Below, one piece after another: positions 1 through 64,000 of a DNA stretch of 64,000 nucleotides. A model generated the notes under the pieces. It saw only the letters and a list, made by a program, of their open reading frames with translations. It made no database searches and was not told where the DNA came from. Position 1 is the stretch's first letter. Every line of letters begins with the position of its first letter. The DNA lies in assembly GCA_903863885.1 (NCBI GenBank), contig CAIPEB010000020.1, positions 1 through 64,000 on the forward strand, written 5' to 3'. The stretch comes from an uncultured Planctomycetaceae bacterium. Its GTDB lineage: Bacteria > Planctomycetota > Planctomycetia > Pirellulales > Pirellulaceae. The position numbers and the translations under genes are program-made.

Positions 1-1
1 T

Positions 2-204
2 CCGGCATCCGGCATCTGGCATCTGGCATCCGGCATCCGGCATCTGGCATCCGGCATCTGGCATCCGGCATCCGGCATCTGGCATCCGGCATCTGGCATC
101 TGGCATCCGGCATCTGGCATCTGGCATCTGGCATCCGGCATCTGGCATCTGGCATCTGGCATCCGGTATCCGGCATCTGGCATCCGGCATCCGCCATCCG
201 CGAT
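2..204. repeat. Heptamer tandem array, unit C(C/T)GGCAT
   Basis: Twenty-eight consecutive 7-bp units fill positions 2-197, plus a decayed unit at 198-204. Nearly all are one of two forms, CCGGCAT or CTGGCAT, in irregular order. One unit (163-169) reads CCGGTAT and the last full one (191-197) reads CCGCCAT. The array begins at the window edge and probably extends further left. It lies directly upstream of the sialate O-acetylesterase gene. The same heptamer recurs at 24441-24468, and two inverted units occur near 8571, so it belongs to a dispersed family. Confidence 0.97.
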
Positions 205-209
205 ACAAT
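204..209 (+). promoter_or_regulatory. Possible -10 element TACAAT next to the heptamer array
   Basis: TACAAT matches the -10 consensus at five of six bases and lies 40 bp before the esterase start. The region where a -35 box should lie falls inside the tandem array, and no good TTGACA match is seen there. This is a weak prediction from sequence only. Confidence 0.3.
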
Positions 210-248
210 GGCGGCACCACCCGCGTCACATAACGGAGGACAACGCGA

Positions 249-1838
249 ATGAAACTCAATTCATTGAATTCGGTCAAAGTTCAAGCCACGATTGCAATCG
301 CCGTGCTTCTATCGGGAACATGCGGAGCCCCCGCTCGGGCAGATGTGAAAGTGCCGTCGATTTTCGGCAGTCACATGGTGCTTCAGCAGGGCCAGAATAA
401 TCGGATCTGGGGCTGGGCGGAGCCGGGCGAGGAAGTGAAGGTGACGATCGCCGACCAGACCAAGTCAACCAAGGCGGGCGACGACGGGCGGTGGAACGTG
501 CAGCTCGATCCGCTGGCCGCGGGCGGCCCGCATCAGCTGACGATTGCGGGCAAGAACACGCTCGCGCTGGACGATGTGCTGGTGGGCGAGGTCTGGCTGT
601 GCTCCGGTCAGTCGAACATGCAGTTTGCGGTGTCGAATGCCAATGACGGGGATCTCGAGAAGCTCAGCGCAAAGTACCCGCAAATTCGACTGATCTCGGT
701 TCCGCAGGTCGGCACTCAGGAGCCGCAGGACAATTTCGTCGGTCAATGGCAGGTGTGCTCGCCCGATACCGTGGGCGACTTCAGCGCGGTCGGCTTTTTC
801 TTCGGACGGCAGTTGCACCAGACACTCGGCGTTCCGATCGGCCTGATCGACAATTCGTGGGGCGGTTCAGCATGCGAGGCCTGGGTCAAGCGGGATCTGC
901 TCGCGGCGGACGAGCGTTACAAAGGGCTGCTCGAACAGTGGGAGCAGACGGAAAAGACGTTTGACTTCCAGAAGGCCATGGCCGAATTCCGCGAGAAACG
1001 CAAGGACTGGGAAGCGCGGGCACAGCAGGCGAAAGACCAGGGCAAGCAGCCGCCGGCACCGCCGCGCGCGCCGCAGAACGTGCTTGCCGGTCAACACCGG
1101 CCGGGCAACTTGTACTGCGGCGTGCTGCATCCGATCATCGGCTACGGCATCCGCGGCGCAATCTGGTATCAGGGTGAGGCGAACGCGGGGCGTGCTTACC
1201 AGTATCGCGATCTGTTTCCGCTGATGATCAAGCTGTGGCGCGACGAATGGAAGCAGGGCGATTTCCCGTTCTACTGGGTGCAACTGGCCGACTACATGGC
1301 CGAAAGCCCCGAGCCGCGCGACAGCGCATGGGCTGAACTGCGCGAAGCGCAGACGATGACGATGGCCAGGCTGCCCAATACGGGCCAGGCCGTGATCACG
1401 GATCTCGGCGAAGCCGACGACATTCACCCCCGCAACAAACAGGACGTGGCCAAGCGTCTGGCGCGATGGGCTCTGGCGAAGAACTATGGCGTGGAGGTTC
1501 CCTGCGCCAGTCCGCTCTACAAATCGATGGAGTGCAAGGACAACAAGATTGTGGTCCAACTCGAGGTGTCGCCGGGCCCCGATGGAGCACTCGATTCGTT
1601 CGACGTCGCCGAAGTCCGCGGCTTTACGATCGCCGCCGAAGACAAGAAGTTCGTTCCGGCCAAAGCAAAGATCGTCGGCCGCGACCGCGTCGAAGTCTGG
1701 AGCGATGACGTCGCCAATCCGGTTGCCGTACGCTACGCGTGGGCCGACAACCCGGTCTGCAATCTGCGCAGTAAACTGGGCCTGCCCGTCACTCCCTTCC
1801 GCACCGACGACTGGCCGGGCGTGACAGCGGGGAAGTGA
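249..1838 (+). CDS. Sialate O-acetylesterase-like exported SGNH esterase
   Basis: A 529-residue protein of the sialate O-acetylesterase family, expected to remove O-acetyl groups from sialic acids or plant and algal glycans in the periplasm. An N-terminal signal peptide covers about residues 1-31 (hydrophobic AIAVLLSG, then APARA). The SGNH nucleophile block GQSNM puts the catalytic serine near residue 122. A C-terminal DIHPRNK block supplies the Asp/His pair. A proline-rich insertion near residues 260-275 (PPAPPRAP) is probably a surface loop. The ATG is preceded by GGAGGA at 235-240, which supports this start. Transcription is convergent with the aquaglyceroporin gene. The true substrate cannot be read from the sequence. 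Confidence 0.92.
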
Positions 1839-1866
1839 GGGGAGGCCACGGATCAACACGGATGAA
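1839..1866 (+). repeat. Dispersed 'GGCCACGGAT...ACACGGATGAA' repeat, copy 1
   Basis: Immediately after the esterase stop codon lies GGAGGCCACGGAT followed by CAACACGGATGAA. Close relatives, all in the same orientation, occur at 2805-2842, 18556-18585 and 21541-21568. None lies inside a gene. Confidence 0.85.
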
Positions 1867-1900
1867 ATAGCGACGGCGATCGGGATGCCGACCAGCCCAT

Positions 1901-2632
1901 TCAATTGAGCGGCGAGAGGCCCTGGAGGCAGAACGTGTAGAAGATGGCGCCGATGATGCCGCCGATGATCGGACCGACGATGGGAATCCAGGCGTAGCTC
2001 CAGTCGGACGGGCCCTTGCCGGCAATCGGCAGCAACGCATGCGCCAGGCGAGGCATCAGGTCGCGGGCCGGGTTGATCGCATAGCCGGTCGGTCCGCCGA
2101 GCGACAAGCCAATGCTCACGACGATTATGCCGATCAGCGCCGGGCCGAAGCCGTCGCCGATCTTGTTTGCCTTGTTCGCAACGCTCAGCGCTCCCACCAC
2201 CAGAACGACCGTGCCTATCACTTCGCTGAGCAGATTGCCCAGCGTGTGACGGATGGCGGGGATCGTGCAGAACACGCCCAACTTCGTCGATGCATCGGGG
2301 GTCCGCGACCAATGCGGCAGAAACGCGAGCCATACCAGCACCGCGCCGAGGAATGCTCCGATCAACTGACCGCCGATGTAGTACGGAATCTGGTCCGTCG
2401 TGATCTTGCCGAGACTGGCCATCGCCAGTGTCACCGCCGGATTGAGGTGCCCGCCGCTGGCCCAGCCGGAAATGTAAACGCCAAGCGTCACTGCCAGTCC
2501 CCATCCGGCCGTAATCGCGAACCAACCGGCCTTGTTGCCCTTGGATTCATTCAGACAGCTGTTGGCAACAACTCCGTCCCCCAGAAGAATTAAGAACATT
2601 GTTCCGACCAGTTCGCCGCAAAAGATCCCCAT
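1901..2632 (-). CDS. Aquaglyceroporin / glycerol facilitator (MIP family)
   Basis: A 243-residue channel protein with the six-helix MIP layout. Both half-helix signatures are present: NPA at residues 64-66 in GGHLNPAVTLAM and NPARD at 187-191. An Asp directly after the second NPAR is typical of glycerol-conducting members rather than water-only aquaporins, so glycerol or small-polyol uptake through the inner membrane is the likely role. The ATG at 2632 was chosen because the protein then begins MGIFCGELVGT like the family, with GTGAGG just upstream. The longer in-frame extension to 2764 is not family-like. No glpK or glpD is adjacent. Confidence 0.92.
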   Translation of the reverse strand: MGIFCGELVGTMFLILLGDGVVANSCLNESKGNKAGWFAITAGWGLAVTLGVYISGWASGGHLNPAVTLAMASLGKITTDQIPYYIGGQLIGAFLGAVLVWLAFLPHWSRTPDASTKLGVFCTIPAIRHTLGNLLSEVIGTVVLVVGALSVANKANKIGDGFGPALIGIIVVSIGLSLGGPTGYAINPARDLMPRLAHALLPIAGKGPSDWSYAWIPIVGPIIGGIIGAIFYTFCLQGLSPLN

Positions 2633-2804
2633 GAACTGCCTCACGCCGATTGAGTTGGGAAAAAGTCGAGTCCGAACATTGTGCGTCGCCGTCGCGTCGG
2701 CGGCAACCACAGCAGAACGTTCGACGCGCTTCGGAAATCCTTGACCGCATCGCAGCGTTCCCACTAGACTCAGAAGCCCCCGCCGTCGGTTGCAGTCTCA
2801 GCAC

Positions 2805-2842
2805 GGGGGAGGCCACGGATTGGCGCGGATAAACACGGAATT
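2805..2842 (+). repeat. Dispersed 'GGCCACGGAT' repeat, copy 2 (extended form)
   Basis: GGGGGAGGCCACGGAT is followed by TGGCGCGGAT and then AAACACGGAA. This copy has an extra internal GCGGAT block compared with the others. It lies between the divergent aquaglyceroporin and PSCyt1-type genes. Confidence 0.75.
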
Positions 2843-2869
2843 CTCCGGCTACCGTAAGGCGTTCGATCC

Positions 2870-5137
2870 ATGTTAAAGAAGACGCATCTCGTCTATCTGC
2901 CGCTGATCGGGGTCCTGGGATCGGTTGCGATGCTGCACGCGGCGGATCAGCCGAAGTCGGGCGAGCAGATCTATCAGGAACAGTGCGCCCGCTGCCACGG
3001 CGCGCAGGGTGAGGGGGTCAAGGAAGAATACAGCCAGCCGCTGCAACGCCGACACAGTCTCGATGAACTGCGGAAGATCATCGATGAGACCATGCCCGCC
3101 GATCATCCCGAGGCATGCGTCGGTGAAGATGCGAATCGCGTCGCGCAGTTCGTCTTCGACACGATCTACGTGCGGAACGACAGCCTGCGGCCGCGAGTTG
3201 AATTGTCCCGGTTGACCGTGCGGCAATACGCCAACTCGGTGACCGATCTGCTCGGCGGGTTCCTCGGGCAGAAGTGGCCGGACGACAAGCGGGGCCTGCA
3301 GGCTCGGTACTTCAAGGAGCACGGATTCGGCGGAGACAAGCTCGCGTTCGAGCGGACCGACGCGAAGGTCGAGTTCGACTTCGCCGACAAGAGCCCTGAC
3401 CCTGAGAAGATCGGCAGTGAGGAGTTCGCCATCCGCTGGCAGGGCGGCGTGATCGCCGAAGAAACGGGCGAATACGAATTCATCGTGCGGACCGAGAACG
3501 GAACCAGGCTCTGGGTGAACGACCCGGAAAAGCCGCTCGTCGATGCCTCGGTCCGATCCGGCGACGAGAAGGACCATCGCGGGTCGATTCGGCTGATCGC
3601 AGGCCGCGTCTATTATCTGCGACTGGAGTACTTCAAATTCAAGGACAAGACGGCATCCGTCGCGCTCGAGTGGCAGACGCCCCGCCGTGCGCGCCAGACC
3701 ATTCCCGAACGCAACCTGACGCCCGGCCGGTTCCCGTATTGCTTTGTGCTCCAGTCCCCGTTCCCCCCGGACGACAGCAGCATGGGTTATGAACGCGGTA
3801 CCGCCGTCTCGGCCGAATGGAACGCGGCTCAGGCCAAGGCCGCGCTCGAAGTGGCGCGCTTCGTGGTGTCCTCGGCCGACCGATTGGCCGGTACCAAAGA
3901 AGACGCCCCTGACCGAGCAGCTCGCTGGAAAGACCTCTGTTACCGGTTTGCGGAACGGGCCTTCCGCCGGCCTCTGGATGCCGAGCAGCGAGCCGCCTGT
4001 GTCGATCGCCACTGGGAAGGCAAGGACCCTCAAACGGCGATGAGGAACACGATCCTCGTGACCCTGATGTCGCCGCAATTCCTTTATCCGGATCTGGGCA
4101 GCGGGGAGTGCGACGACTTCACAGTTGCCGCGAGGCTCGCGATTGCGCTGTGGGACTCGCTGCCCGACGATGCTCTGCGCGAGGCAGCCGCCAACGGCCA
4201 GCTCCGCAGTGAAGATCAGGTCTCGGCGCAAGTCCGCCGGATGCTCCAGGACCCCCGGACGAAAACCAAAGTCCGCTCGTTCTTCCACAAGTGGCTGCCG
4301 ATGGAGCGGCTCGCCGATATCTCGCGCGACAAAGAGCGGTTCCCCGGCTTCGACCCGCTCGTCGTTGCCGATCTACGTACGTCGCTCGATCTGTTCCTCG
4401 ATGAAGTTGCCTGGGGCGGGCATTCGGACTTCCGTCAGCTGCTGCTGGCCGACGATTTGTTCCTCAACGATCGCCTGTCGAAGTTCTATGCCTCGGAACC
4501 GATCAACGGCCCCGCATTTCAGAAGGTGAAGGTATCCTCAGTGCAGCGGGCCGGAATACTTACTCATCCCTGCTTGATGACCGGTCTGGCCTATTACAAC
4601 GCCAGTTCCCCGATTCACCGGGGCGTATTTCTCGCGCGGAGTGTGCTGGGCCGCACGCTGAAGGCTCCCCCGATCGCGGTTTCGCCGATCGACGAGGGAG
4701 TCAATCCGGACATGACGACGCGCGAACGCGTCTCGTCCCAGACTTCGCCACCCGTCTGCCAGTCGTGCCACGGCATGATCAATGCGCTCGGATTCACCCT
4801 GGAGTCCTACGATGCGGTGGGCCGGTTCCGCGAACTGGAGAAGGGCAGGAAGGTCGACGCGACGGGCTCTTATCGCACTCTGGCCGGAGAGGAAACCCGC
4901 TTCGAGAATGCGAGGCAACTGGCCGAGTATCTCGCCAACAGCCCCGAGGTGCACCGCGCGTTCGTCCAGCAGCTGTTCCAATACATGGTCGCACAGCCCG
5001 TCAATGCGTACGGCGTTGACCGGCTCGATCAGTTCACCGATCGCTTCACGCAGTCCCAGTTCCAGATCCCGCCGCTGCTCGTTGACATCCTGACCGTGTC
5101 GGCATTGCACAAGCACTCGAAAGAGAACTCCTCATGA
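2870..5137 (+). CDS. PSCyt1-type cytochrome c / PA14 / DUF1592-DUF1588-DUF1585 protein
   Basis: A 755-residue exported protein of the large planctomycete multidomain cytochrome family. A signal peptide covers residues 1-25. A c-type heme motif C39-A-R-C42-H43 lies in the N-terminal cytochrome domain. A DUF1587-like segment ([19 protein letters not shown]) follows at about 108-127, then a PA14-like carbohydrate-binding domain at about 145-280. The C-terminal half carries the DUF1592/1588/1585 blocks, with a second CxxCH at C630-Q-S-C633-H634 followed by [18 protein letters not shown]. The stop overlaps the next gene by 4 bp (ATGA), so the two are translationally coupled. The family is linked by context to polysaccharide catabolism, but no reaction is established. 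Confidence 0.93.
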
Positions 5138-6453
5138 ACACCGCGAAATCACGCCGCGAATTCCTGCGAGACCTCGGCATCTCGGCCGCGGCGATTCCCT
5201 TCGTGCTGAACCTGCCCAGCATCGCCTTGGCAGAGGCCGCTCCCCGCAAGCAGCGGCTCGTGATCATGTTCAGCCCCAACGGCATCGTGCCTCCGAATTT
5301 CTGGCCCGATGAAACAGGGGAGGCCTTCAAGCTGAAGGACATCCTCACGCCGCTCGCGCCGTACCGGTCGCGCATGCTGATGCTGCAGGGCATCTCGAAC
5401 AAGGTGCGGGGCGACGGCGACAACCACATGCGCGGCATGGGCTGCCTGCTGACCGGGATCGAACTGTTTCCGGGCAACGTGCAGGGCGGATCCCACACGC
5501 CGGCCGGATGGGCGAGCGGGCTTTCCATCGACCAGGAAATTGCGCGATTCCTCCAGAGCCGGCCCGACAAGCAGACTCGCTTCGGTTCGCTCGAATTCGG
5601 GATCGGCGTTCCGGACCGGGCCGATCCGTGGACGCGGCTCGTCTACGCCGGACCGAACAAGCCGGTCGCGCCCGAGATGGATCCTTACCAGATGCTCGCC
5701 AAACTCTACGGCCAGGCCCAGGACGGCGAGAGCCTCCGCAGCGTGCTCGACGAGGTCCGGTCCGATCTCGAGAAGGTGCGGGGCAAGATCAGCGCCGAGG
5801 ACCGGCGGGTTCTCGAGGAACACGAGACGTTCGTACGCGCCATGGAGCAGGATCTGCAGCGCGACGCGCAGACGCCCCAACCCGCGCGCCCGCCCGAGAT
5901 CGAAGCCGGCGTGAAAAACAACAACGACAACCTCCCGAAGCTGAGCCAGATGCAGATCGATCTGCTGGTTCACTCGTTCGTGGCCGACTTCGCCCGGGTT
6001 GCCACGCTGCAGATCACCAACTCCGTGGGCAACGCCCACATGCGGTGGCTTGGCATCGAGGAAGGCCACCACGAACTGTCCCACCACCCTGACAGCCAGA
6101 CCGAATCGCAGGAGAAACTGGTCAAGATCAATCGCTGGTACTGCGAACAGCTGGCCTACCTCGCCAAGCGACTCCAGGAGACGCCCGACCCGAGCGGATC
6201 CGGCACGCTGCTCGACAACACGACCATCGTCTGGACGAATGAACTCGGCAAGGGTAACTCGCACACCCTCGACAACATTCCGTTCGTCCTCGTCGGCAAC
6301 GGCCTGGGCTTCCGCATGGGCCGCGCGGAAAAATACGACAACGTGCCGCACAACCGGCTGCTGATTGCAATGGCTCACGCCATGGGACATCCGATCGAGA
6401 CCTTCGGAAACCGCGAACTGTCCAAGGACGGCCCGCTGTCCGGGCTGACCTGA
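5134..6453 (+). CDS. DUF1552 domain exported protein
   Basis: A 439-residue DUF1552 protein, the usual partner of the DUF1592-type cytochrome upstream, which it overlaps by 4 bp. The N-terminus [20 protein letters not shown] looks like a twin-arginine signal, implying export of a folded protein. The body resembles the DUF1501/alkaline phosphatase-like fold: [14 protein letters not shown] near the start, [12 protein letters not shown], and [13 protein letters not shown] near residues 367-379, which could hold metal ligands. The reaction is unknown. Pairing with a PA14-bearing cytochrome suggests a periplasmic oxidative step in glycan breakdown, which is inference. Confidence 0.92.
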
Positions 6454-6490
6454 GCGGCGAAGCCCGTTGGTTCGATGCGGGCGACGACGG

Positions 6491-7183
6491 CTACTTCAGT
6501 TCCTTCACCCGCAGATTGCGGAAGAAGACTTCCGCGCCGTAATTGCCGTGCGCGTGCAGGCCGATGTGCCCTTTTTCATACTTCAGCCCGGGATGCTCGT
6601 GCCCGTCGATCGGCTGGGCCTTGTCGAGGTCCGCGTCGACAATCACCGCCCCGTTCAGCGTGACCTTCACGTGCCGCCCGTCGCAGACGATCTCTTCCTC
6701 GTTCCACTGGCCCGCCGGCTTGAGATGCCCCGTCTTGGCGGGAACGACTCCGTAGATCGAGCCGTGATGCTGATAGTCCTTAAGCTGGATCGGGTCGCCG
6801 TCGGCATAGTAATCGTCTTCGAGCACCTGGATCTCCATGCCGTACAGGTGGGGCTCCTTGCTCGGCTGCGCGCGGATACCGATGCCGTTGTTGCCTCCCG
6901 GATCCATCTTGATATCCAGCCGCAGCACGAAGTTCGCGTATTCCTTCTCGGTAAAGATGTGATTGGCGCCCGTCGCCGTGCAGATCAGCTGATTGTCTTT
7001 CACATAGTAGCTGCTCTTATCTCCATCCAGGCCCATCCAGCCGTCCAGCGACTTGCCGTCGAAAATCGGCACAAAGCCCTGCTCGGAGTCCGGCTTCTTT
7101 TCGCCGGCAGGCGCATTCTCGGCACGGATCATCGCGGTCAGCGAAAGGACCAACAAAACAGCCAGACACGTGCGACGTAACAT
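6491..7183 (-). CDS. 3-keto-disaccharide hydrolase-like (DUF1080) exported protein
   Basis: A 230-residue DUF1080 (3-keto-disaccharide hydrolase, concanavalin-like jelly roll) protein. A signal peptide (LAVLLVLSLTAMIRAE) is followed by the family opening FVPIFDGKSLDGWMG. Also typical are YANFVLRLDIKMDPGGNNGIGIRA and the C-terminal GHIGLHAHGNYGAEVFFRNLRVKEL. The ATG at 7183 is preceded by GGAG eight bases upstream. Upstream ATG (7195) and longer extensions lack a ribosome-binding site and are not family-like. Members can cleave 3-keto-glycosides, but many planctomycete paralogues are uncharacterised. It is transcribed toward the DUF1552 gene and away from tdh. Confidence 0.9.
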   Translation of the reverse strand: MLRRTCLAVLLVLSLTAMIRAENAPAGEKKPDSEQGFVPIFDGKSLDGWMGLDGDKSSYYVKDNQLICTATGANHIFTEKEYANFVLRLDIKMDPGGNNGIGIRAQPSKEPHLYGMEIQVLEDDYYADGDPIQLKDYQHHGSIYGVVPAKTGHLKPAGQWNEEEIVCDGRHVKVTLNGAVIVDADLDKAQPIDGHEHPGLKYEKGHIGLHAHGNYGAEVFFRNLRVKELK

Positions 7184-7537
7184 GGCAATCTCCATTCTTG
7201 ACCGCAGCCTGCAGCCTCCGCGGGCGTGCCGGCGCGGCGCTGGTTTTCCTGGGCCGGTTGTGATCTGGAGCATGCGCGCTGCCACGGGGAAAATCAAGAG
7301 CACCGAGCGGCGAGGAAACGTGAAGCGATGAACGTGCGCTTCCTTTGCGCCGCAGACGAGGACGTCTAAACTGGGGAGTCCCTGCAACGCGGGAACAGCG
7401 GCGTAACACACGGGTGGACCAGCCACCCGTGGCACCCGGAATGGCCCGGGACACGCACGGATGAATGCCGGCGATTTCGCCGGCGGCAGGTCTATTCACT
7501 TCGCTGGATTCTCAGGACCGACGAAACGGAGATGCCG
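7184..7537. other. Divergent intergenic region, 354 bp
   Basis: Non-coding spacer between the divergent DUF1080 and tdh genes. It must hold both promoters, but no convincing -35/-10 pair was recognised. It contains one copy of the REP-like palindrome at 7409-7437. Reading frames crossing it are extensions of the flanking genes without ribosome-binding sites. Confidence 0.6.
7409..7437 (+). repeat. REP-like palindrome with GTGGCACCC tail, copy A
   Basis: CACGGGTGG (7409-7417), loop ACCAG, then CCACCCGTG (7423-7431): a perfect 9-bp stem, followed by GCACCC. A near-identical element occurs at 59641-59668, and an inverted one at 59481-59508. The stem bases covary between copies (see findings). 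Confidence 0.85.
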
Positions 7538-8563
7538 ATGAAGGCACTGTGCAAAAGCAAAGCGGAACCCGGACTGTGGCTTGAGGACGTGCCCATGCCG
7601 AAGGTCGGCATCAACGATGTGCTGATCAAGGTCGATCGAACCGGAATCTGCGGCACCGACCTGCACATCTACAAGTGGGACGACTGGGCGAAACGCACTA
7701 TCCCGGTGCCGATGGTCGTCGGACATGAATTCGTCGGCGAGATTATCGAGGTCGGCTCCAACGTCTCCGACTTCTTTCCGGGCGATATCGTCAGCGGAGA
7801 AGGCCACGTCGTCTGCGGCCGATGCCGCAACTGCCTGGCCGGCCGACGCCACCTCTGCAAGGACACCAAGGGCATCGGCGTGAATCGCCCCGGCGCCTTC
7901 GCCGAATACCTTGCGCTGCCCATGACCAACGTCTGGCACCACCATTCGTCCATCGATCGCGACGTGGCCTCGATCTTCGACCCGTTCGGCAATGCGGTGC
8001 ACACCGCACTCTCGTTTCCCGTGCTCGGCGAGGACGTGCTCATCACCGGCGCCGGTCCGATCGGGGCGATGGCCGCCGCAGTCGTACGGCACGCGGGCGC
8101 TCGATACGTTGTCGTGACCGACGTCAATCCCTACCGTCTCGAACTGGCCAAACGACTCGGCGCGACGCTGACCGTTGACGTGCGCACCCAGACACTGGCC
8201 GACGCCCAGAAAGAACTCGGCATGGCCGAGGGCTTCGATGTCGGACTCGAAATGTCGGGCAACGCGGCCGCGTTCCGCGATATGCTCGCCAACATGTGCC
8301 ACGGGGGCAAGATCGCCATGCTCGGCATCCCCGAGAAGGAAATGGCCATCGACTGGAACCTGGTGATCTTCAACATGCTGACCATCAAGGGAATCTACGG
8401 CCGCGAAATGTACGAGACGTGGTACAAGATGACCGTGATGCTCCAGAGCGGACTGAACCTCCAGCCCATCATCACGCACCGCTACCATTACACCGATTTC
8501 CAGAAGGGCTTCGACGCCATGTTCAGCGGCCAGTCAGGAAAGGTCGTGCTGAGCTGGCAGTGA
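7538..8563 (+). CDS. tdh: L-threonine 3-dehydrogenase
   Basis: A 341-residue zinc-dependent medium-chain dehydrogenase that oxidises L-threonine to 2-amino-3-ketobutyrate with NAD+. Catalytic zinc ligands C38, H63 and E64 and the four structural-zinc cysteines C93, C96, C99 and C107 are all present. The Rossmann motif GAGPIG follows. Segments such as [25 protein letters not shown] and [16 protein letters not shown] match bacterial Tdh closely along its length. I chose the ATG at 7538 over 7532 because GGAG at 7528-7531 is correctly spaced and the protein then begins MKAL like E. coli Tdh. The usual partner kbl is not adjacent, so cleavage of the product to glycine must be encoded elsewhere. 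Confidence 0.96.
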
Positions 8564-8590
8564 GCGGATGCCGGATGTCGGGCAGCCCGC

Positions 8591-8608
8591 CGTGGGTTGA
8601 AACCCACG
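8591..8608. repeat. Palindrome CGTGGGTT-GA-AACCCACG
   Basis: A perfect 8-bp inverted repeat with a 2-base centre, 27 bp after the tdh stop. It could act as a transcription terminator hairpin but has no T-run. A second small dyad CTCGC-AAA-GCGAG follows at 8662-8674. The rest of the 8564-8752 spacer shows no gene. The spacer also has GGATGCCGGATGTCGG near 8568, inverted relatives of the left-edge heptamer. Confidence 0.7.
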
Positions 8609-8752
8609 TCTACCTTCATGCCGTCGCGGCGCGAGTCCAGCAATTGGTAGGCTGTTTCAAACTCGCAAAGCGAGCGCGGGCATACCGTTTTTGAACACTT
8701 ACTGGCTACGCTACCGATTACCGGCTACTGTCGGCCGGCCACCGGCTGCCAA

Positions 8753-9181
8753 TCAGATGTAGTACATCGCTTCGGTCTGGCCGCGCACACGCGATATCAG
8801 TTCGGCAAAGGTCGTCGAATGCAGCATGTCGCGCTGGACCGCTGCGACCTCCTGCCAAGCGCGAAGCAGAGTACGCGAGGCAATCGTCTCGCGCGATACA
8901 TTCGTGGTCAATTCGTGCGTCTGACCCTCGATGATCGCCATGACTTCGCCCAGCGACAGTTCCGCCGGATCGCGTGCCAGTTGATAGCCGCCGGCCGAAC
9001 CGCGCGTGCTCGTGACGATGCCGGCCCCTTTCAACTGCAACAGAATCTGAACCAGGAACCTCGCAGGAATCCCGTTGGCCTGGGCGATGTCCCGAATGCG
9101 CACGGGCTTTTCCGAACCGGCATGAACGGCCAGTTCCAGCACTGCGATGCACGCATATTCCGTCTTGGCGGATATGTTCAT
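8753..9181 (-). CDS. Rrf2-family transcription regulator (CymR-like type)
   Basis: A 142-residue Rrf2 regulator with an N-terminal winged helix (MNISAKTEYACIAVLELA, IRDIAQANGIPARFLVQIL, GIVTSTRGSAGGYQLAR) and a C-terminal dimer helix. The three-cysteine iron-sulfur cluster region of IscR is absent: residues about 85-120 contain no cysteine. It is therefore more like cluster-free CymR or HypR types. Its ATG (9181) overlaps the cysH stop in an ATGA, so it is made together with APS reductase. Regulation of cysteine or sulfate assimilation genes, including its own operon, is the natural inference. The earlier ATG at 9196 is possible but less family-like. Confidence 0.9.
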   Translation of the reverse strand: MNISAKTEYACIAVLELAVHAGSEKPVRIRDIAQANGIPARFLVQILLQLKGAGIVTSTRGSAGGYQLARDPAELSLGEVMAIIEGQTHELTTNVSRETIASRTLLRAWQEVAAVQRDMLHSTTFAELISRVRGQTEAMYYI

Positions 9182-9999
9182 GTGTGAAGGCCGCACTCGG
9201 TCTTGGCAAAGCCGCTCCAGCGGCCCGCGCGATCATCCTCGCCGAACAATACCGCCCGGGTGCATGGCCAGCACCCGATGCTCGGATAGCCCCGATCGTG
9301 CAGGGGATTATAGGGGATGGAATGGTCCGTGATCATCTTCCAGACCTGATTCTTCGTCCAATTGGCCAGCGGACTGACCTTCACAAGGCCGAACTTCTTG
9401 TCCCAGCCGACAATCGAAGCCTTTGCTCGGTCGGGACTCTGGTCGCGGCGAATCGCGCTGGCCCAAGCGTGCATCCCTCGAATCGATTCGGTAAGCACGC
9501 GGATTTTCCGGTCATGGCAGCACTGGTCGGGATGCGTCTTGTACAACGGTCCGCCATGCTGCGCCTCGTATTGCTCGACGGTCAACTCGGGCCGCTTCCA
9601 CTGGATCTCTATCCCGTACCGCTCACGAACCCGCTCACCCAATTCCAACGTCTCCGGAAACTGGTATCCGGTGTCCAAATTGAAGATCGGAGTCGCCGGA
9701 CCAACCTCGGCGAGCATGTGAATCAACACCATGCCCTCCGGCCCGAACGCCGTCGCCATCGTGAATCGCGGAGCAAAACGGTCAACCGTCCACTTCAGGA
9801 TCTCCTGAGGAGTGGCCGTTTCAAACTCCTGGCTGCGCGCCCGCAACTCGGCCAACAACTCGTCCGTCAGTTCGAGCGGAGATGAATCGTCCACGGCTTC
9901 TTCTTCTTTGGATGTCATTTCGGGAGGAAACACCACTCGCAGAGACGGTCGCGAAACCGACAGCAACTGGTCCCTCCCGGATATCGCAGCTCGGGTCAT
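9178..9999 (-). CDS. cysH: Assimilatory adenylylsulfate (APS) reductase
   Basis: A 273-residue PAPS-reductase-family enzyme that reduces activated sulfate to sulfite. Cysteine pairs C160-C161 (QCCHDRK) and C243-x2-C246 (GCWPCTR) are the [4Fe-4S] ligands that mark APS-type rather than PAPS-type reductases. The catalytic C-terminal ECGLHT places the active cysteine at C269. Other matches are TAFGPEGMVLIHML and FNLDTGYQFPETLEL. The N-terminal 27 residues are not conserved-looking, so M28 (9918) is an alternative start; neither has a good ribosome-binding site. First gene of an operon with the Rrf2 regulator, preceded by a good promoter and candidate operator at 10156-10188. Confidence 0.94.
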   Translation of the reverse strand: MTRAAISGRDQLLSVSRPSLRVVFPPEMTSKEEEAVDDSSPLELTDELLAELRARSQEFETATPQEILKWTVDRFAPRFTMATAFGPEGMVLIHMLAEVGPATPIFNLDTGYQFPETLELGERVRERYGIEIQWKRPELTVEQYEAQHGGPLYKTHPDQCCHDRKIRVLTESIRGMHAWASAIRRDQSPDRAKASIVGWDKKFGLVKVSPLANWTKNQVWKMITDHSIPYNPLHDRGYPSIGCWPCTRAVLFGEDDRAGRWSGFAKTECGLHT

Positions 10000-10155
10000 A
10001 TTTCACTTCTCAATTGGCCCGGCCATCTTGCAGGACCATTCCAATAGGATATTCGCTTCGTCCATCCACCCGCCGGGTGCCACCCCGTACGACCTTGTCG
10101 ACCCAGTACGACTTTGTCGCAACAGCCAAATCCCAAGCCTTCCGCCGTCGCACCA

Positions 10156-10184
10156 ATGTTACAAATGTTAATCATCTAAGTCAA
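10156..10184 (-). promoter_or_regulatory. Predicted sigma70-type promoter for cysH-rrf2
   Basis: Read on the minus strand: TTGACT (-35, 10184-10179), a 17-bp spacer, then TAACAT (-10, 10161-10156). The -35 matches consensus at five of six bases and the -10 at four of six. It sits in the only AT-rich patch upstream of cysH. Confidence 0.55.
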
Positions 10185-10188
10185 CTAT
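10164..10188 (-). promoter_or_regulatory. Candidate Rrf2 operator overlapping the cysH -35 box
   Basis: On the minus strand the segment starts ATAGTTGACT, which fits the left half of the IscR type-1 / Rrf2 dyad (ATA-S-YY-GACT). The right half (GATTAACATT) is degenerate, so the dyad is imperfect. Its position over the -35 box would suit repression by the Rrf2 protein encoded in the same operon. Confidence 0.4.
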
Positions 10189-10353
10189 CAATTATTTCGG
10201 CTCGCTGGGGCCTGGATCTTCAGCGCAAAGCGGCGCAGAAACCTCCTTCAGGGGGGATTCCTGCCCCGGCAGTCGGGAGATTGGCGGGCCGGAGTCTGGA
10301 AAATCGGTGGCCGACGGGCAGAAGGGGCGGCTGTTTCGGGGCGGGAACCGGAT

Positions 10354-11229
10354 CTAGTCGATGCCGTACTTCTCGGCCAGGGCGTACTTGGATTCGACGC
10401 CGATCAGTTCGTTGAATTCGGCGAACGACATGAGCGAGTCATTTTCGCCGAGGGTGGTGCCGTCGCGCAGCACCTTTTGGTAGATGCGTTCGAGTATGCG
10501 GGCGGAGGCGAACAGTCCGGCCAGCGGATAGAGGACCATGTGGAAGTTGAGCCGGGCCAATTCCGCCAGCGGCAGGACGGGTGTTCTTCCGCCCTCGATC
10601 ATGTTGGCCACATTCGGGCCGTGCGAGCGGCGACCGATCTCGGACAGGTCGTCGAGCGAGGCCGGCGCTTCGACGAAACTGGCATCCGCGCCGGCGGCGC
10701 GGGCCGCGCTGACCCGGGCGATCGCTTCGTCCATGCCGAGCACGGCCAGCGCATCGGTTCGGGCGACGATGAAAAAGTCGCGGCCGGCGCGGGCATCGAC
10801 GGCCGCGTGAATCTTCTGGATGTAGTCCTGCCGCTCGATGACTTTCTTGCCTCGCATATGGCCGCAACGTTTGGGCCAGACCTGATCTTCGAGGAAGCAG
10901 CCGGCGGCACCGGCGGCGATCAGTTCCTGGACCGTGCGGTACACATTCAGCGGGTTTCCGTAGCCGGTATCGGCATCGACCACGACGGGTATGTGCACGC
11001 TTGCGCAGATGCGTCTTGCCCGGTCGACCATTTCCGTCTGCGTGAGCAGCCCGAGATCCGGTTCGCCGATGGCGGTCGCGGCGACTGAATAGCCCGAGAC
11101 GAAGGCCATGGCAAAGCCGACTCGCTGGGCGATCTTGGCCGTCAGCGTGTCGTAGATTCCGGCAAAGGCCAGCGTGCCGGCGTCCTCGAGAATCCGACGC
11201 ACTCGGGTATCGGGATGGGTGTGGCTCAT
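10354..11229 (-). CDS. Isocitrate lyase/PEP mutase superfamily enzyme
   Basis: A 291-residue TIM-barrel enzyme of the isocitrate lyase / phosphoenolpyruvate mutase superfamily. The metal-binding VDADTGYG (D85, D87), an ED pair at 114-115 (CFLEDQ) and the active-site loop PKRCGHMRGKK (119-129) are present. A cysteine in the K-R-C-G-H loop indicates a C-C lyase (2,3-dimethylmalate or methylisocitrate lyase-like) rather than a phosphomutase. Substrate unknown. The ATG at 11229 is preferred over an in-frame TTG at 11265. No prpC/prpD-like genes are adjacent, so a methylcitrate cycle is not supported by context. Divergent from rhaB. Confidence 0.88.
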   Translation of the reverse strand: MSHTHPDTRVRRILEDAGTLAFAGIYDTLTAKIAQRVGFAMAFVSGYSVAATAIGEPDLGLLTQTEMVDRARRICASVHIPVVVDADTGYGNPLNVYRTVQELIAAGAAGCFLEDQVWPKRCGHMRGKKVIERQDYIQKIHAAVDARAGRDFFIVARTDALAVLGMDEAIARVSAARAAGADASFVEAPASLDDLSEIGRRSHGPNVANMIEGGRTPVLPLAELARLNFHMVLYPLAGLFASARILERIYQKVLRDGTTLGENDSLMSFAEFNELIGVESKYALAEKYGID

Positions 11230-11367
11230 GCCGGCGAATCTACCAGGGACGGGGTGCGAGGGCAATCAGCGGCGGGACCGCTGCGATCCTACTTGACTCG
11301 CCACTTGCGCCACGTCAGGATGCCCGTCAGAAGTTCTCAATCACCCATGCCTACGGAAGCATGATTT

Positions 11368-12879
11368 ATGTCGGACAGCGCGAAGGTTTTCCTGGCGGTG
11401 GATCTGGGCGCATCGAGCGGCCGGGTCGTGGCAGGCTTGTTGGATGGCAGGCGTTTGACGTTGGAGGACGTGTACCGTTTTGAAAACGGCGGCATCCTGG
11501 CCAACGATCGGCTGCACTGGGACCTGCTGGCTCAGTGGAACCACATTCTGCAGGGGCTGCGTGCGGCCGCGGCCCGTTACGGAGATCGGATCGCCAGCGT
11601 CGGCGTGGACACCTGGGGTGTCGACTTCGGCCTGCTGGCCAGCAACGACGAACTGCTGGGCAATCCGTATCACTATCGGGATCGCCGCACGGTCGGCATG
11701 ATGGATCGCGCGTTTTCGATTGTGAGCCGCGAGGAAATCTTCCAGGAGACCGGCCTGCAGTTCATGGAGCTGAACACGCTGTATCAGCTGATTGCCATGC
11801 GGCTGCAGAACTCGCCCTTGCTCGATGCGGCGCATTCGATGCTGATGATTCCCGACCTGTTCCACTGGCTGCTGACCGGCGTGAAGTGCAACGAGTTCAC
11901 GGACGCTTCGACGACGCAGTTCTACAACCCGGTGACGAAGTCCTGGTCGACGAAGCTCTTTGAGCGATTCGATCTGCCGACGCGGATCCTGGGCGAGATC
12001 GTGCAACCGGGAACGCGGCTCGGCGCACTGCGGGCCGCGGTGGCCGAGGAAACGGGATTGAAGAATGTGGAAGTGGTGCTGCCGGGCAGCCACGATACGG
12101 CCAGCGCGGTAATGGCCGTTCCGGCCAGGAGCCTGCCCAGCGACAAGCCGGACTGGTGCTACATCAGCAGCGGCACATGGTCGCTGATGGGCGCCGAGAC
12201 GCCCTCGCCCGTTGTCAACAAACAGTGCAGCTCGTTCAACTTTACGAATGAAGGCGGCGTGGGCGGCACGACCCGTCTGTTGAAAAACATCGCCGGCCTC
12301 TGGGTACTGCAGGAGTGCCGCAGGGTCTGGACGCAGGCAGGCAACAAGATGAGCTGGGACGACATGGTCCAGCGTGCCCAGGCATCGAAGCCGCTCGTGT
12401 CGCTGATCGATCCCGACGCGGCCGACTTTCTCGCCCCGCGCGACATGCCGGAAGCCATCCGGAGTTACTGCTCCGGCACGGGCCAGCCGGCGCCGGCCGA
12501 CGAGGGCGCCGTGGTGCGTTGTGCGCTGGAGAGCCTGGCGCTGCGTTACCGAATGGTCCTCGGCATGATCGAAACGCTGACCGGCGCCCGCACGCAGGTG
12601 ATCCACATTGTCGGCGGCGGCACTCAGAACCGGTTGCTGTGCCAGATGGCGGCCGACGCGTGCAATCGACGCGTGGTGGCCGGACCGGTCGAAGCGACCG
12701 CCATCGGCAACGTGATGATGCAGGCCGTAGCGGAGGGTGAAGTGGCGTCGATCGCCCAGGCCCGCGAAGTGATCGGCGAGAGCTTCCCGGTCAGCGTGTA
12801 CGAACCGCAGCAGCCCAAGCCGTGGGACGAGGCGTACGCACGTTTCGAGAAACTCGTATCCAGTCGCAGCGTGAACTGA
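11368..12879 (+). CDS. rhaB: Rhamnulokinase
   Basis: A 503-residue FGGY-family carbohydrate kinase, most like rhamnulokinase, which phosphorylates L-rhamnulose at C1 with ATP. The phosphate-1 loop VDLGASSGRVVAG lies at the N-terminus. SVGVDTWGVDFGLL, PYHYRDRRT, the metal-binding PGSHDTASAV and the C-terminal ATP site HIVGGGTQNRLLCQMAADA are all in place. L-fuculokinase is the closest alternative. Rhamnose isomerase and aldolase genes are not in the window. The next gene, a Gfo/Idh/MocA oxidoreductase, starts 24 bp later and is probably co-transcribed. Confidence 0.92.
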   Translation: MSDSAKVFLAVDLGASSGRVVAGLLDGRRLTLEDVYRFENGGILANDRLHWDLLAQWNHILQGLRAAAARYGDRIASVGVDTWGVDFGLLASNDELLGNPYHYRDRRTVGMMDRAFSIVSREEIFQETGLQFMELNTLYQLIAMRLQNSPLLDAAHSMLMIPDLFHWLLTGVKCNEFTDASTTQFYNPVTKSWSTKLFERFDLPTRILGEIVQPGTRLGALRAAVAEETGLKNVEVVLPGSHDTASAVMAVPARSLPSDKPDWCYISSGTWSLMGAETPSPVVNKQCSSFNFTNEGGVGGTTRLLKNIAGLWVLQECRRVWTQAGNKMSWDDMVQRAQASKPLVSLIDPDAADFLAPRDMPEAIRSYCSGTGQPAPADEGAVVRCALESLALRYRMVLGMIETLTGARTQVIHIVGGGTQNRLLCQMAADACNRRVVAGPVEATAIGNVMMQAVAEGEVASIAQAREVIGESFPVSVYEPQQPKPWDEAYARFEKLVSSRSVN

Positions 12880-12903
12880 GCCATTTCAAGCGGAGCATCT
12901 GTC

Positions 12904-13944
12904 ATGTTGAAGGTAGGAATCGTCGGCACGGGGTTCATGGGTTGGATACATTACCTGGCCTACCGCAAGGTGCCGGGCGTGAAGATCGCCGCGATCTGCG
13001 ACAAGATCCCGCATCGGCTGGCGGGAGACTGGACGGACATCAAGGGCAACTTCGGCCCGCAGGGCGAGAAGATCGACGTCTCCGAAATCCGGACGTTCAC
13101 CGATCTGGAGGAGATGGCTGCGTGGCCGGAACTGGACCTGATTGACATCTGCCTGCCCCCGTTCCTGCACGCCGACGCGGCCGTGGCCGGCCTGCGCGGA
13201 GGCAAGCATGTCTTCTGTGAAAAGCCCATGTCGCTGACGACCGGCGAGTGCGACCGGATGGTCGAGGCCAGCCGCGCTGCGGGCAGGCAGTTGTTCATCG
13301 GGCACGTGCTGCCGTTCTTCCCGGAGTTCGCGTATGCGAGGCAGGTGATTGCGAGCGGCGAGTACGGCAGGCTGCTCGGCGGCAATTTCAAGCGGGTCAT
13401 TTCGGATCCGATGTGGCTGAAGGACTTTTACGATCCGAAGCGTGTCGGCGGACCGATGCTCGACCTGCACGTGCACGATGCGCACTTCATCCGGCTGCTC
13501 TTCGGCATGCCGGCCGGGGTCACCACGCAGGGCCGGATCCGGGGCGAGGTGGTGGACTACTTCGACACGCTGTTCCACTATGACGATCCCTCGATCGTCG
13601 TGCGGGCGACCAGCGGCGTGATCAATCAGCAGGGCCGCGAATTCACGCACGGTTTCGAAATTCATCTCGAGCGGGCCACGCTGCATTTCGAGTTCGCCGG
13701 ATTCAAGGACGGCCCCGAAGTGATGCCGCTCAAAGTACTGGCGGCCGACGGCCAGGTGATCCGTCCCCAACTGGGCGACGGCGATCCCGTGCGGGGCTTC
13801 GAGGGCGAAATCGCCGAAGTCGTGCGGTGCGTCCAGAACGGCCAGCCGTCGGCGATCCTATCCGGCGACCTTGCCCGCGACGCAGTCGTGATGTGCCACC
13901 GGCAGACCGAGTCGGCCCGCGAGCGACACACTGTCAAGATCTGA
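12904..13944 (+). CDS. Gfo/Idh/MocA family oxidoreductase
   Basis: A 346-residue NAD(P)-dependent sugar oxidoreductase. The N-terminal Rossmann motif GIVGTGFMG and the family's lysine motif (FCEKPMS, near residue 108) are present, followed by the alpha/beta C-terminal domain. GGPMLDLHVHDAHFIRLLFG carries the conserved histidine-containing helix. GGAG lies upstream of the ATG. The substrate is not predictable. Placement just after rhaB suggests a deoxysugar or related carbohydrate, which is inference. Its stop is followed 10 bp later by the convergent ABC permease gene. Confidence 0.9.
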   Translation: MLKVGIVGTGFMGWIHYLAYRKVPGVKIAAICDKIPHRLAGDWTDIKGNFGPQGEKIDVSEIRTFTDLEEMAAWPELDLIDICLPPFLHADAAVAGLRGGKHVFCEKPMSLTTGECDRMVEASRAAGRQLFIGHVLPFFPEFAYARQVIASGEYGRLLGGNFKRVISDPMWLKDFYDPKRVGGPMLDLHVHDAHFIRLLFGMPAGVTTQGRIRGEVVDYFDTLFHYDDPSIVVRATSGVINQQGREFTHGFEIHLERATLHFEFAGFKDGPEVMPLKVLAADGQVIRPQLGDGDPVRGFEGEIAEVVRCVQNGQPSAILSGDLARDAVVMCHRQTESARERHTVKI

Positions 13945-13954
13945 GCCGACGGGT

Positions 13955-15028
13955 TCAATTCCAGCGAAACCAGCGCAGAGCCAGCACGAAGGTGACCGTC
14001 CCCCAGGCGACGATCGTGGCCAGTTGCAGGCCGATCGACCCGAGGCCGGCACCTTCGAGAATCACTCGCCGCAGCGCTTCGATCAGCGGCGTCAACGGCA
14101 GGCACTGGATCGCGGGCTGGACCAGCGGCGGGAACCGCTCGACCGAAAAGAAGATGCCCGATGCGATCCACATCGGCAGCATCACAAGGTTCATCAGACC
14201 GGAGACGGTCTCGAGCGTCTCGGCGCGGCTGGCGACCAGCAGTCCGATGCCGGCGAACTGGAATGCGCCCAGCATGATCAGCAGGCAGGTCGTGACGAGA
14301 CTGCCGTGAATTTCGACGCCGAACCACAGCCTTGCGCATACCAGCAGGACGAGCACCTCCGGCAAGGTGAAGGCGAGTCGGCTGAGCATGATCCCGGCGA
14401 GGAAATGCCCGCGACGCATCGGCGTGGCAAGATATCGTTTCAGCAGCTTTCGCATCCGCATGTCCACGATGGCAAAGCCCACGCCCCACATTCCGCCGCC
14501 CATCAACCCCATGCCGAGCAGTCCCGGCACGAGGAAATCAATGTAGCGGCCCCCAGGCTCGGAGACTTCACGGTTGGTTGCCGGAAACGCATCGCGCCGG
14601 CCGGCGCGCCGCTGCAGCAGATCATCGGCCGCATCCCGCGCCAGCACGCTGCCCGGCCGCGACGGATCGTACGAATACTCGCACTCGCCCAAGGCGGAAT
14701 CGGGGACGCGAATGACCACGTCGACCTTGCCGACGCGCAGCAACTGCCGGGACTCTTCCTGATCTGTGATCCGCGACTTGAACCGGGCATCGTCAGCGAG
14801 CGCCGCGCGGACTTCGTCGGCCCGTTTGCTCGACACCACCGCAACTTCGTATTTCTCGGCCGACTGGTTGCGGAAAGCAACGCCGAGCGTAACGACCATG
14901 ATCAGCGGAAAGACGTAGACCCAGAAGATCGCCGACGGCTCGCGGCAGAATTCGCGTAGCCGCGCCAGAATCAGCTGCACGAGAGGGTGCGAACGGGGAG
15001 TTCTGACCGGTTCGAGGCTCTGGCTCAT
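13955..15028 (-). CDS. ABC-2 type transporter permease
   Basis: A 357-residue membrane protein: one transmembrane helix near residues 34-54 (IFWVYVFPLIMVVTLGVAF), a periplasmic domain of about 110 residues, then five helices in the C-terminal half (from YIDFLVPGLLGMGLMGGGMW onward). This is the ABC-2 (DrrB/NodJ-like) layout. The start ATG at 15028 overlaps the stop of the upstream ATPase as ATGA, and GGAGCGGGAAG lies just before it. The pair forms a complete homodimeric-permease exporter; cargo unknown. Confidence 0.9.
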   Translation of the reverse strand: MSQSLEPVRTPRSHPLVQLILARLREFCREPSAIFWVYVFPLIMVVTLGVAFRNQSAEKYEVAVVSSKRADEVRAALADDARFKSRITDQEESRQLLRVGKVDVVIRVPDSALGECEYSYDPSRPGSVLARDAADDLLQRRAGRRDAFPATNREVSEPGGRYIDFLVPGLLGMGLMGGGMWGVGFAIVDMRMRKLLKRYLATPMRRGHFLAGIMLSRLAFTLPEVLVLLVCARLWFGVEIHGSLVTTCLLIMLGAFQFAGIGLLVASRAETLETVSGLMNLVMLPMWIASGIFFSVERFPPLVQPAIQCLPLTPLIEALRRVILEGAGLGSIGLQLATIVAWGTVTFVLALRWFRWN

Positions 15029-15981
15029 ACTTCCCGCTCCTCGCGCGATTCCAGGGCGTGTCCCGTGAGCCGAACAAAGACATCGTCGAGACTCGCGTGA
15101 CGCGTGCTGAGACTGGCCAATCGCAGCCCCAACCGCTCCAGTTGATCGAGAACCGCGGGAATGACGATGTGAGGCTGGACGACCGACAGCCGATACCAGC
15201 CCTCTTCGCACAGGCAGCTCGTCACGGAAGGCAGACCCCGCCAAAGGTCGAGCGGAGGCGGCGCTGCGGCGGTTGCTTCGAGCGTGAATTCCACAACGTG
15301 GTCGCCGCCCAGCCCCGCGATCAGACCGCGAGGAGTGCCCATCGCGATGACCTTGCCGTGGTCCACGATCGCAATCTTGTCGCAGAGACGCTCGGCCTCC
15401 TCCATGTAGTGCGTGGTCAGCAGGACAGTGCGTCCCTGCCGCCGGAAATCCCGCACGACGTCCCACAACTGGCGGCGCGACTGCGGATCCAGACCGGTGG
15501 TAGGTTCGTCGAGGAAGAGCAGTTCCGGGTCGCCGACCAGCGCGGTCGCCACCGCCAGCCTCTGGCGCTGGCCGCCCGACAGGCGTTTCACCCACGTATC
15601 CGCCTTCTCCTCGAGCGACACTTGCGCGATCGCGGCACGCGGATCAATTCCGTGCTTGTAGAAGCTGCGGAACAGGGTCAGCGTTTCAAGCACCGTCAGC
15701 TTGTCCGAGAACTGCGTTTCCTGGAGCGAGATGCCGATCTTCTGCCGAATCGCGTCGGGGTGGTCCTGCCATCGCATGCCCAGCAGCTGCACATCGCCGC
15801 TGGTAGGGGCAAGCAGCCCTTCGAGAATCTCGATCGTGGTCGTCTTCCCCGCGCCGTTGGGTCCGAGCACGCCAAAACACTCGCCCTGACCGACCTCCAG
15901 ATCGATGCCTCGTACGGCTTCGACCGGCGGCTTGGATGCGTAAGTCTTGAACAACTGATGACAACAGATGGCGAGTGACAT
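15025..15981 (-). CDS. ABC transporter ATP-binding protein (DrrA/CcmA-like)
   Basis: A 318-residue ATPase. Walker A is GPNGAGKTTT (about residues 40-49), the signature is LSGGQRQR, Walker B is LLFLDEPTTGLD, followed by the switch histidine in LLTTHYMEEAERLCD. The roughly 90-residue C-terminal extension is typical of DrrA-type ATPases that work with ABC-2 permeases. I chose the ATG at 15981; the longer form begins with GTG at 15999. It overlaps its permease by 4 bp. Confidence 0.93.
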   Translation of the reverse strand: MSLAICCHQLFKTYASKPPVEAVRGIDLEVGQGECFGVLGPNGAGKTTTIEILEGLLAPTSGDVQLLGMRWQDHPDAIRQKIGISLQETQFSDKLTVLETLTLFRSFYKHGIDPRAAIAQVSLEEKADTWVKRLSGGQRQRLAVATALVGDPELLFLDEPTTGLDPQSRRQLWDVVRDFRRQGRTVLLTTHYMEEAERLCDKIAIVDHGKVIAMGTPRGLIAGLGGDHVVEFTLEATAAAPPPLDLWRGLPSVTSCLCEEGWYRLSVVQPHIVIPAVLDQLERLGLRLASLSTRHASLDDVFVRLTGHALESREEREV

Positions 15982-16232
15982 GCCGCAGCGGCTCTCCACG
16001 TATCAGCACGGGCAACGAAACCAGTATACCAGAGACGCGCGGCTGCCGGATCATTCCGCTTTCCAATGCGGAGAGGCGAAAACGGGCAGCCTGCGACGGA
16101 TCGTGCGGCAGTCACTTCCGCGAGAATCCCCCATCATGAAATCCGATTTTGACGGATCCACCGGTTCTTCCGAGAATATCCCGTATCCGACGGCCGCGAG
16201 CCGCGAGATGAGGCCTCGCGTTCGACGTACAA
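15982..16232. other. Divergent spacer between ABC ATPase and glmU-like gene
   Basis: The whole spacer runs 15982-16314. Apart from the promoter at 16233-16261 nothing firm is visible. A 61-codon frame at 16136-16321 overlaps the GlmU start but has no ribosome-binding site and contains the predicted promoter, so it is not called as a gene. Confidence 0.5.
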
Positions 16233-16261
16233 TTGACCGGATAAACCCGTTCCAAGATACT
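16233..16261 (+). promoter_or_regulatory. Predicted sigma70-type promoter for the glmU-like gene
   Basis: TTGACC (16233-16238), 17-bp spacer, GATACT (16256-16261). The match to consensus is five of six and four of six. It lies 53 bp before the ATG at 16315. Confidence 0.55.
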
Positions 16262-16314
16262 CTCGCTCAACGGGATCCGGCGGCGCAGGCCGCCCTGGAA
16301 AGGAATGCACTCAC

Positions 16315-17553
16315 ATGCTGATCCTCATCCTTGAAGACGAACAGACCCATCTGCTCCAGCCGATCGCGCTGGCTCGACCAGCCTACGCAATTTCGTGCGG
16401 AGGCTACCGGCTGATCGACTGGCTGCGTCTGTTGGGCGGGACGATCAGGGGTTCCGTTCGCGCTCACCTGCGCGAGCTACAGCATGCCGATTACCAGGTG
16501 GAATCGGCCGAGCAGTTGGACGGCAGCGTCGACGTGCTGGTGGTCAATGCGGCGGTGGTGCCATCCGTCGCGGCCTTTCGTCAGCTGGAGGCCATCGCCC
16601 AGGCCGGGCGAGCATGTTCTGTGGTTTCGGGGGGGCGGCTCGCGGCGGCCATGTTGACTCGCGACGAAACATCGCAGCCGCCTATTTCGCTGCGGAACGT
16701 GGAAAACCTGGTCGATCGGTTGAAGACATTGCCCGCCCGGGAAGCCTCACTGCCGCTGTTTGAGTACCCGCACGACGTCGTCCGCCACAACATGGAGATC
16801 CTGCGCGAGAACCTCGAGCACCGCATCCGACGCGGCGAATATCGCGAGATCGAGGATGGCGTCTTCGCCGCGCCGGGCGTGTCGCTCGGTCCGCATTGCG
16901 TCACCGACACCAAGGCGGGGCCGATCGTGCTCGATGCCCGGGCGACTATCGGGCCGTTCTGCTTTTTCCGGGGTCCAGCGCTGATCGGCGCAGGGGCCAA
17001 ATTGATCGAGCACGCCTCGATCAAGGACGCCGTATCGCTGGGGCATACGACCAAGATCGGCGGCGAAGTCGAAGCATCGGTCGTGGAACCGTTCACCAAC
17101 AAACAACACCATGGATTCCTCGGCCACAGCTACCTGGGCAGCTGGGTCAACCTGGGCGCGGGGACCTGCAACAGCGATCTCAAAAACACCTACGGCAAGG
17201 TCAACATGGAGTACCCGGACCAGCGAGTCGCGACCGGCATGCAGTTCCTCGGCTGCATGATGGGCGACTACTCCAAGACGGCGATCAACACGGGCATCTT
17301 CACCGGCAAGATCGTGGGCGTCTGCAGCATGCTTTACGGATTCATCACCTCCAACGTCCCCAGTTTCGTGAACTACGCGAGACTGTTCGGCCAGGTGACG
17401 GAATTGCCTCCGGAAGTCATGATTGCAGCGCAGGAACGGACTTTCCGCCGCCGCAATGTGCAGCAGCGCCCGTGCGACATCCAGCTGATCCACGACATGT
17501 ACGAACTGACACGCGAAGAGCGACAGTTCGGCAGCGAACCACTGGCCTTGTGA
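16315..17553 (+). CDS. GlmU-like sugar-nucleotidyltransferase/acetyltransferase
   Basis: A 412-residue protein resembling the alternative GlmU family (UDP-GlcNAc diphosphorylase/glucosamine-1-phosphate N-acetyltransferase) of Bacteroidetes and planctomycetes, which would supply UDP-GlcNAc. The N-terminal part starts LILILEDEQTHLLQPIALARPAYAI instead of the classical GlmU pyrophosphorylase loop. The C-terminal part is a left-handed beta helix of hexapeptide repeats (GPHCVTDTKAGPIVLDARATIG) containing LGAGTCNSDLKNTYG. GAAAGGAA precedes the ATG. The nucleotidyl half is divergent, so activity on another sugar phosphate is possible. Confidence 0.85.
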   Translation: MLILILEDEQTHLLQPIALARPAYAISCGGYRLIDWLRLLGGTIRGSVRAHLRELQHADYQVESAEQLDGSVDVLVVNAAVVPSVAAFRQLEAIAQAGRACSVVSGGRLAAAMLTRDETSQPPISLRNVENLVDRLKTLPAREASLPLFEYPHDVVRHNMEILRENLEHRIRRGEYREIEDGVFAAPGVSLGPHCVTDTKAGPIVLDARATIGPFCFFRGPALIGAGAKLIEHASIKDAVSLGHTTKIGGEVEASVVEPFTNKQHHGFLGHSYLGSWVNLGAGTCNSDLKNTYGKVNMEYPDQRVATGMQFLGCMMGDYSKTAINTGIFTGKIVGVCSMLYGFITSNVPSFVNYARLFGQVTELPPEVMIAAQERTFRRRNVQQRPCDIQLIHDMYELTREERQFGSEPLAL

Positions 17554-17657
17554 CACCGACGATTCCCGGTTCGCGCTGATCAAGAATTGCAGCCCTGCAA
17601 CCAGAACGCAAGGCAAAGGCGGACGACAGAACAGAACAGTAACGAGAACCTCTCAGC

Positions 17658-18527
17658 ATGCCACCGAAATCGTTTTACGGAATGGACCGCCTGGGTCTGT
17701 CATTCGAGCTGTTTCCTCCCAAAACACCCGAAGGCGAACGTTCGCTGTTCCGGACCGTCGGCCAGTTAATGGAGCTTCGGCCCAGCTTTCTGACCTGCAC
17801 TTACGGCGCCGGTGGAACAACACGCGGAAAGACGCTGGAAGTCGTGGACCGGGTGAGACAGAAGCACCATGTGCCGGTCGCCTCGCACCTGACTTGCGTC
17901 GGTTCAACCGTGGACCAACTGCGGCGATACCTCGAAGAAGCCCGACTGCGCGGCATCGACTACATCGTCGCGCTTCGCGGTGATCCGCCTCAGGGATCCG
18001 AGGAATTCCAGACAGCCGACGGCGGGTTGAGCCATGCCAAGGACCTGGTGGAACTGATTCAGCGCGAGTTCCCGAGCTTCGGAATTGCCGTCGCAGGCTA
18101 TCCGGAAAAGCACCGCGAGGCGCCCAGCCTGGAGGAGGATCTGCGGCATCTCAAACAGAAGATCCAAGCCGGTGCCGACGTGGTGCTGACGCAGCTCTTT
18201 TACAACAACGAGGACTTCTTCCGCTTTCGCGACCGCTGTTTCGAAATGGGAATCCGAGTGCCCATCGTGCCCGGACTGCTGCCCGTTACCAACCTCGCAC
18301 AGATACGCCGCATCACGTCGCTCTGCGGGGCCAGACTGCCGCAGTCGTTTCTCGACGAACTGGGCCGGCGCGACGACGAGAGCTGGCAGTTCCAGGTCGG
18401 CGTCGAGTTCGCGATCCGGCAGGTCCGCGAACTGCTGGCAGCGGGTGTGCCGGGACTGCACTTCTACGTGCTGAACAAATCCCAGGCAACCAAGGCCGTG
18501 TTCGAGGCCATCGCCGGCGGAATCTGA
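17658..18527 (+). CDS. metF: 5,10-methylenetetrahydrofolate reductase
   Basis: A 289-residue flavoenzyme that makes 5-methyltetrahydrofolate for methionine synthesis. The start has the catalytic glutamate (LSFELFPPKTPEGE), followed by LTCTYGAGGTTRGKT, VASHLTCVG, IVALRGDPP and GADVVLTQLFYNNEDF. The C-terminal helix GLHFYVLNKSQATKAVFEAI is also standard. Length is normal. It lies 104 bp after the GlmU-like gene and could be read from the same promoter. No riboswitch-like structure was evident upstream. Convergent with the sigma factor gene. Confidence 0.95.
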   Translation: MPPKSFYGMDRLGLSFELFPPKTPEGERSLFRTVGQLMELRPSFLTCTYGAGGTTRGKTLEVVDRVRQKHHVPVASHLTCVGSTVDQLRRYLEEARLRGIDYIVALRGDPPQGSEEFQTADGGLSHAKDLVELIQREFPSFGIAVAGYPEKHREAPSLEEDLRHLKQKIQAGADVVLTQLFYNNEDFFRFRDRCFEMGIRVPIVPGLLPVTNLAQIRRITSLCGARLPQSFLDELGRRDDESWQFQVGVEFAIRQVRELLAAGVPGLHFYVLNKSQATKAVFEAIAGGI

Positions 18528-18555
18528 GTCGTCCGCAAGGTCGATTCAATGCGGG

Positions 18556-18585
18556 GCGGGGGAAGCCACGGATGAACACGGTTGA
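18556..18585 (+). repeat. Dispersed 'GGCCACGGAT' repeat, copy 3
   Basis: GCGGGGGAAGCCACGGAT followed by GAACACGGTTGA, 28 bp after the metF stop. Same orientation as the other copies. Confidence 0.75.
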
Positions 18586-18662
18586 GACGCAGACCGTCTC
18601 TTCCGTCGTACCTAACATGCGAAGAGCGTCCTTGCGCAGTGCGAAAGCCGAACATGGGCTTG

Positions 18663-18703
18663 GTCCTGCGCAGGACTCGGAGGAGATGGAGTCCTGCGCA
18701 GGA
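18663..18703. repeat. Twin perfect palindromes TCCTGCGCAGGA
   Basis: TCCTGCGCAGGA occurs at 18664-18675 (extended by G...C to 14 bp) and again at 18692-18703, 28 bp apart. Both lie in the 316-bp convergent spacer between metF and the sigma factor gene, which otherwise holds no gene. Confidence 0.8.
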
Positions 18704-18802
18704 TCTGTAGAGGAGAAAGCCCGAAACAAGTGCCGCGGGGCGGTTGAGGAGAACGACCGCCGCGATGGGCTGAAGCGGCACCGGTGAGGAGGACAAAAGA
18801 CT

Positions 18803-18827
18803 GGGGGCTCCACGGTGGGACGCCCCC
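18803..18827 (-). terminator. Bidirectional intrinsic terminator (sigma factor / metF)
   Basis: GGGGGC at 18803-18808 pairs with GCCCCC at 18822-18827, with extra pairing inside (TCCAC / GTGGGA with a bulge). On the minus strand the stem is followed by AGTCTTTTGTCC, 17 bp after the sigma factor stop. On the plus strand it is followed by TGCGTTTCTT, so it may end transcripts from both sides. Confidence 0.6.
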
Positions 18828-18843
18828 TGCGTTTCTTCGGCAA

Positions 18844-20493
18844 TCAGGTCGCATCGGCGGGAGCGTCGGTCATCGGCACCTCAACTCCATCCAGAAAACT
18901 GGCCAGGCTGCGGCAGCGGTAAGGCTGCTGGAGTTTCCGGACCGCTTTCGATTCGATCTGGCGAACCCGCTCGCGGGTGACCGAGAAGATCTTGCCAACT
19001 TCTTCGAGAGTGTACGAATACCCGTCGGCCAGGCCGTATCGCAGGCGGATGATCTCGCGTTCGCGATAGTTCAAGCTCTGCATCGCGTCTTCAATCCGGC
19101 TCTTCAGCGCTTCCTTGTTGGTGTCGTAGAGCGGATCGTCCTCGCGGTGATCCTCGACGAACTCGCCGAAATAGCTGTCGTCGTGATCGCCGACCGGCTG
19201 ATCCAGCGAAAGCGGCTGGCGCGACATCTTCATGATGCAGCGGGTGTCGTCGAGCGACAGCCGAGCGCGGCTGGCAGTTTCTTCCGGCGTGGGCTCGCGT
19301 CCCAGTTCCTGCACCAGATCGCGAGTCACCGTCCGGACCTTGCTCATCGTGTCGATCATGTGCACCGGCACCCGGATCGTTCGGCTCTGGTCGGCAATCG
19401 CCCGCGTGATCGCCTGGCGAATCCACCACGTCGCATACGTCGAGAACTTGTAGCCGCGGGCATACTCGAACTTGTCCACCGCACGCATCAGGCCGGTGTT
19501 GCCCTCCTGGATCAGATCCAGAAAGCTCAGGCCGCGATTGCGGTACTTCTTGGCGATCGACACTACGAGCCGCAGGTTGCCGGCCGACAAGTCGCGTTTG
19601 GCCGCGTCATACTCGTACCGGTACTCGTGCGTCCGAGACGTGCGGCGAGACAACGTGGCCGGACTCTCGAACGTGATCCGCATCAGGTAGCGGAGTTCCG
19701 CACACAACTCGGTTACTCCACGGCCCGCCACCGAGCCCAACAGCCTGGCTTCCGCGATCTGCCGCTTCAGCAGCGCCATCCGATCGGAAATCTCGATCAG
19801 CTTGTCGAACAGCGGCTGGAGACGGTTGGTCCGCAGATTCAGTTCTTCCACCAGACGCACGGCCTTGTTGCGACGAATTACCAACCGCCGCCATGCAGCC
19901 CGGCGAGCCCGCACCGGCTGCCGACCGTTGATCGCGACAAAGAAGTCGTGGCGATTCAGAGCCAGCAGATGGCGCAACGTCCGCAGGTTCGGCCCCAGCC
20001 GACGCATGATGTTCCGCTTCTCGGTCGTGTTGGTGACCGATACCTCGATCGTGCGATCCAGCCGCAATTCGCCGTCGCGGACTTTTTCCAGAGCACTGAC
20101 CGCGCCTTCCAGCACGTAGTCGGTGCCGAGCATGCTGTGACGATAACGGCGGCGAGTCCGCTCGATGCGTTTGGCCGAGTTGATTTCCTCCGGCCGCGAC
20201 AGCAATGGAATCTGGCCCATCTGCATCAGGTACATGCGGACCGGATCATCCGTTCCGCTGTCCAGCGTATCGGCCACCTCGACTTCCTGCTCTTCGTCGT
20301 GCTCGAACTCGTCGTCAAACCGCTCCTCCGTTCGCTCATGCGGAGTCTCGTCGTCTTCCGGAAACCCGTGGCCGCTCACATCGTCATGGCCGGTCATGTC
20401 GTCCGAGGCGAACCCTTCGCCTTTCTTCCAAGCACGCCCTCGTCGTTGGGGTTCGGTCCGGCTGCCAGCGGTCTTCGTGGTGATTTTGGCCAT
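18844..20493 (-). CDS. Principal-type RNA polymerase sigma-70 factor
   Basis: A 549-residue sigma-70 protein. The N-terminal 80 residues are acidic and low in complexity and do not look like region 1.1. Region 1.2 follows at about 83-112 ([21 protein letters not shown]). A helical non-conserved region runs to about 300. Region 2 includes [39 protein letters not shown] and [19 protein letters not shown]. Region 3 starts RTIRVPVHM. Region 4 carries [15 protein letters not shown] and a helix-turn-helix [25 protein letters not shown] precedes the ATG. It may be the housekeeping factor (RpoD/SigA) or a close paralogue. Planctomycetes often have several, so no symbol is given. Confidence 0.92.
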
Positions 20494-20787
20494 GTTGCGG
20501 TTCCTGGTTGCGATGCGTGCCCTTGTCGATCACAGGCGTCCTGATGGGATCAACCTTTAAGCAGCCGCAGTGCCAAACCAGCAACCTGACCGGCGATTTC
20601 CTCCCAAACCATTGGAAATTAACACTTTGCGCGTTTTTTTGGTTTTCTTTTGGGAAGTTGCCGTGTTGCTGCAAATCAACACATGGTGAGCGCGCACAAC
20701 ATCACACGCAGCAATCGTGGCGAAACGGACGTTGCCCGGGGCGAGGGAGCAACGAAGCGACACATCCCCGTGGGCGGCTAGACGACG
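20494..20787. other. Intergenic region upstream of the sigma factor gene
   Basis: 294 bp without a gene. It holds the most AT-rich patch nearby (about 20620-20660, with runs of T and A), which probably carries the sigma gene promoter on the minus strand. No clean -35/-10 pair could be fixed. Confidence 0.5.
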
Positions 20788-21294
20788 TCAGATGCAGCCG
20801 GGGCGCCGGGCCTGAAGTTCGCGGGTCAACTGGTCCGCGATATCGCGGAACACGTGCGAGTGGGTTCCGGGAAGTTCGGCCAGCGCCAGGTGGGAATCGA
20901 CGATGTGCTGGCCGAATTCAATCTCGGCAGGCTGTTGAGCCGTCAGCGTCACGAAGGCGCCGATGGAATCCGGCGCCGACGGTACCAGTCGCAACACGGA
21001 ATCCAGCCGGGTCTTAGCCAGCAGCCGTTGCCGGGCGTCCTCGTCCACAATAACCGTGAACTGCGCCCCCGACTTGATCAAAGTCCGCTGGGACGTGAGC
21101 AAACATCCGAGGAATGTGCTGTCCATATACAGACAGGGTCGGACGTCGATCGCGATCGTTGTTTGCGGGCAATCAGCCAGCGCCTGAGCGACAAATCTCG
21201 ACAGCGCCGGACTTTGCTTCAGCGTGGCGTGACCTTCCACACGAACCAGATATCCATTGGCCGTACGTGCGATTTCGACCAGGCATTTCCGCAT
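20788..21294 (-). CDS. STAS-domain protein (anti-sigma factor antagonist-like)
   Basis: A 168-residue protein whose first 100 residues form a STAS domain: GYLVRVEGHATLKQSPAL, then IAIDVRPCLYMDSTFLGCLL, with the phosphorylatable serine/threonine at S59/T60, then FTVIVDEDARQRLLAKTRLD. The remaining 65 residues (AEIEFGQHIVDSHLALAELPG) are an unassigned helical tail. GGAGGAG sits seven bases before the ATG, a strong ribosome-binding site. It follows a 32-codon membrane peptide gene by 17 bp and precedes the sigma factor gene on the same strand by 294 bp. Control of a sigma factor or of another partner-switch output is plausible; no cognate kinase is in the window. Confidence 0.85.
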   Translation of the reverse strand: MRKCLVEIARTANGYLVRVEGHATLKQSPALSRFVAQALADCPQTTIAIDVRPCLYMDSTFLGCLLTSQRTLIKSGAQFTVIVDEDARQRLLAKTRLDSVLRLVPSAPDSIGAFVTLTAQQPAEIEFGQHIVDSHLALAELPGTHSHVFRDIADQLTRELQARRPGCI

Positions 21295-21311
21295 GGAAGT
21301 CTCCTCCCGTT

Positions 21312-21410
21312 TCAGCTACGGCGCCGCAAGAAGCCGAACACCTGTGCCAGCACGAGGATAAAGGCGGCAAGACAACCGATATAGACCGCCATCTTTATCA
21401 AATCGGACAT
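21312..21410 (-). CDS. 32-residue single-pass membrane peptide
   Basis: A small frame coding for 32 residues: MSDLIKMAVYIG, a hydrophobic stretch CLAAFILVLAQVFGFL, and a basic end RRRS. This is a textbook short membrane anchor with positive residues on the cytoplasmic side. It lies 17 bp upstream of the STAS gene on the same strand. The ribosome-binding site is weak (GGGGCC). No homologue is recognised. It could be a membrane tether for the STAS protein, or a leader peptide. Confidence 0.5.
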   Translation of the reverse strand: MSDLIKMAVYIGCLAAFILVLAQVFGFLRRRS

Positions 21411-21496
21411 GTCATCGGCCCCGCTTGCCCGTAATTCAGCGAATCCCCGTAATTCGGTGAGTGATTAAATCCTCAGGCCCGACATTCTGGCACGGA

Positions 21497-21538
21497 CGGC
21501 ATTGATCGACAACATCGATTGCTTGAGGCTCAATGCCG
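21497..21538. other. Inverted repeat CGGCATTGA ... TCAATGCCG
   Basis: Perfect 9-bp arms at 21497-21505 and 21530-21538, with TCGA-CAACA-TCGA also inverted inside the loop. It lies between the epmA stop (21611) and the micropeptide start (21410), both on the minus strand. It may be a terminator without a U-tract, or an operator. Confidence 0.5.
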
Positions 21539-21540
21539 GC

Positions 21541-21568
21541 AGGAGGCCACGGATTCACACGGATGAAG
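21541..21568 (+). repeat. Dispersed 'GGCCACGGAT' repeat, copy 4
   Basis: AGGAGGCCACGGAT followed by TCACACGGATGAAG, downstream of epmA. Same orientation as the other three copies regardless of the direction of the neighbouring genes. Confidence 0.85.
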
Positions 21569-21610
21569 ACTCGTTACTCCAGCCGTCCCTCGGACCCCAG
21601 ACTCCCGCCT

Positions 21611-22600
21611 CTATGCACGGTCGATCGGAAAAGGCATGACTTCGTGAATGTACCGGGAACCGATTAGGGCCATGAGCAGTCGATCGAAGCCGAGGGCGAC
21701 GCCCGCGCATCGCGGCAGCCCGTGGCGCATTGCGTCGAGCAACCGGCTCTCCTCGGGCAGGCAATACTTGCCGCAGGCAGCCCGCTGGGCGTTGGCTTCG
21801 CGGTTCCGCTTTTCCAACAACTGCGAGTCGAGCAATTCGTGGTAGCCGTTGGCCAATTCAACGCCGCGGTAATACAACTCAAACCGTTCGGCCACTGGCG
21901 GGTCGTCTTCGCGCACGCGGGCCAGCGCGGCCTGGCTCGCCGGATAGTCGAAGAGGATCAGCGGGCGCTGCGTGCCGAGTTGCGGCTCCACAAGCTCAGC
22001 AAGCAGAAGATTCAACCACTCGTCGCGCGACGAGTCGGCCATGCTCCGCGGCACATCGATTCCACTTGCGAGAGCTGCTCGACGCAGCTCGCCGGCGGAT
22101 GCCCGATGGGGATCGACACCCACGTGCCGGACAAACGCTTCGCGGTAGGTGCATTGATCGACGGCCGGCACATCCAACATCTCGCAGGCCAGTTCGCCGA
22201 GAAGCTCCATGCCCTCGCGCAGGCCGTCGCCTACACGATACCACTCGACCATGGTGAACTCAGGGTTGTGCCGATCCCCTTGTTCCCCGCCGCGAAAAGC
22301 GTGCGTGATCTGGTAGATCCGCTCGGCTCCGGCGGCCAGCAGACGCTTCATCGCGAACTCGGGTGACGTCTGCAGCCATAGCGTCTGCCCGACATCCGGT
22401 TGAGTCGGATCGGAAAAGACCGTGACACGCAGCGGATCGATGTTCAGATCAACCACCGCGTCGTGCGAAAGCAGCGGCGTGTCCACCTCAATGAACCCGC
22501 GGTCGTCGAAGAACGAACGCAGGCGTTTGCGCAGCGCATGGCGCAGCGCAAGCACCGACAGGGCTGCCGTCGGCTGAAAATCGGCGGGGTCTTTGTCCAC
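21611..22600 (-). CDS. epmA: EF-P (R)-beta-lysine ligase
   Basis: A 329-residue class II lysyl-tRNA-synthetase paralogue without an anticodon-binding domain, which attaches (R)-beta-lysine to EF-P. Motif 2 (HNPEFTMVEWYR) and motif 3 (GVALGFDRLLMAL) are present, and the length fits E. coli EpmA. The start is GTG at 22600, sharing one base with the efp stop (TAGTG), which implies translational coupling. The much longer in-frame extension lies inside efp in another frame and is not real. It sits directly downstream of its substrate gene, efp. Confidence 0.94.
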   Translation of the reverse strand: MDKDPADFQPTAALSVLALRHALRKRLRSFFDDRGFIEVDTPLLSHDAVVDLNIDPLRVTVFSDPTQPDVGQTLWLQTSPEFAMKRLLAAGAERIYQITHAFRGGEQGDRHNPEFTMVEWYRVGDGLREGMELLGELACEMLDVPAVDQCTYREAFVRHVGVDPHRASAGELRRAALASGIDVPRSMADSSRDEWLNLLLAELVEPQLGTQRPLILFDYPASQAALARVREDDPPVAERFELYYRGVELANGYHELLDSQLLEKRNREANAQRAACGKYCLPEESRLLDAMRHGLPRCAGVALGFDRLLMALIGSRYIHEVMPFPIDRA

Positions 22601-23169
22601 TAGTTGCTTACGCGTTCGACATAAGCGCCGGTACGCGTGTCGATCTTGATGACGTTTCCTTCCTTGAGGAACGCCGGGCCCAAGAACTCTGCACCCGTCT
22701 CGACCTTCACGGACTTGGTCACATTCGTAGCCGTATCGCCCTTGGCTCCGGGCTCGCATTCCACCACCTTCAACTCGACATGGTTGGGCGGTGACATGAT
22801 GATCGGCTGACCGTTGTAGAGAACCATCGAGCATGGCAGGCCTTCCTTAAGATACTTCCAGGAGTCGCCAACCTGCTCGGCACTCAATTCGTACTGATCG
22901 TACGTCGCGTTGTCCATGAAAACGAACGTGTCGCCCTGCCGGTAGAGATACTGCGAAGCGATTTCCTCGACATCGGCCGATTCGAGCGAGTCGCCCCCTT
23001 TGTAGGTGCGATCGAGCACGGTCCCGCGGATCAGGTTCCGCAGCTTGCATTTGTAAAGAGCGTTGCCTTTGCCGGGTTTGACGAAGTTCATTTCAATCAT
23101 CAAATACGGCTCGCCCTCGATCTGAACCTTCAGGCCTTTGCGAAAGTCACTTGTCTTGTATGTGCCCAC
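22600..23169 (-). CDS. efp: Translation elongation factor P
   Basis: A 189-residue EF-P that relieves ribosome stalling at polyproline stretches. The loop KPGKGNA has Lys at position 34, exactly the residue that EpmA/EpmB modify in E. coli. The N-terminal KOW-like domain (MGTYKTSDFRKGLKVQIEGEP) and two OB domains follow; the end GNVIKIDTRTGAYVERV is canonical. It is followed without a gap by epmA, and epmB is divergent 208 bp away. Confidence 0.97.
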   Translation of the reverse strand: MGTYKTSDFRKGLKVQIEGEPYLMIEMNFVKPGKGNALYKCKLRNLIRGTVLDRTYKGGDSLESADVEEIASQYLYRQGDTFVFMDNATYDQYELSAEQVGDSWKYLKEGLPCSMVLYNGQPIIMSPPNHVELKVVECEPGAKGDTATNVTKSVKVETGAEFLGPAFLKEGNVIKIDTRTGAYVERVSN

Positions 23170-23377
23170 GTCAAGTTCCCTACTACGCTTCCCAACCCAT
23201 GACCATTATGCTACCCGACAGAGTCATTGTTCGACTCTGCTGACTGTTCCAATCCGGTCTGCGGTCTGTGCCTGCCAATTCGCTGGCCGGCTATCGTCCC
23301 CAGTCGTTTTTTGGACTTCCCCGCACACTCCGAGGCCCGACCGTACCTGTTACCCGGCAGCACGATCGTCGCAACCG

Positions 23378-24397
23378 ATGGCAATTGTAACTTCTTCCTC
23401 AGATTCTGTCCGCGCCGCTCTGCCTCGCTGGCAGGATGCGGTCCGGACCGCCATCCGCGACGCTGCTGAACTCTGCGATCGCCTGCATCTGCCCGTCGCC
23501 CTCAGGGAGGCGGCGGTCGAAGCCGGTCGTTCGTTTCGGCTGTTTGTCCCGCAGGCATTTGTCGCCAAAATGCGGCTCGGCGACCCGGCCGACCCCCTAC
23601 TCCGGCAGGTCTTGCCGCTGCCCGACGAACTGGCGGACGTAGCGGGCTACACCCGGGACCCCGTGGGAGACCGGCAGGCCTCGACTGCTCCAGGCTTGCT
23701 GCAGAAATATAGCGGGCGGGCCCTTCTTGTCACAACGGGGGCTTGCGCCGTCCACTGCCGCTACTGCTTTCGACGGCACTTTCCGTATTCGGAGGCTCCG
23801 CATTCGCTGGCCCAATGGCAGCCCGCGCTGGACCAGATCGCCAGCGATCCCACAGTCCACGAAGTCATCCTGAGCGGCGGTGATCCTCTGATGCTGACCG
23901 ATGCCCAGCTGGCTCAACTGGCCGAACAAATTGCCGCCATCCCCAGCGTCCGTCGCCTGCGAATCCACACGCGTCTGCCCGTTATGATCCCCGAACGGGT
24001 CACGCCGGATCTGGTTCGAATGTTGCGGGATTCTCGGCTCACCCCGCTGGTCGTCGTGCATGCCAACCACCCGCGCGAACTGGATCGCGACGTGGCCGAT
24101 GCGATCGCCGCGCTGATTCAAGGCGGCATCCCCGTGCTGAACCAGTCCGTGCTGCTGCGCGGAATCAACGACGATCTGGCAACGCTCGTCGAATTGTCGG
24201 AACGACTGATCGATCTCCGCGTGATGCCTTATTACCTGCACCAGATGGACCGAGTTGCCGGCGCGGCCCACATGACAGTGCCCGAATCAACAGGCCGCGA
24301 ACTTGTGGCTCAGATGCGCCGTCACCTGCCCGGATTTGCCGTCCCTCTGTACGTTCGCGAAGAACCGTCGGCGCCCCACAAACTGCCGTTGGGATGA
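23378..24397 (+). CDS. epmB: EF-P lysine 2,3-aminomutase-type radical SAM enzyme
   Basis: A 339-residue radical SAM, PLP-dependent enzyme that converts lysine to beta-lysine for EF-P. The cluster motif is C123-x3-C127-x2-C130 in GACAVHCRYCFRRHFPY. SGGDPLMLTD, RLRIHTRLPVMIPER, LNQSVLLRGINDD and VMPYYLHQMD match E. coli EpmB closely. The start at 23378 gives MAIVTS, similar to the MAHIVTL of E. coli; upstream codons back to 23138 lack family similarity. It is short and lacks the C-terminal tetramer region of catabolic lysine aminomutases. Divergent from efp-epmA. Confidence 0.93.
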   Translation: MAIVTSSSDSVRAALPRWQDAVRTAIRDAAELCDRLHLPVALREAAVEAGRSFRLFVPQAFVAKMRLGDPADPLLRQVLPLPDELADVAGYTRDPVGDRQASTAPGLLQKYSGRALLVTTGACAVHCRYCFRRHFPYSEAPHSLAQWQPALDQIASDPTVHEVILSGGDPLMLTDAQLAQLAEQIAAIPSVRRLRIHTRLPVMIPERVTPDLVRMLRDSRLTPLVVVHANHPRELDRDVADAIAALIQGGIPVLNQSVLLRGINDDLATLVELSERLIDLRVMPYYLHQMDRVAGAAHMTVPESTGRELVAQMRRHLPGFAVPLYVREEPSAPHKLPLG

Positions 24398-24398
24398 G

Positions 24399-24471
24399 GG
24401 AGTCGGGAGTCTGGAGTCTGGAGTCTGGAGCAACACAAAACCGGCATCTGGTATCCGGCATCCGGTATCCC
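24399..24471. repeat. Two heptamer repeats side by side (GGAGTCT and CYGGYAT)
   Basis: GGAGTCG and three GGAGTCT units run from 24399 to 24426. After a short gap come four units of the left-edge heptamer at 24441-24468 (CCGGCAT, CTGGTAT, CCGGCAT, CCGGTAT). Both units have the form GGNNTCY when read in register. They fill the convergent gap between epmB and the SenB-like gene. Short GGAGTC(T/C) pieces recur at 27642-27661 and 59433-59453. Confidence 0.85.
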
Positions 24472-24485
24472 GTCGGCCAGCCCCG

Positions 24486-25457
24486 TCAGGTCGAGCCGCA
24501 GGCTTCCCAGAGAAACTCACCGAGCAGGTTATCCCAGTCGCGTCTTTCGCGGGCGGGATCGACCAGTTTGGCCCGCTCGCGGCAATGGTCGCACAACGAC
24601 TGATAGAAGATCGGCTCCGTCTCGGCCCGCACCAGCAACTCAGCCAGCGCGCCAGTGTCGCCGACGGGAAAGTATCCGGGATAATCCGCCCCCAACATTC
24701 CCACGTTGCCCGAGATGCGGGAGGCCAGGACCGGGACGTCCGCCGCGAGAGCTTCCGAAACCGCGTTCGCTCCGCCTTCGATCCGCGAACTCATGACAAG
24801 CAGGCGTGATCGGGCGAGCCGCTGCTGCGTGCGACCGCGCGACATTTCGCCCAGCCACTGGTACCGCGGATTGACCTTCATCTCCCGCTGAGCACGCGTC
24901 TGCCAAGTCGGTTCCATTGCCATGCCGAGGTGCACAACGCGAATCCGGGATGAGGCGGGCAGGCGGCGAGCAGCCATTGCTGCACGAAGCGGGTCTTTTT
25001 CCGCACGCAGATGCCCGATGACGCAAACCTCGAAGCACTGCTTCAATGGATCGGGCCGGCGAGCGGGGGGGACGGCCGACTGATAAATCACGCGCGACTT
25101 GTGGGCCAGGCGTCGGGGGAGGCGCGCCAATCCGTCCAACTGCAACAATAGCAGCCGAGATGCGAACTCCAGCGAAGCTCGCGCCGAACGACTCCTCTCG
25201 AGATCCCGATACAGGTCCGTTCCTGTCAGCACAACGATCATCGGCGATGCCGGATGCTGATGCCTGTATCGGCGTATGACTGCCGCGTTGCGACGTGCAT
25301 GCAGCACGACCAGCACATCACATGGCTCGTTGGTGTACTCGGATTGCACTTCGACCTTGTGCCCAAGTTCCTTGAGCATGCGACGCCAGCGGAACGCCGT
25401 AACGTTGTTGCCGCTGTGGCGACTCGGGCGCGGAGGCGTGATGATCAGGACGTGCAT
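24486..25457 (-). CDS. SenB-type glycosyltransferase (TIGR04348 family)
   Basis: A 323-residue GT-B-like glycosyltransferase. By memory of the family it matches the TIGR04348 group, members of which include the selenosugar synthase SenB of selenoneine biosynthesis. Characteristic stretches are LTGTDLYRDL (77-86), FEVCVIGHLRAEKDP (142-156), ASSRIRVVHLG (168-178) and SSRIEGGANAVSEALA (223-238), then YPGYFPVGDTGALAELL. The ATG at 25457 gives the family start MHVLIITPPRPS; the extension to 25739 is unrelated. SenA- and SenC-like genes are not adjacent, so selenoneine production cannot be concluded, and a sulfur or other sugar-transfer role is possible. Confidence 0.75.
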   Translation of the reverse strand: MHVLIITPPRPSRHSGNNVTAFRWRRMLKELGHKVEVQSEYTNEPCDVLVVLHARRNAAVIRRYRHQHPASPMIVVLTGTDLYRDLERSRSARASLEFASRLLLLQLDGLARLPRRLAHKSRVIYQSAVPPARRPDPLKQCFEVCVIGHLRAEKDPLRAAMAARRLPASSRIRVVHLGMAMEPTWQTRAQREMKVNPRYQWLGEMSRGRTQQRLARSRLLVMSSRIEGGANAVSEALAADVPVLASRISGNVGMLGADYPGYFPVGDTGALAELLVRAETEPIFYQSLCDHCRERAKLVDPARERRDWDNLLGEFLWEACGST

Positions 25458-25818
25458 GTCGAGTGCTAGCAACTCAGAGTATTCACGCGACGCAGAGTCG
25501 TCCTGCGTTACACCTGCAATGCAACCGGGATTTCGGGTGATCGGGACACATTCCAGATTATCCAAGCTCACGCGTTTCGATGCCAGACAAGTTTTGAGGC
25601 TATCGGTCTTCGTAAGCGCCGGCGAGTCTAACGTCGCGGATCGACCGGTGTGGACTTTGGTAGGGAAGATGCCGATGAATCCGAAAGCACCACTTGTGTC
25701 GGCGATTTCACGCTTGCCGTCCGGGCTGCGTCGCACCATTGAGCCGACTCAGCTCGCGCGTGCATCGTGCAAACCAGCACCGGCGCACCCCTTCACTCCT
25801 TGAAAACGAGAGCGTTCC
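25458..25818. other. Divergent intergenic region, 361 bp
   Basis: No gene, clear promoter or repeat was recognised. It must contain the start signals of the SenB-like gene (minus) and the exported protein gene at 25819 (plus). Confidence 0.5.
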
Positions 25819-26787
25819 ATGAGGAAACATCTCTACCTGCTCTATGCGATACCTGGCGCGATTCTGATGACAGCCGGTCTGGCATCAATTTCGGCGGCCG
25901 AGACAGCCGTGCGTCCGGTTGTGCCGGGAACGGGCATTCGCATCGAGGAGTTGGGGGACGACTTCGAGGATGCCGACTGGGAGTGGAATCACAACTGGCC
26001 CAAGAGCAGCCAGAACCTGAACGACGTCGCCAACAAGCCGACAGGCGAGTCGGAGAATGGCCGCTGGTACGAGGGGATCAAGCGAGGCCATCCGGACTAC
26101 ATTAAACGGGTCCCGACTCCCGAAGGCGGGTTACCGGGCAGCGAGGGCTCGCTGCTCCTGCGATCTCTGTACACGGGAGTCCCGTACAAGCCGAGCTATC
26201 GCCAGCAGCAGGACGATTTCGTCCTGGACGTGATGTACAACCTGCACGGCGCGATCCCCGTGGATCGGACGCCCAGCGTCGTGGCCCGCGTATTCCTGCC
26301 GCCGGTGGACAAGTGGGAGAACCGCACCGGATGCCATTTCGCATTCCGCTGCGCGCTGGACACCACGGTCCGCGAGGTTTCACGCGGCCTGTTCGCCACC
26401 GAGTCGCTCAAGTCCGAGATTTTCTATCCCGGGATGTTTATCGACTTCGAGGCCAAGGAACAAAGCGGTCGCGACTACGATACGGCCTCAATACGCATCC
26501 GCGGCAACGAAAAAGACAACGACTACACGGCCAAGCAGGTCGAGGTTACTGGCTGGTGGACGATGGGCATCTCGGTGACTCCGGACGGTAGGGTGCATTT
26601 CTATGCACGCCCCGGCATCGAGGACCTGACGCCCCGGGATCGCATCGCGTCGCACATGGCGCAAGGCTACCGCGCGGAGAACTTCCGCTCGGCGTTCTTC
26701 AACGTCGTCAACGGCGACGACGGCAAGACCTGGTCGACCGAGTGGATCGTCGACGACACGATGGTCTATGTCGTAAAGAAACTGTGA
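25819..26787 (+). CDS. Exported protein of unknown function
   Basis: A 322-residue protein with a signal peptide at about residues 1-27 (YAIPGAILMTAGLASISAAE). The mature part is rich in aromatic and charged residues and looks like a single beta-rich globular domain (DDFEDADWEWNHNWPKSSQN near the start; EVTGWWTMGISVTPDGRVHFYARPG near residues 245-270; WIVDDTMVYVV at the end). The middle resembles a lectin or laminin-G-like jelly roll in its strand pattern, but no family is recognised with confidence. It converges on a DUF1080 gene, itself a jelly-roll family, 19 bp away. Confidence 0.75.
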   Translation: MRKHLYLLYAIPGAILMTAGLASISAAETAVRPVVPGTGIRIEELGDDFEDADWEWNHNWPKSSQNLNDVANKPTGESENGRWYEGIKRGHPDYIKRVPTPEGGLPGSEGSLLLRSLYTGVPYKPSYRQQQDDFVLDVMYNLHGAIPVDRTPSVVARVFLPPVDKWENRTGCHFAFRCALDTTVREVSRGLFATESLKSEIFYPGMFIDFEAKEQSGRDYDTASIRIRGNEKDNDYTAKQVEVTGWWTMGISVTPDGRVHFYARPGIEDLTPRDRIASHMAQGYRAENFRSAFFNVVNGDDGKTWSTEWIVDDTMVYVVKKL

Positions 26788-26806
26788 CCTGCGGCGCCGG
26801 CAGGCG

Positions 26807-27442
26807 TCAATCGTCGAGCGGCTTGACCTGGATGTTCTTGATGTAGACCTTGCTCTTGGGGTCGTGTGCCTGAATGGCGAACGTCCCGCTCGAGAGCCTG
26901 CGATCGGGATTCTTCCAATCGTCGGGTTCGGTGTAATCGAAAATCAGCTTGCCGTTGATCTTCGAGGTGATGCGTTTTCCCTGCACCGTGACTTCCTGCA
27001 TGTACCATTCGTTGTCCTTGGCCGGCGGATCGAGGCAGTCCTTGATCCCGTAGAGCCCGCCGCTTTTTTTCGGATCGCCGTGGGAAACGTTGATCTGGAT
27101 TTCATAGCCCTTTTTCGGCCAGTCGGATGCCTGGTACTGCGTGTGGATGTAGAGGCCCGAATTCGATCCAGGGGTCGTCATCACGTCGGCCTTGACCGTG
27201 AAGTTCTTGAAATCGTGCTTCAGAACGTCGCCGACGTAGAACAGGTGCGCATTGCCGCCAACGGCATTCGCCACCAATTTGCCGTCCTCGACGTAAAACG
27301 ATTTCGGGTTGCCCCCGGCCTTCCAACCATCGAGCGTTTTGCCGTCGAACAGGCTGATCCAGCCCTTTTCCGTCGAGGTTTCCGCTGCGAAGGAAAATGA
27401 AGCGGCCATCAGCAACGCCACGAGACCCGCGCAATACTTCAC
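26807..27442 (-). CDS. 3-keto-disaccharide hydrolase-like (DUF1080) exported protein
   Basis: A 211-residue DUF1080 protein. A signal peptide (LVALLMAASFSFAAE) is followed by the family opening ISLFDGKTLDGWKAGG, then TTPGSNSGLYIHTQYQ, GYEIQIN and YIKNIQVKPLDD at the end. The start is probably GTG at 27442, because AGGAG lies at normal spacing before it and the signal peptide then starts correctly; no ATG fits. It is the second DUF1080 protein in the window and differs from the one at 6491 in the central loop, so they probably act on different glycosides or have different roles. Confidence 0.87.
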   Translation of the reverse strand: MKYCAGLVALLMAASFSFAAETSTEKGWISLFDGKTLDGWKAGGNPKSFYVEDGKLVANAVGGNAHLFYVGDVLKHDFKNFTVKADVMTTPGSNSGLYIHTQYQASDWPKKGYEIQINVSHGDPKKSGGLYGIKDCLDPPAKDNEWYMQEVTVQGKRITSKINGKLIFDYTEPDDWKNPDRRLSSGTFAIQAHDPKSKVYIKNIQVKPLDD

Positions 27443-27959
27443 GACCAATCTCCTGCTACGACGCCCACGGAAGTTCCCGATCGGTTCACGGCACTCTGCT
27501 CGAGGTCGCGGCAAACAGCGAACCACCAGCACGAACCGGGAAGACACTGACCGAATTTACAACCGGACATTATGCGCTGCGCGAACGGTGACGCAAGCTT
27601 TCGATCGCGAATGCGGCCCTGTGGACTTGTCCACCAGGCACAAGTCTGGAGTCCGGAGCAAGGCAATTGCCGGCCTGCCACCCGAACAGAATGAACCGCG
27701 TGGAGAGATACGCCGGTGGTCGAGCATCGTACAAGGCGATCCTCGGGCCTGCGCCCGGAACGCAATGATCAGAATTTGCGGCCGGCAGCGACCCTTCCGA
27801 TCCGGAAAGCCGACCGGAATCGCATGTTCGACCATTGCGGGCGTGCGGGATTCGCGCTAAAGTCAGACTTGCAGGCGAGGTTGACATCCGACGGCGGCGT
27901 GCCGACTGCGGGACGCCGCATTTTCCCGAACTTGTTTCGCCCGCGTGGGGCGGCGATGC
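27443..27959. other. Gene-free region of 517 bp with repeat fragments
   Basis: Divergent spacer. It contains the dyad GTGGACTTGTCCAC at 27621-27634, similar to the loop-stem of the REP-like element, followed at once by GGAGTCTGGAGTCC-type heptamer remnants (27642-27661). A TTGACA occurs at 27883-27888 without an obvious -10. No credible coding frame was found. Confidence 0.55.
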
Positions 27960-29840
27960 ATGTCTGATTCGTTCGATCCGTATTATCTCTGGCTCGGCAT
28001 TCCCCCAAAGGATCAGCCGCCCAACCACTATCGCCTTCTCGGGCTGGATCTGTTCGAGAGCAATGCCACGGCCATCGACAATGCGGCCGAGCGGCAGATG
28101 ATCCACCTGCGGCAGATCTCGACCGGCCCGCGAGGCAAGATTGCCCAGGAGTTGCTGAACCAGGTTGCGCGGGCACGAATCACGCTGCTCGACCCGGCAA
28201 AAAAGGCCGAATACGACAGCCAACTGCGCAAGCCGCCAACGGACGCTGCGGCCGCGAGCGGACCGCCGCCCCGATCCCGTGCCGCAGAACCCCCCGCAGA
28301 TGCTCCGCCCCCATCCGTTCCGCCGCCGATACGTGCCGGACTTCGACCAGCGACGCACCGGTCCAAGCGGTCATATCAATACGCGGCGATCGGCGTCCTG
28401 ATCGGATTGTGCGCGATCACCGCGGTCTGTCTGTTGCAGTCCCTTCCGAGGACAAACTCCCAAGGCGGATCGGTTTCTCAGCCGCAGAGCATCGCTCAAC
28501 TCAAGAACCAGCAACGCGAACACTCCCCCAACGACTCGCCGCCGCCGGTCAAGTCCGATTCGTCGAACGAAGAGCCGCCTACTCAGGGGAAATCCGGACC
28601 TGCGCGTACCGGACCCGAGCGAGCCAAGGCCGAGTCTCCCTTCATCGAAACGCAGCCGGCCACCCAACCCAAGCAGGCTTCGCCGGAACCGCCCGAGAAT
28701 CCCCGGCCGATGGACGGTGCCAATCCGGTTCTCGAACCCAAGCCAACCCCCTCAACCGAAGCAACGGGAGAGCCCTTGCTGGAACTCCCCGCATTGATCG
28801 AATTGCCGGCGGATGCCAACAGTCCTCTGACGCTGGTTTCCGCATGGCGAGCGCCGCTCGAGCAGCTCGAACTCGACATCGTGGATCGATTTGCCGACGT
28901 CGCAACCGCTGCGTCGTACAAAATCAATCGCGAACCGTCGGGCACCGGCATGCTGTGGAAGATCGCGTTCGTACCCGGTGGTAACAACGAGCCGGACTCC
29001 CGCGTCGTAACTCTTGCTGAAATGTCATGCGAGCGAACCGGGGGACGGTTCGTCTTCCGCAGGACGGTTGCTCCCGATGACACACCCGCCGCGCAGCAGT
29101 TGGCCAATTGCCTGCTCAAATTCAGGCAGCAGGGCAAGACCGTTATGGTCGCGCTGAGAAAGCCCGTGAAATCGGCGGAGTTGGTCCTCAATCTGCACGA
29201 TAACAAGGCAAACAAGGCCCTGGATCTGGCGGCGCTGCCGAAACTCAACGGGCTGGAACTGCAGGCCGAACCGCTGCGGGACATGCCCGAGGTAAAACCC
29301 GACGGAGGAGGCATTCGATCCGCCCCGATCGGCAAGCCGCTGGTGCTGCAGTTCAAGGGTGTGCCCGAAGCGAGCATCGAGTTGAAACTGAACAAGACAA
29401 CGATGAACCGCCTGTCGCTGTCGGTGGAACCCGTGTTTCAAGTTCCCAACGGGAAACCGCAACCGCTGACATTCCAGCAGGTCGAGTCGACATTTCGCAA
29501 CTCGGATACGACGCTGGCAAAGGCGAAGAAAGAACTTGAGACGCTCGAAAGCAATCTTGCCAAACTCCAGGCCAGCCGGCCGAGGCCCAATCAGCAGGTT
29601 CGAGATACCGTCAACCGCATGCAGCAGGCGATCAACAACGGCCGCCAGATCGTGACGGATCTGGAGAACCGCGACGCCATGGCGACCAGGCTGCGCGACC
29701 TGCTCGACGCGATGGACAAGAAGGCGAGCATTGCGTATCGCGTGGTCGCGAAGGTGGACGACTTGACGACGCTGGTCCTGTTGACAACCGAATGGCCCGA
29801 GGCGGCAAGCAGTTCGCAGTTGACAGCCTCGCAGCCCTGA
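27960..29840 (+). CDS. J-like domain membrane protein, planctomycete type
   Basis: A 626-residue protein. The N-terminal 90 residues (YLWLGIPPKDQPPNHYRLLGLD, then ITLLDPAKKAEYDSQLR) resemble a J domain, but the HPD tripeptide that activates DnaK is absent. A proline-rich linker and one transmembrane helix (YAAIGVLIGLCAITAVCLL, about residues 141-160) follow. Then comes a long low-complexity acidic/proline segment, a beta-rich domain, a coiled coil near residues 505-575 (LAKAKKELETLESNLAKLQ), and a short C-terminal domain. The start ATG at 27960 is chosen over GTG at 27945. This N-terminal domain is frequent in planctomycete proteins; function unknown. Confidence 0.78.
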   Translation: MSDSFDPYYLWLGIPPKDQPPNHYRLLGLDLFESNATAIDNAAERQMIHLRQISTGPRGKIAQELLNQVARARITLLDPAKKAEYDSQLRKPPTDAAAASGPPPRSRAAEPPADAPPPSVPPPIRAGLRPATHRSKRSYQYAAIGVLIGLCAITAVCLLQSLPRTNSQGGSVSQPQSIAQLKNQQREHSPNDSPPPVKSDSSNEEPPTQGKSGPARTGPERAKAESPFIETQPATQPKQASPEPPENPRPMDGANPVLEPKPTPSTEATGEPLLELPALIELPADANSPLTLVSAWRAPLEQLELDIVDRFADVATAASYKINREPSGTGMLWKIAFVPGGNNEPDSRVVTLAEMSCERTGGRFVFRRTVAPDDTPAAQQLANCLLKFRQQGKTVMVALRKPVKSAELVLNLHDNKANKALDLAALPKLNGLELQAEPLRDMPEVKPDGGGIRSAPIGKPLVLQFKGVPEASIELKLNKTTMNRLSLSVEPVFQVPNGKPQPLTFQQVESTFRNSDTTLAKAKKELETLESNLAKLQASRPRPNQQVRDTVNRMQQAINNGRQIVTDLENRDAMATRLRDLLDAMDKKASIAYRVVAKVDDLTTLVLLTTEWPEAASSSQLTASQP

Positions 29841-29841
29841 C

Positions 29842-30072
29842 TCATTCGTTCGCTGCGGATTTCTTCTTTCGCCGCCAGGCTCCCAGCACCAGCGTGGCCA
29901 ATCCCAGCAGCAACTCGTCGACAAAGGGGATCAAGTCAGGCACCACCAGATCTACGCAGAACAGGGCCAGCATCAGCAGAAAAAGCTTCGAAAACCGAAG
30001 CTCGCCGAGATAGTTCATTAGCGGCGCAAGCAACGAGTGGTGCGATGACTGCGGACTCGGCGAGTTATCCAT
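29842..30072 (-). CDS. Small two-helix membrane protein (DUF6116-like)
   Basis: A 76-residue protein with two hydrophobic helices (LFLLMLALFCVDLVV and ELLLGLATLVLGAW) separated by PDLIPFVDE, and a basic tail RRKKK. It resembles the small DUF6116 membrane proteins from memory. M19 is an alternative start. It lies 21 bp after the TPR gene upstream and is probably the last gene of the DUF1559-TPR-CRTAC1 cluster. Role unknown. Confidence 0.7.
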   Translation of the reverse strand: MDNSPSPQSSHHSLLAPLMNYLGELRFSKLFLLMLALFCVDLVVPDLIPFVDELLLGLATLVLGAWRRKKKSAANE

Positions 30073-30093
30073 TTGCTCTCTTTCGCGGTGCGA

Positions 30094-31605
30094 TCAGGGT
30101 TTTCGCGATTTTTCCAGTGCGGCCTGCATCTGGGACTCGATGGCCCGGAAATTCGGGTTGTTCGGTTCGAGGGACCGGGCCCGCGCGATGGCCTCGAGCG
30201 CGCCGGGCAGGTCGCCGCTGCGCTGACAGATCGCGGCCAGCAGTACGCAGTTCTGGCTCGTCGGCTCTAATTCCAAGGCCTTTTGGGCCATCTGACGTGC
30301 TTCCGCGAGATTCTCGCCGGTGCGCAGGAAGATGCCGGCCAGCGACGCGCACGCAACTGCACTCCGAGGATCAATAGCCAGCGCCGATCGATAATCGCTC
30401 TCGGCGGACCTCAGATCGTTCAACTGAAGATGAGCGCCAGCCAAATTGAGGCAATGCCCGGAGTCATTGGGTTCGATGGCGCGGAGCTCCTCAAGCACGC
30501 GGATGACATCCGCGATGCGATTGTGCCGCTGATGAAACAGCACCATCTGCATGCGGGCGGCAGTGTCATTCGGCCGGATGGCGATCGCGCGCTGCCAATG
30601 TGAATCGGCTTTCCGGATCCTTCCGGCTTCGGCATAGATCCCGCCCGCGACAGCGTGCACGAACGCCGCGGACTTGCGAACTTCCCCTTCGTCGTCGAAT
30701 TTCCGGCTCTGGTCGCGCTGCGCTCGAATGTCGGTCTCCTTGAACTCCTTGAATTTCTTCATCGCCTCGGCAGCCTGAGCCGTCTTGCCCGCGCGTCGAC
30801 AGACATTGGCAAGCCCGTAGTAGGCATTGGCGTAGTTCGGATCGATGGCAATCGCGGCCTCGTAGCCCTTTATTGCCTTATCGTACTCTTTCAACTGCGA
30901 ATAGGCCTGTCCCAACTGGTACGCGGCCTCCAGCGAAGTCGGCGCGGTTCTTCGCTCCTGCTCAAGCAATTCAGCCGCCTCCGGCATGCGGTTCAGGCTC
31001 ATCAGCGCCTCGGCAAGTTCAGCGCGGACGTTGGGCAGCGACGGATCGATCTCCAGCGATTTGCGGTAGTACTGCACCGCCTTTTCATTATCCCCGCGAC
31101 TCTTCGCGATGGCGGCCAGTCCCGAATAGGCCTCCGCATAGCGCGAGTTGGCGGTCAGACACTGCTGCCAGCACTGCTCCGCTTCATCGGCATCACCGAA
31201 ACGGTTGTAGGTGATCGCCAGAAGCCCGTTCGGACGGAACTCGGTCGGGAAATCAGCCACGACCTTCTTGGCGGTGGCGATTGCTTCTTCCTTCAGGAAT
31301 TTTGTGACTTCCGCTCGCGAGGCGGGCAGATCCGCAAACGTATCGGGTACATCAAGCTGCGCGGCCGGCAGTTCTTTGGCGTTGGCAGCCGGAGCGGCCG
31401 CATCGACGGGCGCTTCGCCCCGCATCTGGCGCGACGCGAGTTCCTCCCGTTCGCGCCAGCGGTTCAGCCGCGAGTAGGCAAACGGGAAGATCGCCCCCAG
31501 AACGGCCAGGAGCGCCAGCAACCCCAGTAACCGGGGGCGCGAGATCTCGGTGTCGGATTCGCGCACGGCGCGTCGCCGCTTGGAATTCGCGGGGTCTTTG
31601 GTCAT
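30094..31605 (-). CDS. Membrane-anchored TPR protein B
   Basis: A 503-residue protein. A basic N-terminus and one membrane helix (LLGLLALLAVLGAIFPFAYS, about residues 26-45) leave the rest in the periplasm or paryphoplasm. At least nine tetratricopeptide repeats run from residue 110 on, for example AEAYSGLAAIAKSRGDNEKA, VQYYRKSLEIDPSLPNV and AYYGLANVCRRAGKTAQAAE. It is similar in layout to TPR protein A at 35212-36660, including a break in the repeats (EFKETDIRAQRDQSRKFDD), so the two are likely paralogues. It follows the second CRTAC1 gene by 58 bp. Confidence 0.85.
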   Translation of the reverse strand: MTKDPANSKRRRAVRESDTEISRPRLLGLLALLAVLGAIFPFAYSRLNRWREREELASRQMRGEAPVDAAAPAANAKELPAAQLDVPDTFADLPASRAEVTKFLKEEAIATAKKVVADFPTEFRPNGLLAITYNRFGDADEAEQCWQQCLTANSRYAEAYSGLAAIAKSRGDNEKAVQYYRKSLEIDPSLPNVRAELAEALMSLNRMPEAAELLEQERRTAPTSLEAAYQLGQAYSQLKEYDKAIKGYEAAIAIDPNYANAYYGLANVCRRAGKTAQAAEAMKKFKEFKETDIRAQRDQSRKFDDEGEVRKSAAFVHAVAGGIYAEAGRIRKADSHWQRAIAIRPNDTAARMQMVLFHQRHNRIADVIRVLEELRAIEPNDSGHCLNLAGAHLQLNDLRSAESDYRSALAIDPRSAVACASLAGIFLRTGENLAEARQMAQKALELEPTSQNCVLLAAICQRSGDLPGALEAIARARSLEPNNPNFRAIESQMQAALEKSRKP

Positions 31606-31663
31606 ACGGCTCGAAATCCTGCAGTTTCTGTTTCAGTCCGCTCTGCCGCCACTTTTCCGTCCG

Positions 31664-33406
31664 CTAATCCTGCGGTTTTCCCGTCGGCCTCTCTAACGGC
31701 ACTGCGTCGGGACGCCCCTCGAAGATCACCCAGCGACGGTCGATTCCCAAATTGGCGATCGTCTGCACCGCACCTCCGAGCCAGCGAACTTCGACGCGGT
31801 CGATGCGGTCGTGGCTGCCCAGTCCGAAGTCGAGTTGTGACCCCCAATGGCTCTGGTAGCCCCGGCCGCTATGCACTTCCCTGACCTGCGAGAGATCTCC
31901 CGCCACCACCGTGACCTGCGCTCCCACCGCATCCCGGCTGGCTTGAAGTCCTCGCAGTTCAATACGCACCCAGTGGTTCCGCGGATCGCTGTCGTTGCGG
32001 AGGAGCGTGGACGCCTCTCGCGAATTGAGGATCACGACATCCTCGTCGCCATCGAGATCCAGGTCCCCGAAGACAGCTCCTCGGCCGCTGTGTTTCGGCA
32101 GCAATCCGTCGCCCGCCTGTTCCGAAACATTGCTGAACCGGCCTCCGCCAATGTTCCGCAGCACGAGATTACGCGCTTTGTAGGTGTACGTATCGGAATA
32201 CTGGTCGATGTTGTCCTGCAGGTGCCCGTTGGCGATGAACAGGTCGCTCAGCCCGTCATGGTCAAAGTCAATGAAGCCGTTCCCCCAGTTCACGTGCTGA
32301 AGCGAGCCGGCGCCCGCGCCGGAGACCAGAGTGGCGTCCTCAAGGAATCCGTCGCCCAGGTTGTGAAACAGAACGGGCAGTTCGCCCGAGTACGAGGTCA
32401 TGAAAAAGTCCAGCCATCCGTCGTTGTCGTAGTCGCCGCAATCGACTCCCATGGCTCCCAGTTCGTGACCGTTCATGTTGAAGGCAAACCCCCGTTCCAC
32501 GGCTTCGTTCTGGAACCGCCCGGAGCCGTCATTCACCCACAACGAATTGCCCGCGACGTCGTTGAGCACAAAGATGTCCGTGTCGCCGTCTCGATCAAAG
32601 TCGGCGCAGACCATGCCCATGCCCGAACTGGCGACCGATGCAATACCCGACTCGCGGCTGATGTCGGTGAATTTCCCGTTGCCCTCGTTGCGAAACAGGA
32701 GATCGGGTTCGTGAGGATAGTCCTTCGGCCCCGCATATTCAGGGAAACCGTCCACGGTTCGATCGACATTGGTCTCGAACGTGAACTGCACGTAATTGGC
32801 CGCGTACAGATCGAGGTCACCGTCCTTGTCGATGTCGAGAAACGCGACTCCCGCGCCGACCGTGTCGCCGGCCGCCACACCTGCCTCGGACGTCGCATTA
32901 CGGAACGTGCCGTCGCCGTTGTTGCGATACAGGACGTTCGGGCCGAAATTGCTGACATAAAGATCCGCATCGCCGTCGTTGTCATAATCAGCGACCGTAA
33001 CTCCCATCCCGAAGCCGGCGTCCCCGACACCCGACTCTTCGGTGACGTCCCGGAATTTCCAGTTGCCCTCGTTGCGATACAGGGCGTTCTTCGGTTTGCT
33101 CGGATCCGTGCAACCCGGAAGCGGTGCGCCGTTGACGTAATAAATATCCGCCAGGCCGTCGCCGTCGTAATCGAATACGGCCAGGCCGGCAGTGACGGTT
33201 TCGACAATGAACCGCCGGCCGCTGCTGCCGTCGGTGTGCCGGAACGACACTCCGGTCTCTTTTGTCACTTCATGCAATCGGATCGGGCATTTTTCCGCGC
33301 CGAGTCCAGGGGCAACGGCCCACATCGCCCATGCGAATGCGGCAATCGCCCGCAGGATTCCGGGAACCGAATTGCCGAGTGCACCCTGCTGCTGCGTCAG
33401 CCCCAT
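31664..33406 (-). CDS. CRTAC1-type FG-GAP/ASPIC-UnbV exported protein B
   Basis: A 580-residue exported protein. A signal peptide lies at about residues 10-37 (AIAAFAWAMWAVAPGLGAE). A seven-bladed beta-propeller of FG-GAP/VCBS repeats follows, with calcium-binding DxDxDG loops in nearly every blade: DYDGDGLAD, DYDNDGDAD, DIDKDGDLD, DFDRDGDTD, DYDNDGWLD, DFDHDGLSD, DLDLDGDED. It ends with an ASPIC/UnbV domain (VREVHSGRGYQSHWGSQLDFGLG, VEVRWLGG). Probably a calcium-dependent extracytoplasmic adhesion or scaffold protein. The ATG at 33406, 32 bp after the previous gene and after a GGAGA, gives the proper signal peptide. Confidence 0.9.
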   Translation of the reverse strand: MGLTQQQGALGNSVPGILRAIAAFAWAMWAVAPGLGAEKCPIRLHEVTKETGVSFRHTDGSSGRRFIVETVTAGLAVFDYDGDGLADIYYVNGAPLPGCTDPSKPKNALYRNEGNWKFRDVTEESGVGDAGFGMGVTVADYDNDGDADLYVSNFGPNVLYRNNGDGTFRNATSEAGVAAGDTVGAGVAFLDIDKDGDLDLYAANYVQFTFETNVDRTVDGFPEYAGPKDYPHEPDLLFRNEGNGKFTDISRESGIASVASSGMGMVCADFDRDGDTDIFVLNDVAGNSLWVNDGSGRFQNEAVERGFAFNMNGHELGAMGVDCGDYDNDGWLDFFMTSYSGELPVLFHNLGDGFLEDATLVSGAGAGSLQHVNWGNGFIDFDHDGLSDLFIANGHLQDNIDQYSDTYTYKARNLVLRNIGGGRFSNVSEQAGDGLLPKHSGRGAVFGDLDLDGDEDVVILNSREASTLLRNDSDPRNHWVRIELRGLQASRDAVGAQVTVVAGDLSQVREVHSGRGYQSHWGSQLDFGLGSHDRIDRVEVRWLGGAVQTIANLGIDRRWVIFEGRPDAVPLERPTGKPQD

Positions 33407-33438
33407 GCCTGAATTCTCCGCGCGCTGGCGGTGTGAGA

Positions 33439-35211
33439 TTACTGAATACCCTGTCCCTGCACGACCGGAACGAGGCGATCGACGGGAATGTTCTCGAACG
33501 ATTCGGTCGAACCGCCCAACCAGCGGACTTCCAGGCGGTCCAGGCGTGTTGCGGTCCCCAGTCCGAAATGCAGGCGAGTGCCGAAGTGGCCCTGATAACC
33601 GCGCCCGCTGTGCACTTCCTTCAGCTGAGACACACCGAGGGCCGTGACCCGGACGTGGGCGCCGACTCCGTCGCGATTCATCGACGTTCCGTGGAGCACG
33701 ATTTCGATCCAATGATTGCCGTTCGAGGCCGCGTTGCGAAGAACCGTGGGGGCTTCGCGGGAATTGAGCACAACGGCGTCTACGGTGCCATCGTTGTCCA
33801 GATCGTCAAACGCAGCGCCTCGACTGCTGTAAGTTGCCCGCATCCCGTCTCCCGCCTCGGCTGAAACGTCGTGAAACGTGCCGTCTCTGTCGCCGGCCAG
33901 CAGGACATTCGGAACCCGATAAGCGGTCGCATCGGTCCGCAGTCCCACGTTGTCGTCGAGGTGCCCGCAGGCCACATAGATGTCGTCATTCCCGTCATTG
34001 TCGAAATCCGCAAAACCGCAGCCCCACTTGACGTGCGGAAGCAGTCCGGCACCGGCCCTGGCGCGGCGCGTCACATCGTTGAGAAATCCGTCGCCCGCGT
34101 TTTCATACAGGATCGGCAGTTCTCCTCCGTAGTCGGTCATATAGAAATCAAGCCGGCCATCGTGGTTGTAGTCCGCGCAATCGACCCCCATGCTGGCGTT
34201 CTCGTCGCCGAGATAGTTGTATGCGGAACCAATCACGGCGGCGACCTCCTCGAATCGCCCCGTGCCGTCGTTACGAAAAAAGAAATTGCGGAACGAATCA
34301 TTGCAGACGAATACGTCCGTATCGTCATCGTTGTCATAGTCGGCGCTCACGATTCCCATGCCCGTGCCGGCAACCAGGCCGATCCCCGACTCGCGGCTGA
34401 TATCGGTGAAGGTCCCGTCGCCGTTGTTGCGGAACAGGTTATCCGGGACGGGACGGTAATTGCGAGGCCCGGCATACGACGGCACGCCGTCAATCGATCG
34501 GGCGACGTGGTTTTCATAGGTAAAATCGACATAGTTCGAGACGTACAGATCGAGATCGCCGTCCTTGTCCACATCGAGCATGCTCACTCCGGCGCCGGCG
34601 AGATCCCCGCGGCCGACTCCGGCCTGCGCGGTCGTGTTGCTGAACGTTCCGTCGCCGTTGTTGCGATACAGCACGTTCGCGCCGTAGTTGCTCAGGTACA
34701 GATCCTGAAAACCATCCGCATCATAATCGCCGGCCGTCACTCCCAAGCCGTAACAGGCTACGTCGATTCCGGCCTGGCGACTGACGTCGCGAAAACGAAA
34801 GTCGCCTTCATTCCGACAAAGCGATTGCGTCGCCGTCGTCTCCCCCTTCGTTCCCCGCAACGGGTTTCCGTTCGGGAAGTAGATATCGATTCTCCGATCG
34901 CCGTCGAAGTCGAAAGTCGCCAGCCCCGAGCTGACCGACTCGACAATGTACCGCTGACCGCTGCTTCCATCCGTGTGGCGGTAAGCGATCCCCGAATCCC
35001 GCGTTGCATCCTGCAGCAGGAAGCGAGAGGTCGCGGACGGCGAACCGGACGGCACCGACGATGTCGGCTGCGCGGGGCGACATCCCGCGGCCAGACAGAG
35101 ACTGCAAGCCGCAAGCGGCACGGCGAGCCATTTCGCCAGTGAACAACCCGGCGTGGCCGCTCGATCCGTTCGCTCCGTGACGGAGACTCGCCTCACGTCG
35201 CCGATCTTCAT
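33439..35211 (-). CDS. CRTAC1-type FG-GAP/ASPIC-UnbV lipoprotein A
   Basis: A 590-residue paralogue of the next gene downstream, with the same propeller and ASPIC/UnbV layout (HVKWGCGFADFDNDG, EVHSGRGYQGHFGTRLHFGLG, LEVRWLGG). It differs by a lipoprotein-type signal: LAVPLAACSLCLAAGC with the lipobox cysteine near residue 44. It may therefore be membrane-tethered where its paralogue is released. Its ATG directly follows the stop of TPR protein A (TGAATG), giving tight translational coupling. Confidence 0.9.
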   Translation of the reverse strand: MKIGDVRRVSVTERTDRAATPGCSLAKWLAVPLAACSLCLAAGCRPAQPTSSVPSGSPSATSRFLLQDATRDSGIAYRHTDGSSGQRYIVESVSSGLATFDFDGDRRIDIYFPNGNPLRGTKGETTATQSLCRNEGDFRFRDVSRQAGIDVACYGLGVTAGDYDADGFQDLYLSNYGANVLYRNNGDGTFSNTTAQAGVGRGDLAGAGVSMLDVDKDGDLDLYVSNYVDFTYENHVARSIDGVPSYAGPRNYRPVPDNLFRNNGDGTFTDISRESGIGLVAGTGMGIVSADYDNDDDTDVFVCNDSFRNFFFRNDGTGRFEEVAAVIGSAYNYLGDENASMGVDCADYNHDGRLDFYMTDYGGELPILYENAGDGFLNDVTRRARAGAGLLPHVKWGCGFADFDNDGNDDIYVACGHLDDNVGLRTDATAYRVPNVLLAGDRDGTFHDVSAEAGDGMRATYSSRGAAFDDLDNDGTVDAVVLNSREAPTVLRNAASNGNHWIEIVLHGTSMNRDGVGAHVRVTALGVSQLKEVHSGRGYQGHFGTRLHFGLGTATRLDRLEVRWLGGSTESFENIPVDRLVPVVQGQGIQ

Positions 35212-36660
35212 TCAGTTGCCTCGACGCAAACGATCGTACTGTTCACGGAACTTCTCGTTGCCGCTTTCCAATTTCAGGGCCTGCTCGATCGCCGCGATGG
35301 CAGGCTGCCGCTTGCCGGAGCCGGCCAGCGCGACGCTCAGGAGGTAATAGTTGGCTGCGGATGATTCCAAATCAACCGCTTTTTGCGCGGCCGTCACCGC
35401 TTCTTCGGGGTTTCCGCCGGATTGCGCAAGGACCAGGGCCAGCCCCACCCAACCGGCCGACTGGTCGGGTCGGAGCCGAACTGCCTCCCGCATCTCGGAC
35501 TCAGCCAGCCCGAACCGTTTCAGCCCCATCGCCGCCTGCGCCAGTGCGAGGTGCCGCCTCACGGCCTGCGGATCGAGCTTGGCCAACTCTTCGAGCATCC
35601 CGATGGCGTCTGCCGGACGGCCCGCTTGCTGATAGAGCCTGGCAAGTTGGTCGCGCGAGGCACGGTCGCGAGGATCCGCCTTGGCGGCCTGCTGCCAGAT
35701 CTTCTCCGCCTCTTCCAAGCGGCCGGCGGCGGCATAGGCATTGCCCACCACCACCAGCGAATACGCGGCTTTCTGCTGCAGTGATTGCACGTCGGCCGCG
35801 CTGCCCGCCGTTTCCCCCCGCATCTCTTTTTCCGCCTGCGAGCATTCCTTGAACTTCTGCAGGTGAGTCGCCGCCAGGTCCTTTTCCCCCAGCCGCGAAC
35901 ACGCCGTGGCGAGACCGTAATGAGGCTGCGGCGCATTGGGCAGGAGTTTCACCGCGGCGGCAAAACTCTCTTTGGCAGCAGCGTACTCCCGCAACTCCAG
36001 GTCGATCTGCCCCTGCAGCAGAAAGGCCGGCGCGGACTGGGCCTCCATCGGCAGTTCCATCCGCCGCAGAGTCGCGGAGGCCGCCTTGAAATCTCCTTCG
36101 TTCCTGAGTGCCTCGGCCAGACCGAGCATCGCATCGGCATGGGTCGGATCAAGCGATAGGGCTTTCTTGTACAACTCCGCTGCCTGGCCATATTCGCCTC
36201 GATCCATCGCGACATACGCCAGCCAGCGATAAGCCTCGACGAAACGCGGATCCACTTCAAGGGCTCGCCGCCACCATGACTCGGCGCTCTTCATGCGGCT
36301 CAGGCCGTACTGCGCCAGCGCCATGGCATGGCACCCGCGCGGATCGTCCGGACTCTGCTTCACCAGCTCGCCAGCCAGCGAGATCGCTTCGCCGATCGTT
36401 GCGATCGCCGCCTTCTCGTCAGGCGACGTTGCTGCTTCCCTCTTTGCCGCGAAATAGTCGGCCGTCGATTGCGATTCGCCATCGTCGGCAGGCATGTTCT
36501 CGCGCGACGCCCTCGGCCGCAAAAACATGACCGCCCCTGCGACGGCCACCACCGCGACCGTCAGCAGAAAAACCGTGCGAAAGCGGAACCTCGCTGCAGC
36601 GCCGGTCGGTTCCGTCGATCCGGCGGGACGCTCGAATGCTCGGTTTCGTTTTTTCTTCAT
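35212..36660 (-). CDS. Membrane-anchored TPR protein A
   Basis: A 482-residue protein with a basic N-terminus, one membrane helix (TVFLLTVAVVAVAGAVMFL, about residues 29-47) and a long TPR array (for example FVEAYRWLAYVAMDRGEYGQ, AAELYKKALSLDPTHADAML). It has the same domain order and a similar inter-repeat break (KFKECSQAEKEMRGETA) as TPR protein B. It is joined to the CRTAC1 lipoprotein gene by TGAATG. TPR and CRTAC1 proteins made together suggest an extracytoplasmic complex. Confidence 0.85.
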   Translation of the reverse strand: MKKKRNRAFERPAGSTEPTGAAARFRFRTVFLLTVAVVAVAGAVMFLRPRASRENMPADDGESQSTADYFAAKREAATSPDEKAAIATIGEAISLAGELVKQSPDDPRGCHAMALAQYGLSRMKSAESWWRRALEVDPRFVEAYRWLAYVAMDRGEYGQAAELYKKALSLDPTHADAMLGLAEALRNEGDFKAASATLRRMELPMEAQSAPAFLLQGQIDLELREYAAAKESFAAAVKLLPNAPQPHYGLATACSRLGEKDLAATHLQKFKECSQAEKEMRGETAGSAADVQSLQQKAAYSLVVVGNAYAAAGRLEEAEKIWQQAAKADPRDRASRDQLARLYQQAGRPADAIGMLEELAKLDPQAVRRHLALAQAAMGLKRFGLAESEMREAVRLRPDQSAGWVGLALVLAQSGGNPEEAVTAAQKAVDLESSAANYYLLSVALAGSGKRQPAIAAIEQALKLESGNEKFREQYDRLRRGN

Positions 36661-36837
36661 GGCCTGCGACGGCTCGGAGCCGAGACCGCGGACAATGCGA
36701 CCGTGCGATCGCGTGCTGGAAGTGCGACGGAAATGCCTGAATTACAAGTGTACCAACAACAACGACCGCGCTGCACGGATGCAGGCGGTCGTTGCGGATT
36801 TCACTTGCTTTTCAGATCGGGAGTTCCAAACCGGGCA

Positions 36838-37353
36838 TCAGCTCGATTTGAGTTCGAGGGTGATCGGAGCCATCCCCGATTTCACTTCGGCCGTGAGTCC
36901 GGACTGATCCGGATTCACATACTTCGCCGGAACAGCCGACTTCGGTTGAGCGGGAGGCCCGGCCATCGGACCGCCGCCCGGACCCGACAGCGTGGTTCCG
37001 GTGGGGGCAGCCCCCGCCGCGGCCTTGGCCGAATCGCCCTTCAGCGTACTGCCGGCCCCGGCCCCTTCCAACTTGCTCACGCCGATCTTGTAGCTGCCGG
37101 GAACTGCACCCAGGCCGCCGACCGACGATAGCGTGAACTTCCCGGACTCATCCGTCTGACCCTGCGCCACTTGGCCTTGGCCGGCCGTGGCGGGTGTAAA
37201 GTTCACCGCGGCTCCAGCCAGCGGTTTGCCATCAAGCGTCACCGTACCGGTTACGGGTACAAAACTGGCGCCGCCACAGCCAACCGCCGTGATCACGGCG
37301 AATACCGACAGCAAACAAACACAACTCCAACACACGCTTCGTGCTGACAACAT
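36838..37353 (-). CDS. Carboxypeptidase-regulatory-like lipoprotein
   Basis: A 171-residue lipoprotein. Lipobox cysteine in VITAVGC near residue 26, then a beta-sandwich of the carboxypeptidase regulatory/CnaB-like type (VTGTVTLDGKPLAGAAVNFTP, then GQTDESGKFTLSSVGG, GSYKIGVSKL). A glycine/proline/alanine-rich linker (about 105-140) leads to a short conserved end (KYVNPDQSGLTAEVKSGM). Small proteins of this type are commonly encoded beside DUF1559 genes in planctomycetes. Here the DUF1559 gene ends 17 bp upstream. Confidence 0.87.
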   Translation of the reverse strand: MLSARSVCWSCVCLLSVFAVITAVGCGGASFVPVTGTVTLDGKPLAGAAVNFTPATAGQGQVAQGQTDESGKFTLSSVGGLGAVPGSYKIGVSKLEGAGAGSTLKGDSAKAAAGAAPTGTTLSGPGGGPMAGPPAQPKSAVPAKYVNPDQSGLTAEVKSGMAPITLELKSS

Positions 37354-37370
37354 GGAACATCAACTCCTGG

Positions 37371-38369
37371 TTACGGGATTTGTACGGTTTGCCGGTCGGC
37401 TCTGGCACCGAGCCACTGATAGGTCCACATGTCGATGGTCTGGCTGAGGAACTGGACGGAACCGTCGCCCATCACGAACATCGAACCGCCGGGATGTTTC
37501 GAGCGGAAACCGAACTCCGTGTTCCAAGTGCATTGACGATTGCATTCGGTCAATCCGACCGCGGCGTAATTGAAATTCTGCGGGTGGCAGCTGTCGTAGT
37601 TGATCGGGATCAACGTGGTCAGCATGCCTTCGCCGTTGTTGGCAATCATCCAGCCGTTGTGGGCGTGATCCGAGCACATCGTCAGGCGCTCGCCGAAGAA
37701 GATCGTGTTGGTCAACCCGTCAGTGACCTTCGCCATCGTGCAGAAAAAGAACGTGCTGCCGTTGCCGTTCGGGTTGCGGGTGAACGGACCTGCCGGCTGT
37801 CCATTCCAGTAGTTCTGCAGAGCGGAATGGCTCATGTAGGGCTGATAGAAACGATTCGCATCGCACGGGCAACTCGGACTTCCGCTCCAGCTTTCCGGGG
37901 TCGGGCCACCGGAGCCACCGTAGTTGTCGGCAGCCGGCCCCCAGGGCGTCTTCGGGTCTTCACCCGAACTCGGGCAGCGAAATCCGGCTAACACCGTTTC
38001 GCGAATCAGCGTGTTGTTCGGAAACCTCTGGTCGTCGGTGTTGAACCCAAAGTTGATCGCATCGTACACCGACTGCTGTTCGATGAACGGCAGCAGACGG
38101 ACCTTCTCCGAGCCGCGGAATGTGTTGTAGCTCCAGCCGCCGTTGACCGGGTCCGAGACACCGCAGTACGTGCTCGGGAACGCCTTGTAGATGTCGTGGT
38201 AGTTGTGCAATGCCAAGCCAATCTGCTTCATGTTGTTGCTGCATTGCATACGACGCGCTGCTTCGCGCGCCGCCTGAACGGCCGGCAGGAGCAGTGCTAC
38301 TAGAATTCCGATGATGGCAATAACCACCAACAATTCCACCAGTGTGAACGCAAGCCTGCGAATTTTCAT
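37371..38369 (-). CDS. DUF1559 pseudopilin-like protein
   Basis: A 332-residue planctomycete DUF1559 protein. It has a type IV prepilin-like N-terminus (RRLAFTLVELLVVIAIIGIL, cleaved before F with E at +5 of the mature protein), then the typical LLPAVQAAREAARRMQC, NNMKQIGLALHNYHD, and the C-terminal MFVMGDGSVQFLSQTID (H-X-G-DG motif). Probably a pseudopilin assembled or secreted by a type II/IV-like system. GGAGG at normal spacing fixes the ATG at 38369. It is the first gene of the cluster running to 29842. Confidence 0.94.
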   Translation of the reverse strand: MKIRRLAFTLVELLVVIAIIGILVALLLPAVQAAREAARRMQCSNNMKQIGLALHNYHDIYKAFPSTYCGVSDPVNGGWSYNTFRGSEKVRLLPFIEQQSVYDAINFGFNTDDQRFPNNTLIRETVLAGFRCPSSGEDPKTPWGPAADNYGGSGGPTPESWSGSPSCPCDANRFYQPYMSHSALQNYWNGQPAGPFTRNPNGNGSTFFFCTMAKVTDGLTNTIFFGERLTMCSDHAHNGWMIANNGEGMLTTLIPINYDSCHPQNFNYAAVGLTECNRQCTWNTEFGFRSKHPGGSMFVMGDGSVQFLSQTIDMWTYQWLGARADRQTVQIP

Positions 38370-38628
38370 GGACGACCTCCAAAAACCAAAAGAAAAATTA
38401 AGTCGAAAAGAACAAGGCACGATTCTACGGCCACCTTCCATCCGGTGTCAAACTAAATTTTGAATATCAAGTTTTGAGGGCATGTCCCTCCCTTTGAAAG
38501 CCATTTTTCTCCATTTTTCAACGAGCCAGTCGCACGAGAAGTCCGCCTCCGGGGCCAGTTGAAGCGACAATTTCGTGCCCTGCGGCGCCGACCAGACCAA
38601 GGCGTTCGCTGCGGATATAATCGGCCCC
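38370..38628. other. Divergent spacer upstream of the DUF1559 cluster
   Basis: 259 bp between the DUF1559 gene and the putative glycosidase gene. A short AT-rich patch (about 38385-38415) is the probable promoter area for the cluster. No specific box was identified. Confidence 0.4.
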
Positions 38629-40359
38629 ATGAGAACCACATTCTTTCTGCTGACCTGCGGTTGGGTTGCTGTTTCCCCGGCAAGCGACGAGGGCCGGGCG
38701 CTGAAGCAGTCCGATGTCGTAATGATGTATCAGACCGATGAGCAGACTTACGCCGAGTACGGCGCCACAGTGCTCGCCTGGGGAGGCAAGCCGACGCCGG
38801 CTTCGCGTCAAGCCGCCAAGGGCATCAGGCTCTTCAGCAGCGTCGGCATGGTGACCGAGTTCGCACAGTTCCACGAACGGTTCCGCGATACGTACGAGCA
38901 GGCCCTTTGCCGCGACATAAACGGCGAACCGGTCAAGGTGCCCTGGCTGACCGATCACAAACATGAAGGGATTCCGTACTGGTGGTGCTGTACCGCCCAA
39001 CCCGTTTTCCGGCAGTATCTGCGCGAGCGTGTCATCGAGACGATGCGGGCCGGCGCGGACGGCCTGCACGTCGACGACCATCTGGGCACTTCGGGCGGAT
39101 TGTGGCTGGGGATCTGTTTCTGCGACCGGTGCGTCGCAGGATTTCGCGGCTACCTGAAGACGCTTACTGAAGACGAATTGAAGCGTGCAGGCGTCTCGTC
39201 GCCCGACCAGTTTGACTTTAGCCAGGCTGTGAAAGAGTGGATGCGTGCCGCTACCGAGAACGAAATCCGCAAGCCGACAGGCCATCCGCTCTGGTCCAGG
39301 TGGACGGCATACCAGTGCCGCGCCGCGGCGGCATTCATGCAGGAACTGCGGGAACTGGCGGCATCGACCGCCGGGCATCCCGTGCCCGTGGCCGCGAACG
39401 CGGGCCTGCTCTGGCCGCTGCAGTTGTCGGACTACAAGTGCCTGGATCTGTTCAGTGCGGAAACCGACCATGCAGCCCCGGCTCGAAAATGGAGCGCAAG
39501 GCCGCTGGTGGCCTACCGTCTCGCCGATGCGCTGGACCGACCCTACGCTGCGACCGCCAGCGGCCAGGACTGGGCGTTCATCAAAGAGAAGAACCTCCCG
39601 GGCCTCGTGCGCGGCTGGATTGCCATGTCGTACGCTGCGGGGAATTGCTTCATGGCCCCGCACCACCAATGGTGCTATACGGCCGAAAAAGGCACCCACT
39701 GGTACGACGGCCCGCGCGAGCGGTTCGCCCCGCTCTACCAGTTTGTGCGGCACAACGCCCAATGGTTCGACGGTTTCGAGTCGCGAGCCGACCTCGGAGT
39801 CGTGCTGCCGCACCGCTCGTTCGTGAAACACACGGAGCGCTGGCTCGAGCTTTGCGATCAATTGAGCGCAGCGAACATCTCCTACCGACTGTTCGTCGCC
39901 GGCGACGAGATCATCGACCACCCGCTGGTCGCCGATCAGCTGAAGTCCATGCGGCTCCTGCTGGTGACCGATCGAGATGACCTGCTCGCAGCAGACCAGC
40001 AGACGCTGGACGGCAGCGTGGATCGCAGCCGCATCTGCACATCCGTCGACGAGGCAGTGCGCAGAATCCAACCGCCGATCCGCACGGCGTCCGACGCCGG
40101 GGTTTGGATTTTCGCCCGGCAGAATTCGGGCAAATTCGCGGTCCATTTGCTCAACCGCGATTACGATCCGGACCGCGACGATGCAAAGCCGGCGAGCAGA
40201 CTGAAGGTCCGGTTCGACCGGAGTGCGTTAGAAATCGGCGACAGCGCGCAGTGCGTGTATCTCGAAGCGGGCCGCGAACCGGTGCCGCTGAAGTGGGACG
40301 GCGACGCGGTCGAAATTCCTCAGCTCGGCTTATGGGGACTGATCGCGATTACGCCCTAG
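38629..40359 (+). CDS. Putative exported glycoside hydrolase-like TIM-barrel protein
   Basis: A 576-residue protein with a signal peptide (TTFFLLTCGWVAVSPAS). The body looks like a (beta/alpha)8 glycosidase: conserved aromatic and acidic patches such as PYWWCCTAQPVFRQYL, then RAGADGLHVDDHLG (about residues 140-153, whose aspartates are candidate catalytic or metal-binding residues), and ANAGLLWPLQL. The last 150 residues form a beta domain. No family is assigned with confidence. Start at 38629 rather than 38575 because the signal peptide then begins correctly. It is convergent with the HydE-like gene, only 3 bp apart. Confidence 0.65.
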   Translation: MRTTFFLLTCGWVAVSPASDEGRALKQSDVVMMYQTDEQTYAEYGATVLAWGGKPTPASRQAAKGIRLFSSVGMVTEFAQFHERFRDTYEQALCRDINGEPVKVPWLTDHKHEGIPYWWCCTAQPVFRQYLRERVIETMRAGADGLHVDDHLGTSGGLWLGICFCDRCVAGFRGYLKTLTEDELKRAGVSSPDQFDFSQAVKEWMRAATENEIRKPTGHPLWSRWTAYQCRAAAAFMQELRELAASTAGHPVPVAANAGLLWPLQLSDYKCLDLFSAETDHAAPARKWSARPLVAYRLADALDRPYAATASGQDWAFIKEKNLPGLVRGWIAMSYAAGNCFMAPHHQWCYTAEKGTHWYDGPRERFAPLYQFVRHNAQWFDGFESRADLGVVLPHRSFVKHTERWLELCDQLSAANISYRLFVAGDEIIDHPLVADQLKSMRLLLVTDRDDLLAADQQTLDGSVDRSRICTSVDEAVRRIQPPIRTASDAGVWIFARQNSGKFAVHLLNRDYDPDRDDAKPASRLKVRFDRSALEIGDSAQCVYLEAGREPVPLKWDGDAVEIPQLGLWGLIAITP

Positions 40360-40362
40360 AAC

Positions 40363-41490
40363 TCAGGATCTCGCGGTGGTGTCCGCGCGGGCTCCGCGGG
40401 CCAGCGCATGGCGAGAATCGCCCCACGCATCGCAACCGACCCTGCGGCCGATGGATCGAATCCTCGTCTCCAGGCAATCGAGGCACTGCTCGGCGGACTC
40501 GTCCAGACACGGCTTGCCCTCGTAAAGCAGGTAATTCCTGCGCACGTCCATCGGCGTGAGCTGAGGCATGACCACGTTGGCACCGAAGTTCAACCCCTCT
40601 TCGCGGCCCAGCGGACGGAGCGCCTGCAGCGCGGTCGTCGCCGCAATATTGATGTCTTTCAGCGCGATGCGAGCCGCCGCAATCATGAGCAGTGCCGTGC
40701 GATAGGCATCCTCAGTCTGCCAACCGTACTCCGCGTGATCCGCGGCCAGCGGAGTTTCGTTGTGAGGTATGTAAGGCCCCATGCCGATCATGTCGACGTC
40801 GATTTCCCGAAAGAAGAGAATGTCATCGGCAAGATGCTGCAGGGTCTGCGTCGGCAGTCCGATCATCACTCCCGTGCCGACTTGAAATCCGATCTCTCGC
40901 AGCCATCGCAGGCACGCGAGCCGATCGTCCCACTTCTGATTGGCCGGATGGATGCGCGCGTAAAGTTCCGGGGAACTGGACTCGATGCGCAGCAGGTAGC
41001 GATGCGCGCCGGCCGCAAAGAACCGCTCGTAATCCTCCCGTTTCTGCTCCCCGACACACAACGTTATGCCCAGGCCGCTGGGCAGCCTCTCGGACCGACT
41101 CTCGTTCTTTATTCGCCGGACCGACCGCTCGACAAGCTCGACAAATTGCCTGTCGTGCCGCTCGCCTGACTGCAGTACGACGGAACCATATCCCTTGTCG
41201 GCGCACCAGAGGGCCGAAGCAACGATGTCGTCTTCGCTGAGGAGGTAGCGCTGGACGTTGGGATTGCCGAGCCGAATGCCGCAGTAGATGCAGTTGTTCA
41301 CGCATTCGTTCGAGAATTCGACGAGGCCGCGGAAATAGACTTCATCGCCGCAATACTGCTTCAACACTTCGCTCGCGCGGTCACGGATGGCATGCAGGTC
41401 CTGGCGGTCGGTTGCGGACAGGATCGCAACGATATCGGTCTTGTCGAGGGAATCCTTGCTTAATGCCAGTTCGATTGCACGGTTCGTCAT
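40363..41490 (-). CDS. HydE-like radical SAM enzyme
   Basis: A 375-residue radical SAM protein of the biotin synthase/HydE/PylB group. The cluster motif is C63-x3-C67-x2-C70 in FSNECVNNCIYCGIR. Later segments such as VVLQSGE, DRYLLRIESS-like, GVMIGLPTQTLQHLADDILFF, DVDMIGMGPYIPH and INIAATTALQAL match [FeFe]-hydrogenase maturase HydE. A C-terminal cluster of cysteines (CLDESAEQCLDCLE) may bind a second cluster. The ATG at 41490 follows GAGGAC. HydF, HydG and a hydrogenase are not in the window, so its real substrate is open. Confidence 0.82.
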   Translation of the reverse strand: MTNRAIELALSKDSLDKTDIVAILSATDRQDLHAIRDRASEVLKQYCGDEVYFRGLVEFSNECVNNCIYCGIRLGNPNVQRYLLSEDDIVASALWCADKGYGSVVLQSGERHDRQFVELVERSVRRIKNESRSERLPSGLGITLCVGEQKREDYERFFAAGAHRYLLRIESSSPELYARIHPANQKWDDRLACLRWLREIGFQVGTGVMIGLPTQTLQHLADDILFFREIDVDMIGMGPYIPHNETPLAADHAEYGWQTEDAYRTALLMIAAARIALKDINIAATTALQALRPLGREEGLNFGANVVMPQLTPMDVRRNYLLYEGKPCLDESAEQCLDCLETRIRSIGRRVGCDAWGDSRHALARGARADTTARS

Positions 41491-41678
41491 GATGTCCTCA
41501 ACCCGCAAAATGCCAAATGATCCTTGGATTCTAGAGGACGATGCATGGTTCTGGGAACGGCTTTGATCCCAGGCCCCCAAGGGCCGGATTGGGTACCGTG
41601 CCCATGGCGATGCAACGACGCGAAAGGCAAACGCCTCACTCGCCCAATCGGCCCGTGTTCGCGATTCGACCGTGCAAT

Positions 41679-42992
41679 TCAGCCTTTCGGGCTGGCAACC
41701 GCTGTGGCAAATTCGGGGTGCGTGTCGGTCAGGATCTCGCGGATGGCCGCACGGTCGTCCGCCGACAGGTGTGCAAACGCATCGGTTGCGGGAGGCGAGT
41801 TCACGATGTCCTTGATGCGGCCGAGCACCCGCTCCTTCATGACCGGCGGCAGTCCCAGAAACGACTGGGAATAAACAAGGTAGCTGCAGGGATAGCGGAA
41901 CAGGCGCCGCTGCAGATCGAGTTCCCGCAGCGATCGGCCGCGAGTGTCGCGCGGGCCGCGTCCGGCGAAATTCGCGGCAAACCCGCTGGTACCCCGGACC
42001 GGCGACTCCAATGCGGTCTCGCGGCACAGCAGCAGTCCTTCGACCAGTTTCTCGGCCGAATTCGCAATGCGCCGCAGCGTAGACGGGGAATGCTCCGGGC
42101 CGGTCCGTCCGAGCATCTTGTTCATCACGTCTTCGTCGTAGAGGGCACGTTGCGCCTGGTAGTTCGCGGCCGTGATGAGATTGTGCACGTGAGTCTGGTG
42201 TTCAAGTACCATCAGCGCGACCAGATCGCTGTGCGCCGCCAGGTAATTCTTCAGTTCCAATCGCTTGCTCAAGTCGGTCAGGTTCGCGCCGGCGTTGCGA
42301 TCGAGGGACGATTCGTCGCCGCCCCGATCGATCGTAACGTTGCCCATATGCCGCTGTTGGCCGTGCGTGCCCGTCACGTACCAGCCGCCCCACCGCTCGC
42401 TGAACGGACTTTCGGGCGTCGTCACGAAACTGCCGGCCCTCAGGACGGGATGCCCCTCGCGGTCGGGAAACACCGACCGCACGACATGGCCGGGCACGTT
42501 CTGTGTCACTGACGATGCATGGCACTGCAGACACTCGTGCGTGTGGCGCGTGATCTTTCCGGACGACTGGTCCAGTGAAAAGAACACTGCACCGCGCTGC
42601 GGGTCGGCGACTGAAATCTCCAGCACCTCTCCCCCGGGCACATACCCGACATACGTATCGTCATTGAAATACACAGCGCGCGGCGAACTCGGCGAAATCA
42701 GCCGGAGCTGAAAGCTAGTCTTCGAGAAAACGAGCATCTGCGATTCGACTTCCACGCCGAGAGTCCTGAGCAGCGAAGCAAGATATCCCACGCGCGGATC
42801 GCGTTCGAGATGCGTCGAACCCGATGCGAGCTTCTGCTGCAGATCCGCAACCGGGTTCTGCAGCGAGCCGTTCATGTAACTGATCGGTTCGTCTTCGTAG
42901 GCAATCTGTGCCGGAGCGCGGGGCGGCAGCAGCGCGGAAAACCCGCACAGGATCAGCGACACCGCGAGAACGATTGACGAATGCCTGGACAT
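41679..42992 (-). CDS. Mono-heme exported protein of unknown function
   Basis: A 437-residue protein with a signal peptide (SIVLAVSLILCGFSALLPPRAPAQ) and one c-type heme motif, CLQCH, near residue 154. The rest is unlike small cytochromes: EVLEISVADPQRGAVFFSLDQ precedes the heme and a helical C-terminal half follows (LVALMVLEHQTHVHNLITAANYQ and KMLGRTGPEH). The HQTHVHN segment could hold metal or distal heme ligands. The layout suggests an extracytoplasmic heme enzyme or electron carrier; no family function is known to me. Confidence 0.75.
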   Translation of the reverse strand: MSRHSSIVLAVSLILCGFSALLPPRAPAQIAYEDEPISYMNGSLQNPVADLQQKLASGSTHLERDPRVGYLASLLRTLGVEVESQMLVFSKTSFQLRLISPSSPRAVYFNDDTYVGYVPGGEVLEISVADPQRGAVFFSLDQSSGKITRHTHECLQCHASSVTQNVPGHVVRSVFPDREGHPVLRAGSFVTTPESPFSERWGGWYVTGTHGQQRHMGNVTIDRGGDESSLDRNAGANLTDLSKRLELKNYLAAHSDLVALMVLEHQTHVHNLITAANYQAQRALYDEDVMNKMLGRTGPEHSPSTLRRIANSAEKLVEGLLLCRETALESPVRGTSGFAANFAGRGPRDTRGRSLRELDLQRRLFRYPCSYLVYSQSFLGLPPVMKERVLGRIKDIVNSPPATDAFAHLSADDRAAIREILTDTHPEFATAVASPKG

Positions 42993-43406
42993 GGGAACGC
43001 TCGTATTGTCGGATTCGGAATAGTCCGCAGAGGATGGGCCGACGGAAGAATCGGGGAACGGATTCCGCAGCCTTCGACCATAACCGATTCACGGCGGGAT
43101 TTCACTGCAAAAGACCCCATACCGCCCGGATCCGCAAGCGCCGGAAGCGGACCGGCGAACGCCGATGGGAAGCCCTGCCTGTGGCTACCGGCCCGGAGCT
43201 TTGGCATGATCGTGGCGTCTCTGCCGACTGCAAGCCGCGCGCGGACAACTTGGCGCGGCTCGACAGGGGGCCGATTGCCTGGCTTTTTCGAACCGGTCAC
43301 TCATAATGTCACTGTGCGGCGAGATCCGACTCGTTACGATGGAACTATCGGCCCGCGGGCCGGCTTTGAGATTCTTGTCGGATCGTCCTTGCTGAAAAGC
43401 CCGTCC
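42993..43406. other. Divergent intergenic region, 414 bp
   Basis: Separates the mono-heme protein (minus) from the HlyD-type gene (plus). Long frames cross it but have no ribosome-binding site or family similarity. No promoter or repeat could be fixed. Confidence 0.5.
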
Positions 43407-44747
43407 ATGCCGGAAAGTCAAAGTGTGAGCAGCACAGTGGATACCGGGCGCCCCCGAACAAAGTCGGACTCGAACCTGAAAGAACGGGTCCGTTCGCTGC
43501 GGCTTCCGAAGGAGGCGACGCCGGGGGCGGCCGGCCTGTCGAAGCTCGCATGGCTGGCAGCGATCGGCGCGATCGCCTGCGGTGCCTACGCGGGCTACAG
43601 GCAATTTCTGCAACACGACGACGATCCGAACCGAAACACGGTTTCGGCTGCCGCTCCGGCCAATCCCCGCTCTGCGCCCCCCGGCGACGCGGCGAGCGCT
43701 CCCGCCGCGAACTCTCCGTCGCCTCGTGGACCGGATACCGTGCCGGCCGTGAATCGCACCGAAGACCGCGGGCTGGCACTCGAGGCCAAAGGCTACCTCA
43801 TTCCGGCCAAACAAGTGCTGGTCAGCCCCAAGGTCAGCGGGATGATTGAAAAGCTGAACGTCGTGGAGGGAAAACGATTTGAGAAGGGAGCTGTGCTGGC
43901 CGAACTCGAGAAGACCGAATATCAGGCCGATCTCAAGCGTGCCGAGGCAGCGCTCGAAGTATCGCGGCAGCGCTACGAGGAGTTAAGGCGGGGGTTCCGC
44001 AAGGAGGAAGTCGAGCAGGCGCAGGCCGAGCTTGGCGAAGCACAGGAACAACTCGACAAGGCGACGAAGGACTTGCAGCGCAATACGACCCTCTGGAAGA
44101 GCCGGGCCATTTCGCAGGAAGAATTCGAAAGCGCGCAGAGCCAGATGCGGGCTTTGGAGAGACGGGTGGAAAGGCTGCGTTTCGCTCTGAAACTGCTGCA
44201 GATCGGCGCCCGCGAGGAGCGGATTCAGGCAGCGGCGGCCGACGTTCAGCAATCCGAGGCGGACGTCACCAAGGCCCGCTGGAAACTCGACAACACCGTG
44301 ATTCGCGCCCCGATTTCCGGCACCATTCTCAAGAAGAACTCGGAAGAGGGAAACATCGTCAACTCGATCGCCTTCAATGGTTCGTACAGCATCTGCGATA
44401 TGGCCGACCTGTCCGACATGGAGGTCGAACTGACGATCCAGGAACGCGATATCTCCCGCATTTTCACCGGCCAGGAATGCCGTGTCCGAGCGGACGCATA
44501 TCCCGAGCGAGTCTATTCGGGACGCGTGTCGCGTGTGATGCCGATCGCCGACCGCGCGAAGGGCGCCGTGCCGATCCGCGTCAAGGTCGACATTCCGGCG
44601 GCCGAGGAAGGCGTATACCTCAAACCGGAAATGGGTGCGGTGGTTTCCTTCCTGCGAAAAGCGGACTCGGTCGGAGCAAAGTCTCCCGAGGGCCGCCAGC
44701 CCGAAGCGTCTCCCGCCCCGGCCAAACCTCAATCCAGGAATCCATGA
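43407..44747 (+). CDS. HlyD/MacA-family periplasmic adaptor
   Basis: A 446-residue membrane fusion protein. A cytoplasmic N-terminus of about 45 residues precedes one helix (LAWLAAIGAIACGAYAGY), then a proline-rich linker. The lipoyl-like half (YLIPAKQVLVSPKVSGMIEKL, VVEGKRFEKGAVLAELE) leads into a long coiled-coil hairpin (about 170-290). The second lipoyl half (RWKLDNTVIRAPISGTILKK) and beta-barrel follow. It overlaps the ATPase gene by 4 bp (ATGA). Together with the next three genes it forms a MacAB/DevBCA-type exporter. No outer-membrane channel gene is adjacent. Confidence 0.92.
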   Translation: MPESQSVSSTVDTGRPRTKSDSNLKERVRSLRLPKEATPGAAGLSKLAWLAAIGAIACGAYAGYRQFLQHDDDPNRNTVSAAAPANPRSAPPGDAASAPAANSPSPRGPDTVPAVNRTEDRGLALEAKGYLIPAKQVLVSPKVSGMIEKLNVVEGKRFEKGAVLAELEKTEYQADLKRAEAALEVSRQRYEELRRGFRKEEVEQAQAELGEAQEQLDKATKDLQRNTTLWKSRAISQEEFESAQSQMRALERRVERLRFALKLLQIGAREERIQAAAADVQQSEADVTKARWKLDNTVIRAPISGTILKKNSEEGNIVNSIAFNGSYSICDMADLSDMEVELTIQERDISRIFTGQECRVRADAYPERVYSGRVSRVMPIADRAKGAVPIRVKVDIPAAEEGVYLKPEMGAVVSFLRKADSVGAKSPEGRQPEASPAPAKPQSRNP

Positions 44748-45472
44748 TCAGTCCCATGCCAACCCCTGCGAAACGTGAACCGGTTGTCCGGGTTCACGAT
44801 GTCCACAAGTATTTCCGGCGAGGGAGTGAACGGCTCGACGTGCTGAAGGGCCTGACTCTCGAAGTCCCCGATCGGGAATTCCTCGGTCTGATGGGCCCCA
44901 GCGGCTCCGGCAAAACCACGCTGCTCAATCTGATCGCCGGACTGGACACGCCGAGCGAGGGCGAAATCTGGGTGGCCGACCAGATGATTTCGGGCATGTC
45001 GGAGAGCCAACTGGCGCGGTGGCGGACCCGCAATGTCGGGTTCGTCTTTCAGTTCTATCACCTGCTGCCGGTCATGACGGCCTACGAAAACGTGGAACTT
45101 CCCTTGCTGCTGCTTCCGCTTTCCGCGCGGCAGCGGCGCGAGCAGGTGAAGACGGCCCTGGAACTGGTCGGGCTTTCGGATCGCCTGCACCATCGGCCCG
45201 GCCAACTGTCGGGCGGCCAGCAGCAGCGGGTCGGCATCGCACGGGCGATCGTCACCGATCCCGCGATTCTCGTCGCCGACGAACCGACCGGCGACCTGGA
45301 TGCGCGCTCGGCGGAGGAGATCCTCGATCTGCTGGGCGAACTGCGCGAATCGCTGGAGAAGACGATCCTGCTCGTGACCCACGATCCGCGGGCGGCACGG
45401 CGCACCGATCGCGTGCTGCACCTCGACAAGGGCGTGCTGGTGGAAAGCGGCGTGGCGGACCGTGCGGAATAA
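44744..45472 (+). CDS. ABC transporter ATP-binding protein (MacB/LolD-like)
   Basis: A 242-residue ATPase. Walker A GPSGSGKTT, the family's FVFQFYHLLPVMTAYENVELPL, signature LSGGQQQR, Walker B ILVADEPTGDLD, and the switch histidine in LLVTHDPRAARR are all present. AGGAA precedes the ATG at 44744, which overlaps the adaptor stop. It drives the two FtsX-type permeases downstream. Confidence 0.95.
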   Translation: MISPMPTPAKREPVVRVHDVHKYFRRGSERLDVLKGLTLEVPDREFLGLMGPSGSGKTTLLNLIAGLDTPSEGEIWVADQMISGMSESQLARWRTRNVGFVFQFYHLLPVMTAYENVELPLLLLPLSARQRREQVKTALELVGLSDRLHHRPGQLSGGQQQRVGIARAIVTDPAILVADEPTGDLDARSAEEILDLLGELRESLEKTILLVTHDPRAARRTDRVLHLDKGVLVESGVADRAE

Positions 45473-45484
45473 GGCGGCGTTGGC

Positions 45485-46735
45485 ATGAAGCTCGGCATCC
45501 TCATTTTCCGGAACCTGCGCCGTAACCTGCTGCGGTCGATCCTGACCTCGCTGGGCACCGTCGTGCTCGTGTTCGTGGTCACACTGGTCTGGTCGATCCT
45601 CGCGTTCCTGCAGGCGGCGACCGAGGAAAAGACGCGGAACCTCAAGGCAATCGTAACCGAGCGATGGTCGATCCCCAGTCGACTGCCGTTCTCCTACGCC
45701 GCCACGCTGGCCGAAGGCGCCGCGCGATCTCCGCAGGACGTGCGGCCGCTGGACTCGATGAACTGGCAGTTCTACGGCGGCACCGTGGATCCCGAGAAGA
45801 TCTCGCGAGAGAGCCTGATCTATGCCATCGCCAGCGACCCGCGGAAGATCCCCACGATGCTCGACGGCCTCGAGTCGCTTCCGCCGGACCAGGAGGAGCA
45901 GTTGCGCAAGGACGTGGAAAAACTCGCGGCCACGCGTCAGGGGGTGATCGTCGGACGCAATCATCTGACGGCGCTGAACAAGCGAATCGGAGACCGCTTC
46001 AAGCTGTTCGGGATCAGCACCTACATGGGTATCGATCTCGAATTCGAGATCGTCGGCGCGTTTCCGCCGGGGCGTTACGACGGCCTGGCCGCATTCAACA
46101 GCGATTACTACCTCAATGAACTCGATGCGTACGCCCGCAGAAACAACGGTCGAAAACACCCGCTGGCCGAGCACAGTCTGAACCTTGTCTGGCTCAAGCT
46201 TGCCGACACCGACGCGTTCAACCGCGTGGCCGAACAGATCGAGTCCTCGCCCTCGTTCAACAGCCCTGCCGTGAAATGCGAGACGGCCGCTTCGGGAATC
46301 GCTTCGTTTCTCGATGCGTTCCGCGATCTGATCTGGGGCATGCGCTGGCTGCTCGCTCCGGCATGCGTGGCAACGCTCAGCCTGATCATCGCCAACGCGA
46401 TCAGCATCAGCATTCGCGAGCGGCGACTGGAACTGGCAGTGCTCAAAGTGCTGGGCTTCCGGCCGTGGCAGATCCTCACGCTGGTGCTCGGCGAGTCGGT
46501 GCTGCTGGGCTCGCTTTCCGGACTGGCCAGCGCCGTGGCGACCTACGCCGCCGTGAACTGGTGGATGCAGGGACTGAAGTTTCCGATTGCGTTTTTCGAT
46601 GCGTTCTTTATTCCCTCCGATGCGATGGTGTGGGGGTTCTGCGTGGGCGCCGCTGCGTCGCTGGCCGGGAGTTTCCTGCCCGCGTGGTCGGCCTGCCGGG
46701 TCAAAGTGGCGGATGTTTTCTCGAAGGTGGCCTGA
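45485..46735 (+). CDS. FtsX/MacB-type ABC permease 1
   Basis: A 416-residue permease with the MacB/LolC topology: one N-terminal helix (LTSLGTVVLVFVVTLVWSILAF), a large extracytoplasmic domain of about 240 residues, then three C-terminal helices beginning MRWLLAPACVATLSLIIANAI, with the cytoplasmic coupling segment SIRERRLELAVLKVLGFRPWQI. It starts 13 bp after the ATPase gene. Confidence 0.92.
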   Translation: MKLGILIFRNLRRNLLRSILTSLGTVVLVFVVTLVWSILAFLQAATEEKTRNLKAIVTERWSIPSRLPFSYAATLAEGAARSPQDVRPLDSMNWQFYGGTVDPEKISRESLIYAIASDPRKIPTMLDGLESLPPDQEEQLRKDVEKLAATRQGVIVGRNHLTALNKRIGDRFKLFGISTYMGIDLEFEIVGAFPPGRYDGLAAFNSDYYLNELDAYARRNNGRKHPLAEHSLNLVWLKLADTDAFNRVAEQIESSPSFNSPAVKCETAASGIASFLDAFRDLIWGMRWLLAPACVATLSLIIANAISISIRERRLELAVLKVLGFRPWQILTLVLGESVLLGSLSGLASAVATYAAVNWWMQGLKFPIAFFDAFFIPSDAMVWGFCVGAAASLAGSFLPAWSACRVKVADVFSKVA

Positions 46736-46786
46736 CGGCGCCGGTCGCGGCACAGACTGCTCGCGGCCGGAGATTCGGATAGCAAC

Positions 46787-48118
46787 ATGGTATTGAAACT
46801 TGTCATCGCAGCCACCGCCTTGGTGATGATGCTGCTTGCCGTCACGAAGGTGCCGCTGCGCTACAACGCACGCAACGTGGCCGTGCGATGGAAGACGACC
46901 GCCATGACCGCCCTGGCATTCACGGTCGTGATCGGCCTGCTCACGGTCATGCTCGGCTTCGTCAACGGCATGTACCAACTCACGCTGCATTCCGGCCAAC
47001 CGGGCAACGTCATCGTGCTCTCGGACCGCGCAACGGATGAAGTCGTAAGCAATCTGCTGCCGACCGACGTGGGAGACCTCGAGCGTCAGCCGGGAATCCT
47101 CCGCGACGGCGACCGACCGATGGCCAGTCGCGAAACCTACTTCGTCGTGAATCAGCCGCTCCGCAACGCCCGGGCCGGAAGGCCGGGACGCCGGTTCGTC
47201 CAGGTCCGCGGGCTCGATGATCCGGAATTGTCGGCGCGGGTCCACGGGTTGGAGATGCTGCCGGGTGGCCAGTGGTTTTCGTCGGCGGGCGTGCGGGAAG
47301 CGGCCGACGCCGGCGATCCCAGGCAGCGGGAACTGGTCGAAGCCGTGCTCGGCGAGGGAGTTGCCGGAGAACTGGGCCGCGATCGCGATCCGGCCACCGC
47401 AGCCAGTTGGCGCCGCCCGGATCGGCTCGATGTAGGCGATACTTTTCCGCTCGGCGGACGCACCTGGGTTGTCGCGGGCGTACTGAATTCCGGGGGATCC
47501 ACCTTTAACTCCGAAGTGTGGGCCAAGCGGTCTTTGATGGGCGGCATGTTCGGCAAGGACACATACACGTCGCTCGTGTGCAGGACGGCCGACGCGGAAA
47601 GCGCGCGAAAGCTCAAGGAATTCTTCACCACGCAATACCGCAAGTCGTCGGTACTGGCCCAGGTCGAAACCGACTACTACGAGAGCCTCTCCAACACCAA
47701 CAAGCAGTTCCTTTACGCCATCGCGTTCGTGACCGCGGTGATGGCGATCGGCGGCGCGTTCGGGGTGATGAACACGATGTTCGCGGCCATCAGCCAGCGT
47801 ATCCGCGACATCGGCGTGCTGCGGCTGCTGGGATACCGGCGGCGCCAGATTCTCGTGTCGTTCCTGCTCGAATCGCTGATCATCGCGCTGGTCGGAGGAC
47901 TCGCAGGTTGCGCCCTCGGATATCTCGCCAACGGACTCTCCGCGACGAGCATCGTGAACGCCGGCCCGGGCGGGGGCAAGTCCGTCGTGCTGCGACTGAT
48001 CATCGACGCCCGGATCCTCGGCGTCGGCTTCCTGCTGGCCATCGCCATGGGCCTGCTCGGCGGTCTGATCCCGTCTCTTTCGGCCATGCGGCTCAAACCG
48101 CTCGAATCGCTGCGGTAA
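46787..48118 (+). CDS. FtsX/MacB-type ABC permease 2
   Basis: A 443-residue second permease of the same type: N-terminal helix, extracytoplasmic domain, then three helices (FLYAIAFVTAVMAIGGAFGVMNTMF onward) with SQRIRDIGVLRLLGYRRRQIL as coupling segment. An odd feature is a charged extracytoplasmic insert near residues 165-205 (REAADAGDPRQRE, GRDRDPATAASWRR). With permease 1 it probably forms a heterodimer, unlike MacB, which is a homodimer. The gene is convergent with metX-metW, 18 bp apart. Confidence 0.9.
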   Translation: MVLKLVIAATALVMMLLAVTKVPLRYNARNVAVRWKTTAMTALAFTVVIGLLTVMLGFVNGMYQLTLHSGQPGNVIVLSDRATDEVVSNLLPTDVGDLERQPGILRDGDRPMASRETYFVVNQPLRNARAGRPGRRFVQVRGLDDPELSARVHGLEMLPGGQWFSSAGVREAADAGDPRQRELVEAVLGEGVAGELGRDRDPATAASWRRPDRLDVGDTFPLGGRTWVVAGVLNSGGSTFNSEVWAKRSLMGGMFGKDTYTSLVCRTADAESARKLKEFFTTQYRKSSVLAQVETDYYESLSNTNKQFLYAIAFVTAVMAIGGAFGVMNTMFAAISQRIRDIGVLRLLGYRRRQILVSFLLESLIIALVGGLAGCALGYLANGLSATSIVNAGPGGGKSVVLRLIIDARILGVGFLLAIAMGLLGGLIPSLSAMRLKPLESLR

Positions 48119-48136
48119 TCCGCCGACGGTCGGCTC

Positions 48137-49957
48137 TCACCGGCTGATGACGACGATCGCGAGGTCGGCGTTGCGGTTCGGATCATCCGTGATGCGCCGG
48201 TTGGTCTCCGTGTCGAGGCAGACGTGCTTGTGGATCGTGATGCCCTGCTCGCGGCAGAATTCGTCGAAGTCCGCCAGCGTCAGGAATCGCACGTTGTGGG
48301 TGTCGTACCAGCGAGTCCCTCCGCCCAGCGCGACCAGCGGCGCCCGGCCATGCTCGGCAAGTTCCGACCGCAGCTTGTAATAGCCGAGGTTGGGGAAGCT
48401 GACGATCGCCCGGCGCCCGACCCGCAGCATCTCGCTGATCACGGTCTTGACGTCGATCACCGTCTGCAGCGTCTGCGAGAGCACCACCAGGTCGAATTGG
48501 CCGTCGGCATACGAAGAGAGCCCCTCGTTCAAGTCCGCCTGGACCACATTCAGTCCGCATCGCACGCAATTGACGACGCACTGCTCGTCCAGTTCGATGC
48601 CGACCAACCGCCCCTGTCCGCGATCTCGCAGGAGTGAAAGCAGACCGCCGTTGCCGCATCCGAGGTCGAGCACACTGGAGCCTTCGGGTATGAGTTCGGC
48701 GATCGAACTGTAGTCGAGCCGATGAGGATCGTGGAAGATGCTCGTCGGTTTGGGCGTGGAATCCGGCAGCGGATTCTCCTGCGAAACACCGTCGAGATTC
48801 GCGAGGAACCCCGAAATCAGAGTGCCGTAGGAAGCCAGTTCGTCGGGCAGCAGAAACGCGTCGTGCCCGCATGAACTTTCGACGTTGCAGTAGCTGACTC
48901 GCTTGTTGCAGGCAAGCAGCGCATCCACGATCATCTGCGACTGAAACGGCGGGAACAGCCAGTCGCTCGTATAGCTGACGACCAGCCAGTCGCACTGCGT
49001 GACCTGCAGCGACTGCTGCAGTGTCTCCGGCGTGCCGCCCAGATCGAACAGGTCCATCGCCATCGAGAGCGTCACGTAGCTGTTGGCATCGAACCGCTCG
49101 CCGAAGCGATCTCCCTGATACGCCAGATAGGAACCGACCGAGAACTTCGTTTCGAACTGGGTCGCGACCTCGCGCGGGCGCAGCCGATCGGAATCGAACT
49201 TCTGCATCATGGCTTCGCGCGAGAGATAAGTAATGTGTCCGAGCATGCGGGCGATGGCCAGTCCGACTCGCGGGCCAGGCCATTGGCCGTAATAACGCCC
49301 GCCCAGATAGTCGGGATCCTGCAGGATGGCGTTGCGTCCCACGACATCAAACGCCAGAGCCTGACTGGTCAGCCGCGGACTGGTTGCGATCGCCGCCGTC
49401 CCGGCCATGCGGTCGGGATAGCGGGTGGCCCAATCGAGCGCCATCTGGCCGCCGAGCGAACCGCCGACGACGGCCCGCAGCTTGACGATTCCCAGGTGAT
49501 CGACCAGCCGCCGCTGCAGATTCACGATGTCGTCGATCGTGATCAGCGGAAAGTCCGGACCGTAAGGCTGTCCCGTCTCGGGATTGATACTGATCGGTCC
49601 CGTCGTGCCGCGGCATCCGCCCAGCACGTTGGGACAGATCACGAAATAGCGATCGGTATCAATCGACTTGCCCGGCCCGACCGCAATATCCCACCAACCG
49701 GGATCGTCGTCTTCGTGGTGTCGAGCGACATGCGAGTCGCCCGAAATGGCATGGCAGATCAGAACCGCGTTGTCGGCCTGCGCATTCAGTTTGCCGAAAG
49801 TCTCATAGGCGACGGTCACCGACGGTAGGCGTCCGCCGCATTCCAGGTGGAACGGTCCGTCGAACGTCACGTGCTGGGCGAAGGGCAGCGGCCGCGAGTT
49901 GCGACCGCTGTCGCTGCTATCGAAAACCTGCTTGCTCTGTTCTGCGTTCTTGTCCAT
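48137..49957 (-). CDS. metXW: Homoserine O-acetyltransferase fused to MetW
   Basis: A 606-residue fusion. Residues 1-390 are MetX, an alpha/beta hydrolase that acetylates homoserine from acetyl-CoA: LICHAISGDSHVA, oxyanion-region NVLGGCRGTTGP, nucleophile S167 in VVGGSLGGQMALDW, D332 in TSDWLFPP and H365 in CGHDAFLLP. Residues about 413-606 are MetW, a class I SAM-fold protein (VLDLGCGNGGLL, FDLVVLSQTLQTV, FPNLGYYKLR). A roughly 22-residue linker joins them at about 48722-48787. In most bacteria these are two adjacent genes. It lies 23 bp after metY on the same strand. Confidence 0.95.
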   Translation of the reverse strand: MDKNAEQSKQVFDSSDSGRNSRPLPFAQHVTFDGPFHLECGGRLPSVTVAYETFGKLNAQADNAVLICHAISGDSHVARHHEDDDPGWWDIAVGPGKSIDTDRYFVICPNVLGGCRGTTGPISINPETGQPYGPDFPLITIDDIVNLQRRLVDHLGIVKLRAVVGGSLGGQMALDWATRYPDRMAGTAAIATSPRLTSQALAFDVVGRNAILQDPDYLGGRYYGQWPGPRVGLAIARMLGHITYLSREAMMQKFDSDRLRPREVATQFETKFSVGSYLAYQGDRFGERFDANSYVTLSMAMDLFDLGGTPETLQQSLQVTQCDWLVVSYTSDWLFPPFQSQMIVDALLACNKRVSYCNVESSCGHDAFLLPDELASYGTLISGFLANLDGVSQENPLPDSTPKPTSIFHDPHRLDYSSIAELIPEGSSVLDLGCGNGGLLSLLRDRGQGRLVGIELDEQCVVNCVRCGLNVVQADLNEGLSSYADGQFDLVVLSQTLQTVIDVKTVISEMLRVGRRAIVSFPNLGYYKLRSELAEHGRAPLVALGGGTRWYDTHNVRFLTLADFDEFCREQGITIHKHVCLDTETNRRITDDPNRNADLAIVVISR

Positions 49958-49980
49958 GAGATCGGTTGCTCTCCGGCCGG

Positions 49981-51285
49981 TTACTGGCGCTGCGATGCGG
50001 CGATCGCCTGATCGAGGTCCGCGCGGATATCCGCGAAATCTTCGAGACCGACGCTCATGCGGATATAGTCTTCGCCGACGCCCGCGGCCCGCAGCTCTTC
50101 CGCCGTCTGCTGGCTGTGCGTGGTGCTCGCCGGATGGATGACCAGCGTCTTCGCATCGCCGACGTTCGCAAGATGCGAACACATCTTCACGGACTCGATG
50201 AATCGCCGCCCTGCTTCGCGCCCGCCTTCGAGGCCGAAACCGAGGATCGCGCCGGCGCCGCTGGGCAGGTAACGCTGCGCCAGCTGATGGTACGGATGCG
50301 ACGCCAGTCCCGGGTAATTGACCCAGCGCACCTTCGGGTGAGCCTCCAGGAACTGCGCGACGGCCAGGGCATTTTCACAGTGCCGCGGCATGCGCAGGTG
50401 CAGCGTCTCGAGGCCCTGCAGGAACAGGAACGCGTTGAACGGACTCAGTGCGCCGCCGAGGTCGCGCAGCCAATGAGTGCGGCAGGTGATGATGTAGCAC
50501 AGTTGCCCCACGGCCTGGTGGAACACGGCGCCGTGATACGACGCGTCAGGCTGCGTGAACTGCGGCCACTTCTCGGGATCCTTCGTCCAGTCAAACTTGC
50601 CGCTGTCGATGATGCATCCGCCCAGGCTCGTGCCGTGGCCGCCGATGAACTTCGTCGCGCTGTAGACCGAGATGTCGATGCCGTGTTCGAACGGACGGAA
50701 CAGCATCGGCGTCAGGACCGTGTTGTCGCAGACGACCGGCACGCGATGCTTGTGGGCGACGTCCGCGATGGCCCGATAGTCCAGCACGTCATTCTTGGGG
50801 TTGGCCAGCGACTCGATGTACACCGCGCGAGTGTCCGGACGAATCGCCCGCTCGATATTCTGCGGGTTGGTCGCGTCAACAAACGTCACGTTGATTCCGA
50901 GGCGGCGGAAGGTCTGCCCGAGAAGCGTTATCGTGCCGCCATAAAGCGCTTCGGCGCTCACGATGTGCTGACCGCTGTGAGCGAGATTCAGCAACGCGAC
51001 CGTGATCGCCTGCTGACCGCTCGACACGGCCAGCGCGCCGATCCCGCCCTCGAGAGCCGCCATGCGCTGCTCGAAGACGTCCGTCGTGGGGTTCATCAGT
51101 CGGGTGTAGATCCACCCCATTTCCTTCAGGGCGAACAGATCGGACGCGTGCTGCGTGTCGCGGAAACAGTAGCTCGTGGTCTGGTGGATCGGCATGGCCC
51201 GCGAACCGGTTGCCGGATCCGGCTGCTGTCCCGCATGCAACGCCTTGCTTCCAAGTCCGCTCATGGAAAACTTCTCGGAACCCAT
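49981..51285 (-). CDS. metY: O-acetylhomoserine sulfhydrylase
   Basis: A 434-residue PLP enzyme of the Cys/Met metabolism family that makes homocysteine from O-acetylhomoserine and sulfide. PLP lysine K212 lies in SVYSATKFIGGHGTS. VSSGQQAITVALLNLAHSG, LYGGTITLL, ESLANPKNDVLDY and VKMCSHLANVGDAKTLVIHPASTTH are typical of MetY rather than MetB. It lies directly upstream of metX-metW. With cysH supplying sulfite and then sulfide, this completes a direct sulfhydrylation route to homocysteine. Confidence 0.95.
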   Translation of the reverse strand: MGSEKFSMSGLGSKALHAGQQPDPATGSRAMPIHQTTSYCFRDTQHASDLFALKEMGWIYTRLMNPTTDVFEQRMAALEGGIGALAVSSGQQAITVALLNLAHSGQHIVSAEALYGGTITLLGQTFRRLGINVTFVDATNPQNIERAIRPDTRAVYIESLANPKNDVLDYRAIADVAHKHRVPVVCDNTVLTPMLFRPFEHGIDISVYSATKFIGGHGTSLGGCIIDSGKFDWTKDPEKWPQFTQPDASYHGAVFHQAVGQLCYIITCRTHWLRDLGGALSPFNAFLFLQGLETLHLRMPRHCENALAVAQFLEAHPKVRWVNYPGLASHPYHQLAQRYLPSGAGAILGFGLEGGREAGRRFIESVKMCSHLANVGDAKTLVIHPASTTHSQQTAEELRAAGVGEDYIRMSVGLEDFADIRADLDQAIAASQRQ

Positions 51286-51662
51286 CGTGCTGTTCTCTCG
51301 CGTTTTATTTGAACTCTCGAATCAACGGATAGGAAATGACTGGCCGCGGCCTGAGCCGGAACCGGCCAACCGGCGGCAAGGCAACGATTTTAGCAGCTAA
51401 GTGCTTGCTCTTGCCAGGACCGGCCGGCAAGCGGCTGATGCTCGGATTCTCCAACTCCCTCAGACTCTCCGGCCTCCAAAATGTGCTGCCGCAAGGCCGG
51501 ACCGCCTCCGATCCGTACTGGCAAGCGGGACGGCCAAAAGCGAGAATGCCGGACCGCAGTCCTGAACGACTGTAGTCCCCAAAGCCGGCAGTGCAACAGT
51601 CTGTTTTGCAGAAAACTGCGATACTTTCATCCACCCTCGACCGTCCGGGAAGCAAGCCACGC
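51286..51662. other. Divergent intergenic region, 377 bp
   Basis: Upstream of metY (minus) and of the small membrane protein gene (plus). I looked for a SAM-sensing riboswitch on the minus strand but saw no convincing match. GGAGGCCGGAGAGTCTGAGG on the minus strand near 51470 resembles the GGAGTC repeat family. No gene is seen. Confidence 0.5.
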
Positions 51663-52250
51663 ATGAGCCGCAAAAAGTCCAACCGGGCCCCCGACGCTGC
51701 GTCGGACCAAAGCGTACCCTCCTCGAGAGGACATCGCACAACTTTCGCCATCATGGTCGCGCTCGTCGCAGTCACGCTGGTCGCGATCTTCCTGGTTCGG
51801 CGCAGTAACCAGGACCTGGTCGGGCATCCGTCCTGGCAGCAGCGGGACCAAGTGACTTTGGATCCCGACGTGCCGACACCCGAGCCTGCGCCGGCCAAAG
51901 AGGAGAGCAATGCCGAGCCGAAGAAGCCCACGCCCCGGCCACTGGAGTTTGCCAGCCTGAAAGGACGCTGGCAACGGCCCGAAGAAGCCTACGAACTCAC
52001 CGTCCGCGACGTAGCGGCGGACGGAACCGTCAAAGCGACTTACTTCAACGGGATGTTCATCAACGTCTCCCAGGCCCGCGCCACGAAAGAAGGTGAACAA
52101 CTCAAACTGTTCGTCGAACTGCGGGACGTCAAATACCCCGGCTGCACGTACCGCCTGAATTACCTTCCCGAAACCGACGAGATGGTCGGCGTCTATTATC
52201 AGGCCGCCCTCGGCCAGGAATTCCAAGTCGTCTTTCAGCGACGGGAATGA
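51663..52250 (+). CDS. Membrane-anchored protein of unknown function
   Basis: A 195-residue protein. A basic N-terminus and one helix (TTFAIMVALVAVTLVAIFLV, about residues 26-45) lead to a proline/glutamate-rich linker (EPAPAKEESNAEPKKPTPRP). The beta-rich C-terminal domain of about 90 residues (LKGRWQRPEEAYELTVRDV, VKATYFNGMFINVSQA, VGVYYQAALGQEFQVVFQR) looks like a small lipocalin-like or extracellular-barrel fold. No family is recognised. The start at 51663 is preferred to 51591, which lacks a ribosome-binding site. Confidence 0.72.
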   Translation: MSRKKSNRAPDAASDQSVPSSRGHRTTFAIMVALVAVTLVAIFLVRRSNQDLVGHPSWQQRDQVTLDPDVPTPEPAPAKEESNAEPKKPTPRPLEFASLKGRWQRPEEAYELTVRDVAADGTVKATYFNGMFINVSQARATKEGEQLKLFVELRDVKYPGCTYRLNYLPETDEMVGVYYQAALGQEFQVVFQRRE

Positions 52251-52332
52251 CGCGGGGCTTTCTGCGCAGCCAGCAGGTTCTTCCGGCCGTTTTTGATTCT
52301 CCTGGCGAATCGGACGCAGCGGCTCGAGTGGC

Positions 52333-55300
52333 TCAGCTCGCCGCTTCCTTTCGATGGTTCTTGACCGTCGCCAGCACCTGATCGATGGTCTCGAACAGTT
52401 CATGCGCGCGGACGGGCTTGGGAACATAGTCGTCCATGCCCGCTTCCAGGCACCGCTCGCGATCGCCTTTCATCGCATGTGCCGTCATGGCGATGATGGG
52501 AGTGTGAGTCCCGAGCGAACGCTCCTGGGCCCGGATAATCGCCACGGCCTCGAAGCCGTCCATCTCCGGCATTTGCACGTCCATCAGAACGAGGTCGAAC
52601 GGGTGGGATTCCAGCGCCGCAACCGCTTCCTTGCCGTCGTTGGCCACCGTGACGGTATGCCCTTCGTTTTCCAGCAGGAAGATCGCCAGCTTCTGGTTCA
52701 CGGGGCTGTCTTCCGCCAGCAGAATGCGGAGCGGGCGGGACTTCTCGCCGGAGGCAGGCTCCTCGAGCGACTCCGCCTGGGGCAGCGCGCCGAGAGCCAT
52801 GGCCAGCGCGTCTTCCAGTTCCGAGGGCTTGACGGGCTTGAGCACGTAGGACTTTACTCCCAGCGATTCGCAGCGAGCAATTTCACCCGATCGATCGCCG
52901 GAACTGAGCATCATGATCACGACCGTACTCAGCTTGTCCTGCTCGCGGATCCGCGAAGCCAGCGAGAACCCGTCGCGACCGGGCATGCCGGCATCGGCCA
53001 GCACAAGCTCGAAACGCTCGCCAGACTCAGCCGCCTCGACGAGCGACTGCCACGCGTGTTCGGCGCTGTCGGCCACGGACACCTTGAACCGCCAATCGGC
53101 GAGCAACTCCTGCAGGATCTCGCGGTGAGTCGCATTGTCGTCAACGACAAGCACCCGGACGCCGTCGAATTGCGGCGTCCCCTGCGGTATCTCCTGTTCG
53201 TCCGCGACCTGCACGGGAATCCGCAAGTAGAAAGTGCTCCCCTTTCCCACCTCGCTTTCCACCCAGATTTTCCCTTCCATCAACGTGACGAGCTGCGAAC
53301 AGATGGCCAGCCCCAGCCCCGTGCCGCCGTAACGGCGAGTCATGGAAGTATCGGCCTGCTCAAAGGCCTCGAAGATCGTCGCCTGTTTCGCGGGCGCTAT
53401 GCCGATCCCCGTGTCAGAAACCGCGATCGTCAACATCGGCCTTCCCTCCGGCTGCGGATCGTAGCCGACCCGCAGCTGGACTTCGCCGATTTCCGTGAAC
53501 TTGATCGCGTTTCCCACGAGATTGATGACGACCTGCCGCAACCTCCCGGCGTCGCCGACAAGGCGGCGCGGCACGTTGATGTCGAAATGGGTGAGCAGTT
53601 CGAGCTTGCGGGAATGGGCCCGGAAGGCGAGAGACTTCATCGTGTCGCCCAGCGTCTCCTGCAGATCGAAGACCGAGGCCTGTAGAACCAGCTTGCCCGC
53701 CTCGATCTTGGCGAAATCGAGGATGTCGTTCAGGATCGACAACAGCGACTCGCCGGACTGCAGGACCATCCGCACGTAGTCGCGCTGCGACGGCGACATT
53801 TCCGTGTCCAGCAGCAGTTCGGTCATGCCGATGATGGCATTCATCGGCGTGCGGATTTCGTGGCTCATGTTCGCCAGGAAATCGCTCTTCGCGCGGTTGG
53901 CGGCCTCCGCAGCCTCCTTCGCCAATCGCAGTGTCTCCTCGGCCTGCTTCCGCAACGTGATGTCGCGGGAAATGCCGAACGTACCCACGACATCCCCGGA
54001 GGCATTGCGCAGGCACATTTTGCTCGTCAACAACCAACGCTTGTCGCCGGCCGGAGAGATCTGTTCTTCTTCCTTGTTCACCACAGGCCGGCCGGACCGC
54101 ATGACTTCCTGCTCGTCCGCCAGGTATTGGCGTGCGTTCTCGTCCCCGAAAATATCGAGATCGGACATGCCGATCGCCTGGGAAGAATCCCGCAGATTGA
54201 AGTACTTCGACAGCGAATGGCTGATTCGGATGAACCGGCTCTCCGCGTCCTTGAAATAGATGAAGTCGGTCGAATACTGCAGCAGTGTATTCAGCAGGAA
54301 TCGCTCGTACGCCAACTCGGCTTCCGCCTGGCGGCGGGCCGTCATATCGCGGGTGATGCCCCGATAGCCGATCACTTGCCCCGCGGCGTCGAGAATCGGC
54401 GCCGCGTTGGTCTCGACGAAGACCTGCCGCCCGTTTCGATGGAGAAACACGCTCTCGACACCCACCAGCGGCTCGCACCGTTCGGCGGCCTGTTCGAACA
54501 ACGCCTGCGCGTCGCTCCGCTCGTGCGGGACAATCAAGTCCGTGCTGCGCCGTGCGACAAGTTCGTCGACGCTGTACCCGAGCAACTCCTCCACCCGCGG
54601 GCTCACATAACGAAAGAACCCGGCTCGATCCGTCTCCCAGATCCAGTCGCTGCTGTTCTCAACGAGCGCACGGAACCGGTGCTCGCTCTCGCGCAGCGCG
54701 TCCTGTGCGAGCCGCCGATCGCGAATCTCCCGCTCGAGCGACGCGTTGGCTTCCTGCAATTCGCTCGTCCGCTGCACGACCAGCCGCTCGACGCGGACCG
54801 TCTGGTACATGACGGCCTGCACGTATGCCGTCACGACCGCGGTGACCAGCAGCCCCAGCACCAGTGCAACCCAGGAAGTCGGGGCCTGGCGGCGAAGAAA
54901 ATACCTGGAATTAGGGAAGCATTGCGTGGTCCAGATGCGCCCCGGTACGTCCAGCGCACTTCGCACGCTGATGTCCGTGCCTTCCGGTTCCGTGGGGATC
55001 ATCCCGCGCGCAATCATCGTCTTCTGCTGCTTCGAATCGAAACTGCAGACGAAGTTGAGCTGGCTGCCGCTGCCCACATCGTACAGGACCACGTCGATAT
55101 CACCGGAAAGGGGCCGCAACGCGATGTCCATCATCTGGTCCACCGGAATCAGAACAGCCAGGTAACCGACCAGTTTCTGCCGGCGCGCCGCAGCCGTATC
55201 CTGCAGATCGAGAGCTTCCAGCACCGGCCGGAGAGCCACCACCGACACCCGGCCGTGCATGTAGATGGGAGCGGAGACGGTGAGCTGCCCGCTGTCCACC

Positions 55301-55851
55301 GCCTGCGCCATCGCCAACTTGACTGACGGCACAGTGGACAGATCCATCCCCAGCCAGAATGCGCTCTGGTCCAGCGGCTCGAGATACTGGACGGGAAACA
55401 GATCTTCCTTGGTGGCCGCTCGATCGCGGACCGCCTCATCCGGGCCGAGTTCCGTGATGCGATAACCCGTCAACCCCTCTTCCACTCCGGTGGCTTCGTG
55501 TGCGGCCCGCGATTTGGCCGGGACCCGCGGAATCCACATCACTGCGTCGATGTCGCGGTCTTCCCGGACCCGGCCGCGAAAGACCGTGCGAAAATTCTTC
55601 AGCGTCCCGGGTTTGGCTTCGTTGATAAAAGCCGACAGCCCGTAGACCGCCGTGACGTCCGTGCGAAACCGGGCCTCCAACGTGCGGATGTGCTGGCCGG
55701 CGTCCGCCTCGAACTGCGCAATGACGACGTGCCTCTCGCGCGCAGACAGCAACCAATAGCCGGCGAGCGACGATGCCGCACCCAACAGTGCAATCGTCCC
55801 CAGAACGACGAGACGCGTCCGCCGGTTGCTGCCCGTGAACAGCTTCGACAT
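52333..55851 (-). CDS. CHASE-PAS-PAS hybrid sensor histidine kinase with two receivers
   Basis: A 1172-residue membrane kinase. Helix 1 (about 13-33), an extracytoplasmic CHASE sensor (about 45-250: [16 protein letters not shown]), helix 2 (about 316-340), a short coiled coil, then two PAS/PAC units (from about 375; second begins [20 protein letters not shown]). HisKA has H664 in [14 protein letters not shown]. The HATPase carries [18 protein letters not shown] and [10 protein letters not shown]. Two receivers have phosphoacceptors D953 (LVLADAGMP) and D1091 ([13 protein letters not shown]). No Hpt domain or separate regulator is adjacent, so the phosphorelay partner is elsewhere. GGAGGGAGGG precedes the ATG. 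The ligand is unknown. Confidence 0.94.
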
Positions 55852-56029
55852 GCAGGCCCTCCCTCCGCGCGGCCTGTCTGCGCCGAGACCGCCGGGAACC
55901 CCATCAATGGATCGGTGCCGCTTGACTGTCCGCGGCTCAGTTCCATTCTAACTAAGAGCAAACCCGCAGCGATATCTCCGACCGGATCGTTATTCGGCTC
56001 CAGCGGGGTATTCGGGCGGCCGTGGCGGA

Positions 56030-59000
56030 TCACGGCCCGGAGCCGGCCGGAGCCCGATCGGATGCGTCCCCGGGCGACCACATCCGCACCCAGTCATCCC
56101 AGGCGATCGGAACGCGACTGAACATGATCTCGTCGCAGGTCAGCTCGGAAGGCTCATTGACGAACCGCAGCGGGGTCGTCAAGGCTGCCGTGGCCCCCGT
56201 GTCCCGGAGCTTGTAGAGCCCCCCGAACGCGTATCGCCCGTCCCGCCAGACGAGAATCCCGTCCCCGATGATGTCATACCAGAAGAGGTTGCCCCCCAGC
56301 CGCTCCGCAACCCGCTCCCAGACCATGTCGACGCCCGCCGCCTTGAAAAGACCGTTCAGGGCGTTTTGGAAAGCCGTGCGTTGCTCGCGCGGCAGCGAAT
56401 CCAGCCACCCGCGAGCCGCCGTGGAGGCGACCAGCCACCCGCCCCGCTCCTGGAGCAACAGGCAAAGCGGCTGGTGTGGCAGATCGCCGCGGCACAGTTC
56501 CAGACTCACCTGGTTCGAGGCCAGACGGATCCGGCCGATTTCCAGCCGCGCGCCCCGCCACTCATCGCACTCGTTCAACAACGGCACGAGCGTGCGGTCC
56601 ACAAAACTCCACAATGACTTTTCGACGTGGTTCAGTTTTTCTCTCTGCTTGTTGGCCGCTTTCGAACCGGCCGACAGGGCGGACGGATACTGCGCGGCGC
56701 GAAGTCTGGCGAAAATGCGGGGAATCGTGCCGGAATGGAATCCGAGCCGCAGCAGCCGCAGCATCGTCTCGCCGTGATCCCCGATCGGAACGGGCTTCAG
56801 ATTCCTCGGCCGATTCGCCGCGTACAGCCGCCAGTTTTCCTTGAGTTCCCACACCAGAAATCCGAACACGCCCGGAAGCAGAAACACCGTCGTCCCGGCG
56901 ATCGTATTGGCCAGAAACCCGCCCAGCGGCATCAGCGGCGCCGCCAGCAGCCGGGTCAACTGGATGCTGAACGGCAACATGATCTTGTGCGATACCGTGA
57001 CCACGGGAAAGTGCTTGATCGGGTTGACCTGCGGCTCGATCAGCAACGTGACATAGATACGAATCACATAGTTGATCGTCGCCCACAGGGGAGACAACAC
57101 GATCTTCGCCGCAAGGGCCCAACGGTTCTCGCCCGTTCGGAACAGCAGCCACTCGTCCACCGTGTACAGGACCTGCTCCACGGTCTGGAGCAGGAACTGA
57201 AACAGATCGATGATCAGCCGCAACCCCGCCGTGAACACGTGCAGGTGCAATCCGCGCAACCCGCGCACCACCTGATCCGTCACCCATTCGTCCGCGTACC
57301 GCCCGATCGGCGAGTTCAGCATGAGGTTGACGACAAGAAAGGCCGACACGGAGGTGCTCCAGCCGACTCCTTCGCCCCCCCATCCGATCGGATACAGCAG
57401 GCAAGTCGTGATGAAAAGCGGCTTGAGCAGGAAGTTGATCGATGCCGTGTACAGCGGACTGTCCAACAACCGCCGCACCCACGGAAGCCGAAGCGTCGCC
57501 ATGGGGAAGTCGTAGAACAGCCGCCGCATGAACTGCCTCACCGCGCGCAATCCGGCCAGGCATCGCTCGCGAAACGGCTGGTTCTCCAGCAACATCAGCA
57601 GGAACACGCCGAGCACCAGCAGCTGCACGAGGCCGAGCACATCGGGGGACGCGTTCGCCTCCGGCGTCAGGATTGTCGACGGCACCGCCGTTGCCGCGCT
57701 GCCCGCCGCCTTCGCGTCCGAACCGTGACCGAAAAGAGTCGCGATGTGCCGCACGCCTTCCAGAATCAGAAACGCGCCCCCGAACGGCAGTGCCAGATAG
57801 CGAGTGAGGAAACGTCCGAATCGCGTGCCGAAAGCCATCGCGCTCAAACGATGCGACATCCGCAGATAAACGGGCCCATGGTGGTAGATGCCGTCCAGGG
57901 CCGCCTCCAATCGCCGGTCGATCCGCAACAGCAAGTCGCCCGTAATCAGCTCGCGAAGCCGCGTCAGATCAGGCAGCTTCAGATTGTTCTGGGACAACCG
58001 GTCACGGATATCGCCGAAACTCAGGTAGCCATGCCGGGCAATGCGATCCAGCAACTCCTCGACGATCTTGCGAAACGCGATACGCTCCGGCAAATTGACC
58101 GGCAGCAGTCCTTCTCCCGACATCACGCGCGTGATCACAGGCCGCAGGTGCTCCCGCAATTCCATCTGGCTGTTCGAAACGGCCGTCTCGATCAACTCGG
58201 ACAGTCGGTCGCGCGCCGCACCCGTCAGGCTCGAGGCAAGCACCTTGCGGGCCGCGCCCTGCAGATGCTTGGCGACCAGAGCCTCGCGCAGAAACGGCAG
58301 CGGCCGCCGCAGCGGAACTCGCCCCCACGCCCGCACCCAGCCCATGATGTCCAGCGCAAAGACGCCCCGCTCATGTTCGATGCAGACCTTCTGCAGATCG
58401 TAAAGCAATCGCGATTCCACGGTGCGAAACCCGCGATCGGCGTGCTCAAGCACCGGAATCAACGCCGCAATCCAAAGCTTCGCGGCTTCATCGGAAAGTC
58501 CGATCGCATGCTGCAGCCGCCGGACGAGCCGCTTCAGCTCGGCCTGGGCCAGCGACTTCATCCGCCCGACATGGTTCGGCAACGCCAGCCTCGCCGCCTT
58601 GTTCCGCAGAATGGCCCCTTTCACCGCGTTGCCGACCGTGCCCGCCCGCTCGGCGCGGGCAATCAGCCGCCAATAGGCCGGGTGCGATGGTCGCAATGGA
58701 TCGATCTCGATCGGTTCCGCTGCCTCGTGCTCGGCCGACTCATCCTCGGGAGGCGCGGCCGGGCGTTCCGCCCCCGCCAATCGCGTTCCCTCATAGATCG
58801 CCAGATGGTCCACGTCGAGATACAGGATCTGAGCCACCCGCTCCAGATCGCGAATCGCCGGAAAATGCCACGGAAGCTCGTCGGGCGCAAAGTAACTCAG
58901 CTCCAGAAACTCGGCGGCGAATTCGACGTAGGTCGAGAGGTCCGTTCGCGGATTGAGCAGCAGATTGTCGCGTTGCAAAACGCCCCGGATCTCGGAGTAC

Positions 59001-59431
59001 TCGGCCGACCCGAGTCGCCTCAGACGGTCCAGCACGTCATCCTCGGTCAACCGCCCCGATACGATCCGACGCTGCAATTCCCGATGCACGCGGGCATGAA
59101 ACAGCAGCCGCCAGTAATCGAACAACACGTCCGACGCGGCCCGATGCTCGAGCGACTCGTCGTCCGGGCGTTTGAGCAGCAGAAGCGCGTCAGGCAAATC
59201 ACGCTGCGAGTCCAGCTCCATCTCGAAACGGCTCACCAGATCCAGCAGCCGCTCGCGGAGAATCACGTAGTTCGTCTCGTGGGGCACGCTGAACCCGATC
59301 GGAATCCGCCGGTCCATGCGGATCACCCGCCGCAGCAATCGCGGCGACAGGAGCAGCGCGGCCGGATCAGCCGCCCGAAGCGACTCGTCCAATTCCTGCA
59401 GCGTCAGGTGTTGTATGTCCGTTGAGGTCAT
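56030..59431 (-). CDS. Very large membrane protein of unknown function
   Basis: A 1133-residue protein. Residues 1-525 are soluble and mostly helical, rich in Arg and Leu (MTSTDIQHLTLQELDESLRA; LDVDHLAIYEGTRL; NKAARLALPNHVGRMKSLAQ). About six or seven membrane helices follow between residues 545 and 862, for example VLGLVQLLVLGVFLLMLL, LFITTCLLYPIGWG and AGTTVFLLPGVFGFLVWEL. The last 270 residues are soluble again and end in a compact domain (FWYDIIGDGILVWRDGRYAFGG). No nucleotide-binding or catalytic motif is recognised. A start at 59431 gives a normal ORF, but no strong ribosome-binding site is seen. No recognisable partner is adjacent. Confidence 0.8.
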   Translation of the reverse strand: MTSTDIQHLTLQELDESLRAADPAALLLSPRLLRRVIRMDRRIPIGFSVPHETNYVILRERLLDLVSRFEMELDSQRDLPDALLLLKRPDDESLEHRAASDVLFDYWRLLFHARVHRELQRRIVSGRLTEDDVLDRLRRLGSAEYSEIRGVLQRDNLLLNPRTDLSTYVEFAAEFLELSYFAPDELPWHFPAIRDLERVAQILYLDVDHLAIYEGTRLAGAERPAAPPEDESAEHEAAEPIEIDPLRPSHPAYWRLIARAERAGTVGNAVKGAILRNKAARLALPNHVGRMKSLAQAELKRLVRRLQHAIGLSDEAAKLWIAALIPVLEHADRGFRTVESRLLYDLQKVCIEHERGVFALDIMGWVRAWGRVPLRRPLPFLREALVAKHLQGAARKVLASSLTGAARDRLSELIETAVSNSQMELREHLRPVITRVMSGEGLLPVNLPERIAFRKIVEELLDRIARHGYLSFGDIRDRLSQNNLKLPDLTRLRELITGDLLLRIDRRLEAALDGIYHHGPVYLRMSHRLSAMAFGTRFGRFLTRYLALPFGGAFLILEGVRHIATLFGHGSDAKAAGSAATAVPSTILTPEANASPDVLGLVQLLVLGVFLLMLLENQPFRERCLAGLRAVRQFMRRLFYDFPMATLRLPWVRRLLDSPLYTASINFLLKPLFITTCLLYPIGWGGEGVGWSTSVSAFLVVNLMLNSPIGRYADEWVTDQVVRGLRGLHLHVFTAGLRLIIDLFQFLLQTVEQVLYTVDEWLLFRTGENRWALAAKIVLSPLWATINYVIRIYVTLLIEPQVNPIKHFPVVTVSHKIMLPFSIQLTRLLAAPLMPLGGFLANTIAGTTVFLLPGVFGFLVWELKENWRLYAANRPRNLKPVPIGDHGETMLRLLRLGFHSGTIPRIFARLRAAQYPSALSAGSKAANKQREKLNHVEKSLWSFVDRTLVPLLNECDEWRGARLEIGRIRLASNQVSLELCRGDLPHQPLCLLLQERGGWLVASTAARGWLDSLPREQRTAFQNALNGLFKAAGVDMVWERVAERLGGNLFWYDIIGDGILVWRDGRYAFGGLYKLRDTGATAALTTPLRFVNEPSELTCDEIMFSRVPIAWDDWVRMWSPGDASDRAPAGSGP

Positions 59432-59480
59432 AAGGAGTCTGGAGTCCGGAGCAAGTCATCAAACGATCCGACTGCCCTTC

Positions 59481-59668
59481 TGGGCGGCACGGGTGGCTTG
59501 TCCACCCCTTGTTCGAACCTGCCGTGTGTCCGATCATTTTACGTCCTTATCGGACGCCCCTTGCGAGTCATTTCCACACATTCAAGGTCGTGCACTGCCG
59601 TCGAGGATGATGCATGTTCGCCTTATGTACATAGGCGACAACGGATGGACAAGCCATCCGTGCCACCC
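59481..59668. repeat. Inverted pair of REP-like palindromes (REPIN-like)
   Basis: Two copies of the palindromic element found at 7409-7437 lie here in opposite orientation. The left one (59481-59508) has stem GGGTGG-CTTGT-CCACCC preceded by GGCAC; the right one (59641-59668) has stem ACGGATGG-ACAAG-CCATCCGT followed by GCCACCC. Between them is another dyad, GTCCGAT (59528-59534) with ATCGGAC (59549-59555). The pair sits in the 488-bp divergent spacer 59432-59919, which has no gene and also carries GGAGTCTGGAGTCC near its left end. Confidence 0.75.
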
Positions 59669-59919
59669 AAGACAGTTGCATTACCTCCACTGCCGACTGC
59701 CGGTTGCCGTCACGCCGACTCCGTTGCAGACTAGCGGCCGCCGTGCAAATATGTCTATCCCAAATGATCGAGCGAGACCTTGCCATTCTATACGCCGATG
59801 CCGGACCTGCGAGATCGCTTGCGGCGATCGCTGCGTGCGGACAAACTAGGAACTCCCGCGGGGGCTACACCGAATGCCGTGAATGCCTGCATGCCGATGA
59901 TGATCGAGGAAAGTCAAAC

Positions 59920-60870
59920 ATGATTCGTCTCCGACCGACTTGCTGCACCCTGGCCGCTCTGATTGCGGCACTGGCGGTTCTCCCGGCCGGCTGCCAGCCG
60001 CAGAAAGAGAAGAACGACCGCCCGATGATCGGACTGGCCGTTCCCTCCCTGACGCACCCGTTCTTCATCCATCTCAAGAATAATGTCATGGACGAAGCCG
60101 GGAAGCTGGGCGTGGAAGTGGTCGCGGCCGATGCGGAAGACGTGGCTGCGCGCCAGATGTCGATCGTCGAGGACTTCATCGCCCGCGGCGTGGACGGCGT
60201 ACTGATATCTCCCATCGGCGCCGACGCACTCGTGCCGGCGATCGAAGCGCTGAATCAGGCCGGCATCCCGGTGGCGACGCTGGACCGCAAGGTGAGCGGC
60301 GGCGAAGTCCTCGTGCACGTCGGAGCCGACAACGTCGAGGGCGGCCGCGTCGCCGCGCGGTACATCATCGAGCGACTCGGCGGAAAGGGGAACATCCTGC
60401 AATTGGAAGGCACTCCCGGCGCTTCGCCCGCCATCGACCGCAAGAAGGGCTTCGAGGAAGAAATCGCCAAGACACCCATGAAGATCGTCGCCTCGCAACC
60501 CGCCGATTTCATGCGTGCCAAGGGCCAGTCCGTCATGGAGAACCTGCTTCAGGTCCACGAGGACTTTCAAGCCGTGTACGCAGCCAACGACGAGATGATG
60601 CTCGGCGCTCTCGAGGCGATGCAGGCAAAGAAGATCGAACCCGGGCGGGTCGTGACGCTCGGCTACGACGCCATCCCGGACGCGCTGCGGTATCTGAAGG
60701 AAGGCCGGCTCGACGCCACCATCGAACAGTTTCCAGGCAAACAGGCCCGCACCGCGCTGCAACTGCTCGTCGCGTTCCTGCGCGATGGGAAGAAGCCGGA
60801 GAAAGCCGAAGTCTACATCCAGCCGGTCGTCATCGACTCCAAGCACCTCGATCAGGCCGAGCAGAAATAG
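59920..60870 (+). CDS. Sugar ABC transporter substrate-binding lipoprotein (RbsB-like)
   Basis: A 316-residue periplasmic binding protein of the RbsB/periplasmic-binding-protein-like I family. Lipobox LPAGC with C25, then IGLAVPSLTHPFFIHLKNN, GVDGVLISPIGADALVPAI, HVGADNVEGGRVAARYIIERL and VYAANDEMMLGALEAM. GAGGAA at good spacing fixes the ATG at 59920. It probably binds a pentose, hexose or sugar alcohol. It is followed 20 bp later by its permease. Confidence 0.92.
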   Translation: MIRLRPTCCTLAALIAALAVLPAGCQPQKEKNDRPMIGLAVPSLTHPFFIHLKNNVMDEAGKLGVEVVAADAEDVAARQMSIVEDFIARGVDGVLISPIGADALVPAIEALNQAGIPVATLDRKVSGGEVLVHVGADNVEGGRVAARYIIERLGGKGNILQLEGTPGASPAIDRKKGFEEEIAKTPMKIVASQPADFMRAKGQSVMENLLQVHEDFQAVYAANDEMMLGALEAMQAKKIEPGRVVTLGYDAIPDALRYLKEGRLDATIEQFPGKQARTALQLLVAFLRDGKKPEKAEVYIQPVVIDSKHLDQAEQK

Positions 60871-60890
60871 CAACCCGCGCCTCGCGTGTC

Positions 60891-61829
60891 ATGAAGCAGC
60901 TTCAAGCCATCCTGCGGCAGTACGGCATCCTGCTGGGATTCGCGGCGGTCATCGTCGCGTTGTCCATACTCTCCCCGTCGTTTCTCACGTCGCGCAATCT
61001 GCTGAACCTCGTGCGGCAAACCTCGGTGCACGGCATCATGGCAGTCGGCATGACGTTCGTGATTCTCAGCGGCGGCATCGACCTGTCGGTCGGCTCGCTG
61101 CTGGCGCTGACTGGAGTCTTCTGCGCCAGCCTCGAGCGATCCGGCGTCCCGCTTCCCGTCGTCGTAACCGCAACGCTGCTGCTCGGCGCCGCCGTCGGCG
61201 CAGCCAACGGCGTGGTGATCACCAAGGGCAGAGTAACACCTTTCGTAGTCACGCTCGGATCGATGAGCATGCTGCGCGGATTCGCGCACATCTATACGGA
61301 CGGCCAGCCGATCAGCGGATTCAGTCAGGCATTCCGCTGGATCGGCTCCGGAGAAATCCTGCGGATTCCCGTTCCCGTCATCCTGCTGCTGGCCGTCACC
61401 GGCGTGGCCGCCTTCGTGCTGCGACGCACCGTCATGGGACGCTATACCTATGCGATCGGAAGCAACGCGGTCGCCACGCGACTGGCCGGTGTGTCGGTCG
61501 ACCCGTATCAGTGTGCCGCTTACGTGATCTGCGGGACAACGTCCGCACTCGGCGCGCTGGTGCTCACTTCCAGGCTGAACGCCGCGGAGTCCGTCGCGGG
61601 CACGGGCTACGAACTCGACGTGATCGCCTCCGTGGTGATCGGCGGCACGAGCCTGATGGGAGGGCGAGGCAGCGTCTGGGGCACGTTGATCGGCGCACTG
61701 CTGATCGGCGCCATCAACAACGGCATGAACCTGCTGATGATCCCGTCCTACTATCAGCTCGTCGTCAAAGGCGCGATCATCGTCGCGGCCGTACTGGTCG
61801 ATCGCTTCCGCGCCTCGGACCTGTCCTGA
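60891..61829 (+). CDS. RbsC-like sugar ABC transporter permease
   Basis: A 312-residue, eight-to-ten-helix permease of the BPD_transp_2 family. HGIMAVGMTFVILSGGIDLSVGSLLAL and the coupling region near NGVVITKGRVTPFVVTLGSM are diagnostic; GTGYELDVIASVVIGGTSLMGGRG is the other conserved block. The ATP-binding component normally found between the binding protein and permease (RbsA-like) is absent here, and the next gene is on the opposite strand. Confidence 0.93.
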   Translation: MKQLQAILRQYGILLGFAAVIVALSILSPSFLTSRNLLNLVRQTSVHGIMAVGMTFVILSGGIDLSVGSLLALTGVFCASLERSGVPLPVVVTATLLLGAAVGAANGVVITKGRVTPFVVTLGSMSMLRGFAHIYTDGQPISGFSQAFRWIGSGEILRIPVPVILLLAVTGVAAFVLRRTVMGRYTYAIGSNAVATRLAGVSVDPYQCAAYVICGTTSALGALVLTSRLNAAESVAGTGYELDVIASVVIGGTSLMGGRGSVWGTLIGALLIGAINNGMNLLMIPSYYQLVVKGAIIVAAVLVDRFRASDLS

Positions 61830-61845
61830 GATCGGCAACCGCGGC

Positions 61846-63309
61846 TCAGGCAAGCAGCTCCTTGACGACGCGAGCCGGTTCGACGCCCGTAAGCCGCTGA
61901 TCGAGGCCCAGGAACTTATACGTAAGCCGCTCGTGATCGAAGCCGAGCAGGTGCAGCACCGTCGCGTGGAAGTCGCGGATGTGAACCGGGTCAGCGACGA
62001 TGTTGTACGAGAAATCGTCCGTCTCGCCGTAAATCGTGCCGCCCTTGGCTCCGCCGCCGGCCATCCACATCGTGAAGCACCGCGGATGATGGTCCCGCCC
62101 GTAGTTCTCGTGCGAAAGCCCGCCCTGCGAATAGATCGTGCGCCCGAACTCGCCGCCCCAGATCACCAGCGTCTCGTTGAGCATGCCGCGCTGCTTCAGA
62201 TCCTGGATCAGCCCGTAACAGGCGCGATCCACATCGCGGCACTGATCGGGAAGCCGCCCCGCCACGTTGGCATGCGTGTCCCAGTTGTTGTGGTAGATCT
62301 GCACGAAGCGAACCCCGCGCTCAACCAATCGTCGCGCCTGCAGCGCCGTGTTGGCGAATGTGCCCGGCTTGCGGGCTTCTTCGCCGTACAGTTCAAACGT
62401 CGAAGCAGGCTCGGAGTTGATGTCGACAAGCTCGGGCACGCTGCTCTGCATGCGGTACGCCAGTTCGTATTGTTTGATGCGAGTGCGGGTCTCCGGATCC
62501 CCGACCTGCTTGTAGTTGATCTCGTTGAGTTCCCGCAGTCCGTCGAGCGTCTTGCGGCGGATCTCGGAAGGCACGCCGGGCGGGTTGTTGATGAACAGGA
62601 TCGGATCGCCGCTGGAGCGGAAGCTCACGCCCGCGTGCTCGCCCGGCAGGTACCCGGCCGACCAGAGCCGCGCCGAAATCGCCTGCACCTGCTCCGTGTT
62701 CGTCGGCTGAGCCACCAGCACCACGAACGTCGGCAGGTTTTCGTTCAGCGAACCGAGACCGTAAGACGTCCACGCGCCGAGGCACGGCCGTCCGGTGATC
62801 TGATTGCCCGTCTGCATGTAGCTGATCGCCGGCTCGTGGTTGATCGCCTCGGTGTACATGCTCCGGATGAAGCACATGTCGTCAACCATCTTCGACGTCC
62901 ACGGCAGCAGTTCGCAGACCCACATGCCGCACTTGCCCTGCCGGGCGAACTTGTACTTCGACGGCGCGATCGGGAACCGTGCCTGGCCCGAAGTCATTGT
63001 GGTCAGCCGCTGGCCCTGGCGCACCGAGTCCGGCAGATCCTTGTCGTAGAAGTCGTTCATCGCCGGTTTGTAGTCGTACAGGTCGAGTTGCGAAGGGCCG
63101 CCAACCATGTGCAGATAGATGACCTGCTTTGCCTTGGCCGGGAAATGCGAGCGGCCCGGCAACGCCGGCTTCGCTACTTCCGGCGCATCCGCCGCGAAAA
63201 TTTCCGGTCCGGCCAGAGTCGCCAGCGCGGCGGTGCCGAGGAAATGCGAACCCCGCTTGAAAAAGTAACGGCGCGTCATGTTGCGCCCGAGTTCGTCAAA
63301 TGTCAGCAT
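61846..63309 (-). CDS. DUF1501 exported protein
   Basis: A 487-residue DUF1501 protein of the alkaline phosphatase/sulfatase-like superfamily. The N-terminus carries a Tat-type signal (TRRYFFKRGSHFLGTAALATLAG). Diagnostic blocks are VIYLHMVGGPSQLDLYDYKP, NNWDTHANV, LVIWGGEFGRTIYSQGG and GRDHHPRCFTMWMAGGG, whose Asp/His residues are probable metal ligands. It is the standard partner of the DUF1553 protein encoded upstream, 52 bp away. Function is unproven; extracytoplasmic hydrolysis of a sulfated or phosphorylated glycan is a common guess. Confidence 0.94.
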   Translation of the reverse strand: MLTFDELGRNMTRRYFFKRGSHFLGTAALATLAGPEIFAADAPEVAKPALPGRSHFPAKAKQVIYLHMVGGPSQLDLYDYKPAMNDFYDKDLPDSVRQGQRLTTMTSGQARFPIAPSKYKFARQGKCGMWVCELLPWTSKMVDDMCFIRSMYTEAINHEPAISYMQTGNQITGRPCLGAWTSYGLGSLNENLPTFVVLVAQPTNTEQVQAISARLWSAGYLPGEHAGVSFRSSGDPILFINNPPGVPSEIRRKTLDGLRELNEINYKQVGDPETRTRIKQYELAYRMQSSVPELVDINSEPASTFELYGEEARKPGTFANTALQARRLVERGVRFVQIYHNNWDTHANVAGRLPDQCRDVDRACYGLIQDLKQRGMLNETLVIWGGEFGRTIYSQGGLSHENYGRDHHPRCFTMWMAGGGAKGGTIYGETDDFSYNIVADPVHIRDFHATVLHLLGFDHERLTYKFLGLDQRLTGVEPARVVKELLA

Positions 63310-63361
63310 GGCTCAATTCCTTTGCGTATATCCCGACGCGCGCCGGAAACAGCGCGGCGTG

Positions 63362-64000
63362 TCACTTGCTGAGCACCTCGTCAAGGTTCATCAATTCGTT
63401 GGCCAGCATCGTCCAGGCCGCCAACTCTTCCTTCGGCAGCGCGACGTCCGGCTTCGATGCGCCGTACGACACCAGCTTGCCCGCATCTTCGCCGCGCGAG
63501 GCGTAGAACTTCAGCAGATCGTCGGCCGAACGCCGAGCCACAGCCAGTTCGTCCTCTCGCAAGTCCCGCAACAGCAGATTTCGCGCGATGTACTGGATCC
63601 GGCCGTCGACGGCGCTGCCCCCCTCCTTCAATGCCCGCTCGGCCAGATGCCGCGCGGCTTCCACGAACTGCTCGTCGTTCAGCGTGACCAGCGCCTGCAG
63701 CGGCGTGTTGGTGCGCTCGCGGCGCACCACGCAGAACTCGCGACTGGGCGCATTGAAAGTGTCGAGCGATGCCGGCGGCGCCATGCGTTTCCAGAACGTA
63801 TAGAGGCTGCGGCGGTAAAGATCCTCGCCGCTGCCCCGCTCATAGCTGCGCGTGTTGCTGACGTTCATCGCGATCGCTTCCCAGACTCCCGGAGGCTGGT
63901 ACGGCTTGACGCTCGGTCCGCCAATGCGGGAGACCAGCAAACCGCTGGCCGCCAGCGCGTAATCGCGAACCATCTCGGCATCCATGCGGAACCGCGGACC
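63362..64000 (-). CDS. DUF1553 (PSD1-type) protein, C-terminal part, cut by window edge
   Basis: The last 212 residues of a gene whose start lies beyond the right edge; the frame is open to base 64000. GPRFRMDAEMVRDYALAASGLL, YQPPGVWEA and the block RTNTPLQALVTLNDEQFVEAARHLAERAL are typical of DUF1553, normally found at the end of proteins that start with PSCyt1 (cytochrome) and DUF1549 domains. It is followed by the DUF1501 gene, the usual order of this pair. Confidence 0.92.
   Translation of the reverse strand, partial: GPRFRMDAEMVRDYALAASGLLVSRIGGPSVKPYQPPGVWEAIAMNVSNTRSYERGSGEDLYRRSLYTFWKRMAPPASLDTFNAPSREFCVVRRERTNTPLQALVTLNDEQFVEAARHLAERALKEGGSAVDGRIQYIARNLLLRDLREDELAVARRSADDLLKFYASRGEDAGKLVSYGASKPDVALPKEELAAWTMLANELMNLDEVLSK

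Follow-up and report, generated by a model that had tools for sequence, protein, structure and literature searches.

A SenB-type glycosyltransferase gene without detected SenA or EgtD, and with a distant SelD, in a planctomycete genome

The DNA analysed here, referred to as the window, is a stretch of 64,000 nucleotides from an uncultured Planctomycetaceae bacterium. Positions 24486-25457 of its minus strand hold an open frame of 323 amino acids plus stop with an ATG start (MHVLIITPPRPSRHSGNN), which profile, phmmer search, structural model and tree identify as a senB-like gene for a Se-glycosyltransferase (predicted selenosugar synthase) of GT-B fold. A longer in-frame start at 25739 is an alternative, but the shorter form already aligns to the family profile TIGR04348 from its third residue onward. 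The neighbours of the gene are EF-P, EpmA, EpmB, a sigma factor and a 3-keto-disaccharide hydrolase (a predicted sugar hydrolase). The senA/senB/senC clustering is not seen here, since neither SenA nor SelD lies in the flanks, and the earlier note was right that neither partner is adjacent. EF-P, EpmA and EpmB lie together at 21611-24397. As called mechanically, the EpmA frame (407 aa) shares 235 bases with the EF-P gene; its real start is therefore likely to lie further in, around residue 84-97, from where the family models align. Positions 24399-24470, which separate the convergently oriented epmB and senB, carry short tandem arrays, one of a 7-base unit, GGAGTCT, in 4.6 copies and one of a 14-base unit, CCGGCATCCGGTAT, in 2.1 copies.

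Profile, phylogeny, fold and active-site residues together make a strong case that this gene is a genuine SenB. The protein scores 406.5 bits (E 6.1e-122) over positions 1-308 of the 310 in TIGR04348, a model named 'selenoneine biosynthesis selenosugar synthase SenB' with a curated cut-off of 300 bits. Of the 17 matches that the genome contains, no other passes that cut-off, the runner-up reaching 58 bits, and the second-best family model gives the protein 103.8 bits where 400 would be needed. The BshA model TIGR03999 yields only 23.7 bits against its cut-off of 273.7. A phmmer search of the solved structures returned only SenB entries at E <= 0.001 (7.7e-58 to PDB SenB), and the predicted structure (pLDDT 94.8) matches the SenB structure 8jjn with a Z of 40.5 and an rmsd of 2.1 over 314 residues, at 38% identity; the best non-SenB structures are BshA and sucrose-phosphate synthase, at Z 30. 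In a careful tree, 22 SenB rows, Variovorax SenB included, split from seven GT4 paralogues of the window's own genome with a support of 100/100, and the same split appeared in 100% of 200 bootstrap trees, with paralogue branches long enough to raise a tool warning. The SenB-type identity that the earlier note had read from the TIGR04348 hallmarks is therefore borne out, and comparison with characterised SenB places the protein inside the SenB side of the tree rather than outside it.

Residues N17, T20, H53, R56, T78, T80, D81, Q126, R151, K154, E227 and E235 of the window protein are equivalent to N20, T23, H58, R61, T83, T85, D86, Q131, R155, K158, E231 and E239 of Variovorax SenB, which matter in that enzyme according to the 2024 structural paper (PMC10891094). 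Counted from the ATG start at 25457, the codon for N17 lies at 25407-25409 of the minus strand and is equivalent, by alignment A1, to that for N20, placed by the same paper in the pocket for sugar donor and selenophosphate (PMC10891094). By the same alignment, the codon for K154, within the GHLRAEKDP block, lies at 24996-24998 (minus strand) and matches that for K158, described there as the putative Se-P cleavage residue (PMC10891094); the codon for E227, the first residue of EGGANA, lies at 24777-24779 (minus strand) and matches that for E231, a contact of sugar C-2. The equivalents of K158 and E231 are invariant in alignment A1 and identical in 100 of 100 SenB rows examined, and a check of the UDP-sugar-binding residues, whose loss the earlier note had named as evidence against SenB function, found that none is lost. 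Two positions neighbouring the pocket differ from Variovorax SenB: H235 is N231 here, a change first considered a special feature of the window protein and then dropped as the family norm (N in 57 of 59 SenA-linked SenBs), and V157 is E153, with E in 18 of the 59. An alignment comparison of solo SenBs with SenA-linked ones found no specificity-changing residue; end columns aside, the majority state differs only at R61, which becomes K, and at two hydrophobic sites with conservative exchanges.

A gene that stands alone may have its partners elsewhere. SenA and SenB are unlinked in one genome of the phylum sample (G122), where about 80 kb separates them, and a check of the whole genome was therefore needed. 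A single SelD passes the cut-off (G000:C664:39741-40667; TIGR00476, 352 bits); it sits on a different contig, C664, and is unlinked to senB. Its frame carries an in-frame TGA at the site reading ...SCAGUAGK..., and it is apparently a selenocysteine-type selenophosphate synthetase with an active-site selenocysteine. With SelD in the genome selenophosphate can be made, and the SenC role is, to judge from sequence, filled at a distance by this gene. The genome also has a SelA match on contig C11 (E 3.8e-164), while SelU was not found in it, and no Rfam match to tRNA-Sec was obtained in 29 kb near SelA or SelD.

The other half of the selenoneine pathway did not appear. The SenA model NF041186 has no match at E <= 1e-20 among the 17 of 43 first-look candidates scored, a threshold easily passed by EgtB-like proteins of relatives, and the EgtB-related signature TIGR04373, which scores 88-95 bits in the three SenAs scanned, is absent at E <= 1e-3 from the 150 of 155 candidates scored. 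(TIGR04373 was tried as a stand-in for SenA and dropped, having matched in no control genome; NF041186 was used instead.) EgtD, which makes hercynine, the substrate of SenA, has no match to TIGR03438 at E <= 1e-20, both candidates having been scored. The distant partners suggested by the earlier note are thus borne out in the case of SelD and not supported in that of SenA, for which no match, signature or EgtD was found in these searches. With SenA and EgtD not found, selenoneine is, on sequence grounds, an unlikely product of this organism. We would give very little weight to the contrary view that selenoneine is made by a SenA (and EgtD) that falls in an assembly gap or is too divergent to detect. 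The genome is indeed a draft of 789 contigs, 96.26% complete, and SenA candidates were scored in part, but this view needs two separate genes to have escaped at once, and SenA passes its cut-off in none of the 98 genomes of our relatives sample, whereas the same model works in the phylum, where 31 of 392 genomes have a SenA over cut-off.

These two samples overlap in some genomes, the window's own included. Among the 98 relatives (window's genome counted; SenB called at E <= 1e-40), SenB occurs in 19, in 18 of them over the TIGR04348 cut-off, and all 19 are among the genomes without a SenA over cut-off. SenB without SenA thus recurs, and the window is not a matter of one broken genome. EgtD shows no association with SenB, passing its cut-off in 5 of the 19 SenB relatives and in 24 of the 79 others. 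In the phylum sample of 392 genomes (SenB at E <= 1e-60, SenA at E <= 1e-112), SenB was detected in 56 (36 over cut-off), SenA in 33 (31 over cut-off) and both in 28, which leaves 28 of the 56 SenB genomes without SenA. SenA without detected SenB is seen in G197, G257, G284, G301 and G348 (loci L255-L259); the fetched flanks of these SenAs contain no SenB-like gene, and that of G257 sits on a contig of 3.4 kb.

A wider view is given by 80 named SenB loci from many phyla, the best 80 of 592 confirmed, and outside the close kin the usual arrangement is a different one. In 59 of these 80 SenA lies upstream of SenB at a distance of no more than 8 kb (a strong tblastn match in 58; the remaining one, L146, is cut by a contig end), and 21 of the 80 are without SenA, among them L098, which has just 400 bases upstream. 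Planctomycete or phycisphaeral records account for 9 of these 21 SenA-less loci, and in four loci of the 80 (L095, L102, L114 and L153) SelD lies directly beside a SenB without SenA. What looked like a neighbouring SenA at L090 is a distinct protein of smaller size (tblastn, 80.9 bits) and was dropped; L144 carries a separate EgtB as well. The literature titles and abstract openings searched hold no description of a SenA-less SenB. The enzyme family is known; the variant is the setting, SenB with SelD and without SenA and EgtD.

Trees give this setting some history. In a quick tree the window SenB falls in a 21-row planctomycete group with no SenA-linked row, at a weak support of 74, and in a quick tree of 145 rows it falls in a 17-row group, at support 90, made up of 16 SenA-less rows and one SenA-linked myxococcal row. 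Support for the monophyly of planctomycete solo SenBs is weak, and we do not propose that they arose once. The starred branches of the 145-row tree force at least 8 changes between the SenA-linked and SenA-less states, so that loss of SenA, or independence from it, happened repeatedly. The SenB of the family relative G025 lies at zero tree distance from that of L092, a Planctomycetaceae locus, so that the earlier note was right to speak of a planctomycete. Ten pairs of SenBs without detected SenA, none of which includes the window gene and one member of which (L098) is of unsure SenA state, have pN/pS values of 0.13-0.38, and two SenA-linked pairs have 0.17; the window SenB is in no pair because it is without a close relative in the set. 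The former values indicate that SenA-less SenB genes are kept, and they argue, together with the intact frame and conserved active site of the window gene, against its being a non-functional remnant of a former sen cluster. That view has the isolation of the gene and its patchy spread (19 of 98 relatives) in its favour, and we find it most improbable.

The selenosugar may be consumed by some other enzyme. Purifying selection on SenA-less SenBs, and the recurrence of the SenA-less state in several lineages, imply that the product is probably useful, and the 80 kb between SenA and SenB in G122 implies that partners may be unlinked. Moreover, the nearest non-SenB folds include BshA and MshA, which open bacillithiol and mycothiol synthesis, respectively. 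One could therefore imagine a selenosugar that feeds an unlinked and unrelated replacement of SenA and ends as a different selenium metabolite, for example the seleno-analogue of a glycosylated thiol. The neighbourhoods provide no candidate for such an enzyme: no neighbour family is common to more than 3 of the 18 relatives' loci, and none is specific in 66 loci without SenA, so that we regard this alternative as unlikely. In those 66 loci the two widest clusters after SenB look like antisense frames of senB, and one neighbour family is present in 9. Some common neighbours form a block that is mainly limited to family f37, which we read as ordinary synteny.

The company that SenB keeps is that of selenium genes. 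SelD is present in 18 of the 19 SenB relatives vs 36 of the 79 others (Fisher p 6e-5), in 13 of 14 vs 23 of 46 within the window's family (p 0.0045), and in 13 further-reaching terms across the phylum sample in 53 of 56 vs 193 of 336 (p 8e-9). Restricted to SenA-less SenB genomes, the phylum sample gives 26 of 28 vs 188 of the 331 with neither gene (p 8e-5). Phylogeny is ignored in these tests and in those that follow. SelA also tracks SenB (18 of 19 SenB relatives vs 48 of 79 others), so part of the SelD link may merely reflect selenium use; among SelA-positive relatives alone, SelD is found in 17 of 18 SenB genomes vs 33 of 48, a marginal difference (p 0.05). SenB without detected SelD occurs in G005 among the relatives (91% complete, SelA present) and in G127, G358 and G481 in the phylum sample. 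Such genomes speak for a reading in which the acceptor has shifted, with a thiosugar or other glycoside being made and selenium no longer used. One report has Variovorax SenB discriminating against thiophosphate 10-20-fold only (PMC10702425), so that drift to sulfur is possible in principle. Yet SenB is rare where SelD is lacking (1 of 44 SelD-less relatives, 3 of 146 SelD-less genomes in the phylum sample) and the published pocket residues are kept, and such a shift seems to us improbable.

Several relatives have selenium gene sets of their own kind. SelU, the tRNA 2-selenouridine synthase, occurs in 4 of the 98 relatives (G011, G045, G048 and G054), all of them with SenB (p 0.001), and their SenBs (L028, L029, L025 and L026) form a divergent subgroup in which EGAPSV or EGGPSV replaces EGGANV. 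The SenB-positive relative G080 has four SelD copies, each with an in-frame TGA. G084 combines SenB and two SelD copies with no SelA or SelU (E <= 1e-30) in a fragmented genome that is 92% complete; if this gene set is real, SenB is the only known user of SelD there.

Some otherwise intact SenB genes are themselves interrupted by stop codons. Of 124 checked, 6 have internal stops, all TGA and none TAA or TAG: L248 (G450), L243 (G362), L116, L111, L094 and L232 (G251). In G450, G362 and L116 the TGA lies in the interdomain linker, three or four residues after a conserved QS, and some 20 nt downstream of it the RNA folds into a SECIS-like hairpin whose loop is G-rich; however, 31% of the 124 genes have a hairpin that qualifies, and these three rank 1, 3 and 21. 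In L111 the TGA replaces the cysteine of FEVC (Cys in 70 of 124 genes; C145 in the window protein), a Cys/Sec-type pair with no hairpin support. For L094 and G251, a sequence error or a pseudogene seems the likelier source of the TGA. Judging from these frames, selenocysteine in some SenBs is possible.

We suggest, with a probability of roughly 0.6, that the window gene encodes a genuine Se-glycosyltransferase acting outside selenoneine synthesis, and that SelD and SenB together provide a 1-selenosugar, which either serves unchanged or enters a further step. SelD would make selenophosphate from selenide and ATP, and the C-terminal domain of SenB would bind a UDP-sugar, the N-terminal one selenophosphate. 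Selenium would then attack C-1 of the sugar with inversion. Cleavage of the Se-P bond by water, assisted by K154, would leave a 1-seleno-beta-sugar whose selenol is free. The structural paper describes these steps for Variovorax SenB: selenophosphate attack on C-1, inversion and lysine-promoted Se-P cleavage (PMC10891094). The SelD of the genome and the unchanged pocket favour selenophosphate as acceptor of the window SenB, and the donor, by analogy, is probably UDP-GlcNAc. Since no genes turning a selenosugar into selenoneine were found in the genome, some other use for the selenosugar is probable. Most simply, the cell would use or store this free selenol directly. It could be an end product that serves, as a small selenol, in redox buffering, in detoxification or as a store of selenium, or alternatively the substrate of an enzyme encoded elsewhere.

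A broader proposal, to which we give slightly less than even odds, is that this constitutes a SenA-independent selenium trait. SelD and SenB would then form the whole selenium-specific pathway in many planctomycetes and in scattered Poribacteria, Rubrobacter and Hydrogenophilales-type bacteria, the 1-selenosugar (or a derivative other than selenoneine) would be a small-molecule selenol in its own right, and SenB itself may have become a selenoprotein in a few lineages. The published accounts present the selenoneine route as the first one in bacteria dedicated to making a selenium small molecule, and those who discovered it expect that more exist (PMC10702425, PMC9814287). Genomes with SelD and SenB and without SenA and EgtD are direct places in which to seek the next selenometabolite.

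The window SenB shares family, fold, and catalytic and pocket residues with the SenB of Variovorax paradoxus, for which structures are solved (8JJN, 8JJQ, 8JJT, 8FBX and 8RZ3), as is one of RsSenB (8K5U). With BshA and MshA it has the GT-B fold in common (Z 30.4 to BaBshA, 3mbo; 29.3 to MshA, 3c4q), at an identity of only about 16%. Like genomes with the sen cluster, in which SenA, SenB and SenC make selenoneine, the window's genome has SenB and a selenophosphate synthetase; unlike them, it is without detected SenA and EgtD, and its senB and selD are unlinked.
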